Shown: positions 1 to 64,000 of the stretch, piece by piece | How positions within the stretch are numbered: position 1 is the stretch's first letter | How the letters are laid out: every line of letters starts with the position of its first letter | Assembly: GCA_947471365.1 (NCBI GenBank) | Contig: CANIWQ010000001.1 | Coordinates: 1-64,000 of the forward strand | DNA length: 64,000 nucleotides | Reading direction: 5' to 3' | From: Gemmatimonadota bacterium | GTDB lineage: Bacteria; Gemmatimonadota; Gemmatimonadetes; Gemmatimonadales; Gemmatimonadaceae | Position numbers and translations under genes: made by a program | Notes under the pieces: generated by a model | The model's input: only the letters and a program-made list of their open reading frames with translations | Told to the model about the DNA's origin: nothing | The model's database searches: none

Positions 1-1
1 G

Positions 2-55
2 ATTCGGGTGATCAAGGCGGGGGAAGCGGGGAAAGTGGTGTTCGAAATCGCATAA
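2..55 (+). CDS. 3' end of an upstream gene, possibly L-threonine 3-dehydrogenase (partial)
   Basis: Only the last 17 codons and a TAA stop are in the window, reading IRVIKAGEAGKVVFEIA. A hydrophobic 'GKVV' ending of this kind is typical of zinc alcohol/threonine dehydrogenases. The gene directly downstream is kbl, which in many bacteria forms a tdh-kbl operon that turns threonine into glycine and acetyl-CoA. The tdh identity is therefore inferred mainly from context. The start lies outside the window. Confidence 0.45.
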   Translation: MRVIKAGEAGKVVFEIA

Positions 56-67
56 CTGCAACTGTGA

Positions 68-87
68 GTTAACGGTGACCCGTTAAC
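68..87. promoter_or_regulatory. Inverted repeat in the leader of kbl
   Basis: Perfect 8-bp arms GTTAACGG / CCGTTAAC are separated by 4 nt, and a diverged copy of the arm (GTTGACGGT) follows at 89-97. The element fills the 69-bp gap between the upstream stop and the kbl start, where no clear Shine-Dalgarno sequence is visible. It could be a repressor operator or an RNA hairpin that sets kbl expression relative to the upstream gene. Function is inferred. Confidence 0.4.
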
Positions 88-124
88 CGTTGACGGTCTC
101 CCGTTTACCTGCCGCATCCATATC

Positions 125-1333
125 ATGCCAATCAATACGAAATTCGTCGCGGATCTTGAAGGCAAGATTACGCAGCTCAAGAAGGATCGCGTCTACAAGT
201 CGCTCAACTATCTCGAGTCGCCGCAGTCGGCGCGGGTAACGATGGAAGGGCGCGGCGAGGTGTTGATTCTCTCGTCGAACAACTACCTCGGCCTGTGCGA
301 CGAGCCGTCGGTGATGGAAGCCGGCATCGCGGGGATCCGAAAATACGGCGCCGGCACGGGGAGCGTGCGGTTTATCTGCGGCACGTTCACGGTGCACCGC
401 GCGCTTGAGCAGGCGCTCGCGCGTTTTGTGGGCACGCCGGCGGCGATGTCGTTTGTGTCGGCGTGGAACGCCAACGAGGGACTGACCGCGACGGTAGTGG
501 AGGAAGGCGACTTCGTGGTAAGCGATGCGCTCAACCACGCGTCGATCATTGACTCGATCCGTCTGGCGAAGGCGATCACGAAGTGCACGACGGCGGTGTA
601 TCCGCATGGCGATCTCGACGACCTGGTGGCCAAACTGCGCGCCAATAGTGGAGCGAAGCGCCGGCTCATTTGGACGGACGGCATTTTTTCGATGGAAGGG
701 AGCATCGCGAAGCTGCCGGAACTGCTGCAGATCGCGCGCGACCACGACGCCGTGCTGATCATGGATGACTCGCACGCTACCGGTGTGATTGGGGCGACGG
801 GGCGCGGCACGGCGGAGCACTTTGGAGTGCTCGGCGAGGTGGACGTCATCACGAGTACACTGGGCAAGGCGATTGGCGGTGCGGCCGGCGGGTTTGTGGC
901 CGGCTCCGCAGCGCTCTGCGACATGCTGACGCAACGCTCGCGCCCGCAGCTGTTTTCGAACGCGCTCCCGCCCACAGTGGCGGCCAGTGCGCTGGCGGCG
1001 GTGGAGTTTATTGAAGCGCATCCCGACCGGGTCGCGACACTGCACGAGAACTCGCGGTTCTTCCGGCAGGCGCTGGTGGAGGCTGGGCTCAATCCGCTCC
1101 CCGGCGAGACGCCGATTGTGCCGATTATTGTTGGCGAGACGGCGGACGCGATCCGGATGAGCGACATGTTATTGGACGAAGGGATTTTTGTGACCGGCTT
1201 TGGCTTTCCGGTGGTGCCGCAGGGCACGGCGCGGCTCCGGTGTCAGGTGTCGGCGGCGCACACGCGCGCGGACCTCGAGTTCGCCGTACGGGCGATTCGG
1301 AAGGTGGCCGAGCGCGTCGGCATCGTGAAATAG
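125..1333 (+). CDS. kbl: Glycine C-acetyltransferase (2-amino-3-ketobutyrate CoA ligase)
   Basis: This 402-aa PLP enzyme of the alpha-oxoamine synthase family cleaves 2-amino-3-ketobutyrate with CoA to glycine and acetyl-CoA, the second step of threonine degradation. Visible signatures are the SSNNYLGL substrate segment (about residue 50), the cofactor-binding DDSHATG (214-220), and TSTLGKAIGG, in which K248 is the expected Schiff-base lysine. Length matches the family (about 398 aa). KBL, serine palmitoyltransferase, ALAS and BioF share this fold. The unbroken similarity to Kbl and the probable tdh remnant just upstream favour Kbl. It probably shares a transcript with the upstream gene. Confidence 0.93.
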   Translation: MPINTKFVADLEGKITQLKKDRVYKSLNYLESPQSARVTMEGRGEVLILSSNNYLGLCDEPSVMEAGIAGIRKYGAGTGSVRFICGTFTVHRALEQALARFVGTPAAMSFVSAWNANEGLTATVVEEGDFVVSDALNHASIIDSIRLAKAITKCTTAVYPHGDLDDLVAKLRANSGAKRRLIWTDGIFSMEGSIAKLPELLQIARDHDAVLIMDDSHATGVIGATGRGTAEHFGVLGEVDVITSTLGKAIGGAAGGFVAGSAALCDMLTQRSRPQLFSNALPPTVAASALAAVEFIEAHPDRVATLHENSRFFRQALVEAGLNPLPGETPIVPIIVGETADAIRMSDMLLDEGIFVTGFGFPVVPQGTARLRCQVSAAHTRADLEFAVRAIRKVAERVGIVK

Positions 1334-1475
1334 GGCGGAGCGCGCGGGCGGCACGGGAGCTACGCGTGACGCGAACGACCGGCGGTTCGTCCGAGAGGTG
1401 AGCCATCGGACCGCCCGAAAGGGTTGCCCGAGCGCGCCGTATGGACGGCCGGTCCTCCCCTCCGAGGTGTAGCAT

Positions 1476-2138
1476 ATGCGCCTGTTTCGAGCTTTCGTCG
1501 TCATTGCCCTTACCGCAGTTCTGGCGCGCCCGCTCGCGGCGCAGGCCAGCACGGTCTCGTGGCAGGATTCTTGGTACTGGGGCCTGTACGGCGGCCAGCT
1601 GTCGTTCCCGACGGTGGTAGCCCGGACGACGGCGCCGACGATCGGCGCGGACTGGCTGATTACGCGCACGAATTTCGCGCTGCGGGTGTTTACCGATCAG
1701 TCGTACTTCGACGCCGTGAGCACGGTGATCGATTTCCCGGCGACGGGCGCCGTACGTCAAGTGAGCATCACGGACCTCCGACGCGTGGGCGCGGCGGTCA
1801 CGATCTTCACCCCCAATATCAATATTGTGCGGCCGTATGTGGGCCTTGGCTACGCGTTCAACTATGTGCGCGAGAGCGCGCCGCTGGGCACCTATTTTGC
1901 GAGCGCCGCCGCGAAGGACTCGATTGACACGCGCATCAACAAAGCGCGTTCGGCTGGTAAGCTCTTTGGTCAGCTTGGTGTGATGGCGACCTGGCGTCGC
2001 TGGGCACCGTTTATGGAATACACGGTGATGCCGACACAGGGCGCCGGCACCTGGCTGATCAACGGCAAGGGATTCTCCAATGCGTGGGCGCTGGGCGTGC
2101 GCTACAACGCGGGGTCGTCGATCGATAAGAAGTGGTAG
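1476..2138 (+). CDS. Small outer-membrane beta-barrel protein (putative)
   Basis: A 220-aa protein that starts with a clear Sec signal peptide (MRLFRAFVVIALTAVLA followed by RPLAAQA and a cleavage site near residue 23). The mature part alternates polar and hydrophobic residues with many aromatics (SWYWGLYGGQLSF, YVGLGYAFNYV, FMEYTVMP), as in 8-stranded OmpA/OmpW-like barrels. No enzymatic motif is seen. It is a single gene between kbl and a strong convergent terminator. The specific family and ligand are unknown. Confidence 0.7.
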   Translation: MRLFRAFVVIALTAVLARPLAAQASTVSWQDSWYWGLYGGQLSFPTVVARTTAPTIGADWLITRTNFALRVFTDQSYFDAVSTVIDFPATGAVRQVSITDLRRVGAAVTIFTPNINIVRPYVGLGYAFNYVRESAPLGTYFASAAAKDSIDTRINKARSAGKLFGQLGVMATWRRWAPFMEYTVMPTQGAGTWLINGKGFSNAWALGVRYNAGSSIDKKW

Positions 2139-2156
2139 TCGGCGCGTAGGGTGCGC

Positions 2157-2204
2157 AAAACGAAGAGCGGCGCGATCCCTAGGGATCGCGCCGCTCTTCG
2201 TTTA
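2157..2204. terminator. Bidirectional intrinsic terminator
   Basis: A perfect 40-bp palindrome (2161-2200; half site CGAAGAGCGGCGCGATCCCT) is flanked by AAAA on the left and TTTA on the right. It lies between the convergent barrel gene and NYN/LOTUS gene, so it can terminate both. The stem is far longer than a typical intrinsic terminator. Confidence 0.9.
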
Positions 2205-2242
2205 TGGCCGCGTGTAAGCGCGGTGCCTGTTACTGCAGTGCG

Positions 2243-4249
2243 TTAGGCGCCCTTCTTTTTAGCCGCGGGGCGCTTGGCGGGCGCATCGGCCTTGGCAGCC
2301 TTGGCCGGCGCCTTGGACTTGGCAGGTGCTTCGGCCTTGGGTGCGGCCTTGGGTGCGGCCTTGGGTGCGGCCTTGGGTGCGGCCTTGGGTGCGGCCTTGG
2401 CGCGCGTCTTCTTGGCAGGTGCTTCAGCGGCGGCCGGTGCGGCAATGGAAACCGGCGCAACCGGCGCAACCGGCGCAACCGGTGCAACCGGTGTCACGAC
2501 GGCGGCCGGCTTGGGCGACGCCGACTCGACGACACCGATCAGCAGGAAGTTCGGCGGCGGCGCCATTGCCTTGCCACCACGCCCACCACGATTCGGAACG
2601 CCACGAGCGACCATGCCACGGGGCGCAGGGGGATTGGCAGCAGCCTTGACCTTATCGTCGGCGGCCTTGAGTTCGGCTTCCTTGACTTCGATCTGCGAGG
2701 AAACGCTGGCGGCCGTAGCGGAACGCGCGACTTCGTACGAATCACCGCGCTTGCGAAGATCGACAACATCCCCGTCGTGCGCATCGCGAAGGATGCGCGG
2801 GAAGTTGCGTTCATTGAGGCTCTCGCTGTCTCGGCCGAGGAGATCGAACGCCTTTTGGCGTACCTGCTCAGCGCTGACCGCGTCTTCGCCGGTGACGAGT
2901 GCCGTGACGGCGTTGCGCACGAGGGTAAAGGCTTCGTCGCGCGTGAGGCGAATGCCGGCGCGGCCGATGTTGGCGTTGACGACGACCGGCTCGCGACGCT
3001 CGCTTCGCGGTTCGCGATGACGGCGCGAGTCAGCGGCAACCGGCGCAGCCGGAGCCGCCGGAACGGCCGGAACGGCAACAGCCACGACAACGACCGGTGC
3101 GGTGATCGGCGGCGTGGGCGTGGAGACCGCGACCGCGCCGGCCTTCCGGCTGCCTCGACCAGCGGGGCGGGCCGATGCTGGGGCAGCCGAAGCAACGGCA
3201 GCGACGGCAGCGACGGGCGCGACCACCGGCACTTCCACCGAAGCCGGAGCGAGGTCAGCACCCTGTTCTGCGGTTCCGGTGGCTTCTTCACGTTCGCGGC
3301 GTCCGCGACCGCGACCACCGCGACGTCCGCGCCGGCGACCTTCGCGTTCTTCCCCGTCAGCGCCCGCGACGCGCGGTGCCGGAGTTGCTGAGGTCTCAGC
3401 ACTCTTGGCGACGCCCTTCGTGGGGGCCACTTCGAGCTGACCGTTTTCGAGCTTGGTGACGACGATGAGTCCCTTTTGTGCCGCTTCGGCGCAGAACTTG
3501 GAGAACTTGGAAATGCCCAGGTCTTTTTCGTCGAAGGAGCTGTCGATCTCCTGCATCACCTGCTTGAGGCGATCGGAGCGCATGACGTCGCCGTTGCGCA
3601 CCATACGCGTAATGGCTTCCGTGACGAGTTCCCACGGGTCGTACTTGGTGTCGGCTCCGCCGTCTTCGTTGGCCTTAACGAGGCCGGCGAGCGCGTTGTA
3701 GCTGTAGTACTCGTCGCAGTTCTGCACGAGCAGATCGCTGGACGACTCACGAATACCGACGCCGATAACGTACTTGCCGTATTCCTTGAGCTTGATGACG
3801 AGGCTCGAGAAGTCGGAGTCGCCGGACAGCAGGATGATCGTGCCGATTTCCGGACGCGTGAAGACGAGCTCGATCGCGTCGATGGCGAGGCGGATGTCGG
3901 TTGCGTTCTTCTTGGACGACCCGTAGGCCGGGGCGAAGATGAGGTCGATCGACGCTTCGCTGAGCGGGACGATGTACTGCGGGTAGCGGCGCCAATCCGC
4001 GTAGGCGCGCTGAACGGCGACCTTTCCGTGGATGATGTCGGACGACAGCAGGTTGCGCAGCTCCGTTTGAAGATCAGAGCGGATCCCCATCGTGACGTTG
4101 TCGAAATCGATGAGGAGCGCGGCGTTGGGCGCGTGATGCGGAACGAGGGCACCCGGCACCATGGACTGCGGGGCATGCGCCTGCGGTCCGCGGTGCAAAG
4201 GCGCCACCGGCCCGCGGGATGGAACGACGTGCGAATGACGTGACTTCAT
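2243..4249 (-). CDS. NYN-domain (LabA/DUF88-like) protein with two LOTUS/OST-HTH-like domains and a histone-H1-like tail
   Basis: A 668-aa protein. Residues about 42-190 form a NYN/PIN-like nuclease domain, with acidic residues in LLIDFDNV (D48, D50), D118 and LLSGDSDF (D144, D146). Residues about 204-276 look like an OST-HTH/LOTUS RNA-binding domain. An Arg/Gly-rich stretch (EGRRRGRRGGRGRGRRE) and an Ala/Pro/Val linker follow. A second OST-HTH-like module begins GIRLTRDEAFTLVRNAV, and the C-terminus is a Lys/Ala/Pro tail with a five-fold PKAA repeat, resembling histone H1. NYN-LOTUS proteins are linked to RNA processing or decay, so a role in RNA cleavage or binding is likely but not shown. 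The gene has its own divergent promoter region upstream. Confidence 0.85.
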   Translation of the reverse strand: MKSRHSHVVPSRGPVAPLHRGPQAHAPQSMVPGALVPHHAPNAALLIDFDNVTMGIRSDLQTELRNLLSSDIIHGKVAVQRAYADWRRYPQYIVPLSEASIDLIFAPAYGSSKKNATDIRLAIDAIELVFTRPEIGTIILLSGDSDFSSLVIKLKEYGKYVIGVGIRESSSDLLVQNCDEYYSYNALAGLVKANEDGGADTKYDPWELVTEAITRMVRNGDVMRSDRLKQVMQEIDSSFDEKDLGISKFSKFCAEAAQKGLIVVTKLENGQLEVAPTKGVAKSAETSATPAPRVAGADGEEREGRRRGRRGGRGRGRREREEATGTAEQGADLAPASVEVPVVAPVAAVAAVASAAPASARPAGRGSRKAGAVAVSTPTPPITAPVVVVAVAVPAVPAAPAAPVAADSRRHREPRSERREPVVVNANIGRAGIRLTRDEAFTLVRNAVTALVTGEDAVSAEQVRQKAFDLLGRDSESLNERNFPRILRDAHDGDVVDLRKRGDSYEVARSATAASVSSQIEVKEAELKAADDKVKAAANPPAPRGMVARGVPNRGGRGGKAMAPPPNFLLIGVVESASPKPAAVVTPVAPVAPVAPVAPVSIAAPAAAEAPAKKTRAKAAPKAAPKAAPKAAPKAAPKAEAPAKSKAPAKAAKADAPAKRPAAKKKGA
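2341..2400. repeat. Tandem repeat, 5 perfect copies of 12 bp, inside the NYN/LOTUS gene
   Basis: The unit GTGCGGCCTTGG occurs five times with no mismatch and encodes the Ala-Pro-Lys-Ala repeats of the basic tail. Perfect identity at the DNA level suggests recent expansion by slippage, so copy number may vary among strains. Confidence 0.95.
2451..2486. repeat. Tandem 9-bp repeat inside the NYN/LOTUS gene
   Basis: The unit ACCGGCGCA is present three times exactly, with a fourth copy carrying one change (ACCGGTGCA). It encodes an Ala-Pro-Val repeat in the low-complexity linker ahead of the basic tail. Confidence 0.9.
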
Positions 4250-4664
4250 GACTCTCTGGCGAACTCGCCGATGGCGGGCCAGCGGCCAATCGGTGGCTGG
4301 TTCGCGACAAATGCGCGGCAGCGCCCTGAAGGCGGCTCGGAGGCCCTGTGATGTGTAGGGGCGGCGAGCACGCTCATCCGGTCAGCCAGGCGCGCATCGT
4401 CCTTGCGATGCCAGCGACCCAGCGGATGGTGATGGCGCAGACGCCGACAACCCCGTGGTCCAATCGACGCGCCGGTCGTGCCGGTGATCGACGTCGCCTC
4501 TGAGCGCCGGCGATCATCGACGCGCACAGCGCATCGTGCATAGGAAGCTAATGACCCGATAGGCGTTTGTCACCGGCTAACCGGCTGGAGAGGGGGCGGA
4601 GGGGCGTGGGGGACGGTAAGTTCCAAGGCGAAACCTTCCCTTTCCCGCACCGTACAAACAGTCA
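4250..4664. other. 415-bp divergent intergenic region
   Basis: This lies between the NYN/LOTUS gene (minus) and the sensor kinase (plus). It must hold promoters for both, but I could not define a -35/-10 pair with confidence. Visible structure is limited to a short direct repeat ACCGGCT at 4572-4578 and 4580-4586, and a G-rich purine run at about 4587-4614, just ahead of the kinase. A possible short minus-strand reading frame here has no recognisable domain and is not called. Confidence 0.6.
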
Positions 4665-5882
4665 GTGAAGCGACTCGGGTTCCGGTCCCGTCTGTTCCTT
4701 ATTCTGGCGCTCTTCGCCTTCGTGCCTGCCATTCTCCTGACGGCAGCGTGGGGCGGGGCCATCGCGCGTCTCCTCCCCCGCATGAGCGGGACGGCGGCGT
4801 GGGATAGCGCGGCGGCGAGTGGCACGCGGGCGATAGAAATGGCACGCACCCGTGGTCCCCTCTCCGCCGCGCAAACGGCGGTTTTGGCGGCGCACGAGCG
4901 GGAGCTGGCGACGTCGCTGACACAAGCGCGTCGGTTTGAGTATTTAGCGCGCCAACTGGTGCCAGCGATGCTCTTGATCGGCATGGTCGCGCTGGCGGTG
5001 TTGACGTTTTTGGCGTCGCGGGCGGCGGGGCATCTGAGTCGACAGCTCAGCCGTCCGCTCGACGAACTGGTGGGGTGGACCGGCCGGATCCGTGATGGAA
5101 AAGCGTTGCCGGCGCAAACCGAGTCGCGCGGCGCCCCTGAGTTTGCGCTGTTACGGGACGGGATGCGGCAGATGGCGCATGATCTGGACGCGGGGCGTCG
5201 CGCTGCGCTTGAAGCCGAGCGATTGACGGCGTTTCGGGAGTCGGCACGCCAGATGGCGCATGAGATCAAGAACCCGCTGACGCCGATCCGTTTTGCGGTG
5301 GACCGGCTCAAACGATCGGTGCCGCCGGAGCTGTCTGATACCGTAGAGGTGTTGCAGGTGGAGTCGGCCCGACTGGAAGCGATGGCCCGGAGTTTTGCGC
5401 AGTTTGGGCGCCTGCCCGAGGGGCCTTTGGCGGAGATTGACCTTGGTGAGTTGGTGCAGACCACGGCGCGTACGACGGTTCCGGAGCAGGTGTGGTTCCG
5501 ACTGCAGGCCGAGGAACCGTTGCCCCTGCTGCGAGGCTATTACGACGCGCTCAGTCGGGCGGTGGCAAACGTGCTGCTCAATGCCGTGGAAGCGTGCCAA
5601 CAGGGTGGAGCGATTGACGCGCGCGTCGTGCGGCTTGGAGCGAACGAACTGATGCTGGCGGTCCACGACACGGGGTCTGGCATTCCGACGAACCGCGTGG
5701 CCACGATTTGGGAACCGTACGTGACACTGAAAGCCGGGGGCACGGGACTCGGTCTCGCCATTGTGAAACAGACGGTGGAAGCACACGGCGGGCGGGTAGA
5801 AGCACAGAGTTCGCCAGAAGCAGGAACAGAGATTCGACTCATCTTTCCGGTAACGCCTCCGGTATTGGGGACCAGTTCTTGA
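4665..5882 (+). CDS. Sensor histidine kinase, NtrY-like
   Basis: 405 aa from a GTG start. Two membrane segments (about 9-30 and 99-117) enclose a short periplasmic loop, followed by a HAMP-like linker. The H-box is MAHEIKNPLTP with phospho-acceptor H199. ATPase-domain motifs are the N-box VANVLLNAVEAC, the G1 box DTGSGIP and the G2 box GGTGLGLAIVKQ. The kinase should autophosphorylate and pass phosphate to the NtrC-type regulator encoded 0.3 kb downstream, so the two likely form an NtrY/NtrX-type system. The stop overlaps the start of the next small gene. No PAS domain is evident; the signal is unknown. Confidence 0.9.
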   Translation: MKRLGFRSRLFLILALFAFVPAILLTAAWGGAIARLLPRMSGTAAWDSAAASGTRAIEMARTRGPLSAAQTAVLAAHERELATSLTQARRFEYLARQLVPAMLLIGMVALAVLTFLASRAAGHLSRQLSRPLDELVGWTGRIRDGKALPAQTESRGAPEFALLRDGMRQMAHDLDAGRRAALEAERLTAFRESARQMAHEIKNPLTPIRFAVDRLKRSVPPELSDTVEVLQVESARLEAMARSFAQFGRLPEGPLAEIDLGELVQTTARTTVPEQVWFRLQAEEPLPLLRGYYDALSRAVANVLLNAVEACQQGGAIDARVVRLGANELMLAVHDTGSGIPTNRVATIWEPYVTLKAGGTGLGLAIVKQTVEAHGGRVEAQSSPEAGTEIRLIFPVTPPVLGTSS

Positions 5883-6193
5883 ACGCAGATATCATCATTC
5901 CTATCGCATTTTTCGGCACGGTGGTGGTGCTTGCTCTTGGGGTGCCGCTCGTGCGCGCGTACGTGCGCCGGCAAGACGCGCAATCGCATTTGCCGCCGAG
6001 CGATCCCGAGCTGTCGGCTCGCCTCGCACGGATTGAGGCATCACTGGAATCGGTCGCAATAGAAGTCGAACGCATTTCCGAGGGGCAGCGATTCACGACC
6101 AAACTGCTCTCCGAACGTCGCACACCGGAAGCGGCGCAGGCGTTGCCGGCGCCGTCACTCGACGCGGGCGCGGTGCGCCGCGACGCGGTCTGA
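5879..6193 (+). CDS. Small single-pass membrane protein between kinase and regulator genes
   Basis: 104 aa from a TTG start that overlaps the kinase stop codon (TTGA), implying translational coupling. An N-terminal membrane helix (IIIPIAFFGTVVVLALGVPLV) is followed by a short basic segment (RAYVRRQDAQ) and a predicted helical or coiled-coil part (LSARLARIEASLESVAIEVERI). The low-complexity end has no known domain. It may be an accessory of the two-component system, judged only from its position. A longer in-frame extension upstream overlaps the kinase gene and is not believed. Confidence 0.7.
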   Translation: MNADIIIPIAFFGTVVVLALGVPLVRAYVRRQDAQSHLPPSDPELSARLARIEASLESVAIEVERISEGQRFTTKLLSERRTPEAAQALPAPSLDAGAVRRDAV

Positions 6194-6220
6194 TTCTCGA
6201 CATTTTTCTCGTACTCACTC

Positions 6221-7600
<1,380 letters not shown>

Positions 7601-7614
7601 AAGCGGCGCGCGAA

Positions 7615-7633
7615 GTGACACGCCGCGTCTCAC
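7615..7633. promoter_or_regulatory. Imperfect 19-bp dyad, candidate activator binding site
   Basis: GTGACACGCCGCGTCTCAC has arms of nine bases around a central C, with one mismatched pair. It lies 14 bp after the regulator stop and about 90 bp upstream of the -24 element of the sigma-54-like promoter, a typical distance for an enhancer-type site. Two further GACACAGG direct repeats follow, at about 7641-7648 and 7660-7667. Its link to the NtrX-like protein is inferred. Confidence 0.5.
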
Positions 7634-7721
7634 GCAAAGCGACACAGGCCGCCGGTGTGACACAGGTGATGGAATGCACGAACAACCAGCGGGATAACGA
7701 CTTAGGCGATGGGCGGGCGCG

Positions 7722-7737
7722 CGGCACGGCATGTGCT
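7722..7737 (+). promoter_or_regulatory. Putative sigma-54 promoter (-24/-12)
   Basis: CGGCACG-N4-GTGCT matches the consensus TGGCACG-N4-TTGCW in 10 of 12 defined bases. It keeps the invariant GG (7723-7724) and GC (7735-7736) ten bases apart. Transcription would begin near 7747, about 30 nt before the ATG of the bactofilin-like/Omp85-like gene. The neighbouring sigma-54 activator gene raises the prior. Confidence 0.6.
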
Positions 7738-7775
7738 TGTGCTACCGGTGACCGTTCACCTCTGGAGAACTACCG

Positions 7776-9506
7776 ATGAAGTCCATTCTGCGACACGCGT
7801 TGCGCTCTTGCGTCGCCTTCCTCCCGTCGCTGCCCATGGCTGTGGCTGCGCAGCGCGCCGACAGCACGGCGCTCCGGTTGTCCTCTGTGGCAAGGAGCGC
7901 GGTGGAGAGTTATAACGCCGCGGCAACGCGACGCGTCACCGGCGCATTGGATGTGCCAGCGGGCACGATCTACACGGGCGACGTGGCGGTGCTCAACGGA
8001 CCCGTGACGGTCGCGGGACGTATTGCCGGCACTGTAGTGGCTATTAACGCCGACGTGCGCTTTGCACCGGGCGCTGAGGTGGGGCAGCATGTGATTGTGG
8101 TGGGCGGCAACCTTGTAGGCCAGGACGGCGCGAAGATCGGTGGAGAAATTCGCGTGCAAGCCGAGCTGCTCCGGTATCACCTCGACGGACAGCGTTTGGT
8201 GGCGGACGGCGAGCCCGTGTATGACGAATCGTGGTGGACGCGGCACCGGGTGCGGCACGAGTTTCGCCGTGGCGAAGCGTTCACCGACTTCTTCTACCTC
8301 GCGTCGCGCTCATACAACCGCGTGGAAGGATGGTCGTTTGCGGCGGGGCCACGGTTTCAACGCACGCCGGACTGGGGAAAGTTCAAGATCGAGGCGTTTG
8401 GTGTGGTGCGCACGGTCAGCCCAGTTCGATGGGACAATCAGACGCTAGGTCACGACGCGCGCGCCGAGGTGCAGTTCGGCAAGCCGATCGGCCTGGCTCT
8501 TGGTGCGCGTGCATTTGACGTGGTAGAGCCAACGGAAAGCTGGCAGCTGGGCAACACCGAGACTGGGCTTTCGTCGGTGTTACTCCACCGGGATTATCGC
8601 GACTACTACGTGCGCCATGGTGGTCAGCTGTATGCGCGCTTTCAGGCATGGGATGAGGCCGACCTCACGATCGGGCTGAGCGACGAGCAGTGGAGCAATC
8701 GCGCTGCCGGCGATCCGTGGTCGGCGACTCGCGGCCATGAGCCGTGGCGTGCGAACCCGACGATGGATCCCGGATCGATGCATCTGCTGACGACGCGCCT
8801 CCGCGTCGACACGCGGGAGCAGACAGGTTCGCCGTGGGCGGGTTGGTATTTGGTGGCGGAGATGGAGAAAGGCGCCGGGCGTATCACACGACTGGGCGCC
8901 CCAGTGCAGACGTTTGCCGTGCCGACGCCCGAAGCGGTGTCGTACACGCGGGGGTTTGCCGATGTGCGCCGGTATAATCGCATTGCGCCCGATTTCTTTC
9001 TGAACTTCCGCGTGGCGGCGGGCGGTTGGATGAGCGGCGATGCCTTGCCGACACAGCGACGACTCAGCGTTGGCGGACCAGGCACGCTGCCGGGCTTCGA
9101 CTTTCGCGATACCGGCGGCCATCCCGACATTCTGACCTGCTCGGGTGGCGTGGTGCAGACGGGCGCTCCCGCGCAGTGCGATCGTGTGGCGTTGGCGCAG
9201 GTGGAGTTGCGGTCTGGATTCTTATGGTCGGCGTTGCGCAACGATGCTGAGGAAGACTGGTGGCGCCCGGGACTCAATCACCGCACGCAGTGGGTGCTGT
9301 TTGCCGACGCGGGTCGCGGCTGGAAGGTTGGGACCGCGGACGGTTCGCTGACGTCTTCCAAGGATGCGATGCCGAGCTTCAACTCGTACAAGACGGACCT
9401 CGGCATCGGGATCGACTTTGGCGGCTTTGGCGCGTACTGGGCCAAGCCGGTGAGTGATGAACACGAGCCGGCCCGATTCATCGTTCGCCTGGAACGGCGG
9501 TTCTAG
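7776..9506 (+). CDS. Outer-membrane protein: bactofilin-like N-terminal beta-helix plus Omp85/D15-like barrel
   Basis: 576 aa with a signal peptide ending near VAAQ. Residues about 55-130 are short repeats of the type GTIYTGDVAVLNGPVTVAG, resembling polymer-forming bactofilin/beta-helix segments but exported here. The rest is rich in alternating aromatic strands, with an Omp85/surface-antigen hallmark near the end (RRLSVGGPGTLPGFDFRDTGG). It ends in RLERRF, a C-terminal Phe suited to BAM recognition. The product is probably an outer-membrane barrel with a periplasmic or surface beta-helix. The gene follows the NtrYX-like pair and a putative sigma-54 promoter; the next gene starts 3 bp after its stop. 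Confidence 0.75.
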   Translation: MKSILRHALRSCVAFLPSLPMAVAAQRADSTALRLSSVARSAVESYNAAATRRVTGALDVPAGTIYTGDVAVLNGPVTVAGRIAGTVVAINADVRFAPGAEVGQHVIVVGGNLVGQDGAKIGGEIRVQAELLRYHLDGQRLVADGEPVYDESWWTRHRVRHEFRRGEAFTDFFYLASRSYNRVEGWSFAAGPRFQRTPDWGKFKIEAFGVVRTVSPVRWDNQTLGHDARAEVQFGKPIGLALGARAFDVVEPTESWQLGNTETGLSSVLLHRDYRDYYVRHGGQLYARFQAWDEADLTIGLSDEQWSNRAAGDPWSATRGHEPWRANPTMDPGSMHLLTTRLRVDTREQTGSPWAGWYLVAEMEKGAGRITRLGAPVQTFAVPTPEAVSYTRGFADVRRYNRIAPDFFLNFRVAAGGWMSGDALPTQRRLSVGGPGTLPGFDFRDTGGHPDILTCSGGVVQTGAPAQCDRVALAQVELRSGFLWSALRNDAEEDWWRPGLNHRTQWVLFADAGRGWKVGTADGSLTSSKDAMPSFNSYKTDLGIGIDFGGFGAYWAKPVSDEHEPARFIVRLERRF

Positions 9507-9509
9507 CGC

Positions 9510-10157
9510 GTGACTGCCTTGCGACGCCTCGCTGCTTTCGCGCTTCTCACTGTGGTGAGCCGGATGCCGTTGCACGCGCAACGGCATCCGGTGGTGGAAG
9601 TGCACGCGCCGGCGCCAGCGATGGCGATGCTCGAAGGGCCCGTTGTCACGGCTCGGGACATGCTCGCGGGGAGCCGGATTCGCGAGCTCCTAGCGGCTGG
9701 CTTTCCCGCGCAGTTCCACTTTCAGGTGGAGCTCTGGAGCCAAGGGCGATGGACGAATGACATCGAGCGTCGCGCAGAGTACGACGTGAAGGTGCGCTAC
9801 ATTCCGCTCGACAAAGTGTACGAAGTGGTTCAAATGACCGACGGCCGCGCGCTGTCGCTCGGCCGGTTCGCACGAGTGGAGGATGCCGAAGCGGCGATTG
9901 CGCGCCCCACGCGCGCGCCGGTGACGGCACGTCGGATCAGTCGCCGGCAGTATTACCAAGTCACGCTGGACGTGGAAGTGCTATCGTTGCGCGACCTCGA
10001 CGAAGTGGACCGTTGGCTCCGCGGCGAAATCGAGCCGGCGTTCAACGGGAACGCGGGGACGGTGGTCACCCGCGGACTCAAGACCCTCGTAGCGCGCGTG
10101 CTCGGCGGTGAGAAACGTGAGTACGAAGCGCATACGGAGCCGTTTCAGCTTCCGTAG
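9510..10157 (+). CDS. Exported protein resembling DUF4390
   Basis: 215 aa from a GTG three bases after the preceding stop, so co-transcribed with the barrel gene. It has a signal peptide (RLAAFALLTVVSRMPLHAQ). The mature protein contains ELWSQGRWTNDIERRAEYDVKVRYIPLDKVYEV, which resembles DUF4390 proteins. In proteobacteria DUF4390 genes are commonly found beside NtrYX-like genes. The same neighbourhood here strengthens the assignment. Function is unknown; an envelope role is likely. Confidence 0.6.
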   Translation: MTALRRLAAFALLTVVSRMPLHAQRHPVVEVHAPAPAMAMLEGPVVTARDMLAGSRIRELLAAGFPAQFHFQVELWSQGRWTNDIERRAEYDVKVRYIPLDKVYEVVQMTDGRALSLGRFARVEDAEAAIARPTRAPVTARRISRRQYYQVTLDVEVLSLRDLDEVDRWLRGEIEPAFNGNAGTVVTRGLKTLVARVLGGEKREYEAHTEPFQLP

Positions 10158-10164
10158 CGGCGCG

Positions 10165-10800
10165 TTACCCCTTCCGCGCGGCGCGCGCGGCGCGCGGTGC
10201 GGCCGGCACGGCCGGTGCGGCCGGTGCGGCCGGCACCCGACTCTCGAGTGCTTCGATCTGGTGCAGCACATCGGGGCCATAAAACATTCGGATGTACTTG
10301 GCCTGCGCCGGCGTCAGGCGACGGACGGCCCACGACAGGTGCACGAAGTGCGGCTCCACGGGCGGATGCTGGAGATGCATGCCGCATTCGTCGGGGAGGT
10401 GATTCGACTTGCGGGTGTTGCAGCTGCTGCACGCCGTGACGACGTTGTTCCACGTATTGAGCCCGCCGCGGGAGAGCGGCACGACATGATCGCGCGTGAG
10501 CGCCTCTCGGTGGCGGAGCTGATTGGAGCGACGACCACAGTATTGACAGGTGTAGTGATCGCGCGCGAACAGGAACGTATTCGTCACCTGACGGCGGAAA
10601 CGCCGCGGCACGTGAATGAACTTGGTGAGGCGAATGACGACGGGGCGCGGGTACGCAAAGCGCGCGGAGTGTACGAGCGAGTCGAGGTCGGCTTCGACGA
10701 TCTCCGCTTTGCCGTCGATGACCAGTCGCAACGCTCGGCGGAGCGGCACCATCGTCAATGGTTCGAAGGACGAATTCAGAGCGAGACAGCCGACGATCAC
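10165..10800 (-). CDS. HNH endonuclease family protein
   Basis: 211 aa from GTG. An N-terminal part (LALNSSFEPLTMVPLRRAL) typical of a widespread bacterial HNH family precedes the zinc/HNH core: CQYCGRR, then LTRDHVVPLSRGG with the catalytic DH, then WNNVVTACSSCNTRKSN. The C-terminus is an Ala/Pro/Arg low-complexity tail. Such genes occur as housekeeping loci in many genomes, and their substrate is not established. The gene is convergent with the DUF4390-like gene, with only 7 bp between stops. Confidence 0.85.
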   Translation of the reverse strand: MIVGCLALNSSFEPLTMVPLRRALRLVIDGKAEIVEADLDSLVHSARFAYPRPVVIRLTKFIHVPRRFRRQVTNTFLFARDHYTCQYCGRRSNQLRHREALTRDHVVPLSRGGLNTWNNVVTACSSCNTRKSNHLPDECGMHLQHPPVEPHFVHLSWAVRRLTPAQAKYIRMFYGPDVLHQIEALESRVPAAPAAPAVPAAPRAARAARKG

Positions 10801-10849
10801 GCATCCCTCCGTGGAGAGTATGTCTGGCGGCGCAGTCTCGCGCCCGCCG

Positions 10850-11803
10850 TCATCTACTGCGTTCCGCCTCGGTGACCGGCACGGGCGTCAACCAGCCGTG
10901 CACGTCTTCGGTGCGTCCCTTGGCGATGGCCATATAGCGTTCGCGTATCGCCGTCGCGATGGGGCCGGGCTTGCCGTCCCCTACGGGGTAGCGATCAATC
11001 GTGCGGATGGGGGTGAGTTCTGCCGCAGTTCCGCAGAAGAACGCCTCATCCACCAGATACAGAAACTCGCGCGGCATCACCATTTCCTTGACGGTGAGTC
11101 CGAGGTCCGTGGCGATGCGCACCACCGAGTCGCGCGTAATGCCGTTGAGACTCCCCGACGAGAGCGGCGACGTGAACAGCACGCCGTCGCGCACGAGGAA
11201 CAGATTCTCACCGGATCCTTCGGCCACAAAGCCGGCGCTGTCGAGCATAATGCCTTCGAGGTAATCGTCCTGCCGCGCTTCGGCTTTCGTGAGCTGCGAG
11301 TTCAAATAGTTCCCGCTCGCTTTGGCGAGCGTCGGAAAAGTGTTCGGCGCGGCGCGACGCCAGCTGGAGACGCGCACGTCGGCACCGTCGGTGACGGCCG
11401 CGTGACCGAGGTACGTGCCCCATTCCCAGCAGATCTTGAACGTCTCAACGGGCGCGTCCTTGGCGTAGATCCCCATCTGTTCGCCCGTGCGGGCGACGAG
11501 CGGGCGGATATAGCACTCGCGCAGGCCGTTGGCGGCGATGGTGTCAACCACTGCCTGACAGAGCTGGTCCACGGACCAGGGCAGTTCAAGGCGGTAGATC
11601 TTGGCAGAATCGCGCAGGCGGCGCATGTGGTCACGCAACCGGAACACAGCGCCGCCGGTGGGAGTCTCGTAGCAGCGAACGCCTTCGAAGACCGCCGACC
11701 CGTAGTGCACCACGTGACTCATCACGTGGATGTTGGCGTCCGCCCAGTTCACGAGCGATCCGTTTCGCCAAATGCGGGCCGTAGGTCCGCTGCCCTTCGC
11801 CAT
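10850..11803 (-). CDS. ilvE: Branched-chain amino acid aminotransferase
   Basis: 317-aa class IV PLP aminotransferase that interconverts Leu/Ile/Val and their 2-oxo acids with 2-oxoglutarate/glutamate. Signatures are HYGSAVFEGVRCYET near the N-terminus, NSQLTKAEARQ carrying the PLP lysine, GFVAEGSGENLFLV, and LNGITRDSVVRIA. Length equals the usual 305-310 aa. The amidohydrolase gene lies 102 bp upstream on the same strand. Confidence 0.95.
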   Translation of the reverse strand: MAKGSGPTARIWRNGSLVNWADANIHVMSHVVHYGSAVFEGVRCYETPTGGAVFRLRDHMRRLRDSAKIYRLELPWSVDQLCQAVVDTIAANGLRECYIRPLVARTGEQMGIYAKDAPVETFKICWEWGTYLGHAAVTDGADVRVSSWRRAAPNTFPTLAKASGNYLNSQLTKAEARQDDYLEGIMLDSAGFVAEGSGENLFLVRDGVLFTSPLSSGSLNGITRDSVVRIATDLGLTVKEMVMPREFLYLVDEAFFCGTAAELTPIRTIDRYPVGDGKPGPIATAIRERYMAIAKGRTEDVHGWLTPVPVTEAERSR

Positions 11804-11905
11804 TGCGCTCCCCGTGCGAGAGGTACTCCGAATTCTAACTGTGGTGCGCGGCGCCGCGCTATGGAGTCCGCTGGCTTAGCACTTCGGCGGCGGCGGGGTG
11901 CATCG

Positions 11906-13312
11906 CTACCGCACGCGCGGGAGAAACGTCAGGGAGGTTGGCGTCACCGTGCCAGAGCGGGCGCGCTTCCAGCGAGCAAGCCGCTGCGCGGTGTCGCGCA
12001 CGACCTGCGATTCCTCGCCGACATCGATGCCGAGGACGCGGCCATTTCGCACGCGCGGCACGCCGTTGACGACCACCAGCGAGGCCGGCGCGTTGCTCAG
12101 TGACCAGACGAGTGCGTCGGCGGGTTCGTACACGGGATACGATTCGTCGGGTACAGGAAACGCCGCGAGATCGGCGACCTTGTTCCGCTCGATCGAACCA
12201 ATGATGCCCCCCATGCCGAGTGCCTTGGCGCCGCCGAGGGTGGCCATCTCGAGTGCGTCACGGCCGGTGAAGAGGTCGTCCCGCCCCGTGCGTGCGCGCT
12301 GTGCCAAGATGGCGAGCCGTCCCTCGTCCAGGAGATGCATCCGGTTATTGGATGCCATGGAGTCGGTGCCGAGACCCACGTGAATGCCGGCGTCCCGCAT
12401 TTCGAGGAGCGAGGCGATGCCGTGGCCGAGCTTGGCGTTGGAGGCCGGACAGTGCGCGACGCCACAGTTGTGCGCGGCGATGGTCGCGAGGTCGGCGGCG
12501 TCCGTCCGCACACAGTGAATGAGCAGCGGTCGCTCGGCGAGCACGCCGGTCTGTTCCAACAGCGCGATGGGAGAGCGTGCACGTGTGGCGACGTCGATTT
12601 TCCGGCCGTGGAGGAACGCGGCGAATGCGCCCTCGCCCCCCGTTACGAGGTCGGATTCTTCTGCGCTCTCCGCGATGTGCGTGGCCACGGGGAGCTGATG
12701 CGCGCGGGCGAATGCCGCAACGCCGACATAGAGGGCATCACTCACCGAGTACGGGGCGTGAGGCGAGACGCCCACGCGCACCAGCGGGGTCTCGTACGTT
12801 TGCATCGCACGCACCGCGCGTCGGAGGTCATCGACCGACTGTTGCCAGACGCGCGGATCGGGGCCGAAGGTTTCACGGTACGCGATGCCGCGCACGCCGA
12901 GCGCGCGCATGGCGTCAAACGCTGCGGGGCTGGGCGCGGTGTCGGCAAAGGTGGTAATGCCGTGACGGAGCCCTTCGATGATGCCGAGTCGCGCACTGGC
13001 GAGGAGTTCTTCGTAGGTGAGCTCGGCGCGCGCGGCGGTGAGGGTGCGGATCCACGAGAAGAACGAGAGCCCTTCGAGGAAACCGCGCATCACCGTGAGG
13101 TCGAGATGCGTGTGGGTGTTCACAAGCCCCGGCGTGAGGATGACCTCACCGAGGTCTTCGTCGCGTCCTTCGGGCGCATCGCCGCGTGGGCCTACCCAGA
13201 TGATGCGCTCCCCCTCGACGACGACGGTTCCGTGCTCGATGGTGGGCGCGGTCACCGGAATGACCCAGCGCGCGTGGTAGCGCGTCCGCAGGTCCGAGCC
13301 GAATGGGCTCAC
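11906..13312 (-). CDS. TRZ/ATZ-family amidohydrolase (SAH/MTA or related deaminase)
   Basis: 468 aa from a GTG at 13312, which shares a GTGA overlap with the PBP1A stop. The reading frame continues upstream but only as antisense-like sequence within PBP1A. Metal ligands of the amidohydrolase superfamily are visible: NTHTHLDL, VGVSPHAPYS, ATHIAESAEE, and LGTDSMASNN. The closest characterised groups are S-adenosylhomocysteine/methylthioadenosine deaminases and chlorohydrolases, and the substrate cannot be fixed from sequence. It probably acts on a nucleoside or aminohydrolase substrate in the cytoplasm. Confidence 0.85.
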   Translation of the reverse strand: MSPFGSDLRTRYHARWVIPVTAPTIEHGTVVVEGERIIWVGPRGDAPEGRDEDLGEVILTPGLVNTHTHLDLTVMRGFLEGLSFFSWIRTLTAARAELTYEELLASARLGIIEGLRHGITTFADTAPSPAAFDAMRALGVRGIAYRETFGPDPRVWQQSVDDLRRAVRAMQTYETPLVRVGVSPHAPYSVSDALYVGVAAFARAHQLPVATHIAESAEESDLVTGGEGAFAAFLHGRKIDVATRARSPIALLEQTGVLAERPLLIHCVRTDAADLATIAAHNCGVAHCPASNAKLGHGIASLLEMRDAGIHVGLGTDSMASNNRMHLLDEGRLAILAQRARTGRDDLFTGRDALEMATLGGAKALGMGGIIGSIERNKVADLAAFPVPDESYPVYEPADALVWSLSNAPASLVVVNGVPRVRNGRVLGIDVGEESQVVRDTAQRLARWKRARSGTVTPTSLTFLPRVR

Positions 13313-15402
13313 GGTTTGGTGGAGATGACCGACGTGCGCCGTGGGCACTCGAGCGTGGGCTCCGTGCCGGCGATGAACCACTCGGTGTAGGCGTCCTCGA
13401 CCGGACAGAGCGGACCGTGCAGGAGCCCTGTTCCCACATCGACAATGCGCGAGACGAGCGAGGACGGACGTGGCCAATCGGGCGGCGCCGGTTTGCGCTC
13501 GTACACTTCGCGCATGAACGACGTCCACGCGGGAGCCGCGAGGCGTCCACCCTGTGCGTTGGGCATGATTTTCTGCGGCGCGTCAAAACCCATCCACACG
13601 CCCGCGACGAGATCGGCCGTGTAGCCGATAAACCAGACGTCGGCGCCGTCGTTGGTGGTGCCGGTTTTTCCGCCGGCGGGAAGCCGGATGTACTGGCCCA
13701 CACTGGCTAAGGCGGTCCCTTTGCGGATGACGTCCTTCATCATGTCCACCATTAGCCACGCTTCTTCGCGTGTCAGGACGGGCTCGATGACCGGCTCCGG
13801 CTTCCAGACGACTTCCCCCTTCTCATTCTCGACGCGCACGATGGGGTACGGCGCCGTGCGCGATCCGAGATTCGCGAACACCGAATACGCGGCGACCATT
13901 TCAATGGGGTACACGTCAGCCGAGCCGATGTGGACCGAAGGGAACGGCGGCACCGGGGTGGTGATGCCGAAGCGCTTGGCCAGTTCGACCACACTGGCTT
14001 CGCCCACTTCCATGCCAATTTTGATGGCGATCATGTTGCGCGACTGATAGAGTCCGCGCCGCATGGTCATGTTGCCTTCGAACTTGAGATCGTAGTTCTG
14101 CGGCGTCCACGGCTTGGTGGAGTCGAGCTGTGGCACGCTGATGGGCGAATCGTCTACGAGATAACTTGGCGGACGTCCGCTCTGAATGGCGGTGGCGTAG
14201 ACGATGGGCTTAAACGTCGACCCGGGTTGCCGCTTGGCCTGTGTGGCGCGATCGAACTTCGAGTCCTCAAAGTCGCGCCCACCCACCAGCGCGCGAATGG
14301 CGCCGGTCCGCGGATCGAGCGCAATGAACGCACCCTGCAAGTACGGCGACACGGCGGCCGAGGAGTCTTCGGCGGTCACCATGGCGGAGCGTGCGAGGTA
14401 CTGCTCGTAGCTGCGGTGCGGGAACGCACCGAGCGAGCCGCTTTCCACGGCGCGGAGCTGGCGGTCGAGTGCGCGTTCGGCGGTGCCTTGCAGATCGAGA
14501 TCGAGCGTGGTGTAGACGCGCAGTCCCTGTTCGTAGAGTTTTTTGCCGAATTTTTCGTCGAGCATGCGGCGGACGTATTCGACGAAATACGGGGCGTTTT
14601 CGCCGGAGCCGCCGCGACGGTGTGCCATGCGCAGCGGATAGGCGCTGGCGAGTGAGGCATCCGCGTCGCTGACGGCGCCCGCGCGGCGCATCAGCTCGAG
14701 GACGGTGTTGCGACGCTGCACTGCGCGCTCGGGAAAGCGGCGCGGGTTATAGCGTTCCGGACCCTTGGGCAGTGCGGCGAGCATGGCGGCTTCGGCGAGG
14801 TTCACCTCTCGCACCGACTTGCCGAAGTAGCGCTGGCTGGCCGACTCCACGCCGTAGGCGCCGTTGCCGAGGTAGATCTGATTGAGATACAGCTCGAGAA
14901 TGCGGTTTTTGGAGTACTTGGCTTCGATGTCGCGCGAGACTTTGGCCTCGCGGAGTTTGCGCATGATCGTCTTTTCGCGAGCGTTGAGACGCTCGGGGAA
15001 AAGATTGCGCGCGAGCTGCATCGTGATGGTGGAGAAGCCCTGCGCAATGCCGGCGGCTCGCAGATTGGCGAGACTCGCGCCGAAGATGCGATAAAAGTCG
15101 ATGCCGCCGTGGGAGTAGAAGCGTTTGTCTTCGGTGATGACAAAGGCTTGCTGCACCACACGGGGGATTTGTTCGAGCTTGATGAGGGTGCGGCGTTCGA
15201 GGCCGATTTCCGCTACGAATCGACCGTCGGCGGCGTAGATGCGGCTCGTCTGACGGGGCTGATACTGCTCGAGGCTCGTGAGCGAGGGGCACACGGTACC
15301 GCGGCACACCAGGGACCAGCCAATACCCGCGCCGACGAGCCCAATGAGGGCGACGCCAGCGAGGATGGCCAACGCGATGAGGAGGGGACGGCGGCTGTTC
15401 AT
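13309..15402 (-). CDS. mrcA: Bifunctional penicillin-binding protein 1A
   Basis: 697-aa class A PBP anchored by one N-terminal membrane helix (LLIALAILAGVALIGLVGAG). The glycosyltransferase (GT51) domain shows ITEDKRFYSHGGID and the QLARNLF motif. The transpeptidase domain has the SxxK motif in GSTFKP, SxN in QSRNM and KTGTTND. It polymerises lipid II and cross-links the peptide stems in the periplasm. Its stop overlaps the amidohydrolase start by 4 bp. The 130-bp gap upstream is shared with the divergent tyrS. Confidence 0.95.
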   Translation of the reverse strand: MNSRRPLLIALAILAGVALIGLVGAGIGWSLVCRGTVCPSLTSLEQYQPRQTSRIYAADGRFVAEIGLERRTLIKLEQIPRVVQQAFVITEDKRFYSHGGIDFYRIFGASLANLRAAGIAQGFSTITMQLARNLFPERLNAREKTIMRKLREAKVSRDIEAKYSKNRILELYLNQIYLGNGAYGVESASQRYFGKSVREVNLAEAAMLAALPKGPERYNPRRFPERAVQRRNTVLELMRRAGAVSDADASLASAYPLRMAHRRGGSGENAPYFVEYVRRMLDEKFGKKLYEQGLRVYTTLDLDLQGTAERALDRQLRAVESGSLGAFPHRSYEQYLARSAMVTAEDSSAAVSPYLQGAFIALDPRTGAIRALVGGRDFEDSKFDRATQAKRQPGSTFKPIVYATAIQSGRPPSYLVDDSPISVPQLDSTKPWTPQNYDLKFEGNMTMRRGLYQSRNMIAIKIGMEVGEASVVELAKRFGITTPVPPFPSVHIGSADVYPIEMVAAYSVFANLGSRTAPYPIVRVENEKGEVVWKPEPVIEPVLTREEAWLMVDMMKDVIRKGTALASVGQYIRLPAGGKTGTTNDGADVWFIGYTADLVAGVWMGFDAPQKIMPNAQGGRLAAPAWTSFMREVYERKPAPPDWPRPSSLVSRIVDVGTGLLHGPLCPVEDAYTEWFIAGTEPTLECPRRTSVISTKP

Positions 15403-15532
15403 CTTCCTGCGCGGAAGCTAGGCCGTTGCGAAGGGCTGGGCAACGCAGGACAGGGGCGATTCGACGGTACCGTGCCGGCGGGGGCTCAGGGAGATCAAGT
15501 GACAGCGGGGGGCGAGGTGTCTAGCTTTCGGC

Positions 15533-16801
15533 ATGGCTCACCCCGCTCCCGTTCTTGACGAGCTCGCCTGGCGCGGACTCGTATATCAGCAGACCGATGG
15601 TCTCGACGCGCACCTCTCCGGTGCGCCACGGACCGCCTATTGTGGCTATGACCCCACCGCGCCGAGCCTGCACATTGGCAACCTGATTCCCACGATGCTG
15701 CTGGTGCATCTGGCGCGGCACGGGCATAAGGCCGTGGCGCTGATTGGCGGCGGCACGGCGATGATCGGTGATCCGTCGGGCAAGTCGGTGGAGCGTCCCC
15801 TGCTCTCTTCAGAGGCGATTGACGCCAACGGCGCGCAGATCCACGCGCAGCTCTCCGGCGTCTTTGCGCGCGCGGGCGCGAGCGGTGTCACACTACGAAA
15901 CAACGACGTGTGGCTGCGGCCGCTGGGGTTTCTCGAATTCCTACGCACGGTCGGCAAGCATTTCAGTGTGAACTTTATGCTGGCCAAGGACACGGTGGCG
16001 AGCCGTCTCGAGACGGGGATCTCGTACGCCGAGTTCTCGTATATGCTCACACAGGCCTACGATTTTCTAGTACTGTACCGCGAAGGGGTGTCGTTGCAGG
16101 TGGGCGGGAGCGACCAGTGGGGGAACATCACCTCGGGCACGGAGCTCATTCGGCGCTCGGACAGCGGCGAGGCGCACGCGCTCACGGCGCCGCTTATCAC
16201 GACGTCGAGTGGCAAGAAATTTGGCAAAACGGAATCGGGGGCGGTGTGGCTCGACGCCACGCTCACGAGCCCGTACCAGTTCTATCAGTTTTGGGTGAAC
16301 GCGGAGGACGCCGACATTGGGCGATTCCTGCGGATGTTCACGTTACTGCCGAAGGACGAGATCGAAGCGCTCGAAGCTTCGCACGCGGCCGCGCCGCATG
16401 AACGGCGCGCGCAGAAGGCGCTGGCGACGGCCGTCACGACGCTCATCCACAGCGCCGAAGCGGCCTCGCTCGCCGAGACGGTGAGCCGCATCATTTTTGA
16501 TAAGAATGCGAACCCGTCGGAGTTTGGCCACAACGTGTTTGAGTTCTTGCGTCCAGAGATTCCGAGCGTCACGGTCACGCGCGCCGCCGACGGCACGGTG
16601 GACGTGCTGGCGATTCTTGAAGGAGCCTTTGCGATCTCGCGCGGCGCAGGGAAAAAACTGTTGCAACAGAACGCCGTGTCAGTAAACGGCACGAAGTTGG
16701 GCGCGGACGAAGCGATGATGTCGGCGGACCGCGCGGTACAGGGCCGCTGGCTCCTCGTGCGCAAAGGCGGTCGCGACATCGCGTTGGCGGAACTCAGCTA
16801 A
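15533..16801 (+). CDS. tyrS: Tyrosyl-tRNA synthetase
   Basis: 422-aa class I aminoacyl-tRNA synthetase. It has the HIGH-type motif as HIGN (residues 47-50, within PTAPSLHIGN), the tyrosine pocket YDFLVLYREGVSLQVGGSDQWGNI, and the KMSKS-type motif as KFGKT (229-233). A C-terminal S4-like RNA-binding segment ends the protein (GKKLLQQNAVSVNG). It charges tRNA-Tyr. Length fits bacterial TyrRS. The downstream gene is convergent, with 34 bp between stops and no obvious hairpin. Confidence 0.97.
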   Translation: MAHPAPVLDELAWRGLVYQQTDGLDAHLSGAPRTAYCGYDPTAPSLHIGNLIPTMLLVHLARHGHKAVALIGGGTAMIGDPSGKSVERPLLSSEAIDANGAQIHAQLSGVFARAGASGVTLRNNDVWLRPLGFLEFLRTVGKHFSVNFMLAKDTVASRLETGISYAEFSYMLTQAYDFLVLYREGVSLQVGGSDQWGNITSGTELIRRSDSGEAHALTAPLITTSSGKKFGKTESGAVWLDATLTSPYQFYQFWVNAEDADIGRFLRMFTLLPKDEIEALEASHAAAPHERRAQKALATAVTTLIHSAEAASLAETVSRIIFDKNANPSEFGHNVFEFLRPEIPSVTVTRAADGTVDVLAILEGAFAISRGAGKKLLQQNAVSVNGTKLGADEAMMSADRAVQGRWLLVRKGGRDIALAELS

Positions 16802-16835
16802 GTCGCCGTTCCGCGAGGTGTTGCGCTGGCCGACC

Positions 16836-17990
16836 TTAGCTCAGCAGTAGCTCCAGGGCGGCATCGAGTTCCGCGTTCGTGTTGTAGAAATGCGGTGAAA
16901 GTCGGATACACCCTTCGCGCACGGTGTGCGTGACCTTGCCGAGGCGCAGACGTTCGCTGGTCGCGGGAACGTCGACCGTGCGGAACGAGAGCACCCCGGC
17001 GCGCTGCGCCGGATCGACTGGGGTGATGAGCGCGACTTCCGGATGCGCGTCGGCAAATGCCACCGCACGGTCGGCCAGCAGACGCACGCGGTCGGCAATC
17101 ACCTGTGGGCCGATCTCCAGAAACAGCCCGAGCGACTCCGCCATCGCGCTGAAGTGCACGAAATCGAGGGTGATCACTTCAAAGCGACGGGCATCATCGT
17201 GGAAGGTGGGGTCGTAGTCGAGGAAGCGACCGAAATCGCCGCTCGACGCCTGCGAGGCCCAGCCAATCTCCTCGGGTTCCAGTTCGCTGATGAGTTCGTC
17301 GCGCACGTAGGTGAAGCCGGTGCCCCACGGGGAGAGCAGCCACTTTTGCGTGCCGCACGCAAAGATGTCGACCGGCGTGTTGGCGAGATCGATCGTCAGC
17401 GGTCCCAGCCCCTGAATGGCGTCGACCACAAAATAGATGCCGCGTGCGCGGCAGGCGGCTCCGATGGCCGCAAGATCAAACCGGTAGCCACTCCAGAAGC
17501 TCACCCAACTGAGCGCGACCACTTTCACCCGTGGGTCGGTCTCGATGGCATGCATCAACGCCGCTTCATCTGGGCGTCCGTTGACGAGGGGAAGCAACCG
17601 GTGTTCGGCGCCGCGCCGGCGAGCGGCGATGATCCACGGATACACGTTGGCCGGAAACTCGCCGTGTACGCTGAGCACGACATCGCCGGGACCATAGGGG
17701 AGCGCGCGCGCCGCGAGGTTCACACCGTGCGAGGTATTCGACATCAACGCAATGGTGCGCGGACTCACATTGAGCAAACGAGCCGCCGCGTTGCGCGCGC
17801 GCTCGAAGGTTGGGAAGTAGTCGTCGTTCGAGAGCCGGAACGGTTCGGCACGCTTGAGACCGAATGCGGCGATTTCGTCGCGGGTCCGCTGCGGTAACGG
17901 CCCCGTCGAGGCGTGGTCGAGATAGATGGCCTCACCGGCCTCGGCCCACGGAAACTCTCGGGCGCGAAATGCGTGCACGTCGAAGGTCAC
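16836..17990 (-). CDS. Class V aminotransferase (cysteine desulfurase/isopenicillin N epimerase-like)
   Basis: 384-aa PLP protein from a GTG start that overlaps the stop of the acyltransferase (GTGA). Visible signatures are YLDHASTGPLP near the start, ALMSNTSHGVNLAARAL, YFVVDAIQGLGPLTIDL with the cofactor Asp, and the lysine in CGTQKWLLSPWGTGF. The fold group includes SufS, kynureninase and isopenicillin epimerase. No catalytic Cys loop of a true SufS can be identified confidently, so the substrate is left open. Confidence 0.85.
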   Translation of the reverse strand: MTFDVHAFRAREFPWAEAGEAIYLDHASTGPLPQRTRDEIAAFGLKRAEPFRLSNDDYFPTFERARNAAARLLNVSPRTIALMSNTSHGVNLAARALPYGPGDVVLSVHGEFPANVYPWIIAARRRGAEHRLLPLVNGRPDEAALMHAIETDPRVKVVALSWVSFWSGYRFDLAAIGAACRARGIYFVVDAIQGLGPLTIDLANTPVDIFACGTQKWLLSPWGTGFTYVRDELISELEPEEIGWASQASSGDFGRFLDYDPTFHDDARRFEVITLDFVHFSAMAESLGLFLEIGPQVIADRVRLLADRAVAFADAHPEVALITPVDPAQRAGVLSFRTVDVPATSERLRLGKVTHTVREGCIRLSPHFYNTNAELDAALELLLS

Positions 17991-18907
17991 GGTTCCCTCA
18001 AGTGTGGCGGTGTATCTGGGGGCTGATGTTTCCAGCGGCGGTGCTGCCAGAAATACTGGCCTGGGTACTGACGCACGAGCGCTTCGAGCCGCTCCGAGAA
18101 GCGGATCATGATGTCGTCCACGTCGCGCTCGCGGTTATCCGAATGCGTGATCGGGATTTCCTCGGCGACAAACACATATCGACCGTCTTGCTGGCGCAGC
18201 GCCTGCACGAACAGCACGGGCACATCGCCACGCAGGGCAAAAACGGCGCCCCCGCGCGGGGTTTTAGCCGGCCGGCCGAAGAATGGCACAATGGTGGACG
18301 CCAGCCCCACGGTGGCTTGATCGCTCAGCACGCCGACCGCCTCACCGGCCTTGAGGGCCCGCGGCACGCGACGTACGGCCTCTTGGTCGTGCATCACCTG
18401 CATGCCGAGGCGTTCGCGCGTGCGGCGGAAGAAGCGATCGGAGAGCGGGTTCCCCATGCCGCGGGCAATGGCGTGAAACGGAATCCCGCGCGCGGCGATG
18501 TACGCGCCGCTGAGTTCCCAGTTGCCGAGGTGCCCAGCTACAAAGATGAGTCCGCGTCCGCGCGCTAAGGCTTCGTCCACGAGGTGCCAGGTGGGGCACG
18601 GGTGGAAGAGCTCCAGTAGGTTTTCGCGGGTTCCGCGCGAGAGCAAGGTGGCTTCGATGGCCACGCGGCCAATGTTGTCGTAGGCCTCGCGAGCGACCGC
18701 CGCGACTTCGGCCTCCGAATAGGCCGGAAAGGCAGCGGCGACCTGCCGCTCGACCACGCCCCGTCGGATGCCGAGCGGCCAATAGCCAAGCCGAGCGATA
18801 AATCCGGCCACCGCCCCGCCGCGGCGCACCCCGAGGGGTGCGAGCGCCCCGACAAATGCTCGGAGCGCGGCGTATTCGAGTCGGTGCGCGAGGGTCGGAG
18901 TCTTCAC
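17987..18907 (-). CDS. LpxL/HtrB-family lipid A acyltransferase
   Basis: 306 aa from GTG 18907 (VKTPTLAHRLEYA). The frame is open to an ATG at 18970, but the extra 21 residues look non-native. The HX4E active site appears as GHLGNWELSG, followed by the family motifs FHAIARGMGNP and GVLSDQATVG. These enzymes add a secondary acyl chain to lipid A or a related lipid at the inner membrane. Stop overlaps the aminotransferase start by 4 bp, so the two are translationally linked. It supports a diderm envelope. Confidence 0.88.
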   Translation of the reverse strand: MKTPTLAHRLEYAALRAFVGALAPLGVRRGGAVAGFIARLGYWPLGIRRGVVERQVAAAFPAYSEAEVAAVAREAYDNIGRVAIEATLLSRGTRENLLELFHPCPTWHLVDEALARGRGLIFVAGHLGNWELSGAYIAARGIPFHAIARGMGNPLSDRFFRRTRERLGMQVMHDQEAVRRVPRALKAGEAVGVLSDQATVGLASTIVPFFGRPAKTPRGGAVFALRGDVPVLFVQALRQQDGRYVFVAEEIPITHSDNRERDVDDIMIRFSERLEALVRQYPGQYFWQHRRWKHQPPDTPPHLREP

Positions 18908-18998
18908 GAGAGCGAAGGAAGGGGCGGTAGAACCTGCTCGAACGATAACCTTACGCGCGGAACAGGACACCTGCTCAGCGGCGTAGTATTATTCAGTT

Positions 18999-20051
18999 AT
19001 GTCACGTCTGCTTGTTACGGGGTCGTCGGGGCTCATTGGCTCCGAAATGGTCGTGCACTTTGCGGCGCTGGGCTGGGAGGTCCATGGCCTCGACAGCAAT
19101 CAGCGCGCGGTGTTCTTTGGTCCGAGCGGCGATACCCGCTGGAACCAGCAGCGACTGCAGCGTGACGTGCGCGGGTTTACGCATCATGAGGTGGACGTCC
19201 GCGACCGCGGCGGCCTCGATGCCCTGCTCGCCACGATGCGCCCCGACGCCATCGTCCACGCCGCCGCGCAGCCGAGCCACGACCGCGCCGCCAGCATTCC
19301 GTTCGACGACTTTGATACGAATGCGGTGGGGACGCTGAATCTCTTAGAAGCAGCGCGTCGCCACACGCCGCGCGCACCGTTCGTGCATTTCTCCACGAAC
19401 AAAGTGTACGGCGACGCGCCCAACCGGATTGCGCTCACCGAGCTGCCGACGCGCTGGGACTACGCCGACCCCGCCTACGCACACGGCATTGCAGAGAGCT
19501 TCACGATTGACCAGAGCACGCATTCGCTGTTCGGGGCATCGAAGGTGGCCGCCGACGTGCTCGTGCAGGAGTACGGCCGCTACTTCGACATGCCCACCTG
19601 CTGCCTGCGTGGCGGCTGTTTGACGGGGCCGAGCCACAGCGGTGTGGAGCTCCACGGTTTTCTGAGTTACCTCGTCAAATGCAACGTCGAGGAGCGCACC
19701 TATCGCGTGTTTGGCTACAAGGGAAAGCAGGTGCGCGACAACATCCACGCCAAAGACGTGGCGCGCTTTGCCGAAGCCTTCATTGCCGCGCCGCGCGTGG
19801 GTGAGGTGTACAACCTCGGCGGCGGCAAGGGAAATGCGTGTTCGGTGATCGAGGCCTTTGATCTGGTCGCGGCGCGGACCGGCAAGCCGATGCTGCACGA
19901 GTACGACACAACCAATCGTGTGGGCGACCACATCTGCTACTACAGCGATCTCCGCAAGATGGAAGCGCATTTTCCGGGGTGGACGATCACGATTCCGCTC
20001 GGCACGATCTTCGACGAGATCGTCGACGCGTGGCGGGACCGGTTGCGCTGA
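18999..20051 (+). CDS. NAD-dependent sugar epimerase/dehydratase (CDP-paratose 2-epimerase-like) with Phe in place of catalytic Tyr
   Basis: 350-aa extended short-chain dehydrogenase. The Rossmann motif is [13 protein letters not shown]. The strand-4 motif [10 protein letters not shown] is typical of tyvelose/paratose epimerases. The usual YxxxK active site reads [11 protein letters not shown], so the tyrosine is phenylalanine while the lysine stays. The neighbours (an acyltransferase and two glycosyltransferases) suggest a role in making a nucleotide sugar for a surface glycan. It should bind NAD and a nucleotide sugar, but the exact reaction is unknown. The next gene overlaps its end. Confidence 0.8.
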
Positions 20052-21244
20052 CTACGCCGTCGACGCTGCCGCGGCTGGCGGTCATCACCGACGGCGACGT
20101 CAAGCATGACAGCCGCGGTGCTGGACGGACGCTCGTGAATTTGCTTGAGCGCTGGCCTGTGGATCGCCTGCTCATTGCCACCACGGCCAGTGGCCAGCCG
20201 TCGCTCGACGAGCACGGACATCGCGTCATACAGGTTGGGGGGTGGCTACCGGGCGGAATGGCGTCGCGCCTCTCCCCGCTGGTCGGTGACGCGCAGACGC
20301 TCTGGGCTCAGTGGCGCCCGCTGCCCGGTCGCGCCGAACTCCTCGCATTTGCACCCGAGTTGGTGCTCGTTGTGCCGTCGACCGCGCCCGCACTCGTGTG
20401 GGGAGAGCGGATGGCGCGCGCACTCGGGCGCCCGGTAGTGACCTACCTCATGGACGAGTGGATGAACGAGCCCAAGTGGTTGGGCGGGAATGCCATCGAT
20501 TCCACTCGGGCGCTCCTGCGCGCATCCGCCGGCTGGCTGGCGATTTCACCCTCCCTCGCTGAGCGACTGCCGAACATGGCGCGGTTGCAGCGTCCGCTGC
20601 AGGTGGTGCACAACCCCGTGACGTTGGACAGTACGCCGCCGGCTGCCCTCGCGGCACCACGCACGGGTCCCTATCGCATCGCCTACGCGGGCTCCGTGTG
20701 GCCGATGCATGCCGACGCCATTCGACTCGTGGCCGAATCCGTAGCGCGGCTTCGTGCGCGAGGCCTCGACATGCGACTCGTGTTGCACACCGATGACTAT
20801 TTCTGGAGCACGGGCGCCGCCGAGTGGACCGCGCTCGGCGTGGAATGGGGCGGCCTCGTGCCCTATCGCGACCTTCGTACGAAGCTCGGCGAGTACGACC
20901 TGCTGTTGGTGGCAAGTTCGTTCGCGCCGGAACACGCGGCACTCTCGCGATCGTCATTGCAGACGAAAGTCACCGACTATCTCTCGGTGGGCCGACCGAT
21001 TCTCGCCTGCGGACCAGCGTTTGCCGCATCGAATCGCTATTTGCGCGATCACCGGTGCGCGTGGTTGTTGGAGTCCACGACGCCTGCGGTGGCGGACGAC
21101 GTACTCCACCGCTGCATGGAGCACCGCGTCGAAGGGCAAACGATGGCTGCCGCAGGCTACGCGCTCGTCGCCGCGGAGCACGAGGCGACGGCCGTCACGT
21201 CGCGCCTTTACGAGTTCCTGACCGCCGCTGCGGCACGTTCGTAG
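20030..21244 (+). CDS. Glycosyltransferase, GT-B type (family 4-like)
   Basis: 404 aa from a GTG at 20030, overlapping the epimerase by 22 bp. A CTG at 20048 overlapping the epimerase stop is an alternative. The N-terminal half has [19 protein letters not shown] and an acceptor-type region. The C-terminal half ([20 protein letters not shown], then [16 protein letters not shown]) matches the donor-binding half of GT-B enzymes that make cell-surface glycans. It is probably cytoplasmic or membrane-associated. The last 37 bp overlap the 3' end of the convergent glycosyltransferase. Confidence 0.8.
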
Positions 21245-22251
21245 CCCTCGGCCATCGCGGCGCGTGGCCAGTGCGCCGCCGTTGCGCGTGCTCCGGTGGC
21301 AAGTTGGGAGTGCACGCTATCGTCGGCCAGGAGGCGTGCGATCGTTGACGCAGCGTTCGCCGGCTCTGTGGCCGTCAGTGCGATTCCGTTCACGCCGTCG
21401 GTGACATAGCGCGCCGCGAGCGGGGTTCGTGACGCCAGCACCGGCACGCCAGCGGCGAACGCGTCGAGCGCGGCGAAACCAAAGTCATCGCCGTCGGCGA
21501 GGATCCACACGACGCGCGCGCCCGATACGGCAATGGCGCGCTCGGCGGGCTCGTCCGTGAGTGACACGGCGCTGCCAATACCGAGCGCGGCCACCTGAAT
21601 GCGCAGGGCATCGTCATCGCCGGTCGGACCGGTCAAGACGATGCGAAGCTCCGGATGACGCGGCGCCACGAGCGCGAGCGCCCGAAGCGCCGGGAGGAGT
21701 GCACCCCGTGTGTCCCGATCAAACACACAGGTGACCACGGCGCCCGTGGGCACACGCGGTGACATAACGTCCGGCGCCGCGCTGACCGCGACGCCGGCGT
21801 CGATCAGCCGCAGTGACAGTTGTGCGGTGCGACGATCTTCTTCGGAGGCGAAGAGCATCCCAGTCCTCGCGAGGCGCGCACCGAATCGAGCGGCACGCCC
21901 GTCCGACAAGTGCGCGCGCGGAGGATTGCGGCGCACCACCGCGCCGCGACCGACGCTCCGGATCGCCACGGACGCCACGAGCTGCGCGCGCTCACCGTGC
22001 ACGAACACCACATCGGAGAGCGTCTGCTTCAGCACCCCGCGGAGCCGCCACGCATCGGTCAGCCAGCGGCCGCGCACCGCGATCTCCACGGCGTCGAAGC
22101 CTGCGTCTCTCACAATCCGTGAGACCTGACTGCGCGCGGGGCAGACCATGACCACCTCCACGCCGCGTGCGCGCATTTCCCTGCCCGCTTCTACAAAGGC
22201 GCGCGCGTGCCCGTCCCACACCACGTCGAGAAAAAGAAAACAGACCCGCAT
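21208..22251 (-). CDS. Glycosyltransferase, GT-B type
   Basis: 347 aa. The start MRVCFLFLDVVWDGHARAFVEAGREMRARG fits the nucleotide-sugar-independent N-lobe of GT4 enzymes. Donor-lobe features are VTCVFDRDTRGALLPAL, LRIVLTGPTGDDDALR and the acidic/nucleotide region DDFGFAALDAFAAGVPVLAS. It lies just downstream of the PorX-like and ABC exporter genes on the same strand (14-bp gap), so it is probably in their operon. Function: glycan or glycolipid assembly, inferred. The 3' end overlaps the convergent gene. Confidence 0.8.
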   Translation of the reverse strand: MRVCFLFLDVVWDGHARAFVEAGREMRARGVEVVMVCPARSQVSRIVRDAGFDAVEIAVRGRWLTDAWRLRGVLKQTLSDVVFVHGERAQLVASVAIRSVGRGAVVRRNPPRAHLSDGRAARFGARLARTGMLFASEEDRRTAQLSLRLIDAGVAVSAAPDVMSPRVPTGAVVTCVFDRDTRGALLPALRALALVAPRHPELRIVLTGPTGDDDALRIQVAALGIGSAVSLTDEPAERAIAVSGARVVWILADGDDFGFAALDAFAAGVPVLASRTPLAARYVTDGVNGIALTATEPANAASTIARLLADDSVHSQLATGARATAAHWPRAAMAEGYERAAAAVRNS

Positions 22252-22265
22252 ATGGGCCGGCCCCG

Positions 22266-24080
22266 CTACGGCAGAGCGGGGTCGCCCACCTGCAACGCGT
22301 GCAGGCGCGCGTAGGCACCGCCGGCCGCGAGGAGCGCGGTGTGCGTTCCACGCTCGGCAATTCGGCCGCCGTCGAGGACGAGGATCTCGGTGGCGTTCGT
22401 GACTGTCGACAACCGATGCGCAATCACAAACACCGTGCGACCGGCGAGCAGGCGATCGATGGCCTCCTGCACGAGCCGCTCGCTCTCGGTGTCGAGCGCC
22501 GAGGTTGCCTCATCGAGAATCAGAATGGGCGGGTCGGTCAGCAACGCACGCGCGATGGCAATGCGCTGACGCTGGCCGCCGGAGAGCCGCGTCCCACGTT
22601 CGCCGAGCGGCGTGTCGTACCCCTGCGGGAGCGCGGCAATGAACTCGTGCGCGTTGGCCGCACGCGCGGCCGCCTCGATTTGCGCGGCCGTGTATTTGTC
22701 GCCGGCGCCGTAGGCGATGTTCGCGCGGACGGTGTCGTTGAAGAGCACCGTGTCCTGACTCACGATCCCCGTGAGTGCGCGGAGCGACGGCAGCGCAATG
22801 TCGCGCGTATCAATGCCGTCGAGCGTGATGCGCCCGCCCGTGGGCTCGATAAACCGTGGAATGAGATCGACGAGCGTACTCTTGCCCGCCCCGCTCGATC
22901 CGACAAGCGCAATCACGTCGCCTCGACGGGCGGTAAAGTCGATCTGCTGCAAGACGGGCGCGTCGCCGTATGTGAAGTGCACATTTTCAAAGACCATGGC
23001 GTCACTGAGGCTGTGCGCGTGACGCGTGCCCTTGTCACGCTGCGCTTCCGTGGGCTCGTCGAGCACATCGAACAGGCGCTCGGCGGCGGCCAACGATTGC
23101 TGCGCGGTGGTCGGCGCCTGCGACAGTTGCTTGAGCGGCGGCAGGAGACGCATCACAAGCACCATGAACGTCATCAGCGTGCCGCTGTCGAGCTGATGGG
23201 CAAACACCTGTTGCGCACCAATCCAGAGCACGGTGAGGGCGACGACGGTGCCGAGTACCTCGGTGAGCGGACTGGCGAGGAGCGAGAGTCGGGTGATGCG
23301 CACCATACCGCGGGTGTAGGCGCCGCTGGCACTCGTAAAGCGCTGATCCTCGTAGGGCTCGCCACGGAAACTCTTCACCAAGCGGATGCCACTGATGACT
23401 TCCTGCAACACGCTGGTGATTTCACCGTACTCGTTGCGGAGCCGTCGATGTCCGTGGCGCAAACGCCGGAGGATGGGCTGCAACGTGGCGGTAATCAACG
23501 GCGCAATCACAAGCGCGATCAACGCGAGCTGTGGCGACATGCGCACGAGCACGACGATGGTGACCAGCACCTGCGTGAGATTCTGCACCGACTTGGTCGC
23601 GACTTCCGCGAGCACGGCCTTGGCTTGCTCGGTGTCGGTGAGGATGCGCGACATCACCTGCCCCGTCTTGGTGCGCGAGAACCACCCAAGGGGAAGGCGC
23701 TGCATGTGCATGAACACCGCGTCGCGCAGATCGCGCGTAATGCGTTCCTGCAGCGAGGCGCCGTACTGTCCGCCCAGCCAGACGAACATGTTCTTGAGCA
23801 CAATCAAGCCGAGCATCACGATGATGATGCCGCGGAGCGACGCCGCGTAGTCGCCTGGGACGATGAGGCGGCCAACCAACGCGCGTAGCAAATCGGTGAG
23901 CCATCCCTTTCCGCCGGGGATGGCGTCCGGATTGCCAAACAGCGTATTGAGGAACGGAATCAGGAGCGAGAACGACACCGCGTCGAGGATGGCGGCGGCA
24001 ACGTTCGCCCCGATGTTCCCCGCCAATCGCCACGTGTGGGGGCGTAGGAATCGCAGAAGCCGGCGGTACAGACTCAGCAC
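22266..24080 (-). CDS. ABC exporter, MsbA-like (transmembrane and ATPase domains fused)
   Basis: 604 aa from a GTG that shares one base with the PorX-like stop (TAGTG). The N-terminal half is a six-helix exporter domain; the C-terminal half has Walker A ALVGSSGAGKST, a Q-loop, signature LSGGQRQR, Walker B ILILDEATSALD and the H-loop AHRLSTV. Half-size exporters of this type flip lipids, such as lipid A core or lipid-linked glycans, across the inner membrane. Neighbouring glycosyltransferase and acyltransferase genes fit a lipid or glycolipid cargo. The cargo is not proven. Confidence 0.9.
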   Translation of the reverse strand: MLSLYRRLLRFLRPHTWRLAGNIGANVAAAILDAVSFSLLIPFLNTLFGNPDAIPGGKGWLTDLLRALVGRLIVPGDYAASLRGIIIVMLGLIVLKNMFVWLGGQYGASLQERITRDLRDAVFMHMQRLPLGWFSRTKTGQVMSRILTDTEQAKAVLAEVATKSVQNLTQVLVTIVVLVRMSPQLALIALVIAPLITATLQPILRRLRHGHRRLRNEYGEITSVLQEVISGIRLVKSFRGEPYEDQRFTSASGAYTRGMVRITRLSLLASPLTEVLGTVVALTVLWIGAQQVFAHQLDSGTLMTFMVLVMRLLPPLKQLSQAPTTAQQSLAAAERLFDVLDEPTEAQRDKGTRHAHSLSDAMVFENVHFTYGDAPVLQQIDFTARRGDVIALVGSSGAGKSTLVDLIPRFIEPTGGRITLDGIDTRDIALPSLRALTGIVSQDTVLFNDTVRANIAYGAGDKYTAAQIEAAARAANAHEFIAALPQGYDTPLGERGTRLSGGQRQRIAIARALLTDPPILILDEATSALDTESERLVQEAIDRLLAGRTVFVIAHRLSTVTNATEILVLDGGRIAERGTHTALLAAGGAYARLHALQVGDPALP

Positions 24081-25645
24081 TACCGCCTCGGGGTCAGGAG
24101 GCTGAGCGGCAGAATCACTTCCTCCGGCGTCACGCCGCCGTGGAGGAAAGCCCCGCGATACCGCTGCTGATACTCGCGCAATTTGGTTGGGTACACAAAG
24201 AACCCGTCGCCCACCGCGAGGAGCGTATTGGCCCCGTTCCCGATGCGCGGCATACGGAGCTTGTCGGCGTCGGTAAAGAGCATCGCCTCGTTTTCTCGCT
24301 CGGCGCGAAGATCTTCGCCGAACTTAAAACGCAGGTTGGCAGTGGCATCCCGGCGAGCCAGCACCGTGACCGGCGTATTGCAGTGAATGGACCCGTGATC
24401 GCTGGTCAGGAGCACCGGAATGTGCTTGCGCGCGGCTTCCTTGAGCACCGAGAAGAGCGCCGAGCGGCGGAACCACTGGAGCGTGAGCTGGCGTAGCGCG
24501 ATCTCGTCGCGGGCCACTTCGTAGAGGATGGCCGACTCGGAGCGACCGTGCGTGAGCAAGTCCACGAAGTTAAACACAAACGCCGTGACCCCTTCGGGGG
24601 CGATGGCGTTCGCGAGATGGCGGTCGAGGTCGTCGGAGTCGTGCGCCGACGAAATCTTGTGGTAGCGCACGGGTGTGGTGCGCCCCAGTTCCTTCATCTG
24701 CAGTTCAAGGAGTTCTCGTTCGTGGGCATTGAGCGATTCGTCTTCCTTCTCGCCCCACCAATCGGGGTACCGCGCGGCGATTTCCCCAGGGAAAAGACCG
24801 CTGAACAGCGCGTTGCGCGCATACGGCGTGGCCGTGGGCAACAGCGAGAAATAGTGCGTCGTTTCGATTTCGAAGAGTGGCGCGATCAGCGGTTCGATCA
24901 CTTTCCACTGGTCGAGACGCAGGCAATCCACGACGATGAACAGGGCGCGTTTTTCGCTGTCGAGCACCGGTAACAGAAATTCGCTCACCACGTCGATGGA
25001 GAGCGGCGGCCGTTCGCCCTGCACCTGCTCGTTCACCCACACGGGATAGTTCGCCTGCATGTACGCCGCAAAATCGCGGTGCATTTCTGGATACAGCCCG
25101 CGCAGCGACGTATACAACCCCATCTCGCCGGCGGTGGCGAGTTCCACATCCCACTGCGTGTATTCGGCAAAGCGGTCGATCCAGCCGCGCCAGTCGAGAT
25201 CGCGCGAGCCAGCATGTTCGAGTTCGCGGAATCGCGTGACGAACGACCGCGCGAGCGCCTGCTGTCGAATGCGCGGCCCTTCAAGAATGCGGGTCACGAC
25301 ACTCAGTACCTGCCGCGGGTTCACCGGTTTTACGAGGTACTCGGCGACATCTGCGCCGAGGGCTTCGCGGAGCGTTTCGTCTTCTTCGCTCTTGGTGACC
25401 ATCACGACAGGGAGGGTTGGCACGAGCTCGCGCGCCTCGCGCACCATCGCCACGCCGCGCATGCCGGGCATCTGCTCGTCGAGGAGGAGCAGGTCGAACG
25501 TGCGCCGACGGAGGAGTTCGAGGGCGTCGGAGGCGTTGTGCGCCATCTCGACCTCGTACCCCTTCTCCCGAAGGAACAGGCGGTGGGACTCGAGGAGCTC
25601 GGCCTCGTCGTCCACCCATAGGATCTGCTTTGGCGACGCGGGCAT
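24080..25645 (-). CDS. PorX-like response regulator: CheY receiver fused to a PglZ phosphodiesterase domain
   Basis: 521 aa. The receiver (about 1-125) has VDDE and phospho-acceptor D56 in LLLLDEQMP, plus K106 in LVKP. A helical linker follows. The PglZ (alkaline-phosphatase superfamily) domain has FIVVDCLRLDQW (D240), a nucleophile region LLPTATPYARNALFSG (T271/T273), NFVDLLTHG (H366) and LLTSDHGS (D416/H417). In Porphyromonas, PorX of this architecture regulates type IX secretion and hydrolyses oligonucleotides. Here it heads an operon with an MsbA-like exporter and a glycosyltransferase. Whether it works in secretion control in this organism is inferred. Confidence 0.88.
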   Translation of the reverse strand: MPASPKQILWVDDEAELLESHRLFLREKGYEVEMAHNASDALELLRRRTFDLLLLDEQMPGMRGVAMVREARELVPTLPVVMVTKSEEDETLREALGADVAEYLVKPVNPRQVLSVVTRILEGPRIRQQALARSFVTRFRELEHAGSRDLDWRGWIDRFAEYTQWDVELATAGEMGLYTSLRGLYPEMHRDFAAYMQANYPVWVNEQVQGERPPLSIDVVSEFLLPVLDSEKRALFIVVDCLRLDQWKVIEPLIAPLFEIETTHYFSLLPTATPYARNALFSGLFPGEIAARYPDWWGEKEDESLNAHERELLELQMKELGRTTPVRYHKISSAHDSDDLDRHLANAIAPEGVTAFVFNFVDLLTHGRSESAILYEVARDEIALRQLTLQWFRRSALFSVLKEAARKHIPVLLTSDHGSIHCNTPVTVLARRDATANLRFKFGEDLRAERENEAMLFTDADKLRMPRIGNGANTLLAVGDGFFVYPTKLREYQQRYRGAFLHGGVTPEEVILPLSLLTPRR

Positions 25646-25734
25646 GACCTATAAAGATAACCGCCGGCGACCAACGCCGGACAGGCAGTTGGCCCTGCCT
25701 CGCGGTGGATGCGGAAAACGGGTAAGATTTCGGG

Positions 25735-26136
25735 GTGACCGCCACCGTCCCGCCTCCATACACGCTCGCCGTGCCGCCGTTTCCCTTTCGCGCCCTCACG
25801 GCTCTGGCCGGCAAGGCGCCGATGGGTGGTGCGCGTGAGTCGGCACTCGCGGTGTTGATGGCGGCGCGACTCGCCGCTGGGTCAGCGGCCCCGACCGTGT
25901 TGCCGAGCGGGGCACGGCGCGTGCGGGCAGACGCAGCGCGGGTCTGGTTATCGGCGCTCGCACTCCCCGCGCCGGTACGGGCCTCAGTGCTCAAACTGAT
26001 CGATACCTCAGCCACCGACGACTGCCACGCTGTGGCCGCCGCCGTGACAAAGGTGACGGAGGTCACCGCGACCTACCTAGACCGTCAGGCACGTTTGGAG
26101 CTCACTCGGCTGGCCGCTCGCCTCTCTGCGCACTAG
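25735..26136 (+). CDS. Short Ala-rich protein of unknown function
   Basis: 133 aa from a GTG start with no clear ribosome-binding site. No recognisable domain: it begins MTATVPPPYTLAVPPFPFRAL and continues as a predicted helical Ala/Arg/Leu-rich segment with two Cys-free halves. It lies 90 bp from the divergent PorX-like gene and 95 bp before the DnaB-C gene on the same strand. It could be an adaptor or regulator of either neighbour, but nothing in the sequence shows this. Confidence 0.55.
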   Translation: MTATVPPPYTLAVPPFPFRALTALAGKAPMGGARESALAVLMAARLAAGSAAPTVLPSGARRVRADAARVWLSALALPAPVRASVLKLIDTSATDDCHAVAAAVTKVTEVTATYLDRQARLELTRLAARLSAH

Positions 26137-26178
26137 CGGCACACGGCTACCGCTCCATTGGCGCCTGAGTCGCCAGTG

Positions 26179-26190
26179 ACTACTTATAGA
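26179..26190 (+). promoter_or_regulatory. Candidate promoter element ACTACTTATAGA before the DnaB-C gene
   Basis: The 12-mer, with a TATAGA core like a -10 box, is 42 bp upstream of the GTG. A TTGGCG at 26158-26163 could act as a -35 element relative to TACTTA (17 bp apart). The identical 12-mer occurs directly upstream of rsmB. Confidence 0.35.
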
Positions 26191-26231
26191 CTGCCGCCCC
26201 TCAAACCACCGCTGCCGGAGTCCCATCGGTC

Positions 26232-27086
26232 GTGTTGCGCCCCACTGACATCTCCCCTCTCACACGCCTGGTGCAGCGCGTCGACGCCTCGGCCGATGGC
26301 GCGCCGGCGGCCGATGCGTTTGGCACGGGCTTTCCGAGTGTAGACCGTATGCTCGGGGGCGGGGTTCGGCGCGGTGACGTGATTGTACTCGGCGGCGAGG
26401 TGGGCAGCGGCAAGTCGAGCCTGGCTTTGGCGATGGCCATGCGCATGGCTCAGTCCGGCGTCACGGCGGCATTCCTGACGCACGAAATGAGTGTGGAACG
26501 TGTGATGGAGCGCTCGCTCGCCATCGAAGGGCGGGCGCGCATTGACGACATTCGCGCCGGCACCCTCGACGAACTCACGCGCGCGGCGATCGGCAGCGTG
26601 GCGTTCAGGCTACGCGAGCAGGCGCCGCTGGTGTCCCGCTTGCCGCACGGTGGTGCCGCCCCGCTCGCTGAGGAGCTGCGACGCACCCTCGACCTGCAGG
26701 TCGCCTTTGTGGATCCGCTCCAAGCACTCGCGACCGGCAGCGGTACGCAGGCCGAAGAGCTGGCCGCTTCCGTGCGGGCACTCAAGTCGGTGGCGCAGGA
26801 GCTCGATATCGCCATCGTGGTCACGTCGCACCTCGACGTGGCCGCCCCTGGTCGCCCCGATCCGCGCCCGACGCTGGATGACTTCGGCGCGCTGGGCGCA
26901 GTGAAGCAACATGCCGACGTGGTGCTGGGGATTTTTCGCGAAGAAATGTTCCAGCCCGGCAACGATGTGGCCGGCGCCACCGAGCTACTCGTCCTGAAAA
27001 ACCGGAATGGCGGCACCGGCTATATCGACCTGTACTTCTACAAACAGTGGCTCCGCTTTGAAGACATGCTGGATCCGGACCGGTAG
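26232..27086 (+). CDS. DnaB-like helicase C-terminal (RecA-fold) ATPase without the N-terminal domain
   Basis: 284 aa from GTG. The protein is only the RecA-type motor of DnaB. It has Walker A GGEVGSGKSSLALAM, Walker B in VAFVDPLQAL, and a DnaB-like C-terminal block (LDDFGALGAVKQHADVVLGIFRE, then LKNRNGGTGYIDLYF). The DnaG-interacting N-terminal domain of a replicative helicase is missing, so it is probably not the main replicative helicase. A KaiC/DnaB-like regulatory or repair role is possible; none can be assigned from sequence. Confidence 0.8.
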   Translation: MLRPTDISPLTRLVQRVDASADGAPAADAFGTGFPSVDRMLGGGVRRGDVIVLGGEVGSGKSSLALAMAMRMAQSGVTAAFLTHEMSVERVMERSLAIEGRARIDDIRAGTLDELTRAAIGSVAFRLREQAPLVSRLPHGGAAPLAEELRRTLDLQVAFVDPLQALATGSGTQAEELAASVRALKSVAQELDIAIVVTSHLDVAAPGRPDPRPTLDDFGALGAVKQHADVVLGIFREEMFQPGNDVAGATELLVLKNRNGGTGYIDLYFYKQWLRFEDMLDPDR

Positions 27087-27195
27087 GCGATCCCGCTCCG
27101 GTTGCTTCCCCGTCTTGGTCTGTGACGCGCTCTTGATTCGCCTGCACGTAAGGTACCGACGGCACGGATCGGTTCTGTCAGCCGTTCAGTCCGCC

Positions 27196-27203
27196 TATAT
27201 TTA
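27196..27203 (+). promoter_or_regulatory. Possible -10/-7 promoter box before yebC
   Basis: TATATTTA lies 31 bp upstream of the yebC ATG in a locally AT-rich island. It fits a sigma-70 -10 (TATATT), and it is also one base from the Bacteroidota-type -7 consensus TAnnTTTG. No convincing -35 is seen. Confidence 0.35.
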
Positions 27204-27233
27204 GGGCTTCACCTCTCTGCCCCAAGGTTCAGA

Positions 27234-27977
27234 ATGGCTGGCCACAGTAAATGGAAAACCATTAAGCGCGCTAAAGCTGCGACGGACAAAAAGCGTGGCG
27301 CGATGTTTACCAAACTCATTCGTGAAATCACCGTGGCCGCCAAGTTCGGCGGCGGGGATCCCGCTGGCAATCCGCGCTTGCGCACCGCCATCGATGCGGC
27401 GCGTTCGCAATCGATGCCGCGCGAAAATATCGAGCGCGCCGTCGCCAAGGGCACGGGTGAGCTCGAAGGGGTCGATTACGTCGAAGTGCTGTACGAAGCC
27501 TACGGCCCGGGCGGCGTGGCGCTGATGATTCAGGCGCTCACCGACAATCCCACCCGCACCGTGGCCGAAGTGCGCGCCAAGCTCTCGCGCCTCGGCGGCA
27601 ATCTGGGTGCGGTGAACTCCGTGGCTTTTATGTTCGACCGGAAGGGGCAAATTTTGGTCGCAGCCAACGGCATGGACGAAGACGCCACGATGGAAAAAGC
27701 GCTGGAGGCGGGGGCCGAGGATTTTGTGAAGGAAGACGACGCCTTCACCATTACCACGGCACCGGCAGATCTGCACCTGGTGTACGGGGCGCTCGAGAAG
27801 GTAGGGCTCAAAGCCGAATCCGCTGAGCTCTCGTGGATTCCGAAGAGCACCATTCGCGTAGAAGGCGAAACCGCCGACACGTTGCTCAAGCTGATTGAAG
27901 CCATCGAAGAGCTCGACGACGTGCAGAAGGTGGACGCCAACTTCGACATGGACGTCTCGGAGATGGCGCAGGCGTGA
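27234..27977 (+). CDS. yebC: YebC/PmpR family transcriptional/translational regulator
   Basis: 247 aa. Starts MAGHSKWKTIKRAKAATDKKRG, the family hallmark, followed by GGGDPAGNPRLRTAIDAARSQSMPRENIERA and ALTDNPTRTVAEVRAKLSRLGGNLG. Full length matches the family (about 245 aa). YebC-family proteins bind DNA or, as recently described, relieve ribosome stalling. It heads the ruvC-ruvA-ruvB cluster, a common bacterial arrangement. Confidence 0.96.
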   Translation: MAGHSKWKTIKRAKAATDKKRGAMFTKLIREITVAAKFGGGDPAGNPRLRTAIDAARSQSMPRENIERAVAKGTGELEGVDYVEVLYEAYGPGGVALMIQALTDNPTRTVAEVRAKLSRLGGNLGAVNSVAFMFDRKGQILVAANGMDEDATMEKALEAGAEDFVKEDDAFTITTAPADLHLVYGALEKVGLKAESAELSWIPKSTIRVEGETADTLLKLIEAIEELDDVQKVDANFDMDVSEMAQA

Positions 27978-27987
27978 GCCGCGCGCC

Positions 27988-28575
27988 GTGATCGTCCTCG
28001 GCATTGACCCGGGTACGGCGGTCACGGGCTACGGCGTGGTGCTCGCAGGAGGCGGCGCGACGGGCGCGGTGTCGGGGGCGCGACTGATTGAGTGTGGAGT
28101 GATTCGCACGAGTGCCCAAGCGCCGCTGCATGAACGGCTCAAGGATATTCACGACGGCGTCACCGAACTCATTGCGCGGCACCAACCCGACGCGCTCGCG
28201 GTTGAAGATGTGTTCTACGCCCGCAACGTGCGCACCACCCTCGTGCTCGGGCATGCGCGCGGCGTAATTCTCCTGGCCGGTGCGACAGCCGGGCTGGCCA
28301 TTCACGAGTATCCGCCATCGGTCATCAAGAAGACGGTGGTCGGCACCGGCGCCGCGACGAAGGAGCAAGTTCAGTTCATGGTCGCCAAGTTACTGCGCCT
28401 CAAGCACGCTCCGCAGCCCGCCGACGCCGCGGACGGCGTGGCCTGCGCGCTCACCTGCGTGCTGGCGTCCGAAGGGCCATTGGCGCGCTTGCGCCGCGAT
28501 GCGGCGGCCCTCGCGCCGCTGCGGGCCGCACGACCCGCTACGCATCGCACCGGCGTCACGAGGAGTAAGTCATGA
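27988..28575 (+). CDS. ruvC: Holliday junction resolvase RuvC
   Basis: 195 aa from GTG 27988. The frame is open further upstream but overlaps yebC. Catalytic acids fit RuvC: D7 in GIDPGT, E73 in AVEDVFYARN, and D146/D149 in PADAADG. It dimerises and cuts Holliday junctions moved by RuvAB. It is 10 bp after yebC, and ruvA begins within its last codons (ATGA overlap). Confidence 0.95.
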   Translation: MIVLGIDPGTAVTGYGVVLAGGGATGAVSGARLIECGVIRTSAQAPLHERLKDIHDGVTELIARHQPDALAVEDVFYARNVRTTLVLGHARGVILLAGATAGLAIHEYPPSVIKKTVVGTGAATKEQVQFMVAKLLRLKHAPQPADAADGVACALTCVLASEGPLARLRRDAAALAPLRAARPATHRTGVTRSKS

Positions 28576-29180
28576 TCGCCCGCTTGCACGGCACGCTCGT
28601 CGCCAAAGACATGGACCGGATTCAAATCCTGACTTCGGGCGGCGTGGGCTACGAACTGCACATCCCGATTGGCGTGCTCGAGTCGTTGCCACGCGTCGGC
28701 GAGACTGTATCGCTCCACACCGCACTCATCGTAAAAGAGGACGGGTGGCAGCTCTACGGCTTTTCCACCCCCGAAGACCGCGCGCTGTTCTACACGTTGC
28801 GTAGCGCGAGCGGCGTCGGCCCTGCGCTCGCTCTGGGGCTCATCTCCGCGCTCGGCAGTGCGCGCGTGGTGCGCGCCATTCGCGACCGCGACTTTGCCAC
28901 GCTCAGCGGTGTGCCGCGCGTTGGCAAGAAAACCGCCGAGCGCCTCTGCGTGGAACTCGGTGACAAGATGAAGGAGTTCGCCGCCGACGTCTCGGGCAGC
29001 GCGCCGGGAGGCACGCCGGGAGCCGACTCCGGCGCGGCCGACGCCGTGCGTGCGCTCGTGGCCCTCGGCTACAACGCCGCCGACGCCGAGAAGGCGGTGC
29101 AGAAGGCACTCGACGGCGGCAAGCCCGGCGGGACAGCCGATGTGATTCGCGCCGCGCTGGCCGTACTGCAAAAGCGTTAG
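28572..29180 (+). CDS. ruvA: Holliday junction DNA helicase subunit RuvA
   Basis: 202 aa. The N-terminal OB-fold begins MIARLHGTLVAKDMDRIQI. The central helix-hairpin-helix part contains LSGVPRVGKKTAERLCVEL. A C-terminal domain III (ALVALGYNAADAEKAVQKAL) contacts RuvB. It recognises the four-way junction and loads RuvB. Start overlaps the ruvC stop by 4 bp. Confidence 0.95.
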   Translation: MIARLHGTLVAKDMDRIQILTSGGVGYELHIPIGVLESLPRVGETVSLHTALIVKEDGWQLYGFSTPEDRALFYTLRSASGVGPALALGLISALGSARVVRAIRDRDFATLSGVPRVGKKTAERLCVELGDKMKEFAADVSGSAPGGTPGADSGAADAVRALVALGYNAADAEKAVQKALDGGKPGGTADVIRAALAVLQKR

Positions 29181-29189
29181 GTTACGATT

Positions 29190-30212
29190 GTGAGCCGCGC
29201 CGAAATCACCACTCCAGAAGTCCTCGCCGACGAATCGGTCGTCGAGTTGTCGCTGCGTCCGCAGCGACTGGCCGAATTTATTGGCCAGTCGAAGGTGAAG
29301 GACGCGCTCGACATTGCCATTCAGGCCGCGATGGGGCGGCGTGAGTCGCTCGACCACACGCTCTTTCACGGCCCGCCAGGACTCGGCAAAACCACGCTCG
29401 CTGAGTTGATGGCGCGCGAGTTGGGCGTGAACATCCGCACGACGTCAGGACCCGCGCTCGAAAAGCCCGGCGATTTGGTGGGCACGCTCACCAACCTGCG
29501 CGCCGGCGACATTCTGTTTATTGACGAAATCCACCGCCTGCGTCCGATCATCGAGGAGTTTTTGTATCCGGCGATGGAGGACTACAAAATCGATATCCGC
29601 CTGAGCGACGGCCCCAATGCGCAGACGGTGACGATGGCGATTGAAAAGTTCACGCTGGTGGGAGCCACAACGCGGTATGGGCTGCTGACCTCCCCAATGC
29701 GCGCGCGGTTTGGGCTCACCATGCGACTGGACTTTTACCCCGCCAACGAGATTGAAACAATTGTGCGGCGCACCGGCGAAGTGCTGGGTGTGGAACTGCA
29801 CGACGACGGCGCGCACGAAATCGCGGTGCGCTCGCGCGGCACCCCACGCATCGCCAATCGCCTGCTCCGCCGCGTGCGCGACTTTGCGCAGGTGAAGGCC
29901 GACGGTATTATCACGCTCGCCGTGGCGCGCGACGCGCTTGCGCTGCTCGACGTCGACGAGTTTGGCCTCGACGACATGGACACGCGCATCCTCCGTACCA
30001 TCATCGAGAAGTTTGAGGGTGGGCCGGTGGGCGTCACGACAATTGCGGCGGCGATTGGCGAAGACCCCGACACGATCGAGGAAGTGTACGAGCCGTTTCT
30101 CGTGCAGAACGGCTTGCTGCAACGCACGGCGCGCGGCCGTATGGCCAGCCCGCAAGCGTACCGACACCTCGGCTACACGCCGCCCGAGCGGGAGCAGGCG
30201 ACGCTGTTCTAG
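29190..30212 (+). CDS. ruvB: Holliday junction DNA helicase RuvB
   Basis: 340 aa from GTG. AAA+ motor with Walker [13 protein letters not shown], Walker [11 protein letters not shown], and sensor [18 protein letters not shown] (Arg finger). The C-terminal winged helix ends near [14 protein letters not shown]. It drives branch migration together with RuvA. The full yebC-ruvC-ruvA-ruvB order is preserved. Confidence 0.97.
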
Positions 30213-30239
30213 GGCTCTGCAGGACGGATCCACTCTCAC

Positions 30240-31663
30240 GTGAACAGCCCCATGAACATTTCGATGGCTTTGCGCTGCCCTGCGCTCGTGCTGCTGTGTG
30301 CGCTCCCATATGCGGAGAGCGCGGCGCAGTCACGGCGAGTCCCACTCGGAACAGTTGTGATGGCCCCAGCCGGTCGCGTGGCCGATTCCATTCTCACCGC
30401 CGCAACGAAACAAGGCTTTGCCGGCGTGGTGCTCGTGCGCCGGAACGGTGAAGTGTTACTGCGCCGCGGCTACGGACTCGCGAATCGCGCGGCCAGCACG
30501 AAGTTCACGCCCGGCACCGTGGTGCAGATTGGCTCCAACACCAAGGACTTCACCAAAGTCGCCGTGTTGCAACTGCGCGACGCCGGCAAGCTGCGCCTTG
30601 TCGATACCATTGGCCGATTCCTCCCCAATGTGCCGGCCGACAAACGCGGCATCTCGGTGCAGCAGTTGCTCTACCATCGCGCGGGTTTTCCGATTGGCGT
30701 TGGGCCAGACTTTGAGCCAATCTCTCGCGGCGAACTGATTGCACGCGCGATGGCCACGCCGCTCAAGTTCGCGCCCGGAAGCGCTGAACAATATTCCAAC
30801 ACCGGCTACTCCCTGCTCGCGGCGATCATCGAGATTGTGGCGCAGCAGCCGTACGACGCCTATTTGCAAGAGCACGTCTTTACGCCGGTCGGCATGGCGA
30901 AGACCGGCTTGTTGCTCCCACATTTCTCGCCCGCCGATCTCGCGCACGGCCTCGAAGCCGGCACCGAATTTCCCACGATGCTCGAGCGTCCGCACGCCTC
31001 CGACGGCAGTCACTGGAATCTGCGCGGCAATGGCGGCCTGCTCTCGACGGTGGACGACATGGCGGCCTTCTACGACACGCTCTTCACCACCGAGCGCTTG
31101 CTCTCGCACGAGATGCGCGCCGAATTCTTTCCCGACGAGCCGGTGGTGCTCGCCGGGTCAGACATGGTGAACTTTTTTCTCTACAACCGCGAGCCGCAGT
31201 CGGGGCTCGTGATGGTGATGGCCTCGAACGTGGCCGAGCATCCCGCGCCGAAGGTGCACCGCGCATTGCTGGCGCAGTACAGCACGGTGCGCATGGCGGA
31301 CTCCGGGCCGCGCACGGCGCCGGACGCACCGGCCATCGCACTCCCCGACACTCCGGTGGGGAAGCTCGCCGCGCAGTGGTTGCACGAAATGATGGCAGGC
31401 GATGTTGTGTCGCTTGGCCAGTTTCTTTCGGAAAAGATGGCGCCGAACGCGCAGGACAATCGGTCGCTCGAGGACCGCGTAAAACTCGCCCTCTCACGCC
31501 GCGTACGACTCGGCACACTGGTGCCGGTGGCGTTTGTGGCCAAGTCCGCCACGGTACTCGAAGTCCGCTGTCGCACCGGCGAGGGCGACCCCGCCACGCT
31601 CACCTTCGAGATGGAAGCCGCCGCGCCCTTTCGGCTGCTCGGCGTCCGGATGATTGTAGGCGA

Positions 31664-31667
<4 letters not shown>
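30240..31667 (+). CDS. Serine hydrolase, class C beta-lactamase/DD-peptidase family
   Basis: 475 aa from a GTG (an ATG at 30252 is an alternative), with a signal peptide ending near SAAQS. Active-site motifs are SxxK as S99-N-T-K102 and YxN as Y185-S-N187. The C-terminal about 100 residues resemble a DUF-type extension, not a KTG-bearing beta-lactamase end. The family includes esterases, D-aminopeptidases and LACTB. The substrate is unknown; export suggests a periplasmic peptide or ester. The stop overlaps queA (GTGA). Confidence 0.8.
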
Positions 31668-33905
<2,238 letters not shown>

Positions 33906-33907
33906 CC

Positions 33908-34276
33908 ATGCACGCCTTTCTCCCGATCTTTGCTCAGGCCGCCGCCGCTCAGGCTGGCAACAGCGGCATGTACGTGATGCTCGTCCAGTTCGGGGCGATC
34001 TTCGCGATCTTCTATTTCTTGATGATCCGTCCGCAGCAGAAGCAGCGCAAACAGCACGAAGCCGCGCTGCTCGGCCTGCACAAGGGTGATGAGATTGTCA
34101 CCGCCGGCGGACTCGTGGGCGAAGTGGTGCACATCAAGGAAGGGATGAAGGACGGTAACTCCGCCAAAACGCTGGATGACCGCATCACCATCCGGACCGG
34201 TGAGTCGAAGGTCATTGTCGAGCGCGGCCGCATTGCCAAAGTGCTCGGCTCCAACCCGAGCGAAGCGAAAGACTGA
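33908..34276 (+). CDS. yajC: Preprotein translocase auxiliary subunit YajC
   Basis: 122 aa from ATG 33908. An N-terminal membrane helix (YVMLVQFGAIFAIFYFLMIRPQQKQ) precedes the conserved KGDEIVTAGGLVGEV cytoplasmic domain. YajC joins the SecDF holotranslocon in the inner membrane. It follows tgt, as in many genomes, but secD/secF are not next to it; def overlaps its stop (TGATG). Confidence 0.95.
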   Translation: MHAFLPIFAQAAAAQAGNSGMYVMLVQFGAIFAIFYFLMIRPQQKQRKQHEAALLGLHKGDEIVTAGGLVGEVVHIKEGMKDGNSAKTLDDRITIRTGESKVIVERGRIAKVLGSNPSEAKD

Positions 34277-34839
34277 TGCCGTTGCTTGGCATTCGTGTCC
34301 TCGGCGACCCCGTCCTCCGTGAGGAGACGGTGCTGGTCGATGCCATCACGCCCGCGTTGCAGGCGTTGATCGACGATATGTTCGAGACGATGCACGCCGC
34401 GCGCGGCGTGGGACTCGCCGCGCCGCAGGTGGGGCGCGCGGAACGCGTGGCGGTGATTGAGGTGGATGGCCAGCCGCACGTGCTGATCAACCCCGAGATC
34501 ATCGAACGCGAAGGCACCCTCAAGTGGGAAGAAGGGTGCCTGTCGATTCCCGAGATTTATGGCGACGTCACGCGTAGCAAGCGCGTGGTGGTGCGTGCGA
34601 TGAATCGCGATGGCCACACGTTCGAGATTGAAGGGACGGAACTCCTCGGCGTGTGCATGCAGCATGAGATCGATCATTTGCACGGCAAACTGTTCATTGA
34701 TCACCTGAGCTTTCTCAAGCGGCAAAAGGTGATGGCGCTGTGGGACGCCGAGAAGGATCAGTATCCGAACTTCGTGCGCGACATTTCGAAAGAAGTGCAC
34801 GATGACGACGATCCCGCGCACGACGACGAGCGGCTCTAG
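34276..34839 (+). CDS. def: Peptide deformylase
   Basis: 187 aa. The three PDF motifs are present: GVGLAAPQVG, EGCLSIP and HEIDHLHG (metal-binding Cys and two His). It removes N-formyl groups from nascent proteins, and its partner fmt follows one base after the stop. Overlaps yajC by one base. Confidence 0.97.
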   Translation: MPLLGIRVLGDPVLREETVLVDAITPALQALIDDMFETMHAARGVGLAAPQVGRAERVAVIEVDGQPHVLINPEIIEREGTLKWEEGCLSIPEIYGDVTRSKRVVVRAMNRDGHTFEIEGTELLGVCMQHEIDHLHGKLFIDHLSFLKRQKVMALWDAEKDQYPNFVRDISKEVHDDDDPAHDDERL

Positions 34840-34840
34840 C

Positions 34841-35770
34841 GTGCGCATCGCCTTCTTCGGTACGCCCGAATTCGCTACGGCCGCGCTCCGCGCGCTGATC
34901 GGCGAGGGGCACGACGTGGTGGTGGTGGTCACGCAGCCCGATCGTCCACGCGGACGCTCGCGCTCGCAACTCGAGCCGTCGCCCGTCAAGCAGATTGCGC
35001 TCGAAGAAGGGATCCCGGTGCTGCAGCCTGAGCGTCCGCGCGGAACTGAGTTTGTAGAAGCCCTGCGCGCCGCCGAGCCCGACGTGAGCGTCGTAGTGGC
35101 CTATGGTCATATTCTGCCGCGCGAGGTGATTGATCTGCCGCCGTTTGGCACCTTCAACATTCACGCGTCGTTGCTCCCGCACTATCGCGGAGCCGCGCCC
35201 ATTCAAGCGGCGGTGCGCGACGGCTGCGCAGAGAGCGGCGTGTCGGTGCAGCGGATGGTGGAGCGGCTCGATGCTGGGCCGGTGGTGCTCGCGCTTACCA
35301 CACCGATCGCGCCCGAAGAAACGGCGGGCGAACTACAACTGCGCCTCTCCGAGTTGGGCGCGGCGGCGATTGTCGAAGCGCTGGTGTTGATCAGCGTGGG
35401 GCAGTCCACCGAAACACCGCAGGACGAAGCGGCCGTCACGTACTCGCCGAAGATTGAACGCGAGCACGCGCGCATTCACTGGGACTTGCCCGCCAATGCC
35501 GTGCAGGCGGCGATCCGCGCGTACGACCCCAAGCCTGGCGCATGGACGACGCTGGGAGCGCTCGAAGTGCGCTGCTATGGGGCGAAGGTGCTTGAAGCGC
35601 TCTCGGGGGCTCCTGGGACGGTGCTGGAGGCCGACGGCGAGGGGATCGTGGTCGCGTGTGGAGCGGGCGCGGTGCGGATTAGCGATGTGCACCCCGCGGG
35701 GCGGAAGCGACTCGCCGCGGCGGAGTGGGCGCGCGGGCGTGCTGTGTCGGTGGGGGAGCGGTTGGTGTAA
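34841..35770 (+). CDS. fmt: Methionyl-tRNA formyltransferase
   Basis: 309 aa from GTG 34841. Signatures are IAFFGTPEFATAALRAL, HASLLPHYRGAAPIQ (catalytic region), and the C-terminal OB-like domain (PGAWTTLGALEVRCYGAKV). It formylates initiator Met-tRNA. The def-fmt pair is the standard arrangement. A long perfect hairpin ends the operon at 35789. Confidence 0.95.
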   Translation: MRIAFFGTPEFATAALRALIGEGHDVVVVVTQPDRPRGRSRSQLEPSPVKQIALEEGIPVLQPERPRGTEFVEALRAAEPDVSVVVAYGHILPREVIDLPPFGTFNIHASLLPHYRGAAPIQAAVRDGCAESGVSVQRMVERLDAGPVVLALTTPIAPEETAGELQLRLSELGAAAIVEALVLISVGQSTETPQDEAAVTYSPKIEREHARIHWDLPANAVQAAIRAYDPKPGAWTTLGALEVRCYGAKVLEALSGAPGTVLEADGEGIVVACGAGAVRISDVHPAGRKRLAAAEWARGRAVSVGERLV

Positions 35771-35788
35771 CTCACCGCCGCCTGAATC

Positions 35789-35835
35789 AAACAAAAGCGC
35801 GCCGCCCAGACAAACTGGGCGGCGCGCTTTTGTTT
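35789..35835. terminator. Bidirectional intrinsic terminator
   Basis: Perfect 21-bp stem (left arm ends CGCGCCGCCCAG, 5-nt loop ACAAA) running into an AAAACAAA/TTTGTTT edge. It separates fmt from the convergent lipoprotein gene and should act in both directions. Confidence 0.92.
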
Positions 35836-35848
35836 CGTGACATAGCGG

Positions 35849-37591
35849 TCAGGGAGTGTGATTACTCACGCCGTAGTTTGCCGACAGCGTAAACGCCAGA
35901 GCGCCGAACGAATACGGCCCCGCGCTACTGATGTTCCATGTGACGGTCACGGATTGGAGATTGGTGCCGTTGCCAGCAAATTTCCACGCCAGTGCTGCCG
36001 TGCCGCTCGAAGAAGTGACGGCCGTCGTCGGCGACGAGGTTCCACCAGTGCTCACCGCGAAGGTAAGTGTCACCCCAGACACTGGGAATCCGTTGTTGTC
36101 AGTGAGCGTAAAGACCACGGTATTGGTCGAGTCAGTGATCAGCTTGCTTGGAGGAGTGGTGATAGCGAGCCTCATACCGATTCCCGGAGACACGACGGCG
36201 CGGAACTCCACGTCACCAATCCCCGCGGCCGTCGCAATCATTCGCTTGGCGACCGAACTCGGCGGAATCGCATTGCCGGAGTTCGAGCGGAGCAACCACC
36301 TATTTTTTGCGTACCCGAGATTGTCCGTGGTCACCACAGAGTTCACGGACTTGCCGTCGGTGGCATCGCCCGCCTGCGGCGCCCACGTGACGGTCGTCCC
36401 TTGAATACCAGTATTCGTCGACGGATCATACACCTGCACGACCAACGTATCTGACAGTGTCGTGCCCGTGGTGTCCAGCTGAGTGCCAGCCGGCTGTCCC
36501 GTCGTCGTGCCACGGATAAAGCGAATCCGCGGCTGCGGACGCGCACTCGCCGTGAAGGCGATGGAGCCAAGCGACGGGGCATCCTCGAGCGAAGCGAAGA
36601 CCGTATCCGTCAGCACGGATGACGTCAGATTTCCGCCGAGGGTCCAGAGCACCGACGCATTACCGGTGGCATCGGTGGTCGCCGGAGAGGGCGCAACATA
36701 TCCGTCAGCGTTTCCAGCACCCTGCGTCCACTTGACCTGGGCGCCGGCCACCGGACTGCCAGCCGCGTCGGTGACGTTCACAATCAGCGGCTGGACGAGC
36801 ACGTTGCTTGAGCGACCGATTTGACCATTGCCGCTCACGATTCTGATTCTCGAGGGAAAGCCAGCAGGAATCGCGCTGATCGTCACGGGGGTAAGTCCAG
36901 ACACCGTGGCGGTGAGCGTTTGCACACCAAAGTTCGATCCAAGCGTCCATGACGTCGTGGCGACTCCGGTCCCGTCAGTCACCGCGCTTTCGGGCAACAC
37001 CGATCCGCCGCCGTTCTGCGCAGCGATGGCAAACCCGACACTGACGCCAACGACACCATTGCCCAAGGCGTCACTGACCCGCACGCTAATCGGCGTCGGG
37101 AGTTTCGCGCCCGGAATGGCCGACTGACGATCGCCGCCGATCACCGCTAGGTTTTTGGGGCCTCCGGCGACGGCACTCGCAGAAATAACAACGCTATCGA
37201 GAATCGCCTTTGTGGTCAGAATGGCGGTGAGCTGATTGGCACCAGGGGAGGCCCCGAGCGTCCACAGCGTCACCGCATTGCCAATACTGTCGGACTGAGC
37301 CGTGGGAGCTGACACGCGTCCTCCGCCCAGGCGCACGGCGAAAGTGACGGTTGCACCCCTGACGCCGATGCCATTCGCATCCAACACCCGAACCGTTACA
37401 GGCGTCGGCAAGGCAGACGACACCGCGCCCGTCTGGCTATTTCCGTTGAGCAGCAGCAACCGCACCGCAAGATCCGCGTTCTTCACCTGCGATGGGCCGG
37501 TCGTCGAGTGCTCGATACAACCCAAAGCGGCAAAGACGCCGATGGCGGCGATTATCCGGAATCCCTTCGCGGCGAGATGGCTACGATGCAT
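35849..37591 (-). CDS. Lipoprotein with multiple Ig-like (BIG1-type) repeats
   Basis: 580 aa from ATG 37591 (a GTG one codon earlier is possible). The signal peptide ends in a lipobox, FAALGC, so Cys near residue 26 should be lipidated. The rest has about five repeats of the pattern VTDAAGxPVAGAxVxW / TDATGNASVxWTLG, typical of Big_1/invasin-like Ig domains used for adhesion or surface display. No catalytic motif. The substrate or partner is unknown; it is probably outer-membrane anchored. The gene is monocistronic, convergent with fmt. Confidence 0.82.
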   Translation of the reverse strand: MHRSHLAAKGFRIIAAIGVFAALGCIEHSTTGPSQVKNADLAVRLLLLNGNSQTGAVSSALPTPVTVRVLDANGIGVRGATVTFAVRLGGGRVSAPTAQSDSIGNAVTLWTLGASPGANQLTAILTTKAILDSVVISASAVAGGPKNLAVIGGDRQSAIPGAKLPTPISVRVSDALGNGVVGVSVGFAIAAQNGGGSVLPESAVTDGTGVATTSWTLGSNFGVQTLTATVSGLTPVTISAIPAGFPSRIRIVSGNGQIGRSSNVLVQPLIVNVTDAAGSPVAGAQVKWTQGAGNADGYVAPSPATTDATGNASVLWTLGGNLTSSVLTDTVFASLEDAPSLGSIAFTASARPQPRIRFIRGTTTGQPAGTQLDTTGTTLSDTLVVQVYDPSTNTGIQGTTVTWAPQAGDATDGKSVNSVVTTDNLGYAKNRWLLRSNSGNAIPPSSVAKRMIATAAGIGDVEFRAVVSPGIGMRLAITTPPSKLITDSTNTVVFTLTDNNGFPVSGVTLTFAVSTGGTSSPTTAVTSSSGTAALAWKFAGNGTNLQSVTVTWNISSAGPYSFGALAFTLSANYGVSNHTP

Positions 37592-37812
37592 CACGAACTC
37601 CTGAATTCAACGATTACCCCGCCCTGCACCATCTAGTCGCAGGTATCGTCATCGACGGGCCGCGGGGGGCAGCACTTAAGGATTCTCCATCGTTTGACGT
37701 GCGAACGCCAGTTCGGGTCACACTTGGAGGCCCCCGGATAGCGTTGGCGGGTTCCGGATCGGTCTCCCCGGGTCGCCGAAGGACCCTCGGCGTCGCTATC
37801 TTCAGTCCAGCT

Positions 37813-37824
37813 ACTACTTATAGA
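37813..37824 (+). promoter_or_regulatory. Candidate promoter element ACTACTTATAGA upstream of rsmB
   Basis: The same 12-mer as at 26179-26190 ends 3 nt short of the rsmB ATG. The spacing TATAGA-N2-ATG would imply a leaderless or nearly leaderless transcript if this is the -10 box. Confidence 0.35.
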
Positions 37825-37826
37825 TA

Positions 37827-39158
37827 ATGCCCTCCCCGACCACCCGTTTTCAGGTCACCGACGCCCGTGTCGTCGCCGCCGGCATTCTTGCCGACCTGCG
37901 GCAGCACATGGTGCTGGACGCATCCTTCGACCAGCGCGTCAGCTCCCTCGACCCGCGCGACCGGCGGTGGACCCAGGAACTCGTCTACGGCACCCTCCGG
38001 CGACGCGGCTGGCTCGACCTGCTGCTGAATAACCGGATCAAGGGCGGCATGGCGCGTTTGGACGCGGACCTCACCGACCTCCTGCGACTCGGTGCCTACC
38101 AGCTCCTCTATATGGGAAGCGTCCCCGCCTACGCGGCGATCGCTCAAACCGTAGAACAGGCCAAGGAGCGGCATGGCATTGGCGCCAGCAAACTCGTGAA
38201 TGCGGTGCTTCGGCGCCTCGACCGCGAGCGCGACGAACCGGCCCCGGCGCTCCCCGTCGATCCGCTCGACGCACTCGCGCTCACCCATTCGCATCCGCGC
38301 TGGCTCATCGCGCGCTGGGCCGCTCGCTGGGGCGCCGAGTCTACGCAGGCGCTCCTCGACGCGAACAACGCCGAGCCGCCAACAATCGTGCGCCCCATGC
38401 ACGTCGTGCGCGAACAGCTCGAGGCGATACTCGAAGCCGCTGGCGTCACCACCACCGACTCGCCGCTGCTGACCGATTCGCTCGTCCTGCCCGGAGGCAC
38501 CGCGCTCCGCGAACTGGGCGCATTTCAGCAGGGACAGCTCTTTGTGCAGGACCCGGCCGCCACGCTCGTCACCGAGTACGCGGCCATCCCTGCTGGCGCC
38601 ACAGTGGCCGACCTCTGCTCCGCGCCAGGCGGAAAGTCGGTGGAACTCTCGCGACGGGCGAGCGCCGTGTTCAGCGCCGACCTTTCCGTGAGTCGCCTGC
38701 AGCGCCTGCGCGAAACTATTGTGCGGCTCGAACTGACCAACGTCTTCCCTGTCGCGTGCGACGCGCGTCATCCCGCCTTTGCGCCGGTGGACGCCGTGCT
38801 CGTCGACGCCCCCTGCACCGGCACCGGCACCTTCCGCCGGCATCCAGACGCCCGCTGGCGCCTCAAAGTGAGCGACCTCGCCGTGATGGCCGCAGCGCAA
38901 CGCTCCATTCTGCGCGCGGCAGCATCGCTCGTAAAACCGGGCGGCCTGCTGGTGTATAGCACTTGCTCGCTCGAACTCGAGGAGAACGACGCCCAAGTTG
39001 AACTGTTCCTCGGCGAGCATCCGGAGTTTACCCTCGAACCACCGCCCGCGAATGCCGTACCGGCCACCGTGCTCGATGCCGGACGCCTGCGCGTGCTGCC
39101 ACAACTTCACGGAACGGACGGCGCCTTTGCCGCCCGCCTTCGTCGCGCCACGAACTAA
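37827..39158 (+). CDS. rsmB: 16S rRNA (cytosine-967-C5) methyltransferase (RsmB/Sun)
   Basis: 443 aa. The N-terminal about 140 residues are NusB-like RNA-binding helices; the rest is a SAM-dependent methyltransferase with VADLCSAPGGKSVEL, VDAPCTGTGTFRRHPDARW and YSTCSLE, containing the two catalytic cysteines of the family. It methylates C967 of 16S rRNA. It begins a new cluster with rpe, a thioredoxin, tsaD and lgt. Confidence 0.93.
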   Translation: MPSPTTRFQVTDARVVAAGILADLRQHMVLDASFDQRVSSLDPRDRRWTQELVYGTLRRRGWLDLLLNNRIKGGMARLDADLTDLLRLGAYQLLYMGSVPAYAAIAQTVEQAKERHGIGASKLVNAVLRRLDRERDEPAPALPVDPLDALALTHSHPRWLIARWAARWGAESTQALLDANNAEPPTIVRPMHVVREQLEAILEAAGVTTTDSPLLTDSLVLPGGTALRELGAFQQGQLFVQDPAATLVTEYAAIPAGATVADLCSAPGGKSVELSRRASAVFSADLSVSRLQRLRETIVRLELTNVFPVACDARHPAFAPVDAVLVDAPCTGTGTFRRHPDARWRLKVSDLAVMAAAQRSILRAAASLVKPGGLLVYSTCSLELEENDAQVELFLGEHPEFTLEPPPANAVPATVLDAGRLRVLPQLHGTDGAFAARLRRATN

Positions 39159-39185
39159 CGCTTTTCACCTCTCGCACTCCGCCCG

Positions 39186-39863
39186 ATGAGCTCCGCTGCC
39201 AAAGTTCGCATCGCACCGTCGCTACTTTCCGCCGATTTCGGCCGCCTCAAGGACGACCTCGCTATGCTCGAGGCCGGCGGCGCCGACTGGCTCCACGTCG
39301 ACGTCATGGACGGCGTCTTCGTACCGAATCTCACCTTCGGCGCGAAGGTGATTGAAACGTGCCGCGCGCTCACCACGCTGCCGCTCGATGTCCATCTGAT
39401 GGTGGTCGAACCAGAGAAGTACTTCGACAGCTTCGCCAAAGCCGGCGCGGCGATGCTCACCATTCACGTAGAAACCGCACCGCACCTCCACCGCCAGTTG
39501 ATGCGCATCAAAGAGCTGGGATGCGGCGCCGGCGCGGTGATCAATCCGGCCACGCCTGTGGAATCACTGCGCGATGTCGCCGCTGATCTCGATCTTCTGC
39601 TTGTCATGAGCGTGAACCCGGGCTTTGGCGGTCAGAAATTCATTCCAGGTAGCGTCGAAAAAATCCAACGCGCACGTGCGCTGCTCAACGCCGCGGGGAG
39701 CCGCGCGCTGCTCGAAGTAGACGGCGGCATCACACGCGACACCATCACCGCCTGCTGGCGCGCCGGTGCCGATACGTTCGTCGCGGGCAACGCGGTGTTC
39801 TCCGCAAAAGATCCGGCCGCAGAAATCGCGGCCCTCCGCGCGCGCTGCGCGGAGACCGTATGA
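39186..39863 (+). CDS. rpe: Ribulose-phosphate 3-epimerase
   Basis: 225-aa TIM barrel. Signatures include IAPSLLSADFGRL, the metal-binding LHVDVMDGVFVPN, LDVHLMVVEP, and VNPGFGGQKFIP. It interconverts ribulose-5-phosphate and xylulose-5-phosphate in the pentose-phosphate pathway. The next gene overlaps its stop (ATGA). Confidence 0.96.
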   Translation: MSSAAKVRIAPSLLSADFGRLKDDLAMLEAGGADWLHVDVMDGVFVPNLTFGAKVIETCRALTTLPLDVHLMVVEPEKYFDSFAKAGAAMLTIHVETAPHLHRQLMRIKELGCGAGAVINPATPVESLRDVAADLDLLLVMSVNPGFGGQKFIPGSVEKIQRARALLNAAGSRALLEVDGGITRDTITACWRAGADTFVAGNAVFSAKDPAAEIAALRARCAETV

Positions 39864-40414
39864 ACAACAAAGGCCAATGGCTGATAGTGGCTGGCATTGT
39901 GGCCATCCTCGGCCTCGGGCTCGCCGCCGCGACCTATCTCTTCGGCGACGAAGTGCGCCCCGTGGAAGCAGGCGCCAAAGCACCGGACTTCAAAGCCGTC
40001 ACCGTCTTGAGCGGCCCAGCGCAACCACGAGGAATCGCCAACTACAAGGGCGAAGTCGTGCTACTCAACGTGTGGGCCACGTGGTGCGAACCGTGCCGTC
40101 GTGAAATGCCGAGCATGCAAGTGCTCAACGACGCACTTGGACCGAAGGGATTGAAGATTGTGGCCGTGAGCATCGACAACCCCGGCATGGAACAACCGAT
40201 TCGCGACTTCGCCAAGCAGCTCGGACTCACCTTCGATTTGCTCTACGATCAGACTGGCGATATTCAGACCGTGTATCAAACGACTGGTGTGCCCGAGACC
40301 TTCGTGATTGGGCGCGACGGCGTGATTCGCAAACGGCAACTCGCCGCCACCGACTGGGCCGCCGAACCGCAGCAGGCGCTCATTCGGCAACTGCTCAGCG
40401 AACCGCGCCCGTAG
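39860..40414 (+). CDS. Membrane-anchored thioredoxin-like protein (TlpA/ResA type)
   Basis: 184 aa. An N-terminal uncleaved membrane helix (about 7-27) leads to a periplasmic thioredoxin domain with the active site WCEPC (C76/C79) and the cis-Pro GVPETF. Such proteins reduce periplasmic disulfides, for example in cytochrome c maturation. No ccm genes are nearby, so the target is not clear. It overlaps rpe by 4 bp. Confidence 0.88.
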   Translation: MNNKGQWLIVAGIVAILGLGLAAATYLFGDEVRPVEAGAKAPDFKAVTVLSGPAQPRGIANYKGEVVLLNVWATWCEPCRREMPSMQVLNDALGPKGLKIVAVSIDNPGMEQPIRDFAKQLGLTFDLLYDQTGDIQTVYQTTGVPETFVIGRDGVIRKRQLAATDWAAEPQQALIRQLLSEPRP

Positions 40415-40438
40415 CGGCAACCGCCGCTTCCATACCGC

Positions 40439-41512
40439 ATGCGCGTCCTCGGCATTGAAAGTTCCTGCGACGAAACCTCCGCCGCCGTCGTAAGCGGCAG
40501 CGGTGACAACGTACGCCTTGAGTCGCTGACGATCCTCTCGCAGGACGTGCACACCATCTTCGGCGGCGTCGTTCCGGAAATCGCGTCGCGGGCGCATCTC
40601 ACCGCCATTGCACCGGTGGTGCGCCACGCACTCGAACAGGCAGGCGCCGAGTGGGGCACGATCGACGCGATTGCGGTCACGCACGCGCCCGGGCTTGTGG
40701 GCGCATTGCTGGTGGGCGTGAGCTACGCCAAAGCGCTGGCCGCCGCGCGCGGCATTCCCGTGCTCGGGGTGCATCACCTCGAAGGGCATCTGTTTGCGAC
40801 CGCGCTCGACGACCCACTGGCTGCTCCGCCCTTTACCGCGCTCCTCGTGAGCGGTGGGCACACGATGCTCCTCGACGTACCGGCGTGGGGCGAATACCAA
40901 CTCCTCGGCTCCACCCGCGACGACGCCGCCGGCGAAGCCTTCGATAAAGTCGCCAAGTTGCTCGGCCTGCCGTACCCCGGCGGGCGACATGTCGAGGCGC
41001 TGGCACTGCGCGGCGAAGCCAAACGTCATCGCTTCGCGCGCCCCATGCTCAATGGGGGCCAGCGCCCCGGCGACGCCGACTACTACGATGTGTCATTCAG
41101 CGGTCTCAAGACGGCCGTGCTCCACGCCGTGCGTGCCGCCGAAGCCGCGGGCACGCTGGCCGACGACGCGCCGCACTTGGCGCGTGGCTTTCAGGATGCA
41201 CTTATCGACACGCTCACTGCAAAAACGCTGCGCGCCGCCACCGCCTTTGGCCGCACGCGGATCGTGCTCGGCGGCGGCGTGGCGTGTAATCGCGCGCTCA
41301 GTGACGCACTCACCGAAAAGGTGCGCGCCACACTTGGCGTGAAAGCCACCGTGCATACACCGTCGCCGAGGTTGGCGACCGACAATGCTGCCATGATTGC
41401 CCGCGCCGGGTTGTTTCGGCTGGAGCGGGGCGAACAATCGGGCTATGATCTCAACGCCTACGCCTCGCTCCCGATTCCCGGGCTCATCGCGCTGGGCGGC
41501 GCGACCCCCTAA
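40439..41512 (+). CDS. tsaD: tRNA N6-threonylcarbamoyladenosine transferase
   Basis: 357 aa. ASKHA-fold enzyme with GIESSCDETSAAVV near the start, metal-binding H-x3-H in HHLEGHL, GGHTMLL and GGVACNRALSD. With TsaB/C/E it adds threonylcarbamoyl to A37 of ANN-decoding tRNAs. The Kae1/TsaD family is near universal. Confidence 0.96.
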   Translation: MRVLGIESSCDETSAAVVSGSGDNVRLESLTILSQDVHTIFGGVVPEIASRAHLTAIAPVVRHALEQAGAEWGTIDAIAVTHAPGLVGALLVGVSYAKALAAARGIPVLGVHHLEGHLFATALDDPLAAPPFTALLVSGGHTMLLDVPAWGEYQLLGSTRDDAAGEAFDKVAKLLGLPYPGGRHVEALALRGEAKRHRFARPMLNGGQRPGDADYYDVSFSGLKTAVLHAVRAAEAAGTLADDAPHLARGFQDALIDTLTAKTLRAATAFGRTRIVLGGGVACNRALSDALTEKVRATLGVKATVHTPSPRLATDNAAMIARAGLFRLERGEQSGYDLNAYASLPIPGLIALGGATP

Positions 41513-41521
41513 GATTCCTCC

Positions 41522-42355
41522 ATGCCATTCTATCCCTTGCTCTCCGTCACGGTCCACCGATTCGAAGTGCAGATCGGTTCACTGCCTCCGCTCACCGGCT
41601 TTGGGCTGGCCATGCTCATGGCTTTTCTGATCGGTCAGATCGTCGGCACCGCGGAACTGACGCGCCGCGGCCACACCGCGGAAGCCGAGGCCTTTGGTGA
41701 CTTCACGGTGGCGGCGGTGGTTGGCGGCCTGCTCGGCGCGAAGCTCTACTATTCGATTGTGTTTCATGAAACGCTGTTTTCGCGCGGCGGCTTTGTGTTC
41801 TGGGGCGGTCTTGTGGGCGGCATCCTCGGTACGTTTGCGGTCATCAAATGGAAGAAGCTGACGTTCACGCGCGTGAGCGATGCGACGGCCATCGGGCTTG
41901 CGGCCGCGTACGCCGTAGGACGCAGCGGATGCTGGGCCGTCGGCGACGACTATGGCCGTCCGTGGAATGGCTTTCTCGCGGTGAAGTTTCCTGAAGGGGC
42001 ACCGCCGTCGACGGTCGCGAACCTTACGCAGCAGTTCGGCGTGAAAGCGTTGGAAGGACAGCCACTGTCTGATGTGGTCGCCGTGTACCCCACGCAGTTG
42101 TTTGAGGTGGCGATGGGGCTCGTGATGTTCTCCATTCTGTGGCGCTTTCGCGCCCACAAGCACGCCGCGGGCTGGCTGTTCGGCATGTACTGCGTGCTGG
42201 CTGGGCTCGAGCGGTTTACGGTGGAATTCTTCCGCGCCAAGGACGACCACTTTTTTGGTCCGCTCACGATGGCGCAGGTAATCGCGCTGCTGTTCGCCAC
42301 CGGTGGACTCGTGTGGATGGCCATGCGGCGCGCGCCGGCGGCGCAGCCGGCCTAA
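41522..42355 (+). CDS. lgt: Prolipoprotein diacylglyceryl transferase (Lgt-like)
   Basis: 277 aa with about seven membrane helices. Family motifs are FVFWGGLVGGILG (the His of the E. coli HGG motif is Trp), GRSGCWAVGDDYGRPW, and RFTVEFFRAKDD near the C-terminus. It attaches diacylglycerol to the lipobox Cys at the inner membrane. Its role fits the lipoprotein encoded earlier in this window. The divergent GR motif is common outside proteobacteria. A long hairpin follows. Confidence 0.85.
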   Translation: MPFYPLLSVTVHRFEVQIGSLPPLTGFGLAMLMAFLIGQIVGTAELTRRGHTAEAEAFGDFTVAAVVGGLLGAKLYYSIVFHETLFSRGGFVFWGGLVGGILGTFAVIKWKKLTFTRVSDATAIGLAAAYAVGRSGCWAVGDDYGRPWNGFLAVKFPEGAPPSTVANLTQQFGVKALEGQPLSDVVAVYPTQLFEVAMGLVMFSILWRFRAHKHAAGWLFGMYCVLAGLERFTVEFFRAKDDHFFGPLTMAQVIALLFATGGLVWMAMRRAPAAQPA

Positions 42356-42372
42356 GCCAAAGCGATCAGGAA

Positions 42373-42421
42373 GAAACAGCAACAGGGCGAAGCGCCGTGC
42401 GCTTCGCCCTGTTGCTGTTTC
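42373..42421. terminator. Bidirectional intrinsic terminator
   Basis: Perfect 23-bp stem (left arm starting GAAACAGCAACAGGG) with a 3-nt loop CGT, between the convergent lgt and FTR1 genes, ending GCTGTTTC. It should stop transcription from both sides. Confidence 0.92.
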
Positions 42422-42444
42422 CGGATAGCGGCGAGGCCGTGTGG

Positions 42445-44631
42445 TTATCGCGGGCGCGCTGGATCGCTGGCGTCAGAAGTCGCCGCACTGGTGGCAGCTT
42501 CGAGCGTTGCCACGCGGTCTTGTAAGCGCGTGGCCGTGGCCTGCAGCTCAGCGAGGCGCGCGGCAAGTTCCGGCGGAATCGGCGCGGTGCCGTGCGACAC
42601 CGTCGCGGCCTCCACGACATCGTCTGCGGCATCCGACGGCACAAAGGTCTTCCAGAGCGCGAACAACAGCAGCGCAACCAGAACGCCTTGGGCCACGAGC
42701 GTTTCGACGGTCGGATAAATGCCGAGCATGTCGATGGTCGGGAACCCGGAAATCCAGGTCTGGTTGAGGGCGTTGCCTTCTTGCAGTTCCTTGATGCCCT
42801 TCCCCGCAAAGACCAGCGCCATGTAGTAGAGCAGGCCGCTCGTCACCGCAAAAAACGGACGCAGCGGCACCTTCACGCCAAAGCGATAGAACAGAATAAA
42901 GATCACCGTGAGCGCTGCAAAGCCGCAGAGGAGCCCCAGACTCACCGGCATCAGCACGTTCGCGGAGCGCGTGAACAACGCCTGATAGAACAGCGCGGTC
43001 TCTGCTCCCTCGCGAAACACGGCGAGGAAGGCCACGAACGCGAGCGCCGAACTGCCGCCGTTGGAGAGCGCGGCGTTGACTTTGTCGCGAATGAATTTCT
43101 GCCAGTTGGCGCCTTCCACTTTGGAGAGAAGCCAATAACTCACCGAGAACAGCACGACGACGGCCACGAGCATGGTGGCGCCTTCAATAATTTCACGGCT
43201 CGCCGGCACGGCACTGAGCACCGTGCGCAGCACCACGGCGAGGAGCACACTCGCCGCCAAACCCGCCATGGCCCCCATCCAGATTTCACGGAGGCGTTTG
43301 CGGTTGCCCGTCTTGATGAGGAACGCCACCACCGCGCCAATGACGAGAATGGCTTCGAAGCCTTCGCGCACGATGATAATGAACGATTCGACGAACACCC
43401 CCCACCACGTTCTGGTTGGGGACGAGAGTTCGACAATACGCGGCATCCCTTGTTCAACCAGCGCACGCTGCGCGGCTGCCGTCGCGAGATCGCCCGTTTT
43501 CACCGCGCCCTTGAAGTCGGCAAAGTGCCGCTCCATGGAGGCCACGAGACTCGGATCGCGCATGCGCGCCGGTCCTTCGAGCGGCTCAAAGGCGATGTAC
43601 GCATCGAATGCCTTGTCGCCCGCCTCGGCGGCACGACCATTGCGCGCCGCAGAGAGTGCGTCGTCGAGCAAACGAATGGTAGCGCGAGCCGCATCGCGCG
43701 GGTCGGGCTGGCCGTTGCCGGCGGTAGCGGTCTGCGCCTGCCGCACGGTGACATCGGCGCGCATCGCGGCAATCAGCGCGGCCACATCCGTCGGCGTGAG
43801 CGACGCACCGTCGCTCACGCCGACCGCTGGGTCGCCTGCGGCGATCGACGCGGCGATATCATCGTCACTGCGTTCGGCCTGCCAAGGAAAATCGAGGGCT
43901 TCTGGTGCCGCGGCCGTGCCGCAACGCGCACAGCGGGCTTTAAGCAACGCCTCGCCGTGGCGGCGCGCACGGTCGTCGGCGCGCAGACTCGTGATGTACC
44001 GAACCACCGCCCAGCGCTCGTCCGAGGAGAGCACCGACGACCAACTCACCATACGCGTGTTCACAATGCCCACCGACACCACACGATAGGCAAACGCCGG
44101 CGTGACACCATGCATCGTCGCGGCGGTGCCGATCGCGGCAGGAACGGTATTCAGTTCTTTTGACTTCGGCCCGTCACCCGCACCGGTGGGACCGTGGCAT
44201 TCAATACAATGCTGTTCGAAGATCGCGCGGCCACGAGCAATGTCGACGGTGGTTGTCGGTAGCTCGAGCGCACCGTCGGTTCCCAGCGCGACAGTCAGTT
44301 TCTTGGAGAGCGCCACCAGCTGGGACGGCTTCTCATGGCGGCCCGCGGCGGTGGCAAGCGAGTCGAGCAACAGCCGGATGGCGTCCGCGTTCGGCGCGGT
44401 GAGGCGCTTGGCCACATCCTGCGCATCGCGCAGAAAACCGGCGGCTTCTTCAAGCTCGGTGCTGGAGATCAGCCGACCGGCAGCATCGACGCCCTTGGCG
44501 TACTCCTCAACGGCGACGCCCACGATGGCCGACAGCCGCCTCGCCGGTGGCTCCTGCGAGCCCTCCGTCCGAGGCGCGACCGCAAACAATCCGAGCGCAA
44601 AAAGCCCGTTGAGAATCGTTCTCAAGAACAT
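42445..44631 (-). CDS. Cytochrome c - FTR1 high-affinity iron permease fusion
   Basis: 728 aa with a signal peptide (LNGLFALGLFAV). The periplasmic part carries one normal heme c motif C142-I-E-C-H146, and a second C234-A-R-C-G in which the axial His is Gly. The C-terminal about 330 residues are the FTR1 permease, with both Glu motifs REGFE (422-426) and REGAE (540-544) in membrane helices, and a short coiled coil at the end. FTR1 proteins import Fe3+ across the inner membrane coupled to oxidation of Fe2+. The fused cytochrome could carry the electrons. A Fur-box-like dyad covers the first codons. Confidence 0.9.
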   Translation of the reverse strand: MFLRTILNGLFALGLFAVAPRTEGSQEPPARRLSAIVGVAVEEYAKGVDAAGRLISSTELEEAAGFLRDAQDVAKRLTAPNADAIRLLLDSLATAAGRHEKPSQLVALSKKLTVALGTDGALELPTTTVDIARGRAIFEQHCIECHGPTGAGDGPKSKELNTVPAAIGTAATMHGVTPAFAYRVVSVGIVNTRMVSWSSVLSSDERWAVVRYITSLRADDRARRHGEALLKARCARCGTAAAPEALDFPWQAERSDDDIAASIAAGDPAVGVSDGASLTPTDVAALIAAMRADVTVRQAQTATAGNGQPDPRDAARATIRLLDDALSAARNGRAAEAGDKAFDAYIAFEPLEGPARMRDPSLVASMERHFADFKGAVKTGDLATAAAQRALVEQGMPRIVELSSPTRTWWGVFVESFIIIVREGFEAILVIGAVVAFLIKTGNRKRLREIWMGAMAGLAASVLLAVVLRTVLSAVPASREIIEGATMLVAVVVLFSVSYWLLSKVEGANWQKFIRDKVNAALSNGGSSALAFVAFLAVFREGAETALFYQALFTRSANVLMPVSLGLLCGFAALTVIFILFYRFGVKVPLRPFFAVTSGLLYYMALVFAGKGIKELQEGNALNQTWISGFPTIDMLGIYPTVETLVAQGVLVALLLFALWKTFVPSDAADDVVEAATVSHGTAPIPPELAARLAELQATATRLQDRVATLEAATSAATSDASDPARPR
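44609..44625. promoter_or_regulatory. Fur-box-like inverted repeat overlapping the first codons of the iron permease
   Basis: TTGAGAATCGTTCTCAA: perfect 7-bp arms around a 3-nt centre. The core differs from the well-known strong Fur site TGAGAATGATTCTCA by a single base. It covers codons 3-8 of the permease, just downstream of an AT-rich possible -10 (TACTAGTATATG, 44640-44629 on the minus strand). A repressor bound here would block transcription start or clearance. Confidence 0.6.
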
Positions 44632-44733
44632 ATACTAGTAAGGTAGTCGGCTACTTCAGCGCCGCGCTACTGGGGACACGTTAGGCGCAAAACTGAACCG
44701 CGCCCCACGCTTTCCGCCGAGTGCGGAGGGCCT

Positions 44734-45117
44734 TTACTGACCGCTCAGCACCACGACGGCGCCGGCTGTTGTGTCCGTGTGGCTGAGCGTGAGCAGGATT
44801 CGGGTCACCCCCAGCTCGGCGGCGCGCGCCTCAGCGCGACCGGTCAGCCGTAGCCACGGACCGTGCCCCTCACGTGGCACCACTTCGGCCTCTCGCCAGC
44901 CGATCAGCCGAGCATCATCGCTCCCCGAGAGGGCCTTGAAGACCGCTTCCTTGGCCGCCAGCCGAGCCGCGAGGTGCATGGCCGGACGAGCGCGCCCCGT
45001 GGCGTAGGCCACTTCGTCGTCGGAGAAGAGACGTTTGAGCGCGCGCTCCCCCTTATTGGCGAGCAAGCGCTCCACGCGCGCAATCTCCACGAGGTCGAAT
45101 CCCAGTCCGATGATCAC
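44734..45117 (-). CDS. acpS: Holo-[acyl-carrier-protein] synthase
   Basis: 127 aa from GTG 45117, overlapping the carboxypeptidase stop (GTGA). Signatures are IIGLGFDLVEIARVE near the start, HLAARLAAKEAVFKALSG with catalytic Asp/Glu/Lys, and LTLSHTDTTAGAVVVL at the end. It moves 4'-phosphopantetheine from CoA to apo-ACP. It is the last gene of a five-gene overlapping run. Confidence 0.95.
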   Translation of the reverse strand: MIIGLGFDLVEIARVERLLANKGERALKRLFSDDEVAYATGRARPAMHLAARLAAKEAVFKALSGSDDARLIGWREAEVVPREGHGPWLRLTGRAEARAAELGVTRILLTLSHTDTTAGAVVVLSGQ

Positions 45118-47741
45118 CGGCCGTCCCTCGTGACGAAGAGTTTGAGGCGCTGCACCTTGCCGGCACTTCGCGCAACGACCAGATAGACGCCGTTCGGGAG
45201 CGATGCAGCGGCAATATCCCATTTCACGTTGCCGTCCTGCGTCACCTGGGAGCGCCACACCAAGCGCCCCGTGATGTCGTACGCATGCAGGTCGCCCGTT
45301 GCTCCGGGGAATGGCCACTGAAAATAGACCGCGCTACGTTTGACTGGATTTTCTGAGGGCAAGAACGGGAGACTCGTGGCGGCCGGTGCGAGCTGCACGG
45401 CGCCGTGCGCCACCGTGGTGATTTCATCGAGCCACCACTGCAAGGCAATCGGCGTAAAGCGCCACTGGATTTTGCGCCCCTTCACACCGCCGACGGTCAC
45501 TTGTTCGGGATAATAGAGCGGTCCAAAACCCTGCATACGCGCGACGAGCGCGAACGTAGTGCCGCCGTCGGTGGACATTTCCACCAGCCCAGCCGGAGCC
45601 TCATCAAAGCCGCTACCGCTGTAGCGCGTCCAGAAGAGGAGCGACACCGTGTCCACGGTCGCCGGCACCGTGTATACCGGCGACTTGAGTTCACCACGAC
45701 CGGGCGTGCGCCATGAATACTTTCCGGCCATCGTGAATGTGGAATCGCGCACAAACGACGTGGCGGTCCACCCCGTATCGCTCACTTCGGCGCCGCCATA
45801 CCCGAGCGCGGTGAACGCTGCCGTCAGTCCGGACGCACTGAGCGTCACGTGCGCGGGACGCGCACTGCTGCCGGCAATCAGGCGGCGGAAGTAGCGCGCC
45901 CCCGAGGTGCTGTCCACCCGAAACGCGAGCGGCGTCGGCGCGCTGAGCGTGACGTTGGCCACCGCTGCCTTGGGCACGGTGACGCGAATATCGGGCGAGA
46001 GTGATTCGAGCCGCAACGCGCGTGGGCGTTGCGCCGTGCTGGGACTCGCGTACACCGACGGGTCGCCAGCACTCTCAATGAGATCGAGGGCGAAAGGCAG
46101 GTTGTCGTCGAACAGCGTGCGGAGCTGTGTGGTGTCGGCCGGAAATTCAAACCCGTAGTAGCCGGCCACGCCGTAGCCACTCGAGAGCTCCGTGGTGAAC
46201 GAGAGCGTGCCGAAGGTGGCCGACGCCCAATCGTTGTATTCGCCATTCGTCGTGTACAGCGTCCACGCTTCCGAAGGCGAATAGAACGTGCGCATCGAAC
46301 CCTGCAGGCGATCCTTGAGCACGGGGTGCGCGTTGGTGCCGGCGAGCGTCTGATACGCGGGCAGGTCGGCCGGCACGTCGCCGTACACGGCGCCCGGCGG
46401 GAACATCAGCAAACCGGCATAGGTGTGATAGCTCATCGAGACCACCGGCGGATGCGCCGTATGGAACGCCTCGATGTTGCGCGTCTCGACCTCACTCGCC
46501 GGCGACGGTCCGCGAAAAATTTCCGAACCGGGTTCGTTGGACGACCCGACGTTGTCGAGCCCCCAACTGGCGCGGTGATTGCGATTCATGTCCACGCCGA
46601 CGGCACCACCGGCCTGCGGCGAACGCGTTTTGCGCCAGAGACGATCGGCCGTGAAGGTGTACTGGTAGCCGTCGGGATTGGCCACCGGAATAATCCAGAT
46701 ATCGCGCGTCTGCAGCAGCGAGTCCACGCGCGCATTGCTCGCGGTCGCGAGATAGGTGATGAGCCGGAGCGCCGTTTCCGTGGCGCCCCACTCGCGGGCG
46801 TGATAGGTCGCCACGAAAATCACATTCGGCCGCGACGGACTGTCGCCCTTCGGGCCAATCTTCACGGCGAGCATCGGCCGCTTCTCGTAACTCAGGCCCA
46901 GCGTGTCCACGCTGACGCGCGAGTTGACGCGTGCGAGCGAATCAATAAACGCCCGCACGCCGCGCGAGGCATCGTCATAGTCGCGATAGGGAGCCGCCCC
47001 CACCGCGCTGGGCGCCACCACATTGAGACTGCGCACCTCGGCGCCTTGCCAGCCAAGCCCGGCAAGTCGGGCGCGCTCCCTCGCATCAACCACGACCAAC
47101 GCGCTCCCGCGATCCATCCCGACCACATCGAACCCGCGCGCCTGCAGCGATTCGGCTCGCACGTTCGGCACGCGCACCGTCACGTGCTGCGCGCTGAGCG
47201 GTGCCGCCAGCAACGACGAGCAAGCACCCAATGCGACCAATGCGAAACCCATCGCGCGACTTGCGGCCCCAGCACGGCTCGCGGACTCCCGCCCTTCCAG
47301 CACCTCCGCCAGCACACCATCGGTCGCGGTGAAGAGCGCTTGCACCGCGGCGGTCCATCGCGGCCAGCGGTTGGCGCGCGCGGCTTCACTGGTGGCCGCA
47401 CGCACATCGGCGGCGGCGGCCCGCAGCTGCTCCAAGGCGGCGAACGTGGGCGCCGCCGCGTCCTGCAGACGCGCGAGCGCCGCGCGCCGATCGGGCTCCG
47501 ACTTGGGTTCCCGCGCCAACGCCAACTCCGCGAGTGCGCCGTGGAGCGCGGTGCGCAGTCGCGTGGCATCAAAGGCACCGATGCGCCCTTCTGCTCCGCT
47601 CACGCGAGAGGCCGACACCCGCGCCGCCAATAACGGCGCAAACAAGACGCGCTGCTCCATCGTCCCGAGCGCCGCACGCGTGGCGAACACGCGCAAGGCG
47701 CGCGTGAACTCCGGCAACGCCAGCGCCGTGGGTTCAGGCAT
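45114..47741 (-). CDS. M14 zinc carboxypeptidase with cytosolic-type N-terminal extension, internal signal/TM segment and C-terminal sorting-tail-like domain
   Basis: 875 aa from ATG 47741, which overlaps the CYTH stop. Residues 1-160 are helical and lack a signal; residues about 163-184 (RAMGFALVALGACSSLLAAP) look like a signal peptide or signal anchor, so ATG 47252 is an alternative start. The M14 domain has H314-x-x-E317 (YHAREWGATE), catalytic NPDGYQYTF, VDMNRNHR, H439 (MSYHTYAG) and E518 (TTELSSGYG). After an Ig/CBM-like region, the last 60 residues (AYDITGRLVWR, then LPNGVYLVVARSAGK) resemble a type IX secretion C-terminal domain or FlgD-like Ig domain. The product is an exported peptidase. 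Confidence 0.85.
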   Translation of the reverse strand: MPEPTALALPEFTRALRVFATRAALGTMEQRVLFAPLLAARVSASRVSGAEGRIGAFDATRLRTALHGALAELALAREPKSEPDRRAALARLQDAAAPTFAALEQLRAAAADVRAATSEAARANRWPRWTAAVQALFTATDGVLAEVLEGRESASRAGAASRAMGFALVALGACSSLLAAPLSAQHVTVRVPNVRAESLQARGFDVVGMDRGSALVVVDARERARLAGLGWQGAEVRSLNVVAPSAVGAAPYRDYDDASRGVRAFIDSLARVNSRVSVDTLGLSYEKRPMLAVKIGPKGDSPSRPNVIFVATYHAREWGATETALRLITYLATASNARVDSLLQTRDIWIIPVANPDGYQYTFTADRLWRKTRSPQAGGAVGVDMNRNHRASWGLDNVGSSNEPGSEIFRGPSPASEVETRNIEAFHTAHPPVVSMSYHTYAGLLMFPPGAVYGDVPADLPAYQTLAGTNAHPVLKDRLQGSMRTFYSPSEAWTLYTTNGEYNDWASATFGTLSFTTELSSGYGVAGYYGFEFPADTTQLRTLFDDNLPFALDLIESAGDPSVYASPSTAQRPRALRLESLSPDIRVTVPKAAVANVTLSAPTPLAFRVDSTSGARYFRRLIAGSSARPAHVTLSASGLTAAFTALGYGGAEVSDTGWTATSFVRDSTFTMAGKYSWRTPGRGELKSPVYTVPATVDTVSLLFWTRYSGSGFDEAPAGLVEMSTDGGTTFALVARMQGFGPLYYPEQVTVGGVKGRKIQWRFTPIALQWWLDEITTVAHGAVQLAPAATSLPFLPSENPVKRSAVYFQWPFPGATGDLHAYDITGRLVWRSQVTQDGNVKWDIAAASLPNGVYLVVARSAGKVQRLKLFVTRDGR

Positions 47742-48327
47742 CGCGCGCACCGTAGCGATAATCCCCCGCGATCTCACGCTGGCAGATTGCGGCACGCTGG
47801 CCGGTGCGCGCCTCAAAACGCGCCACAAAGTCCGGCAACCGTTCGGAGGTAAAGTTCACGCGCGGCACGCCGAGCACCGCAATCGCTGCCTCAATCGCCG
47901 CCGGCTCCCCTTCCACCTCGATCAGCACATCCATTCGCGGATACCACTCGATGCGCACGGTCGCGCCGCAGACCGCGTACTGCGCAATTTCGCGATCGAT
48001 CTCACGAATCACTTCGTAGCCGAGTCGTTCGAGCATCGTCGCGAGCACCTCGCCATCGCCGGCCGACGTGGAGATTTCTTCGCGCACTTTGTAGCCGTCG
48101 GCATAGGTGGTGGGTCCTTTCCAGTCGAGCATGGCGTCGCCGGATCCCTTGCCGTCGTACACGCGCAGGCGGAGCACTTCGTCACGCGCGATGAGCGCGC
48201 GCGCCACTGTGTCGTAGCGTCGGTCGCGCAGGCGCCCTGCGTACACGCGCACGGCGCCTGCGGCGCCCAAGGCACGCGTGACCGCTTCTGGATCGTCGGT
48301 GACGCCCTTCAGTTCCACTTCACGCAT
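47734..48327 (-). CDS. CYTH-domain protein (class IV adenylate cyclase/thiamine triphosphatase-like)
   Basis: 197 aa. N-terminal ExExK signature as E3-V-E5-L-K7, with later Arg/Lys/Glu-rich strands (EEISTSAGDGEV, DREIAQYAV, VEGEPAAIEAA) of the triphosphate tunnel fold. Family members hydrolyse triphosphates or make cAMP. The substrate is not clear here. Start overlaps the HAD stop by 8 bp, and its end overlaps the carboxypeptidase start by 8 bp. Confidence 0.82.
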   Translation of the reverse strand: MREVELKGVTDDPEAVTRALGAAGAVRVYAGRLRDRRYDTVARALIARDEVLRLRVYDGKGSGDAMLDWKGPTTYADGYKVREEISTSAGDGEVLATMLERLGYEVIREIDREIAQYAVCGATVRIEWYPRMDVLIEVEGEPAAIEAAIAVLGVPRVNFTSERLPDFVARFEARTGQRAAICQREIAGDYRYGARDA

Positions 48328-49015
48328 GGTTGAGGATCGCGGCCATCACCGCCGCCGTGTCGGAGAGATCTGCAAAGACCGCCGTCGGACGGCACGCAGC
48401 AAGCGCCGGCACGTCGAACGACCCCGTGGCCACCGCAATCGTGCGTGCGCCAATCGGCTGCGCGCACGCCACATCGCTCGGCGTATCGCCAATCACGACC
48501 ACGGCATCGCCCGGCACCGCGCGGCCGAGTCGTGCGCTGGCTCGCGCCTGCGCAATCGCAGGGAGTTCGTGCCGCACTTCGTGATCACTCCCGAACACGG
48601 CCACCTGAAAGCGGCCGATATCGATGCCCACTTGACGCAATTTCTGCTCCGCGCCCAACGCGACATTGCCGGTGAGCAGACCCAGCATCACGCCATCGTG
48701 CGATTCCACTTCGTCCAGAATGGCTTCCACGCCGGGCAGTATCATCGACTGGTGATCGGCGCCCGCAAGCTCCACGGTGAGTTCCGTCAAATAGCGGTCG
48801 AGCACTTCGTCCATGCGCGCATCGACGTTGGCTTCGGGAATACCCGCGTCCCGCATGGACTCTCGCACAATCTGTCGATCGGTCTTGCCGTCGTAGCGAT
48901 AGCCGGGTGCGCCCACCGCGCCATGCACGGCCATCAGGGCGCGCTCCATGGAGCGGCGTCCCGCGCCGCGGGACCAGAGGATCGTGCCGTCGATGTCGAA
49001 GAGCGCGATCTTCAT
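48320..49015 (-). CDS. HAD-superfamily hydrolase (phosphoglycolate phosphatase-like)
   Basis: 231 aa from ATG 49015 (ATGA overlap with the EamA gene). Motif I is LFDIDGTIL with catalytic D7/D9, motif II is LLTGN, and motif IV is VVVIGDTPSDVACAQ. A cap domain lies between motifs I and II. Phosphatase of small phosphorylated metabolites; the physiological substrate is unknown. The frame continues upstream but inside the transporter gene. Confidence 0.88.
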   Translation of the reverse strand: MKIALFDIDGTILWSRGAGRRSMERALMAVHGAVGAPGYRYDGKTDRQIVRESMRDAGIPEANVDARMDEVLDRYLTELTVELAGADHQSMILPGVEAILDEVESHDGVMLGLLTGNVALGAEQKLRQVGIDIGRFQVAVFGSDHEVRHELPAIAQARASARLGRAVPGDAVVVIGDTPSDVACAQPIGARTIAVATGSFDVPALAACRPTAVFADLSDTAAVMAAILNHA

Positions 49016-49941
49016 TCGCCGTGTGCCGGTTCGGTGGCGGACGACTGCCGCGTCAGCATCAATCCACCCAGCACCCCCGCCGCGCCGACGCCCTGCCAGA
49101 GCGTCGGAATTTCCCCAAGCAGCGGCCAACTCACGAGCACCGCCACAATCGGCTGCAGGTTGGAGAACATGGCGGTGCGCGTCGGCCCAATCACTCGCAC
49201 GCCGCGAAACCAAAAGAGATTCGCGACCCCCATGGCGGCGAGCCCGCTGTATAACACCGCCCCCCACGCGAGCGGCCCCACCTGCGACCACTGCACGTGC
49301 ACGATGTCGGGCATGGCGAACATCAGCATGGGAATGGTGCCGCCCACCACCGTCCATGTCGTGATCTGGAGCCCGCTGACGCGCGAGAGCATCGGCGTCA
49401 TGAGATGCGTATAGAAGGACCAGCACACCACCGAGACCAGAATGAGCAAATCACCCACGACGCTCGCGTCTTCGCCGTGCGTGGCCGCGGAGCCAAGAAT
49501 GACGAACGCAATGCCGGTGATCGAGCACGCGATTCCCATCACCGCGCGCCGCGAAATGCGTTCCACGCCGAGGAGTCGGCCGACGATCGCAATGATCGCT
49601 GGGCTCGACGCCACCACCAGCGACGCGGTACCGGCGCGCGCGCGCGCCAGGCCGAGAATAAAGAACAGTTGATACATGCCGTGGCCGAGCACGCCGAGCA
49701 GCATCAGGCGCCGAATGTCGGCGCGTATGGGATGCGGCTCGCGCGACCAGAACGTCACGGCCAACAGCGCAAGGGCCCCGACGGTCATTCGAATGCCGTT
49801 GTAGGCGAGCGGTGCGAACTGGGTCGTGCCGTACTTGAGCACGGCAAAGTTCACGCCCCACACCACCACCATAATCAGCAGCAAGGCCTCGGTGACCAGC
49901 ACCTCGCGCGTTGCGGCATGGGTCTTTGCGTCTGCGTTCAT
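49012..49941 (-). CDS. EamA/DMT-family transporter
   Basis: 309 aa with about 10 membrane helices in two repeated EamA halves (VTEALLLIMVVVWGVNFAVLKY, and a second block around LLILVSVVCWSFYTHLM). Typical DMT exporters move amino acids, nucleotides or drugs out of the cell. No cargo can be assigned. First gene of the minus-strand five-gene cluster; the 116-bp gap upstream is shared with a divergent gene. Confidence 0.9.
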   Translation of the reverse strand: MNADAKTHAATREVLVTEALLLIMVVVWGVNFAVLKYGTTQFAPLAYNGIRMTVGALALLAVTFWSREPHPIRADIRRLMLLGVLGHGMYQLFFILGLARARAGTASLVVASSPAIIAIVGRLLGVERISRRAVMGIACSITGIAFVILGSAATHGEDASVVGDLLILVSVVCWSFYTHLMTPMLSRVSGLQITTWTVVGGTIPMLMFAMPDIVHVQWSQVGPLAWGAVLYSGLAAMGVANLFWFRGVRVIGPTRTAMFSNLQPIVAVLVSWPLLGEIPTLWQGVGAAGVLGGLMLTRQSSATEPAHGE

Positions 49942-50057
49942 AATTGAAAACTAACCTCTCGTGGAACCCCGGAGGACACATCGCGTGCAGGCGGTCAACC
50001 GCCAGGGGGCCGAGCGGGTCGCTGTTGAACCAGGTGCCGTGTTCGTACCTTTACCGC

Positions 50058-50480
50058 ATGCATGTCTCCTTCGCTCTCTTCGCCGACGCGGCCAACCTCT
50101 CGCAGGAAGGCAAACTCAACATCCTCGGCGTGTTCGATGCCCTGTCCATTGGCAGCCTGCCGGCGGTTCACCCGAGGGCGACGCTCGTGGTGCGCCTGAA
50201 GGCCGACGCCGCGGATGCCGGCCTGCACTCCCTGGCGTTCTGCTGGCAGAGCCCCACCGGCGAGGAGATCTGGTCGTCGTCCGGCGAGCTTGAGGTCGGT
50301 ACACCGCCGCCCGGGGCCTACGACATCGACATTCCCGTGATCGCGTCGATTGACCTGCCGATTCAGCTGGCCGGCGCGCACACGATGCGCATTGACCTAG
50401 ACGGTGAGGCGCGCGCCGAACTCACGCTCCACGTGCGGATCGGCGCCCCGGTCGCGCCGATGCACGGGCTGGTTAGCTAG
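50058..50480 (+). CDS. DUF6941-like small protein
   Basis: 140 aa from ATG 50058. It begins MHVSFALFADAANLSQEGKLNILGVFD, the opening typical of DUF6941 proteins, then an all-beta domain (EIWSSSGELEVGTPPPGAYDIDIPV). Function unknown. No signal peptide. Its last 8 bp overlap the 3' end of the convergent zinc-ribbon gene. Confidence 0.7.
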   Translation: MHVSFALFADAANLSQEGKLNILGVFDALSIGSLPAVHPRATLVVRLKADAADAGLHSLAFCWQSPTGEEIWSSSGELEVGTPPPGAYDIDIPVIASIDLPIQLAGAHTMRIDLDGEARAELTLHVRIGAPVAPMHGLVS

Positions 50481-50655
50481 CGGAGTCTGCGAGGCCCGGC
50501 GATGCGGTGGACGCGGCCTCGCACGTCGCGCACCGCACCACGCCGCGCAGGTTGCACAGCTGGCAGATGAAGGTGCCGCATTGCTGGCACGGATATCCTT
50601 CCGACGCCCGTTCTTCCCTGCCGCAGGAGCGGCACGCCATACGGTCGGTGGTCAT
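50473..50655 (-). CDS. Zinc-ribbon miniprotein
   Basis: 60 aa from ATG 50655. Four CxxC pairs in 60 residues (CRSC, CQQC, CQLC, CATC) should bind two zinc ions; the last 13 residues are low complexity. Such small treble-clef/ribbon proteins bind nucleic acid or partner proteins. Begins 7 bp after the stop of the upstream regulator gene on the same strand, so the two are probably co-transcribed. Convergent overlap with the DUF6941-like gene. Confidence 0.65.
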   Translation of the reverse strand: MTTDRMACRSCGREERASEGYPCQQCGTFICQLCNLRGVVRCATCEAASTASPGLADSAS

Positions 50656-50662
50656 AGAAGCC

Positions 50663-52015
50663 TCAGCGCGGTTTCTCAGAGAGGTCGTACTCGCGAATCT
50701 TCTTAATGAGAGTCGCGCGGGAAATCCCGAGCTCACGCGCGGCATGCGTGCGATTGTGCTGATGGGCCTTGAGCGTGCGATCAATATGCGCCCGCTCGAC
50801 GTCCGACAGTGAACGCGGCACATGGTGCGCGACATCGGCTCCCGTCGCGCCGGCCACTTCGCGCGGCAGCGCTTGCGCTGCGATGTTCGGCATCCCGCGC
50901 GACATGAGCATGGCGCGCTCGAGCACGTTGCGCAGTTCGCGAATATTCCCCGGCCACGCATAGCGCAGCATGGCGTCGAGCGCGTCATCGGCGAGCTGGA
51001 CAGGCGCGCCAGGCAGTGTGGGCGACAGTTCGTCGAGCAGATGCGCCGCGAGGTCCACCAGATCCTCGCGTGACCGTGCGCGCAGCGGGGGCAACGTGAG
51101 CGGCATCACCGAGAGACGATAGTACAGGTCCTCGCGGAACCGACCGGCCATGACTTGACCCGCGAGATCCTTGCTGGTGGCGGCAATCAAGCGAACATTG
51201 ACCGTGATTTCCGCCGTGCCCCCGTGCCGGCGGAAGCCTTTGCCCTCGAGCACGCGCACGAGCCGGGGCTGTAAGTGCGGATCCAGATCGCCGATTTCGT
51301 CGAGAAACAGCGTGCCGCCGTCGGCAATCTCAAACAACCCCTTCCGCGTCTGGCCGGCGGCGCCATCCGTGCCGCTTTCCACGCCAAACAGTTCCGACTC
51401 CAGCGACTCGGTCGTGAGCGCCGCACAGTTCACCTGAATGAACGGCTTGGTCGCGCGTGGACTCTGCGCGTGAATCAGCTCAGCGACACGCCCCTTGCCC
51501 GATCCACTGTCGCCTACGATGAGTGCCGTGGTGCGGTCGCTCGCCGCGAGCAACGCAATCTGCGCGCCGAGATCGCTCATCGCCGCCGATGACCCAAACA
51601 TGATATTGGCCCCGCCACCACGCCGCTCACTCAGATAGCGGTTCATGCGACGGAGCACCGCCTTTTCAAGCGCGCGCTCAGACGCCACCGCGAGGTGGCT
51701 GAGATCGACCGGCTTGGTAAGGAAGTTCTCCGCGCCCTTGTGGAGCGCGTCGACGGCCATCTGCACATCGCCGTACGCCGTCACCATAATCACCACGGGA
51801 TTGTCGTCGCGAATCTTGGCGAGAACATCGAACCCGGTCATGTCCGGAAGCCGCACATCGAGCAGCACGAGGTCGGGACGCACGCGCCGGTAGGCTTCGA
51901 TGCCGTCCGCGCCCGTGTGCGCCACCGTGACGACGTGGCTACCGTCGTGACGGAAGAACATTGCGAAGGCCGTCGCAATGGCGACTTCGTCGTCGATGAT
52001 GAGAATACTGGCCAT
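50663..52015 (-). CDS. NtrC-like response regulator with degenerate GAFTGA (probably sigma-54-independent)
   Basis: 450 aa from ATG 52015. Receiver with IDDE and phospho-acceptor D53. AAA+ domain with Walker A GDSGSGKG (168-175) and Walker B LFLDEIGDL. Where true NtrC proteins have GAFTGA, this reads GTDGAA (215-220), with the key Phe and Thr lost. The C-terminal Fis-type HTH is HAARELGISRATLIKKIREYDL. Similar loss occurs in sigma-70-acting members such as TyrR and Rhodobacter NtrC, so this regulator likely binds DNA without activating sigma-54. No kinase gene is adjacent. Confidence 0.88.
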   Translation of the reverse strand: MASILIIDDEVAIATAFAMFFRHDGSHVVTVAHTGADGIEAYRRVRPDLVLLDVRLPDMTGFDVLAKIRDDNPVVIMVTAYGDVQMAVDALHKGAENFLTKPVDLSHLAVASERALEKAVLRRMNRYLSERRGGGANIMFGSSAAMSDLGAQIALLAASDRTTALIVGDSGSGKGRVAELIHAQSPRATKPFIQVNCAALTTESLESELFGVESGTDGAAGQTRKGLFEIADGGTLFLDEIGDLDPHLQPRLVRVLEGKGFRRHGGTAEITVNVRLIAATSKDLAGQVMAGRFREDLYYRLSVMPLTLPPLRARSREDLVDLAAHLLDELSPTLPGAPVQLADDALDAMLRYAWPGNIRELRNVLERAMLMSRGMPNIAAQALPREVAGATGADVAHHVPRSLSDVERAHIDRTLKAHQHNRTHAARELGISRATLIKKIREYDLSEKPR

Positions 52016-52112
52016 GGGCGACCACTTCCCGGTTGTTACGTGATTTCGACGTCTAACCAACTATAACAAGTTGAAAATGGGTGCGCGATGCGCCGACGCA
52101 ATCCCCAACCGG

Positions 52113-55100
52113 TCAGAAACGCCAGATCCGGAACAGGTCAAAGCCGTATTGCCGCGGCGTCGGCGCAAAACCGCGCGCATTCGCCTCAGGCGTGCAGAGG
52201 ACGGCCTTGGTCGGCGGATCCATACCGGCCGACAGCGTGACCGACGGACTCAGCCGATAATCGAACTTGAGCCCGATGGCGTCGGCGAACGTGAGCGGGT
52301 CGCTCGAGCCGGCCGTGCCGCCCACGAGCTGCCCCACTTGGCACAGCCCGGCGTCGAGCCGCACAAAGGCTTTATCGCTGAGCTGCTTCGCGCAGTTGAA
52401 CCGTGTGCCGGAGAGGATGTTGCTGCCCACGCTCCGAATGCCGCCCTGATAGGCGTCGAGTCCAGCCGCGCTGAGCTGCGCGTCATCGCAGATGCTCCCG
52501 GTGGCTTTGGCGCCGAGTTGGCTGAACAGCGAACTCGACAGCACACGCGCCGCCGTGGAGGTGTAGTCGCCGCCACGCGCGCCGATTTCGTTGCTGGGCC
52601 CGCCGGTCACGAGGTAGCTCACAAGGTCGCCGTTTGTCACCCGTAACGAGTCGGGGCTCGACAACTCCGCCTGGGGCGCGCGGAGCGTCCCCCCGAGATG
52701 GACCCGAACCCGCACGTCGGGGCGCGCCACCACACTACTGAACTGACGCACCGTGTGGAGCGCGTTGATGCTCATCGTCGCACTCCGGAAATCGGGATCG
52801 CCAAACCAGCGCAACTCCCCGCTCTCCACGTCAAACGGCCGCTGCACTGGGCCGAGGTTGAGACGATAGGTGCCGCGCACGGTCTGCAGCGATCCGTCGA
52901 GCGCAAAGTCCGCGGGTACGCCGCGCTCACCACGACTCCGCGTGATATTCACGCGGCCACCGAGATTGATGTTCGCCTCTTCTGACCGCAGCCACACGTC
53001 GCGCCCCATCTGCACCTGTACGTTGCGCATCGTGAGCCCATTCAGATAATCGCTCGGCGGCGCCGGAAAGAGTCGGCGGTTGTCGAAGGCCGACGTGTCC
53101 ACCACGTGCAGGAACTCGGGGTCATCGAGCGAAATCACCTGTTTCTGCGCGAGCTCCGGCACGGGAATCACGCCGTGGTCCACCGTCAAGCCCCCGCTGA
53201 GCGTCGAGGCGCGGCGGGCGCCCTGCAGTCGCAGCTCACCGGAAAGATCGAGCTCCGCAACATCCGGCCGCGCCAGCACGGTGAAGGTCGTGGTGCTCAG
53301 GTTGAGGTCGAACGTCGGGTTCTCGACATCGAGCAACCCAATCCATCCGCCGAGGCGTGCCGACCCCGTGCGACTTGGATTACTGCGAGCCGACAGTCCA
53401 CGGAGCGCGATGCTGTCCCCAAGGAACGCGATGTCGGCTTCCACGTCCTTGAATGTGACGTCACCGAGCGACGTGAACCGCAGACTGCCGTCGTGAATGC
53501 GCAGGGCGCCATTGGCCCGTGGATGCTTCCACGTGCCGCGCACGTCGATGTCGGCCACGATGGTGCCGGTCGCATCAGCGATGCTGCGCGAGAACGACTC
53601 GAGTAGCACGAGCCCGCCGCTGTCGGCTCGTACGCGGGCCGACAGCGGCTCTTCCAGCAACCGCGCACCCGTCGCACTCAACGACAGATCCACGGGGAGC
53701 GACGCCTCGGCACGCAACGCCACGGCGCCGGCACGGGCCACCTGCAGCGACGTGGTGAGTCGACGATCCGAGTAGCGACCTTCGGCGGTCACCGATTCCA
53801 ACCGTAGGCTCCCCAGCGTGGCCTTGGTCATCGTGCCTGTAAAACGAAGGTCTGGCCGCGACCGTGTGCCGCGCACATCGCCGCGCAACGTCACCACACC
53901 ACCGAACGGCGCGTCCGCTTGGAGCAATTCGCCGAGATCGGCCAGCGGTACGGAATCCACGCGCACATCAAACAACACCGCCGAATCCGCGCGCGCACTG
54001 CCGCGTAGCGCAATGAATCCGCCGTTCGCGCCAGCGAGCGCCAGTGTGTCGACCACGAACCCGCCCTCCGAAAACCGGAACGCCGCCGTGCGCTGGAGCG
54101 CCCAGGCGTTTCCGGAGGTGCGCACCGTGAGGGTGTCCACCACAATGTCTGTGGTGTCGCCCGTGCGCCGCACGACCGCCTGCACTTGCGCACGGACGCT
54201 GTCTGGCGTGACGGCAGCGAGCGCCCACGTGGTGCGCTGATCAACCGTGAGGCCAGCGTTCGCCGTGACGCGCGCGAAGGAGAGCCCGCCGGCGCGCAGC
54301 GTATCGAGCACGAGCGAGAGGGTGCCTGTGGCGGAATCTGGAAATCCGACCGCCCGCACAGAGGCGTTGAGCGCCCGCGTGCTCGTTGACCCAAGACGGA
54401 GTGTGGCGCCCTCGACCGCGGCCAGCACGCCAAAGCGAGCGAGGCCGCCGCGGATGGTGCCGGTCACCCGCACCGATCCGGCGAGTGAATCCGAGAGCGG
54501 GACCGCCGTATCGGCCGCCCGCGCGAACGAACCCGCCGCGAGATATCGGCGCAATCCGCCGAGCGAATCCACGACCGCCGCAAACTGCAGATCGCCGCGC
54601 TGTGTACTGGTGAGACCAAACGCCCCACGCGCGGTCAGCAGTCCCGCCGCCGACTCTACCCGCAACGAATCCACCCGCGCCACGCCGCCCTCAAACCGAA
54701 GCGCCGCGCGACCGGCATAAATACGTACGCTGTCTACCAGCGAGCGATCGGCAAACAGCTGTGCCGACCCAAACAGGTTGGCGAGCGAATCCCCCTCAAG
54801 CCGCACCGTAAAGCGTCCGTTGAAATCCGTGCGCGGGACGGACGGATTCCCGAGCGCCTCCTGAAAATCGAAGTCGCCAAGCGCACCGCGAATGACCGCC
54901 GCACGCCCTGGCGACTCCGCGTCGAACTGGCCGTCAAACTGCAATCGACCGAAGGTGCCCACCAGGTCCGCAGAGAGCGCGAGATCGGCCGTCGTGCCAT
55001 TGAGCCGCAGCGGCCCGTTCATCGTGCCCCGCAATGGCACCGCCGGATAGGAGCGCGCGAACGCGCTCACGTTGAGCGGCAGCGCGGCGGCCTCCAACTC

Positions 55101-56678
55101 AAACGCCATGCGCGCGCCGCCAAACGAGAGCCGGGCCGTGCCCTTGAGGCGCGACACCGTCGCCGTATCGCTGTCGGAATGTGTGACGTCTGCATCGCGC
55201 ACGCGCACGTCGTTCCAGAGCGAGTCGAGGGTCCCTCGGCCCGCAATCACGCCCGCAAGTTTCGGAAAATCAGGATTCAAGAACTGCGCCGTGCGCAAAT
55301 CAAACTGCCCGAGTTCCACCTGCATGCCGTGGAACTTCGCGCGACTCACCGAGAGAATATCCACTTCACCGCGCAGCACCGCGCGCGTTATCGCACCGGG
55401 GACGTTCGCATCGGCAAAGGCCAGCCGAGCGTCGTCCACCTGAAAATGGTTCACCGGGCCACCGCGGCCCTTGAGTGTTCCCGTAAAGGTGCCGCGCCAT
55501 GGTTGCGGAAAGGGTCCGCCGTTCAGTGTTTCGAGAAAGCGGAAATCCAACGGCGTGAGTTGCAGATCCACGTCTTTCACAATCAGCACGGGGGCGCCAA
55601 CGCCATAGGTCATCGCCCCGCGCAAACGCGACGACGCCGTGCGCATATCCATGTTCGTGATGACGTAGTCTACGACGTGTGGATTGGCCTCACTCACAAT
55701 GCGCAGATCCATTGCGCCCACGCCCGTCGCCGGCAGCGTCGAGTGAATCCAGTGCAGATCTTCGAGCCCGGTGGAATCGCTGTGGATGTTGAAGTCGTAG
55801 CGAATGGGGCGGCCGTCTGCCCAGTCGAGCCGACCGCGTCCGCGCCCCGTGGAGTGCGGGAGTTCAAAGCCCGTGAAGTTGGCCCAGATCGTGTCACCCA
55901 CCCAACGCACGTCCCCGCGCATGTTGCGAAACGCAAAGGGCGGCAGGTGCTCCACGATGTCCATCCGCGCAATCTCAAAGACACGACCCGTGCTATCCGG
56001 CTCGCGAAATCGCGCGCGGTTGAGCGTGAGATTCCAATCCGTCCAGTGCCACGACCGCTGGAAGCCCGCCGTGCCCTTGACCGTCACGCGTCGGATTTCG
56101 TGCGCCGGAAGCGCGAGATTCTTGACGATCGCGCTGTCGCGTCGCGCGCCAGCGAGCGTGTCGTCCGGCGCCCACGGCAGCGTGAGCTGAAAGTGTGCGT
56201 CGCGGATGTGCACATTATTGAAGACCACGAGCGCCCCAAACGTGCCGCGACGCGGGCGCTCCGCTGGCGTCTGCGGCTGCGGCGGAAACACCTTGTGCAT
56301 GTTCCACCGGTCGTCGTTTTCTCGCCGCATCACCACGAACGGATGCTCCACGTTCACCGAGCGCACGATGATGCGGCCGTCGAGTACGTCGCGCGGATCG
56401 TAGGTCAGGCGAATGCGCCCCGATCGTACGAACACCGAATCATCGGGGTCGGTAATCTGGAGCGAGTCGATGGTGAGATCGGTGAGAAAGGAACCCGACA
56501 ACCGCCCCAGATGCAGCCGTCCGTGCATGCCGCGCGCGAGTTGCCGCGACAGCTGCACGCGAATCCAGTCACGCCCACCTTCGCTCTGCGTGGCCGTCAC
56601 GAGCGCGCCCACCACGCCCACGCCGATCACGATCATCAGCAAGGCGCTCACGAGAACGACGAGTCGGCGTCTGACCAT
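52113..56678 (-). CDS. tamB: TamB-like translocation and assembly module subunit
   Basis: 1521 aa. One N-terminal signal/anchor helix (LVVLVSALLMIVIGVGVVGA) is followed by a long repetitive beta-helix of the AsmA/TamB kind, with strand repeats such as GALRIHDGSLRFTSLGDVTFKDV. The conserved C-terminal domain ends in FRIWRF. TamB spans the periplasm and works with TamA in barrel insertion or lipid transport to the outer membrane. The gene starts 3 bp after tamA, confirming the pair. Confidence 0.93.
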   Translation of the reverse strand: MVRRRLVVLVSALLMIVIGVGVVGALVTATQSEGGRDWIRVQLSRQLARGMHGRLHLGRLSGSFLTDLTIDSLQITDPDDSVFVRSGRIRLTYDPRDVLDGRIIVRSVNVEHPFVVMRRENDDRWNMHKVFPPQPQTPAERPRRGTFGALVVFNNVHIRDAHFQLTLPWAPDDTLAGARRDSAIVKNLALPAHEIRRVTVKGTAGFQRSWHWTDWNLTLNRARFREPDSTGRVFEIARMDIVEHLPPFAFRNMRGDVRWVGDTIWANFTGFELPHSTGRGRGRLDWADGRPIRYDFNIHSDSTGLEDLHWIHSTLPATGVGAMDLRIVSEANPHVVDYVITNMDMRTASSRLRGAMTYGVGAPVLIVKDVDLQLTPLDFRFLETLNGGPFPQPWRGTFTGTLKGRGGPVNHFQVDDARLAFADANVPGAITRAVLRGEVDILSVSRAKFHGMQVELGQFDLRTAQFLNPDFPKLAGVIAGRGTLDSLWNDVRVRDADVTHSDSDTATVSRLKGTARLSFGGARMAFELEAAALPLNVSAFARSYPAVPLRGTMNGPLRLNGTTADLALSADLVGTFGRLQFDGQFDAESPGRAAVIRGALGDFDFQEALGNPSVPRTDFNGRFTVRLEGDSLANLFGSAQLFADRSLVDSVRIYAGRAALRFEGGVARVDSLRVESAAGLLTARGAFGLTSTQRGDLQFAAVVDSLGGLRRYLAAGSFARAADTAVPLSDSLAGSVRVTGTIRGGLARFGVLAAVEGATLRLGSTSTRALNASVRAVGFPDSATGTLSLVLDTLRAGGLSFARVTANAGLTVDQRTTWALAAVTPDSVRAQVQAVVRRTGDTTDIVVDTLTVRTSGNAWALQRTAAFRFSEGGFVVDTLALAGANGGFIALRGSARADSAVLFDVRVDSVPLADLGELLQADAPFGGVVTLRGDVRGTRSRPDLRFTGTMTKATLGSLRLESVTAEGRYSDRRLTTSLQVARAGAVALRAEASLPVDLSLSATGARLLEEPLSARVRADSGGLVLLESFSRSIADATGTIVADIDVRGTWKHPRANGALRIHDGSLRFTSLGDVTFKDVEADIAFLGDSIALRGLSARSNPSRTGSARLGGWIGLLDVENPTFDLNLSTTTFTVLARPDVAELDLSGELRLQGARRASTLSGGLTVDHGVIPVPELAQKQVISLDDPEFLHVVDTSAFDNRRLFPAPPSDYLNGLTMRNVQVQMGRDVWLRSEEANINLGGRVNITRSRGERGVPADFALDGSLQTVRGTYRLNLGPVQRPFDVESGELRWFGDPDFRSATMSINALHTVRQFSSVVARPDVRVRVHLGGTLRAPQAELSSPDSLRVTNGDLVSYLVTGGPSNEIGARGGDYTSTAARVLSSSLFSQLGAKATGSICDDAQLSAAGLDAYQGGIRSVGSNILSGTRFNCAKQLSDKAFVRLDAGLCQVGQLVGGTAGSSDPLTFADAIGLKFDYRLSPSVTLSAGMDPPTKAVLCTPEANARGFAPTPRQYGFDLFRIWRF

Positions 56679-56681
56679 CGT

Positions 56682-58937
56682 CTAAAACGCCTGCCCGATA
56701 CTGAAGCTCAGATTCGTACGCCCCAAAAACGTACTGGAGCGCGACGGACGGAACGTGGCCGGACACGCGCCAGCGGTTTGCTGCACCGCGCCACCCGTAC
56801 CCGTCACCCGCAGTGTGTTCTCGGGACTCACGCAGAACAGCGCGCCCCCTGAGGCCACCGACGTATCGAAGTACGCCGACCCCGCCGGGCGTTGATAGGG
56901 ATTGTATGCCCAGTCGAGGCGCACAAAGCCAATCAGCGTCTGCACGCGCACGCCAATGCCAGGCGTCACCATGAGCGAGTTGAATCCCAGCGACGTCCCC
57001 GCCGCCCCGCGATTCCACACCTCGCCCACATCCGCGAACGCCGCAAACTGCAGCAACTCCGGGAGCACCGGACTCGGCAGCCGCGCCTCAAGCATGGCGA
57101 CGAACAGCGTGTTGCCACCCGTGGGGATGGTGCGCTGCCCAGAATCCGAGTGCGCGCGAAAGTACACGGTATCGGCGGGGTTCGCCGGGTTGCCGCCACG
57201 ACGGCCGTCGGCGCGCACGGTGTCGTACGACGTGGGGATGTACACCACCGGCCCCAGTTCATTCTGACGAAAGCCTCGCACGGTCGTTGGCCCGCCCGCA
57301 AAGAGCCGCTCCTGCGGAGGCACATACGCCGCATCACTCCCAAGCGACAGCGTACTCCCGACCACGGCACCAACGCGCACACGCGCTGCAAGTACCACCG
57401 AGCCGGGCAATGGCAAATAGAATGATGCGTCGCCGAGCGCCTTGGTGAACCGCAAATGTGAATCCGATCCGGTCCATCCACCGGCCGTGCGGACGTCCAC
57501 GCGCAGCACGCTGCCCCGCGTGGGATTCGACGGATTGTCCGCCGACTCACGCGACCACGACACACTCGCCACGCCCAAGCGCTGCAGCCGCCCGAACGCC
57601 TCGCGATCCGCTTCCATACACGCATTGAACACGGCGCACAGCAGCGCGGGCTGCGCTTCGGTGCGGCCGTACTCGATCGAATAGCCCGCGGTTTGCATTC
57701 CGGTCGCGGTGGCGCGCGCAAACTGCGCACTCCCACCGGCCGGCGCGGTGCGCAGATACGCGTTGTATTCCGAACGCCGCTCGCTGTACATCGTGATCGA
57801 CGGCACGATCGTGCGGAACACCGGCGGCTGCGTGAGCGTCGCGCCCACGGAGTAGTTGATATCCTTGCTGTACGCGTCCGCTTTGGCCTGCGGGCACAAC
57901 GACTCAAGCCCAGTCAGCGGCGCGCCCACGCCGATTTTCGACACGCGCGCCCGCACATCCAATCGCGCCGCGCCGCCGAGCACGCCGTTCTGCGTGAAGT
58001 CACTGTTCGCGCGCACGCAGTCGAGCGTGCCATATCCCACACCCAATCGCGAACTGCGCCGAAACCCTTCGGTCACGGCCAGCGTGACATGGACCAACGT
58101 ATCGCTCGCCGACAGTCCCGAATCCGGTGTGACGGTGGCCTGCGAAAACGCTTCCGTCTGATACAGCGCCCGCTTACCCCGCTCGAGCGCCTCAAGTGAA
58201 TAGAGATCGCCAGAGCGAAGGCCGGTCGTGCGGCGCACCACGGCGCTGTCCATCGCCGGTGCCGCGCCAGCGAGCCCGCGGACATCCGTTGTGAGCACAC
58301 CCAAGTGCACGCGCGGTCCGGTGGTGGCCGTGAACTGCACCGCCGCGCGGCGCGTGCCGCGATGCGTGTCGTAGCCCACAAACACTTCGGCGTCGGGGTA
58401 GCCACCGTTATGCAATCGCCGCGCGAGCGTGGCGCGCGTTTCTTCATTCGCGTATTTGTCGAACGGCTTGGCCACCGCCGTTGGCAGTCCGCGCAACAGC
58501 GCGCCGCGCTCGGGCACGGCCTCGAGCCCCGCGAACACCAGCGAATCCACCAATACGGGATCGCCCTCGTGAATCGCAAAACGAATCGCCACCGCTTTGG
58601 GCCCGGCCAGCGTCACGGAGGTGTCCACCGTGGCGGCGATGTAGCCGTGATTCCGGTACCACACGAGCAATCGCAGCACGTCGAGCGGCAGGCGTGCACG
58701 ATCCACACAGCGGCGCTGCCCAATCACACGAAACGTGCGGCGCGCCCACGACGACGGTGTGGTGGAAATACCGTCAGCCAGCACCGTGCCGGAAAAGGCC
58801 AGATTCCCCTGGAAGGCCAGGGCGGCGACCTCGAGATCACCGGTGCCACAACTCACCGCCTGCGCCACAAGCCGGCACGGCCCGAAGCATCCGGCCGCCA
58901 CCATCCACGCGACCGCGCGCCGGCGCCACCCGGCCAT
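56682..58937 (-). CDS. tamA: TamA-like Omp85 outer-membrane protein
   Basis: 751 aa. Signal peptide, then about three POTRA-like modules (for example VDSLVFAGLEAVPERGALLRGLPT, and GDLYSLEALERGKRALYQTEAFSQATVTPD), then an Omp85 barrel with the conserved lid motif FAGGPTTVRGFRQNELGP, ending in GQAF. Direct junction with tamB supports TamA. A short stretch of Cys pairs in the barrel could form disulfides. Start overlaps the upstream ferredoxin reductase stop by one base. Confidence 0.92.
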   Translation of the reverse strand: MAGWRRRAVAWMVAAGCFGPCRLVAQAVSCGTGDLEVAALAFQGNLAFSGTVLADGISTTPSSWARRTFRVIGQRRCVDRARLPLDVLRLLVWYRNHGYIAATVDTSVTLAGPKAVAIRFAIHEGDPVLVDSLVFAGLEAVPERGALLRGLPTAVAKPFDKYANEETRATLARRLHNGGYPDAEVFVGYDTHRGTRRAAVQFTATTGPRVHLGVLTTDVRGLAGAAPAMDSAVVRRTTGLRSGDLYSLEALERGKRALYQTEAFSQATVTPDSGLSASDTLVHVTLAVTEGFRRSSRLGVGYGTLDCVRANSDFTQNGVLGGAARLDVRARVSKIGVGAPLTGLESLCPQAKADAYSKDINYSVGATLTQPPVFRTIVPSITMYSERRSEYNAYLRTAPAGGSAQFARATATGMQTAGYSIEYGRTEAQPALLCAVFNACMEADREAFGRLQRLGVASVSWSRESADNPSNPTRGSVLRVDVRTAGGWTGSDSHLRFTKALGDASFYLPLPGSVVLAARVRVGAVVGSTLSLGSDAAYVPPQERLFAGGPTTVRGFRQNELGPVVYIPTSYDTVRADGRRGGNPANPADTVYFRAHSDSGQRTIPTGGNTLFVAMLEARLPSPVLPELLQFAAFADVGEVWNRGAAGTSLGFNSLMVTPGIGVRVQTLIGFVRLDWAYNPYQRPAGSAYFDTSVASGGALFCVSPENTLRVTGTGGAVQQTAGACPATFRPSRSSTFLGRTNLSFSIGQAF

Positions 58938-59953
58938 CAGTCGTCCTTCTGGCCGAACACTGCGAGATTCGAAGAATGTCCGGGGCTCACCTTCTTCTCC
59001 GGATAGAGCCAGTGGTACGCCTGATTCACCGCCACCGACGCCTCAGCAAAACCCGTGGCGATCAACTTCAGCTTCCCGGGATACGTCGTGACATCGCCGG
59101 CGGCATACACGCCCGCGCGCCCCGTCTCCATCTGCGAGTTGACGACGATCTCGTCGTTTACCACCGTCAGCCCCCAAGACATCAATGGCCCAATATCACT
59201 CACAAATCCAAGCATCGGCAGCACGACGTCGGCATCAATACGCGTGGTGGTCTTGGCCTTGATGTCCTTGAGCTCCAGCCCAACCAACTGGTCGCCCGAG
59301 GCATGGATGTCGTGCAACTCATGAAACGTGTAGATCGCGGTACCACCGGCCGCCGCCGAGGCCTGCACGGCCTGCACCGTGGCCGCGTGCGCCCGGAACC
59401 GATCGCTACGGTGCACGAGCGCGACGCTCGCCGCCACGCCCTGCAGTTGATGCGCCCAGTCGAACGCCGAGTCGCCGCCGCCAACAATCACCACGCGCTT
59501 GCCGGCAAAATCCGCGGGGGTGCTCACGCGGTCGAAAATCGCGCGACCGTACCACGGCTCCGCGCATGCCTGGGGTAACCGGCGTGGGGCAAACGCGCCA
59601 ATCCCAGCGGCGATCACTACCGTCCGCGTGGGGAACCGGTCGGTCTCCGTCACCAGCGCGAGGTGGCCTTCCTCCTGCTCCAACGCCACCACGCGCTGGT
59701 TACAGTGAATAGGTCCGCTGAACTGCTCGGCTTGGGTGATGAGGTTCCGCACCAAGTCCTTGGCCAGCACCTTTGGGAACCCAGCGACGTCAAAGATGTT
59801 CTTTTCAGGGTACAGGGCGGTGAGTTGGCCGCCAGGCTCGTTGAGAGCGTCGACAATCTGGGCGGACGCCCCTCGCATACCCGCATAAAAGAGCGCGAAC
59901 AGCCCAGCCGGACCGGCGCCGATGATGGTCACATCTTGCACTTCGTGTGTCAT
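58937..59953 (-). CDS. Ferredoxin-NADP reductase (thioredoxin-reductase-like, YumC type)
   Basis: 338 aa from ATG 59953. FAD motif TIIGAGPAGLFALFYAG, NADPH motif VVIVGGGDSAFDWA, and C-terminal GVYAAGDVTTYPGKLKLIATGFAE. The CxxC disulfide of true thioredoxin reductases is missing, as in type II ferredoxin-NADP reductases. It transfers electrons between NADPH and ferredoxin. It heads the tamA-tamB run, which may be chance clustering. Confidence 0.9.
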   Translation of the reverse strand: MTHEVQDVTIIGAGPAGLFALFYAGMRGASAQIVDALNEPGGQLTALYPEKNIFDVAGFPKVLAKDLVRNLITQAEQFSGPIHCNQRVVALEQEEGHLALVTETDRFPTRTVVIAAGIGAFAPRRLPQACAEPWYGRAIFDRVSTPADFAGKRVVIVGGGDSAFDWAHQLQGVAASVALVHRSDRFRAHAATVQAVQASAAAGGTAIYTFHELHDIHASGDQLVGLELKDIKAKTTTRIDADVVLPMLGFVSDIGPLMSWGLTVVNDEIVVNSQMETGRAGVYAAGDVTTYPGKLKLIATGFAEASVAVNQAYHWLYPEKKVSPGHSSNLAVFGQKDD

Positions 59954-60060
59954 AGGTGAAACTTCGCTCTCGCGTGACGCTGAATCAACCTTTAGAGTCC
60001 GGAAGATCGTTGTCCGGCCGATAAAGCCCCTTGCCCCCTCGCTCTGCCTCTGACGCACCC

Positions 60061-61095
60061 GTGAGATCCGACGGCCGCTCCATCCACTTTTCCGGCAGTT
60101 TCCGCCTCGTGCGACGCATCGCACGCGGGGGGATGGCCACCGTCTACGAAGCCGAGCAGATCGGCGATCGCGGCTTCACCAAGCGCGTCGCCATCAAGGT
60201 CATTCACGAGAAATACTCGCGCGATCCGTCGTGGCTCCAGCTGTTCATCGACGAAGCCAAACTCTCCGCCAATCTGATTCACGGCAACATCGTCCAGATC
60301 TTTCAGTTTCACGAAGTGGACGGTGAGTTCTTTATGGCGATGGAATACGTGCGCGGCGTCACGCTGCGCGCGCTCATCGACCACCACCGCGCGATCGGCG
60401 AGTCGGTGCCGCCCACCCTCGCCGCGTACATCATGAGCCGCGTCTGCCGCGCGCTCGACTACGCGCACAACTTCATCGACAGCACCGGCCAGCGCCTACA
60501 CATCGTCCATCGCGATGTGTCGCCGGGCAACATTCTCCTGACCTGGGACGGCCAGGTGAAGCTCGCGGATTTTGGCGTCGCCAAGGCCAGCACAATGCAC
60601 GACCCGGCCGAGGAACGGCAGCTCACGATCGGCAAAAAGCATTACATGAGCCCGGAGCAGTCGATGAGCGCCAAGGTGGACTGGCGCACCGACATCTTCT
60701 CCACCGGCGTGGTGTTGTTCGAAATCCTCGCCCTCGAGCAGCTCTTTCGCGAAGTCGAAACCGAGGCCGCGCTCGACGAAGTCACCATCGCCCCCTCTCC
60801 GGATGTGCGGCGCTTGCTGCCCGACCTCGACCTCGCGATCACTGGGCTCGTCACGCTCGCCATCGCCAAAGACCCCCTCGTGCGCCCCAACGCGGCGATG
60901 TTCGGCCTCGTGCTCGACGAATGGTGCGCCAAACAGCGCGCGGCAGGCTCCCCCGAACAGCTGCAGAAACACTTGGCCCTCCACTTTCCCGACACCTACC
61001 GCCCGCTCAGCGAGGCACCGCGCACCGAATCGACGCCAGCGGCCGGCGACTCCAGGTCGATCTCCCGCCTGCTCGACCAAGTGTTCGGCAACTAG
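60061..61095 (+). CDS. Serine/threonine protein kinase
   Basis: 344 aa from GTG 60061 (a TTG at 60031 is an alternative). Hanks-type kinase: glycine loop ARGGMATVYEA, ATP-binding Lys in VAIKVI, catalytic loop HRDVSPGNILL, ADFGVA and SPEQ. No membrane helix or PASTA repeats are seen, so it is cytosolic. Targets unknown. Divergent from the ferredoxin reductase gene. Confidence 0.9.
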   Translation: MRSDGRSIHFSGSFRLVRRIARGGMATVYEAEQIGDRGFTKRVAIKVIHEKYSRDPSWLQLFIDEAKLSANLIHGNIVQIFQFHEVDGEFFMAMEYVRGVTLRALIDHHRAIGESVPPTLAAYIMSRVCRALDYAHNFIDSTGQRLHIVHRDVSPGNILLTWDGQVKLADFGVAKASTMHDPAEERQLTIGKKHYMSPEQSMSAKVDWRTDIFSTGVVLFEILALEQLFREVETEAALDEVTIAPSPDVRRLLPDLDLAITGLVTLAIAKDPLVRPNAAMFGLVLDEWCAKQRAAGSPEQLQKHLALHFPDTYRPLSEAPRTESTPAAGDSRSISRLLDQVFGN

Positions 61096-61133
61096 CATAG
61101 GGCGCCCCACGCTCGGCGGCATTATCTTGCAGT

Positions 61134-61685
61134 ATGGCGACCAAGATCTATACCAAAACAGGTGACGACGGGCAGACCGCACTCTTTGGCGGCAGCCGCG
61201 TTGGCAAAGACCACGCACGCGTTGAAGCCTACGGCGACGTGGACGAACTCAACGCCGTCATCGGCATGGCACGCAGCATCGACCTCATGCCGCGCGTGGA
61301 CGAAATTCTCGCTCCGGTACAGCGCGATCTCTTTTCCATCGGCGCGCTCCTCGCCACGCCGCAGCCGGAGAAGTACAAAGAACAGCTCGAAAAAGCGCGC
61401 CTCTCCGATAAGCGCATTGCCCAACTGGAAACGGCCATCGACGACTGCGAAGAGGAACTCGCACCGCTCAAGTCGTTCATCCTGCCGGGCGGCACCACCA
61501 AAGCCGCCACGCTCCACGTGGCGCGCACCGTGTGCCGACGCGCCGAACGCGCGATTATCAAGCTGCAGCACACCGACGACGTGCCGCAGATCGTAATCGT
61601 GTACCTCAACCGGCTCTCCGATCTGCTCTTTATGCTCGCCCGCGTCGCCAACCGGCGCGCCGGTGCAGCCGAAGTGATCTGGTAG
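61134..61685 (+). CDS. Cob(I)alamin adenosyltransferase, PduO type
   Basis: 183 aa. Signatures KTGDDGQTALFGGSRVGKDHARVEAYGDVDELNA and VARTVCRRAER, which bind ATP and corrinoid. It makes adenosylcobalamin from cob(I)alamin and ATP. No other B12 genes are in the window, so it may serve a salvage pathway. Length fits the family. Confidence 0.94.
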   Translation: MATKIYTKTGDDGQTALFGGSRVGKDHARVEAYGDVDELNAVIGMARSIDLMPRVDEILAPVQRDLFSIGALLATPQPEKYKEQLEKARLSDKRIAQLETAIDDCEEELAPLKSFILPGGTTKAATLHVARTVCRRAERAIIKLQHTDDVPQIVIVYLNRLSDLLFMLARVANRRAGAAEVIW

Positions 61686-61692
61686 CCACCGC

Positions 61693-62796
61693 GTGAACAG
61701 CGCCACCGCGCTCGATCTCCACGGGTCGCGCATCCTCATCGGCACGGGACTTCTCGACCGCTGCGGCCCGGAGCTCCAGCGCGCGCTGGGCACGCGTCGC
61801 CTCGCCATCGTCACGGACGACACCGTCGCGCCACTCTGGGGCGACCGTCTCGCCGCCGCCACCGGCGACGCCACCACCCCGCGCTTCATCATTCCCGCGG
61901 GCGAGACCAACAAGACCCGCAAGAGCTGGTCGCGCATCACCGACGAACTGCTCGACGCGGGCTTGGGCCGCGACAGCGCGCTCCTCGCACTCGGCGGCGG
62001 CGTGGTGGGCGACCTCACGGGGTTTGTCGCTGCGACATATTTGCGTGGCATTCCGTTCGTGCAAATCCCCACGACACTCCTCGCCATGATCGACGCGTCC
62101 ATCGGCGGCAAGACCGGGGTCGACACACGCGCGGGAAAAAATCTCGTCGGCGCCTTTCATCATCCGGCGCTCGTCATTGCCGACACGGCCACGCTGGGCA
62201 CGCTCCCCGCCGTACAGCTCCGCAACGGCCTCGCCGAGGCCGTCAAACACGCGGTCGTTGCGAGCCCAGCCGAATTCACCTGGCTCGACTCGCACGCCGC
62301 GGAACTCACGCAGGACGGTGGACCGAGCACCGCGGTCGCCGAGCGTCTCGTGCGCACACACGTCGCGCTCAAGGCGGACGTCGTCGCCCGCGATGAACGC
62401 GAAGGCGGCCTGCGCAAGATTCTGAACTTTGGTCACACCGTCGGCCACGCCATCGAGTCGCTCTCGCACTACGAACTACTACACGGCGAATGCGTCGCAC
62501 TCGGCATGATGGTGGAAGCGCGCGCCGCGGAACTCGCCGGGATTGGGGAGGCAGGGCTCGCCGACACGATCGCTGCGCTGCTCACCGCCGTCGGTTTGCC
62601 GACGGCGGTGCCGCGCCACTTCGACGTCGACGCGATTCTCGCCGCGACGCGCACCGACAAAAAAGCGCGCGAAGGCCGAGTGGAGTACGCGCTGCCGGCG
62701 CGCATTGGCGTCATGGCTGGCGCGGATCGCGCCTACGGCACGCCGCTCTCCGACGACGTGGTGCGGGCGGCGCTCAGCGCGACGTGGAGTGCGTAG
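61693..62796 (+). CDS. aroB: 3-Dehydroquinate synthase
   Basis: 367 aa from GTG, 7 bp after the adenosyltransferase stop. NAD motif GGGVVGDLTGFVAATY, metal site IPTTLLAMIDASIGGKTGVD, and NFGHTVGHAIE. It converts DAHP to 3-dehydroquinate in the shikimate pathway. Confidence 0.96.
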   Translation: MNSATALDLHGSRILIGTGLLDRCGPELQRALGTRRLAIVTDDTVAPLWGDRLAAATGDATTPRFIIPAGETNKTRKSWSRITDELLDAGLGRDSALLALGGGVVGDLTGFVAATYLRGIPFVQIPTTLLAMIDASIGGKTGVDTRAGKNLVGAFHHPALVIADTATLGTLPAVQLRNGLAEAVKHAVVASPAEFTWLDSHAAELTQDGGPSTAVAERLVRTHVALKADVVARDEREGGLRKILNFGHTVGHAIESLSHYELLHGECVALGMMVEARAAELAGIGEAGLADTIAALLTAVGLPTAVPRHFDVDAILAATRTDKKAREGRVEYALPARIGVMAGADRAYGTPLSDDVVRAALSATWSA

Positions 62797-62943
62797 CGCG
62801 AGGCACCGATACGACAGCCGCGCGTAGCACACAATTCGGACAGTCAGAGCTAGACAGGTCGTGGTCGCACGGCACCAATTGGCCGGTCAGAAAGTCGCAA
62901 TAATTTTGCCCAACCATGGCCCTGTCAGCTTTGTGATGCCCGC

Positions 62944-62970
62944 GTAACCTATTTCAATTCAACAGGTTAC
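62944..62970. promoter_or_regulatory. Inverted repeat, candidate operator
   Basis: Arms GTAACCTATT and AACAGGTTAC (9 of 10 bases complementary) are separated by 7 nt. It lies about 46 bp upstream of the -35-like TTGACC, as expected for a regulator site of the sigma-factor gene. Confidence 0.5.
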
Positions 62971-62985
62971 AGCGTCGGAATTTTG

Positions 62986-63011
62986 CCGCTTGCACCTTTT
63001 AGTGCAAGCGG
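62986..63011. repeat. Perfect hairpin upstream of the sigma-factor promoter
   Basis: 10-bp arms CCGCTTGCAC / GTGCAAGCGG around a 6-nt loop, ending 4 bp before TTGACC. It may be a regulator binding site or the terminator of upstream transcription; a U-run is absent. Confidence 0.55.
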
Positions 63012-63015
63012 GGTG

Positions 63016-63044
63016 TTGACCGGCGCGTGTACCTCTACATATCC
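63016..63044 (+). promoter_or_regulatory. Candidate promoter of the sigma factor gene
   Basis: TTGACC (63016-63021) as -35 and an AT-rich TACATATCC (63036-63044) near 16-17 bp downstream as -10. This would give a leader of about 80 nt before the ATG at 63132. Confidence 0.4.
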
Positions 63045-63131
63045 TCAGCGTCCCTGCCTGACCGTTTTGCGACAGAGCGGGTCCCTGTTGGTGTTCTGCG
63101 ATTACTGCTTCCGAACCCGCCCGGAGTGTGT

Positions 63132-64000
63132 ATGCAGCCTGCGAATGAGCCGAGATCCAAAACGCTGTTCCGCTCCTCTGCCTCATCCGCCTTTGACCAG
63201 TACCTGCAGGACATTCAAAAACTCCCGCTCATTACCGACGTCAAAGAAGAACGTCGCCTCGCGCGTCTCGCGCAGAAGGGCGACGAAGCCGCCGCCGAGC
63301 GACTCGTCACGGCGAACCTCCGCTTCGTCATCTCCTACGTAAAGAAGTACCAGGGGCATGGCCTCGATCTCTCCGAGCTCGTCGCCATCGGCAACGAAGG
63401 CCTCCTCAAGGCCGTGCGGAAGTTCGACCCCGATCAAGGCGTCAAGTTCATCTCGTACGCCGTGTGGTGGGTGCGACAGGCCGTACTCAAGGCCCTCGCC
63501 GAGCAGACGCGCTCCGTGCGCATCCCGCTCAACCAGAACTCCCAGCTCATTCGCCTGTCCCGCGCCGAAACCGTGCTCGCTCAGGTCCTCAAGCGCGACC
63601 CCACGGACCACGAAATCAGTCGCCTGCTCGAAGAAACACCCGAACAGGTCCGCAACGCCAAGCAGATGTCCGCCGCCGAGCTCTCGCTCGACGCCCCGGT
63701 GGACCGCAGTGACCGCGAAGCCTCCACCCTTGGTGAGCGCTTTGCCGGCGAAGACGGTATCGCGATCGAAGAACGGACCGACTTCAAACTGATGCGCGAG
63801 TGCATTGAGCGCGTCTTCCGCGTCTACCTCACGCCCCGCGAACGGAAGATCCTGAATTTGTACTACGGGCTCGACGAAGGGGCCGAGGCCATGACGCTCG
63901 AAAAAATCGGCGCGCTCATGGGCGTCACCCGCGAACGCATCCGCCAGATTCGCGAGCGCGCATTCGAAAAGCTCCGCGAATCGCCCGACGGGCGCTCGCT
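63132..64000 (+). CDS. rpoD: RNA polymerase sigma-70 factor, primary type without region 1.1 (3' end outside window)
   Basis: At least 289 codons, open to the window edge. Region 1.2 begins at about residue 20 (SAFDQYLQDIQKLPLIT), region 2 has NLRFVISYVKKY and FISYAVWWVRQAVLKAL (2.3/2.4), region 3 follows, and region 4 contains TLEKIGALMGVTRERIRQIRERAFEKLRE. There is no 1.1 domain or long insertion, as in the short SigA of Bacteroidota. The 2.4 sequence is like those. A GGAG Shine-Dalgarno at 63123 fixes the start. Confidence 0.92.
   Translation, partial: MQPANEPRSKTLFRSSASSAFDQYLQDIQKLPLITDVKEERRLARLAQKGDEAAAERLVTANLRFVISYVKKYQGHGLDLSELVAIGNEGLLKAVRKFDPDQGVKFISYAVWWVRQAVLKALAEQTRSVRIPLNQNSQLIRLSRAETVLAQVLKRDPTDHEISRLLEETPEQVRNAKQMSAAELSLDAPVDRSDREASTLGERFAGEDGIAIEERTDFKLMRECIERVFRVYLTPRERKILNLYYGLDEGAEAMTLEKIGALMGVTRERIRQIRERAFEKLRESPDGRS

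Follow-up and report, generated by a model that had tools for sequence, protein, structure and literature searches.

In Bordetella, the NtrYX-family system PlrSR was recently described as having a third component, the DUF4390 protein PlrP, which apparently restrains phosphatase activity via the PDC domain of the kinase (PMC13001219). That work mapped DUF4390 in proteobacteria, where the family was reported from beta-, gamma- and zeta-proteobacteria and in Magnetococcia (PMC13001219). In Rhodobacter sphaeroides, ChIP placed NtrX before envelope genes, a bactofilin gene included, and the text of the NtrYX paper mentions neither rpoN nor GAFTGA (PMC7240162). Sigma-54 itself has been viewed as a factor that controls the cell exterior (PMC3162934), and our literature search yielded hardly anything on this factor in Gemmatimonadota. 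We analysed a 64,000-nt stretch of DNA from a Gemmatimonadota bacterium (hereafter the window). Our main conclusion, which we consider quite probable, is that it carries a dedicated local sigma-54 circuit serving one operon, which would encode an outer-membrane barrel together with its own periplasmic modulator.

The source genome comprises 3.31 Mb in 222 contigs and is 98.8% complete; the named records with homology were Gemmatimonadetes. The region examined, positions 7601-7775, separates the gene of a response regulator from that of an outer-membrane protein (Table 1), and the latter gene was detected in 55/61 related genomes. For comparison, the region upstream of the outer-membrane gene was taken from 30 loci of family f1, the window included, and from 24 further loci, mostly of order-level relatives. 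Elsewhere in the window, the reverse strand at 2243-4249 encodes an NYN-domain protein with a long low-complexity tail, rich in Ala, Lys and Pro, that contains tandem APKA-type repeats.

Table 1. Features of the locus, in window coordinates
Feature	Position	Strand	Basis or remark
Sensor histidine kinase gene	4665..5882	+	Pfam, hydropathy; adjoins ntrX in relatives
Small single-TM protein gene	5882..6193	+	Relatives in many loci
NtrC/NtrX-type response regulator gene	6221..7600	+	Pfam, GSFTGA loop
Candidate enhancer (UAS) GCGCGCGAAGTGACACG	7606..7622	+	Position, relatives
Earlier-noted 19-bp dyad GTGACACGCCGCGTCTCAC	7615..7633	+	Left arm overlaps candidate enhancer
GACACAGG copy 1, probable secondary enhancer half-site	7641..7648	+	Kept in L003, CGACACGA in L004
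GACACAGG copy 2, possible third half-site	7659..7666	+	Not kept in L003/L004
IHF/HU-like element GGATAACGACTTA	7692..7704	+	Alignment of relatives, IHF consensus
Predicted sigma-54 promoter CGGCACGGCATGTGCT	7722..7737	+	-24 GG 7723-7724, -12 GC 7735-7736
Outer-membrane protein gene	7776..9506	+	Pfam/profile matches, model
DUF4390 (PlrP family) gene	9510..10157	+	Pfam, model, neighbourhood in relatives

An earlier note on this DNA had described the upstream gene as an NtrX-like sigma-54 activator. Profile searches bore this out: the protein matched the Pfam families Response_reg and Sigma54_activat, followed by a Fis-type helix-turn-helix (HTH), and contains a GSFTGA loop. It therefore combines the AAA+ domain, receiver, Fis-type HTH and GAFTGA-type loop by which sigma-54 enhancer-binding proteins are recognised, and all 56 loci in which the loop motif was found read either GAFTGA or GSFTGA. 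Against the NtrX equivalog NF051870 the regulator scored 396 bits, under the curated cut-off of 600 bits, and it also fell below the cut-off of the NtrC equivalog. The kinase, whose gene stays next to ntrX in relatives, matched HisKA, HATPase_c and, weakly, HAMP among the relevant Pfam domains, and hydropathy indicated two TM segments (residues ~4-38 and ~93-125) enclosing a periplasmic loop of ~55-60 aa. NtrY_N, PAS and PDC domains were not recognised in the profile search of this protein. The name "NtrYX-like", given to the pair in the earlier note, thus fits loosely as a type and fails as a statement of membership, because the regulator stays below both cut-offs and the kinase shows none of these three domains. 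Between the two genes, many relatives keep the small single-TM protein, for which a Pfam match was not found; it is possibly a further component of the signalling system.

Downstream of the examined region, the predicted bactofilin-like/Omp85-like gene and the DUF4390-like gene were both recovered, the latter with 36.8 bits against a Pfam cut-off of 27. In the outer-membrane protein, a bactofilin-like beta-helix (residues ~40-130) appears to precede a C-terminal Omp85-superfamily barrel that carries Omp85-like motifs and ends in Phe; a POTRA domain was not found in this protein. The window barrel reached 19.2 bits with the Omp85 model, under the cut-off of 24, while the same model matched 11 of 23 relatives at E <= 0.01 (best 2e-9) and the Bactofilin model matched 9 of the 23. 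The structure model of the outer-membrane protein was poor (mean pLDDT 45.6), and only its N-terminal beta-helix was usable (pLDDT ~80); this predicted helix is consistent with the Bactofilin matches. The usual Omp85 loop motif is xRG(F/Y), with Arg-Gly. Here, the loop reads GGPGTLPG(F/Y) at residues ~434-441, and P439-G440 is invariant in the 23 relatives. Of 30 loci, 28 have the DUF4390 gene beside the outer-membrane gene (L018 and L029 reach contig ends). The DUF4390 protein has a signal-like N-terminus, judged by eye only, and a predicted beta-rich domain; its model had a pLDDT of 77, and a significant match to it was not found in the PDB.

We then considered the proposed promoter within the window alone. 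The GG-N10-GC match reported in the earlier note (10/12) is present at 7723-7736: it agrees with TGGCACG-N4-TTGC at 9 of 11 non-W positions, or at 10 of 12 when W is counted, and deviates by a C at -26 and a G at -15. Since 19 sites with the same core score at least as high in the 64 kb (both strands), the window promoter by itself is weak evidence. Transcription would be predicted to start at ~7748. Several members of the genus share a GTTCAC block (7754-7759 in the window) that falls between this predicted start and the ribosome-binding site.

On the scale of the source genome, a scan for the sigma-54 consensus with one mismatch gave 33 matches, fewer than the 62 in the reversed control, so that no regulon size can be claimed. 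Individual sites close to the consensus, upstream of flagellar genes (flgF- and fliL-like), a pilin gene (pilA-like) and a grpE-like gene, nevertheless look plausible. A perfect consensus, TGGCACGGCCGTTGCA, lies 37 nt 5' of the GrpE-like gene (G000:C19:10716-10731, L035); a chaperone gene under sigma-54 would be unusual. The flgF-like gene is preceded by two sigma-54-like sites 11 nt apart, and further such sites precede the fliL-like and type IV pilin-like genes (G000:C21:3549-3575 and C21:13470, L036, L045, L046; C76:7044, L055). The sites of the flgF-, fliL- and pilin-like genes resemble classical sigma-54 regulons.

The picture changed when relatives were aligned. GG-N10-GC was found 34-41 nt 5' of the ATG of the outer-membrane gene in 27 of the 31 syntenic loci with room for a promoter. 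In a count that made no assumption about sigma-54, every gapped pair XX-Nk-YY was tallied in these 31 loci, with start codons picked by eye from the position of the Shine-Dalgarno sequence; the top two of 3584 dinucleotide pairs were GG-N9-TG (29/31) and GG-N10-GC itself, both 34-42 nt from the ATG. Core sites scoring 8/11 or better, no more than 120 nt from the start, occurred in 21 of the 30 f1 loci (2.2 expected from dinucleotide shuffles) and those of at least 9/11 in 14 (0.47 expected), although the L020 site, one of the 21 and 98 nt from the start, is probably a chance match. When 17 non-redundant loci were aligned on GG, T(-14) and A(-22) were invariant, while the flanks had a median ungapped identity of 30%, which is near random; as the loci of this alignment had been selected for GG and GC, the invariance of these two columns was not counted as evidence. 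A search for rpoN, suggested in the earlier note, found the gene at full length in the source genome, with the RpoN box ARRTVAKYR, and a match in 60/61 genomes. Because rpoN exists and the -24/-12 element is conserved, we regard a sigma-54 promoter before the outer-membrane operon, as read from the aligned sequences, as well supported.

The same element could be read as GGCACG-N4-(C/T)GTGC, an operator dyad (GCA-N7-TGC) of an NtrC/NtrX-type regulator and not a sigma-54 promoter. In the genus it is indeed a near-perfect inverted repeat, GCACG-AAT-CGTGC, and GCA-N9-TGC has been proposed as a proteobacterial NtrX site (PMC7240162), but the spacer here is 7 instead of 9. Moreover, distant relatives lose the symmetry and keep GG-N10-GC, A(-22) and T(-14) (GGTACGCGCACTGCC, GGGACGATGGCTGCG, GGCATGGCCCCTGCA), and the constant distance to the start codon suits a promoter. 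Alternatively, the element could terminate or attenuate ntrX transcription as a weak intrinsic signal, with the outer-membrane operon read from a sigma-70-type promoter; this would account for the copies in L006 and L010, in which a T run comes after a hairpin with a stem of 5 bp and a loop of 3 nt. In most loci, however, the window included, such a stem and T run are weak or missing, and stem pairing, too, is lost in distant relatives that retain the sigma-54 positions. Since the near-dyad breaks in these relatives where the sigma-54 positions stay, we judge the operator reading to be decidedly unlikely and the terminator reading to be highly improbable, and we retain the sigma-54 promoter.

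An enhancer for this promoter was sought upstream. In seven f3 genomes, a 17-bp palindrome, CGTGTCG-GAA-CGACACG (CGTGTCGGAACGACACG), is intact and begins only a few bases away from the stop codon of ntrX; five copies are identical, and those of L082 and L078 are each off at one position. With two mismatches allowed, the palindrome occurs once in each of these seven genomes, at the ntrX locus, and not at all in the reversed control. An additional match in G042 was dismissed, as it lies within a glycogen-phosphorylase-like coding region. The f1 loci retain the right half, GACAC(G), often after GAA. Its GACAC, more frequent than any other pentamer at -110 to -85 (16/20), lies 101-108 nt 5' of GG in most loci, regardless of how far away the ntrX stop is (exceptions: L014, 126 nt; L017 and L028, 114; L083, 95; L015, 47; L086/L100, 57). 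The window copy corresponds to the right half and the centre of the palindrome, with GACAC 106 nt from GG. As the best match of the full 17-mer in the window was not above shuffles, its assignment as an enhancer is drawn from position and relatives; likewise, the f3 palindrome gave 14 matches in the source genome against 12 in the reversed control, which is chance level, because the window retains only half of it. On these comparisons, relatives lend good support to a palindromic enhancer near the promoter, and one is likely present in the window too. In those relatives in which the promoter directly follows the ntrX stop, an obvious enhancer was not found.

The earlier note had instead put forward the 19-bp dyad. 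This dyad exists, with 8 of 9 positions paired against a chance expectation of 0.046 per 175 nt, but as an enhancer it did not stand: of the two elements whose conservation in syntenic relatives had been named as a check, the -24/-12 element is kept, whereas for the dyad this holds only in the nearest relative, L003 (92% identical); L004 and the more distant loci no longer have it. What is conserved of the dyad is its left arm, TGACACG, which follows GAA and belongs to the differently placed palindrome, while the right arm is neighbouring sequence kept only in L003. The palindrome half at 7606-7622 is hence the better enhancer candidate. The two GACACAGG direct repeats were found as described and are plausibly extra enhancer half-sites, conserved in close relatives only. 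No good sigma-54 or enhancer site was seen 5' of the kinase gene in the window, and none was conserved there in relatives; direct autoregulation by this element is therefore unlikely.

Between enhancer and promoter, the IHF/HU-like element GGATAACGACTTA ends 19 nt before GG. The alignment shows a TT(A) block at -21/-20 from GG and an A at -27, and several relatives read CAA-N4-TTA. The IHF consensus is WATCAANNNNTTR. Because the block resembles this consensus, we propose the element as a putative IHF/HU bend site; an HU/IHF-family gene is present.

The source genome has ~9 strong matches to Sigma54_activat, and a genuine sigma-54 promoter might thus be driven by another activator than the adjacent one. 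We find this unlikely, given that in three families the enhancer is found at the 3' terminus of the regulator gene or just past it, with mostly fixed spacing to the promoter, and that in f3 genomes it is a single-site motif, as for a local dedicated regulator. The adjacent regulator thus seems, from these motif counts, to be dedicated to the single promoter before the outer-membrane operon. The suggestion of a self-contained module gains from the lack of any other non-coding occurrence of the palindrome in the seven related genomes and from DUF4390 being a known NtrYX partner (PMC13001219).

The sigma-54 wiring is not universal, since ~8 f1 and most f2 relatives have no site; in these, ntrX and the outer-membrane gene nearly touch or overlap. 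The gap in promoter-less relatives is usually <50 nt (L007, L009, L016, L020, L022, L023, L025, L026 and most f2), and in short-gap relatives the outer-membrane gene is, judging from the spacing, joined to the regulator operon. The gap of L027 and L030 offers space for a promoter, yet the site was not found there. Absence of the promoter does not equal absence of rpoN, an explanation that we rejected: rpoN is retained in genomes without the promoter, and the only genome without an rpoN match, G012 (83% complete), carries the promoter (L005). The overlapping or closely spaced genes of these relatives would also fit the view that the outer-membrane and DUF4390 genes simply belong to the kinase-regulator operon and that the promoter is minor. 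Against this, the promoter is conserved in the gap of the window and of 26 other loci, and we hold a merely shared operon to be improbable.

We propose the following sequence of events for the sigma-54 circuit, in which the promoter, the conserved enhancer, the gene order and rpoN are supported by sequence and conservation. The membrane kinase would phosphorylate the NtrC/NtrX-type regulator, which would then bind the palindromic enhancer at 7606-7622, behind its own gene, perhaps aided by the GACACAGG copies. An IHF/HU-type protein may bend the DNA at ~7692-7704, so that the GSFTGA loop of the regulator could remodel sigma-54 polymerase at 7722-7737. The promoter would drive a two-gene operon encoding the Omp85-superfamily barrel with its bactofilin-like periplasmic domain and the periplasmic DUF4390 protein. 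By analogy with PlrP, the latter probably feeds back on the kinase, although this type of feedback may not transfer, as the kinase has no recognisable PDC domain, the presumed route of PlrP. The boldest version, in which the regulator acts through one sigma-54 promoter on barrel and modulator and a feedback loop from outer membrane to kinase is closed, is one that we put forward tentatively and consider rather doubtful. If true, it would describe a one-promoter circuit for outer-membrane sensing in which a PlrP-type third component is itself an output.

The position of the DUF4390 gene suggests that its product, besides modulating the circuit, can be one of the circuit's outputs. The locus extends the recently proposed NtrYX-DUF4390 partnership, reported from proteobacteria, to another lineage with a different wiring, and offers for Gemmatimonadota a base-resolved, evolutionarily supported enhancer and promoter with a putative bend site. 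It also connects sigma-54 with an outer-membrane protein whose domain composition is unusual, a link that fits the cell-exterior view (PMC3162934).

Compared with the Omp85 superfamily, this protein shares the predicted C-terminal barrel and the Omp85-like motifs and differs in its bactofilin-like N-terminal beta-helix, in the loop LPG(F/Y) and in that no POTRA was found. As in NtrYX of R. sphaeroides, an NtrX-type regulator is tied to envelope genes that include the bactofilin family (PMC7240162); there, NtrX has several targets and the site GCA-N9-TGC, whereas here we see one apparent target and CGTGTCG-N3-CGACACG. The locus resembles PlrSR-PlrP of Bordetella in combining a histidine kinase, an NtrX-type regulator and an adjacent gene for a secreted DUF4390 protein (predicted to be secreted here). 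However, the kinase, unlike PlrS, has a short periplasmic loop and no recognisable PDC. In Bordetella, plrP lies 5' of plrS, together with rsmB; the plrP promoter is weak, and PlrS regulates it negatively to some extent. In the window, the DUF4390 gene comes 3' of the regulator, after an Omp85-type gene, and is under a predicted sigma-54 promoter. The proposed layout is that of classical NtrC/NifA systems, with a GAFTGA activator, a palindromic enhancer ~100 nt upstream, an IHF-like site and a -24/-12 element, but in contrast to these it is local and apparently single-target, its enhancer lying at the 3' terminus of the activator's own gene.
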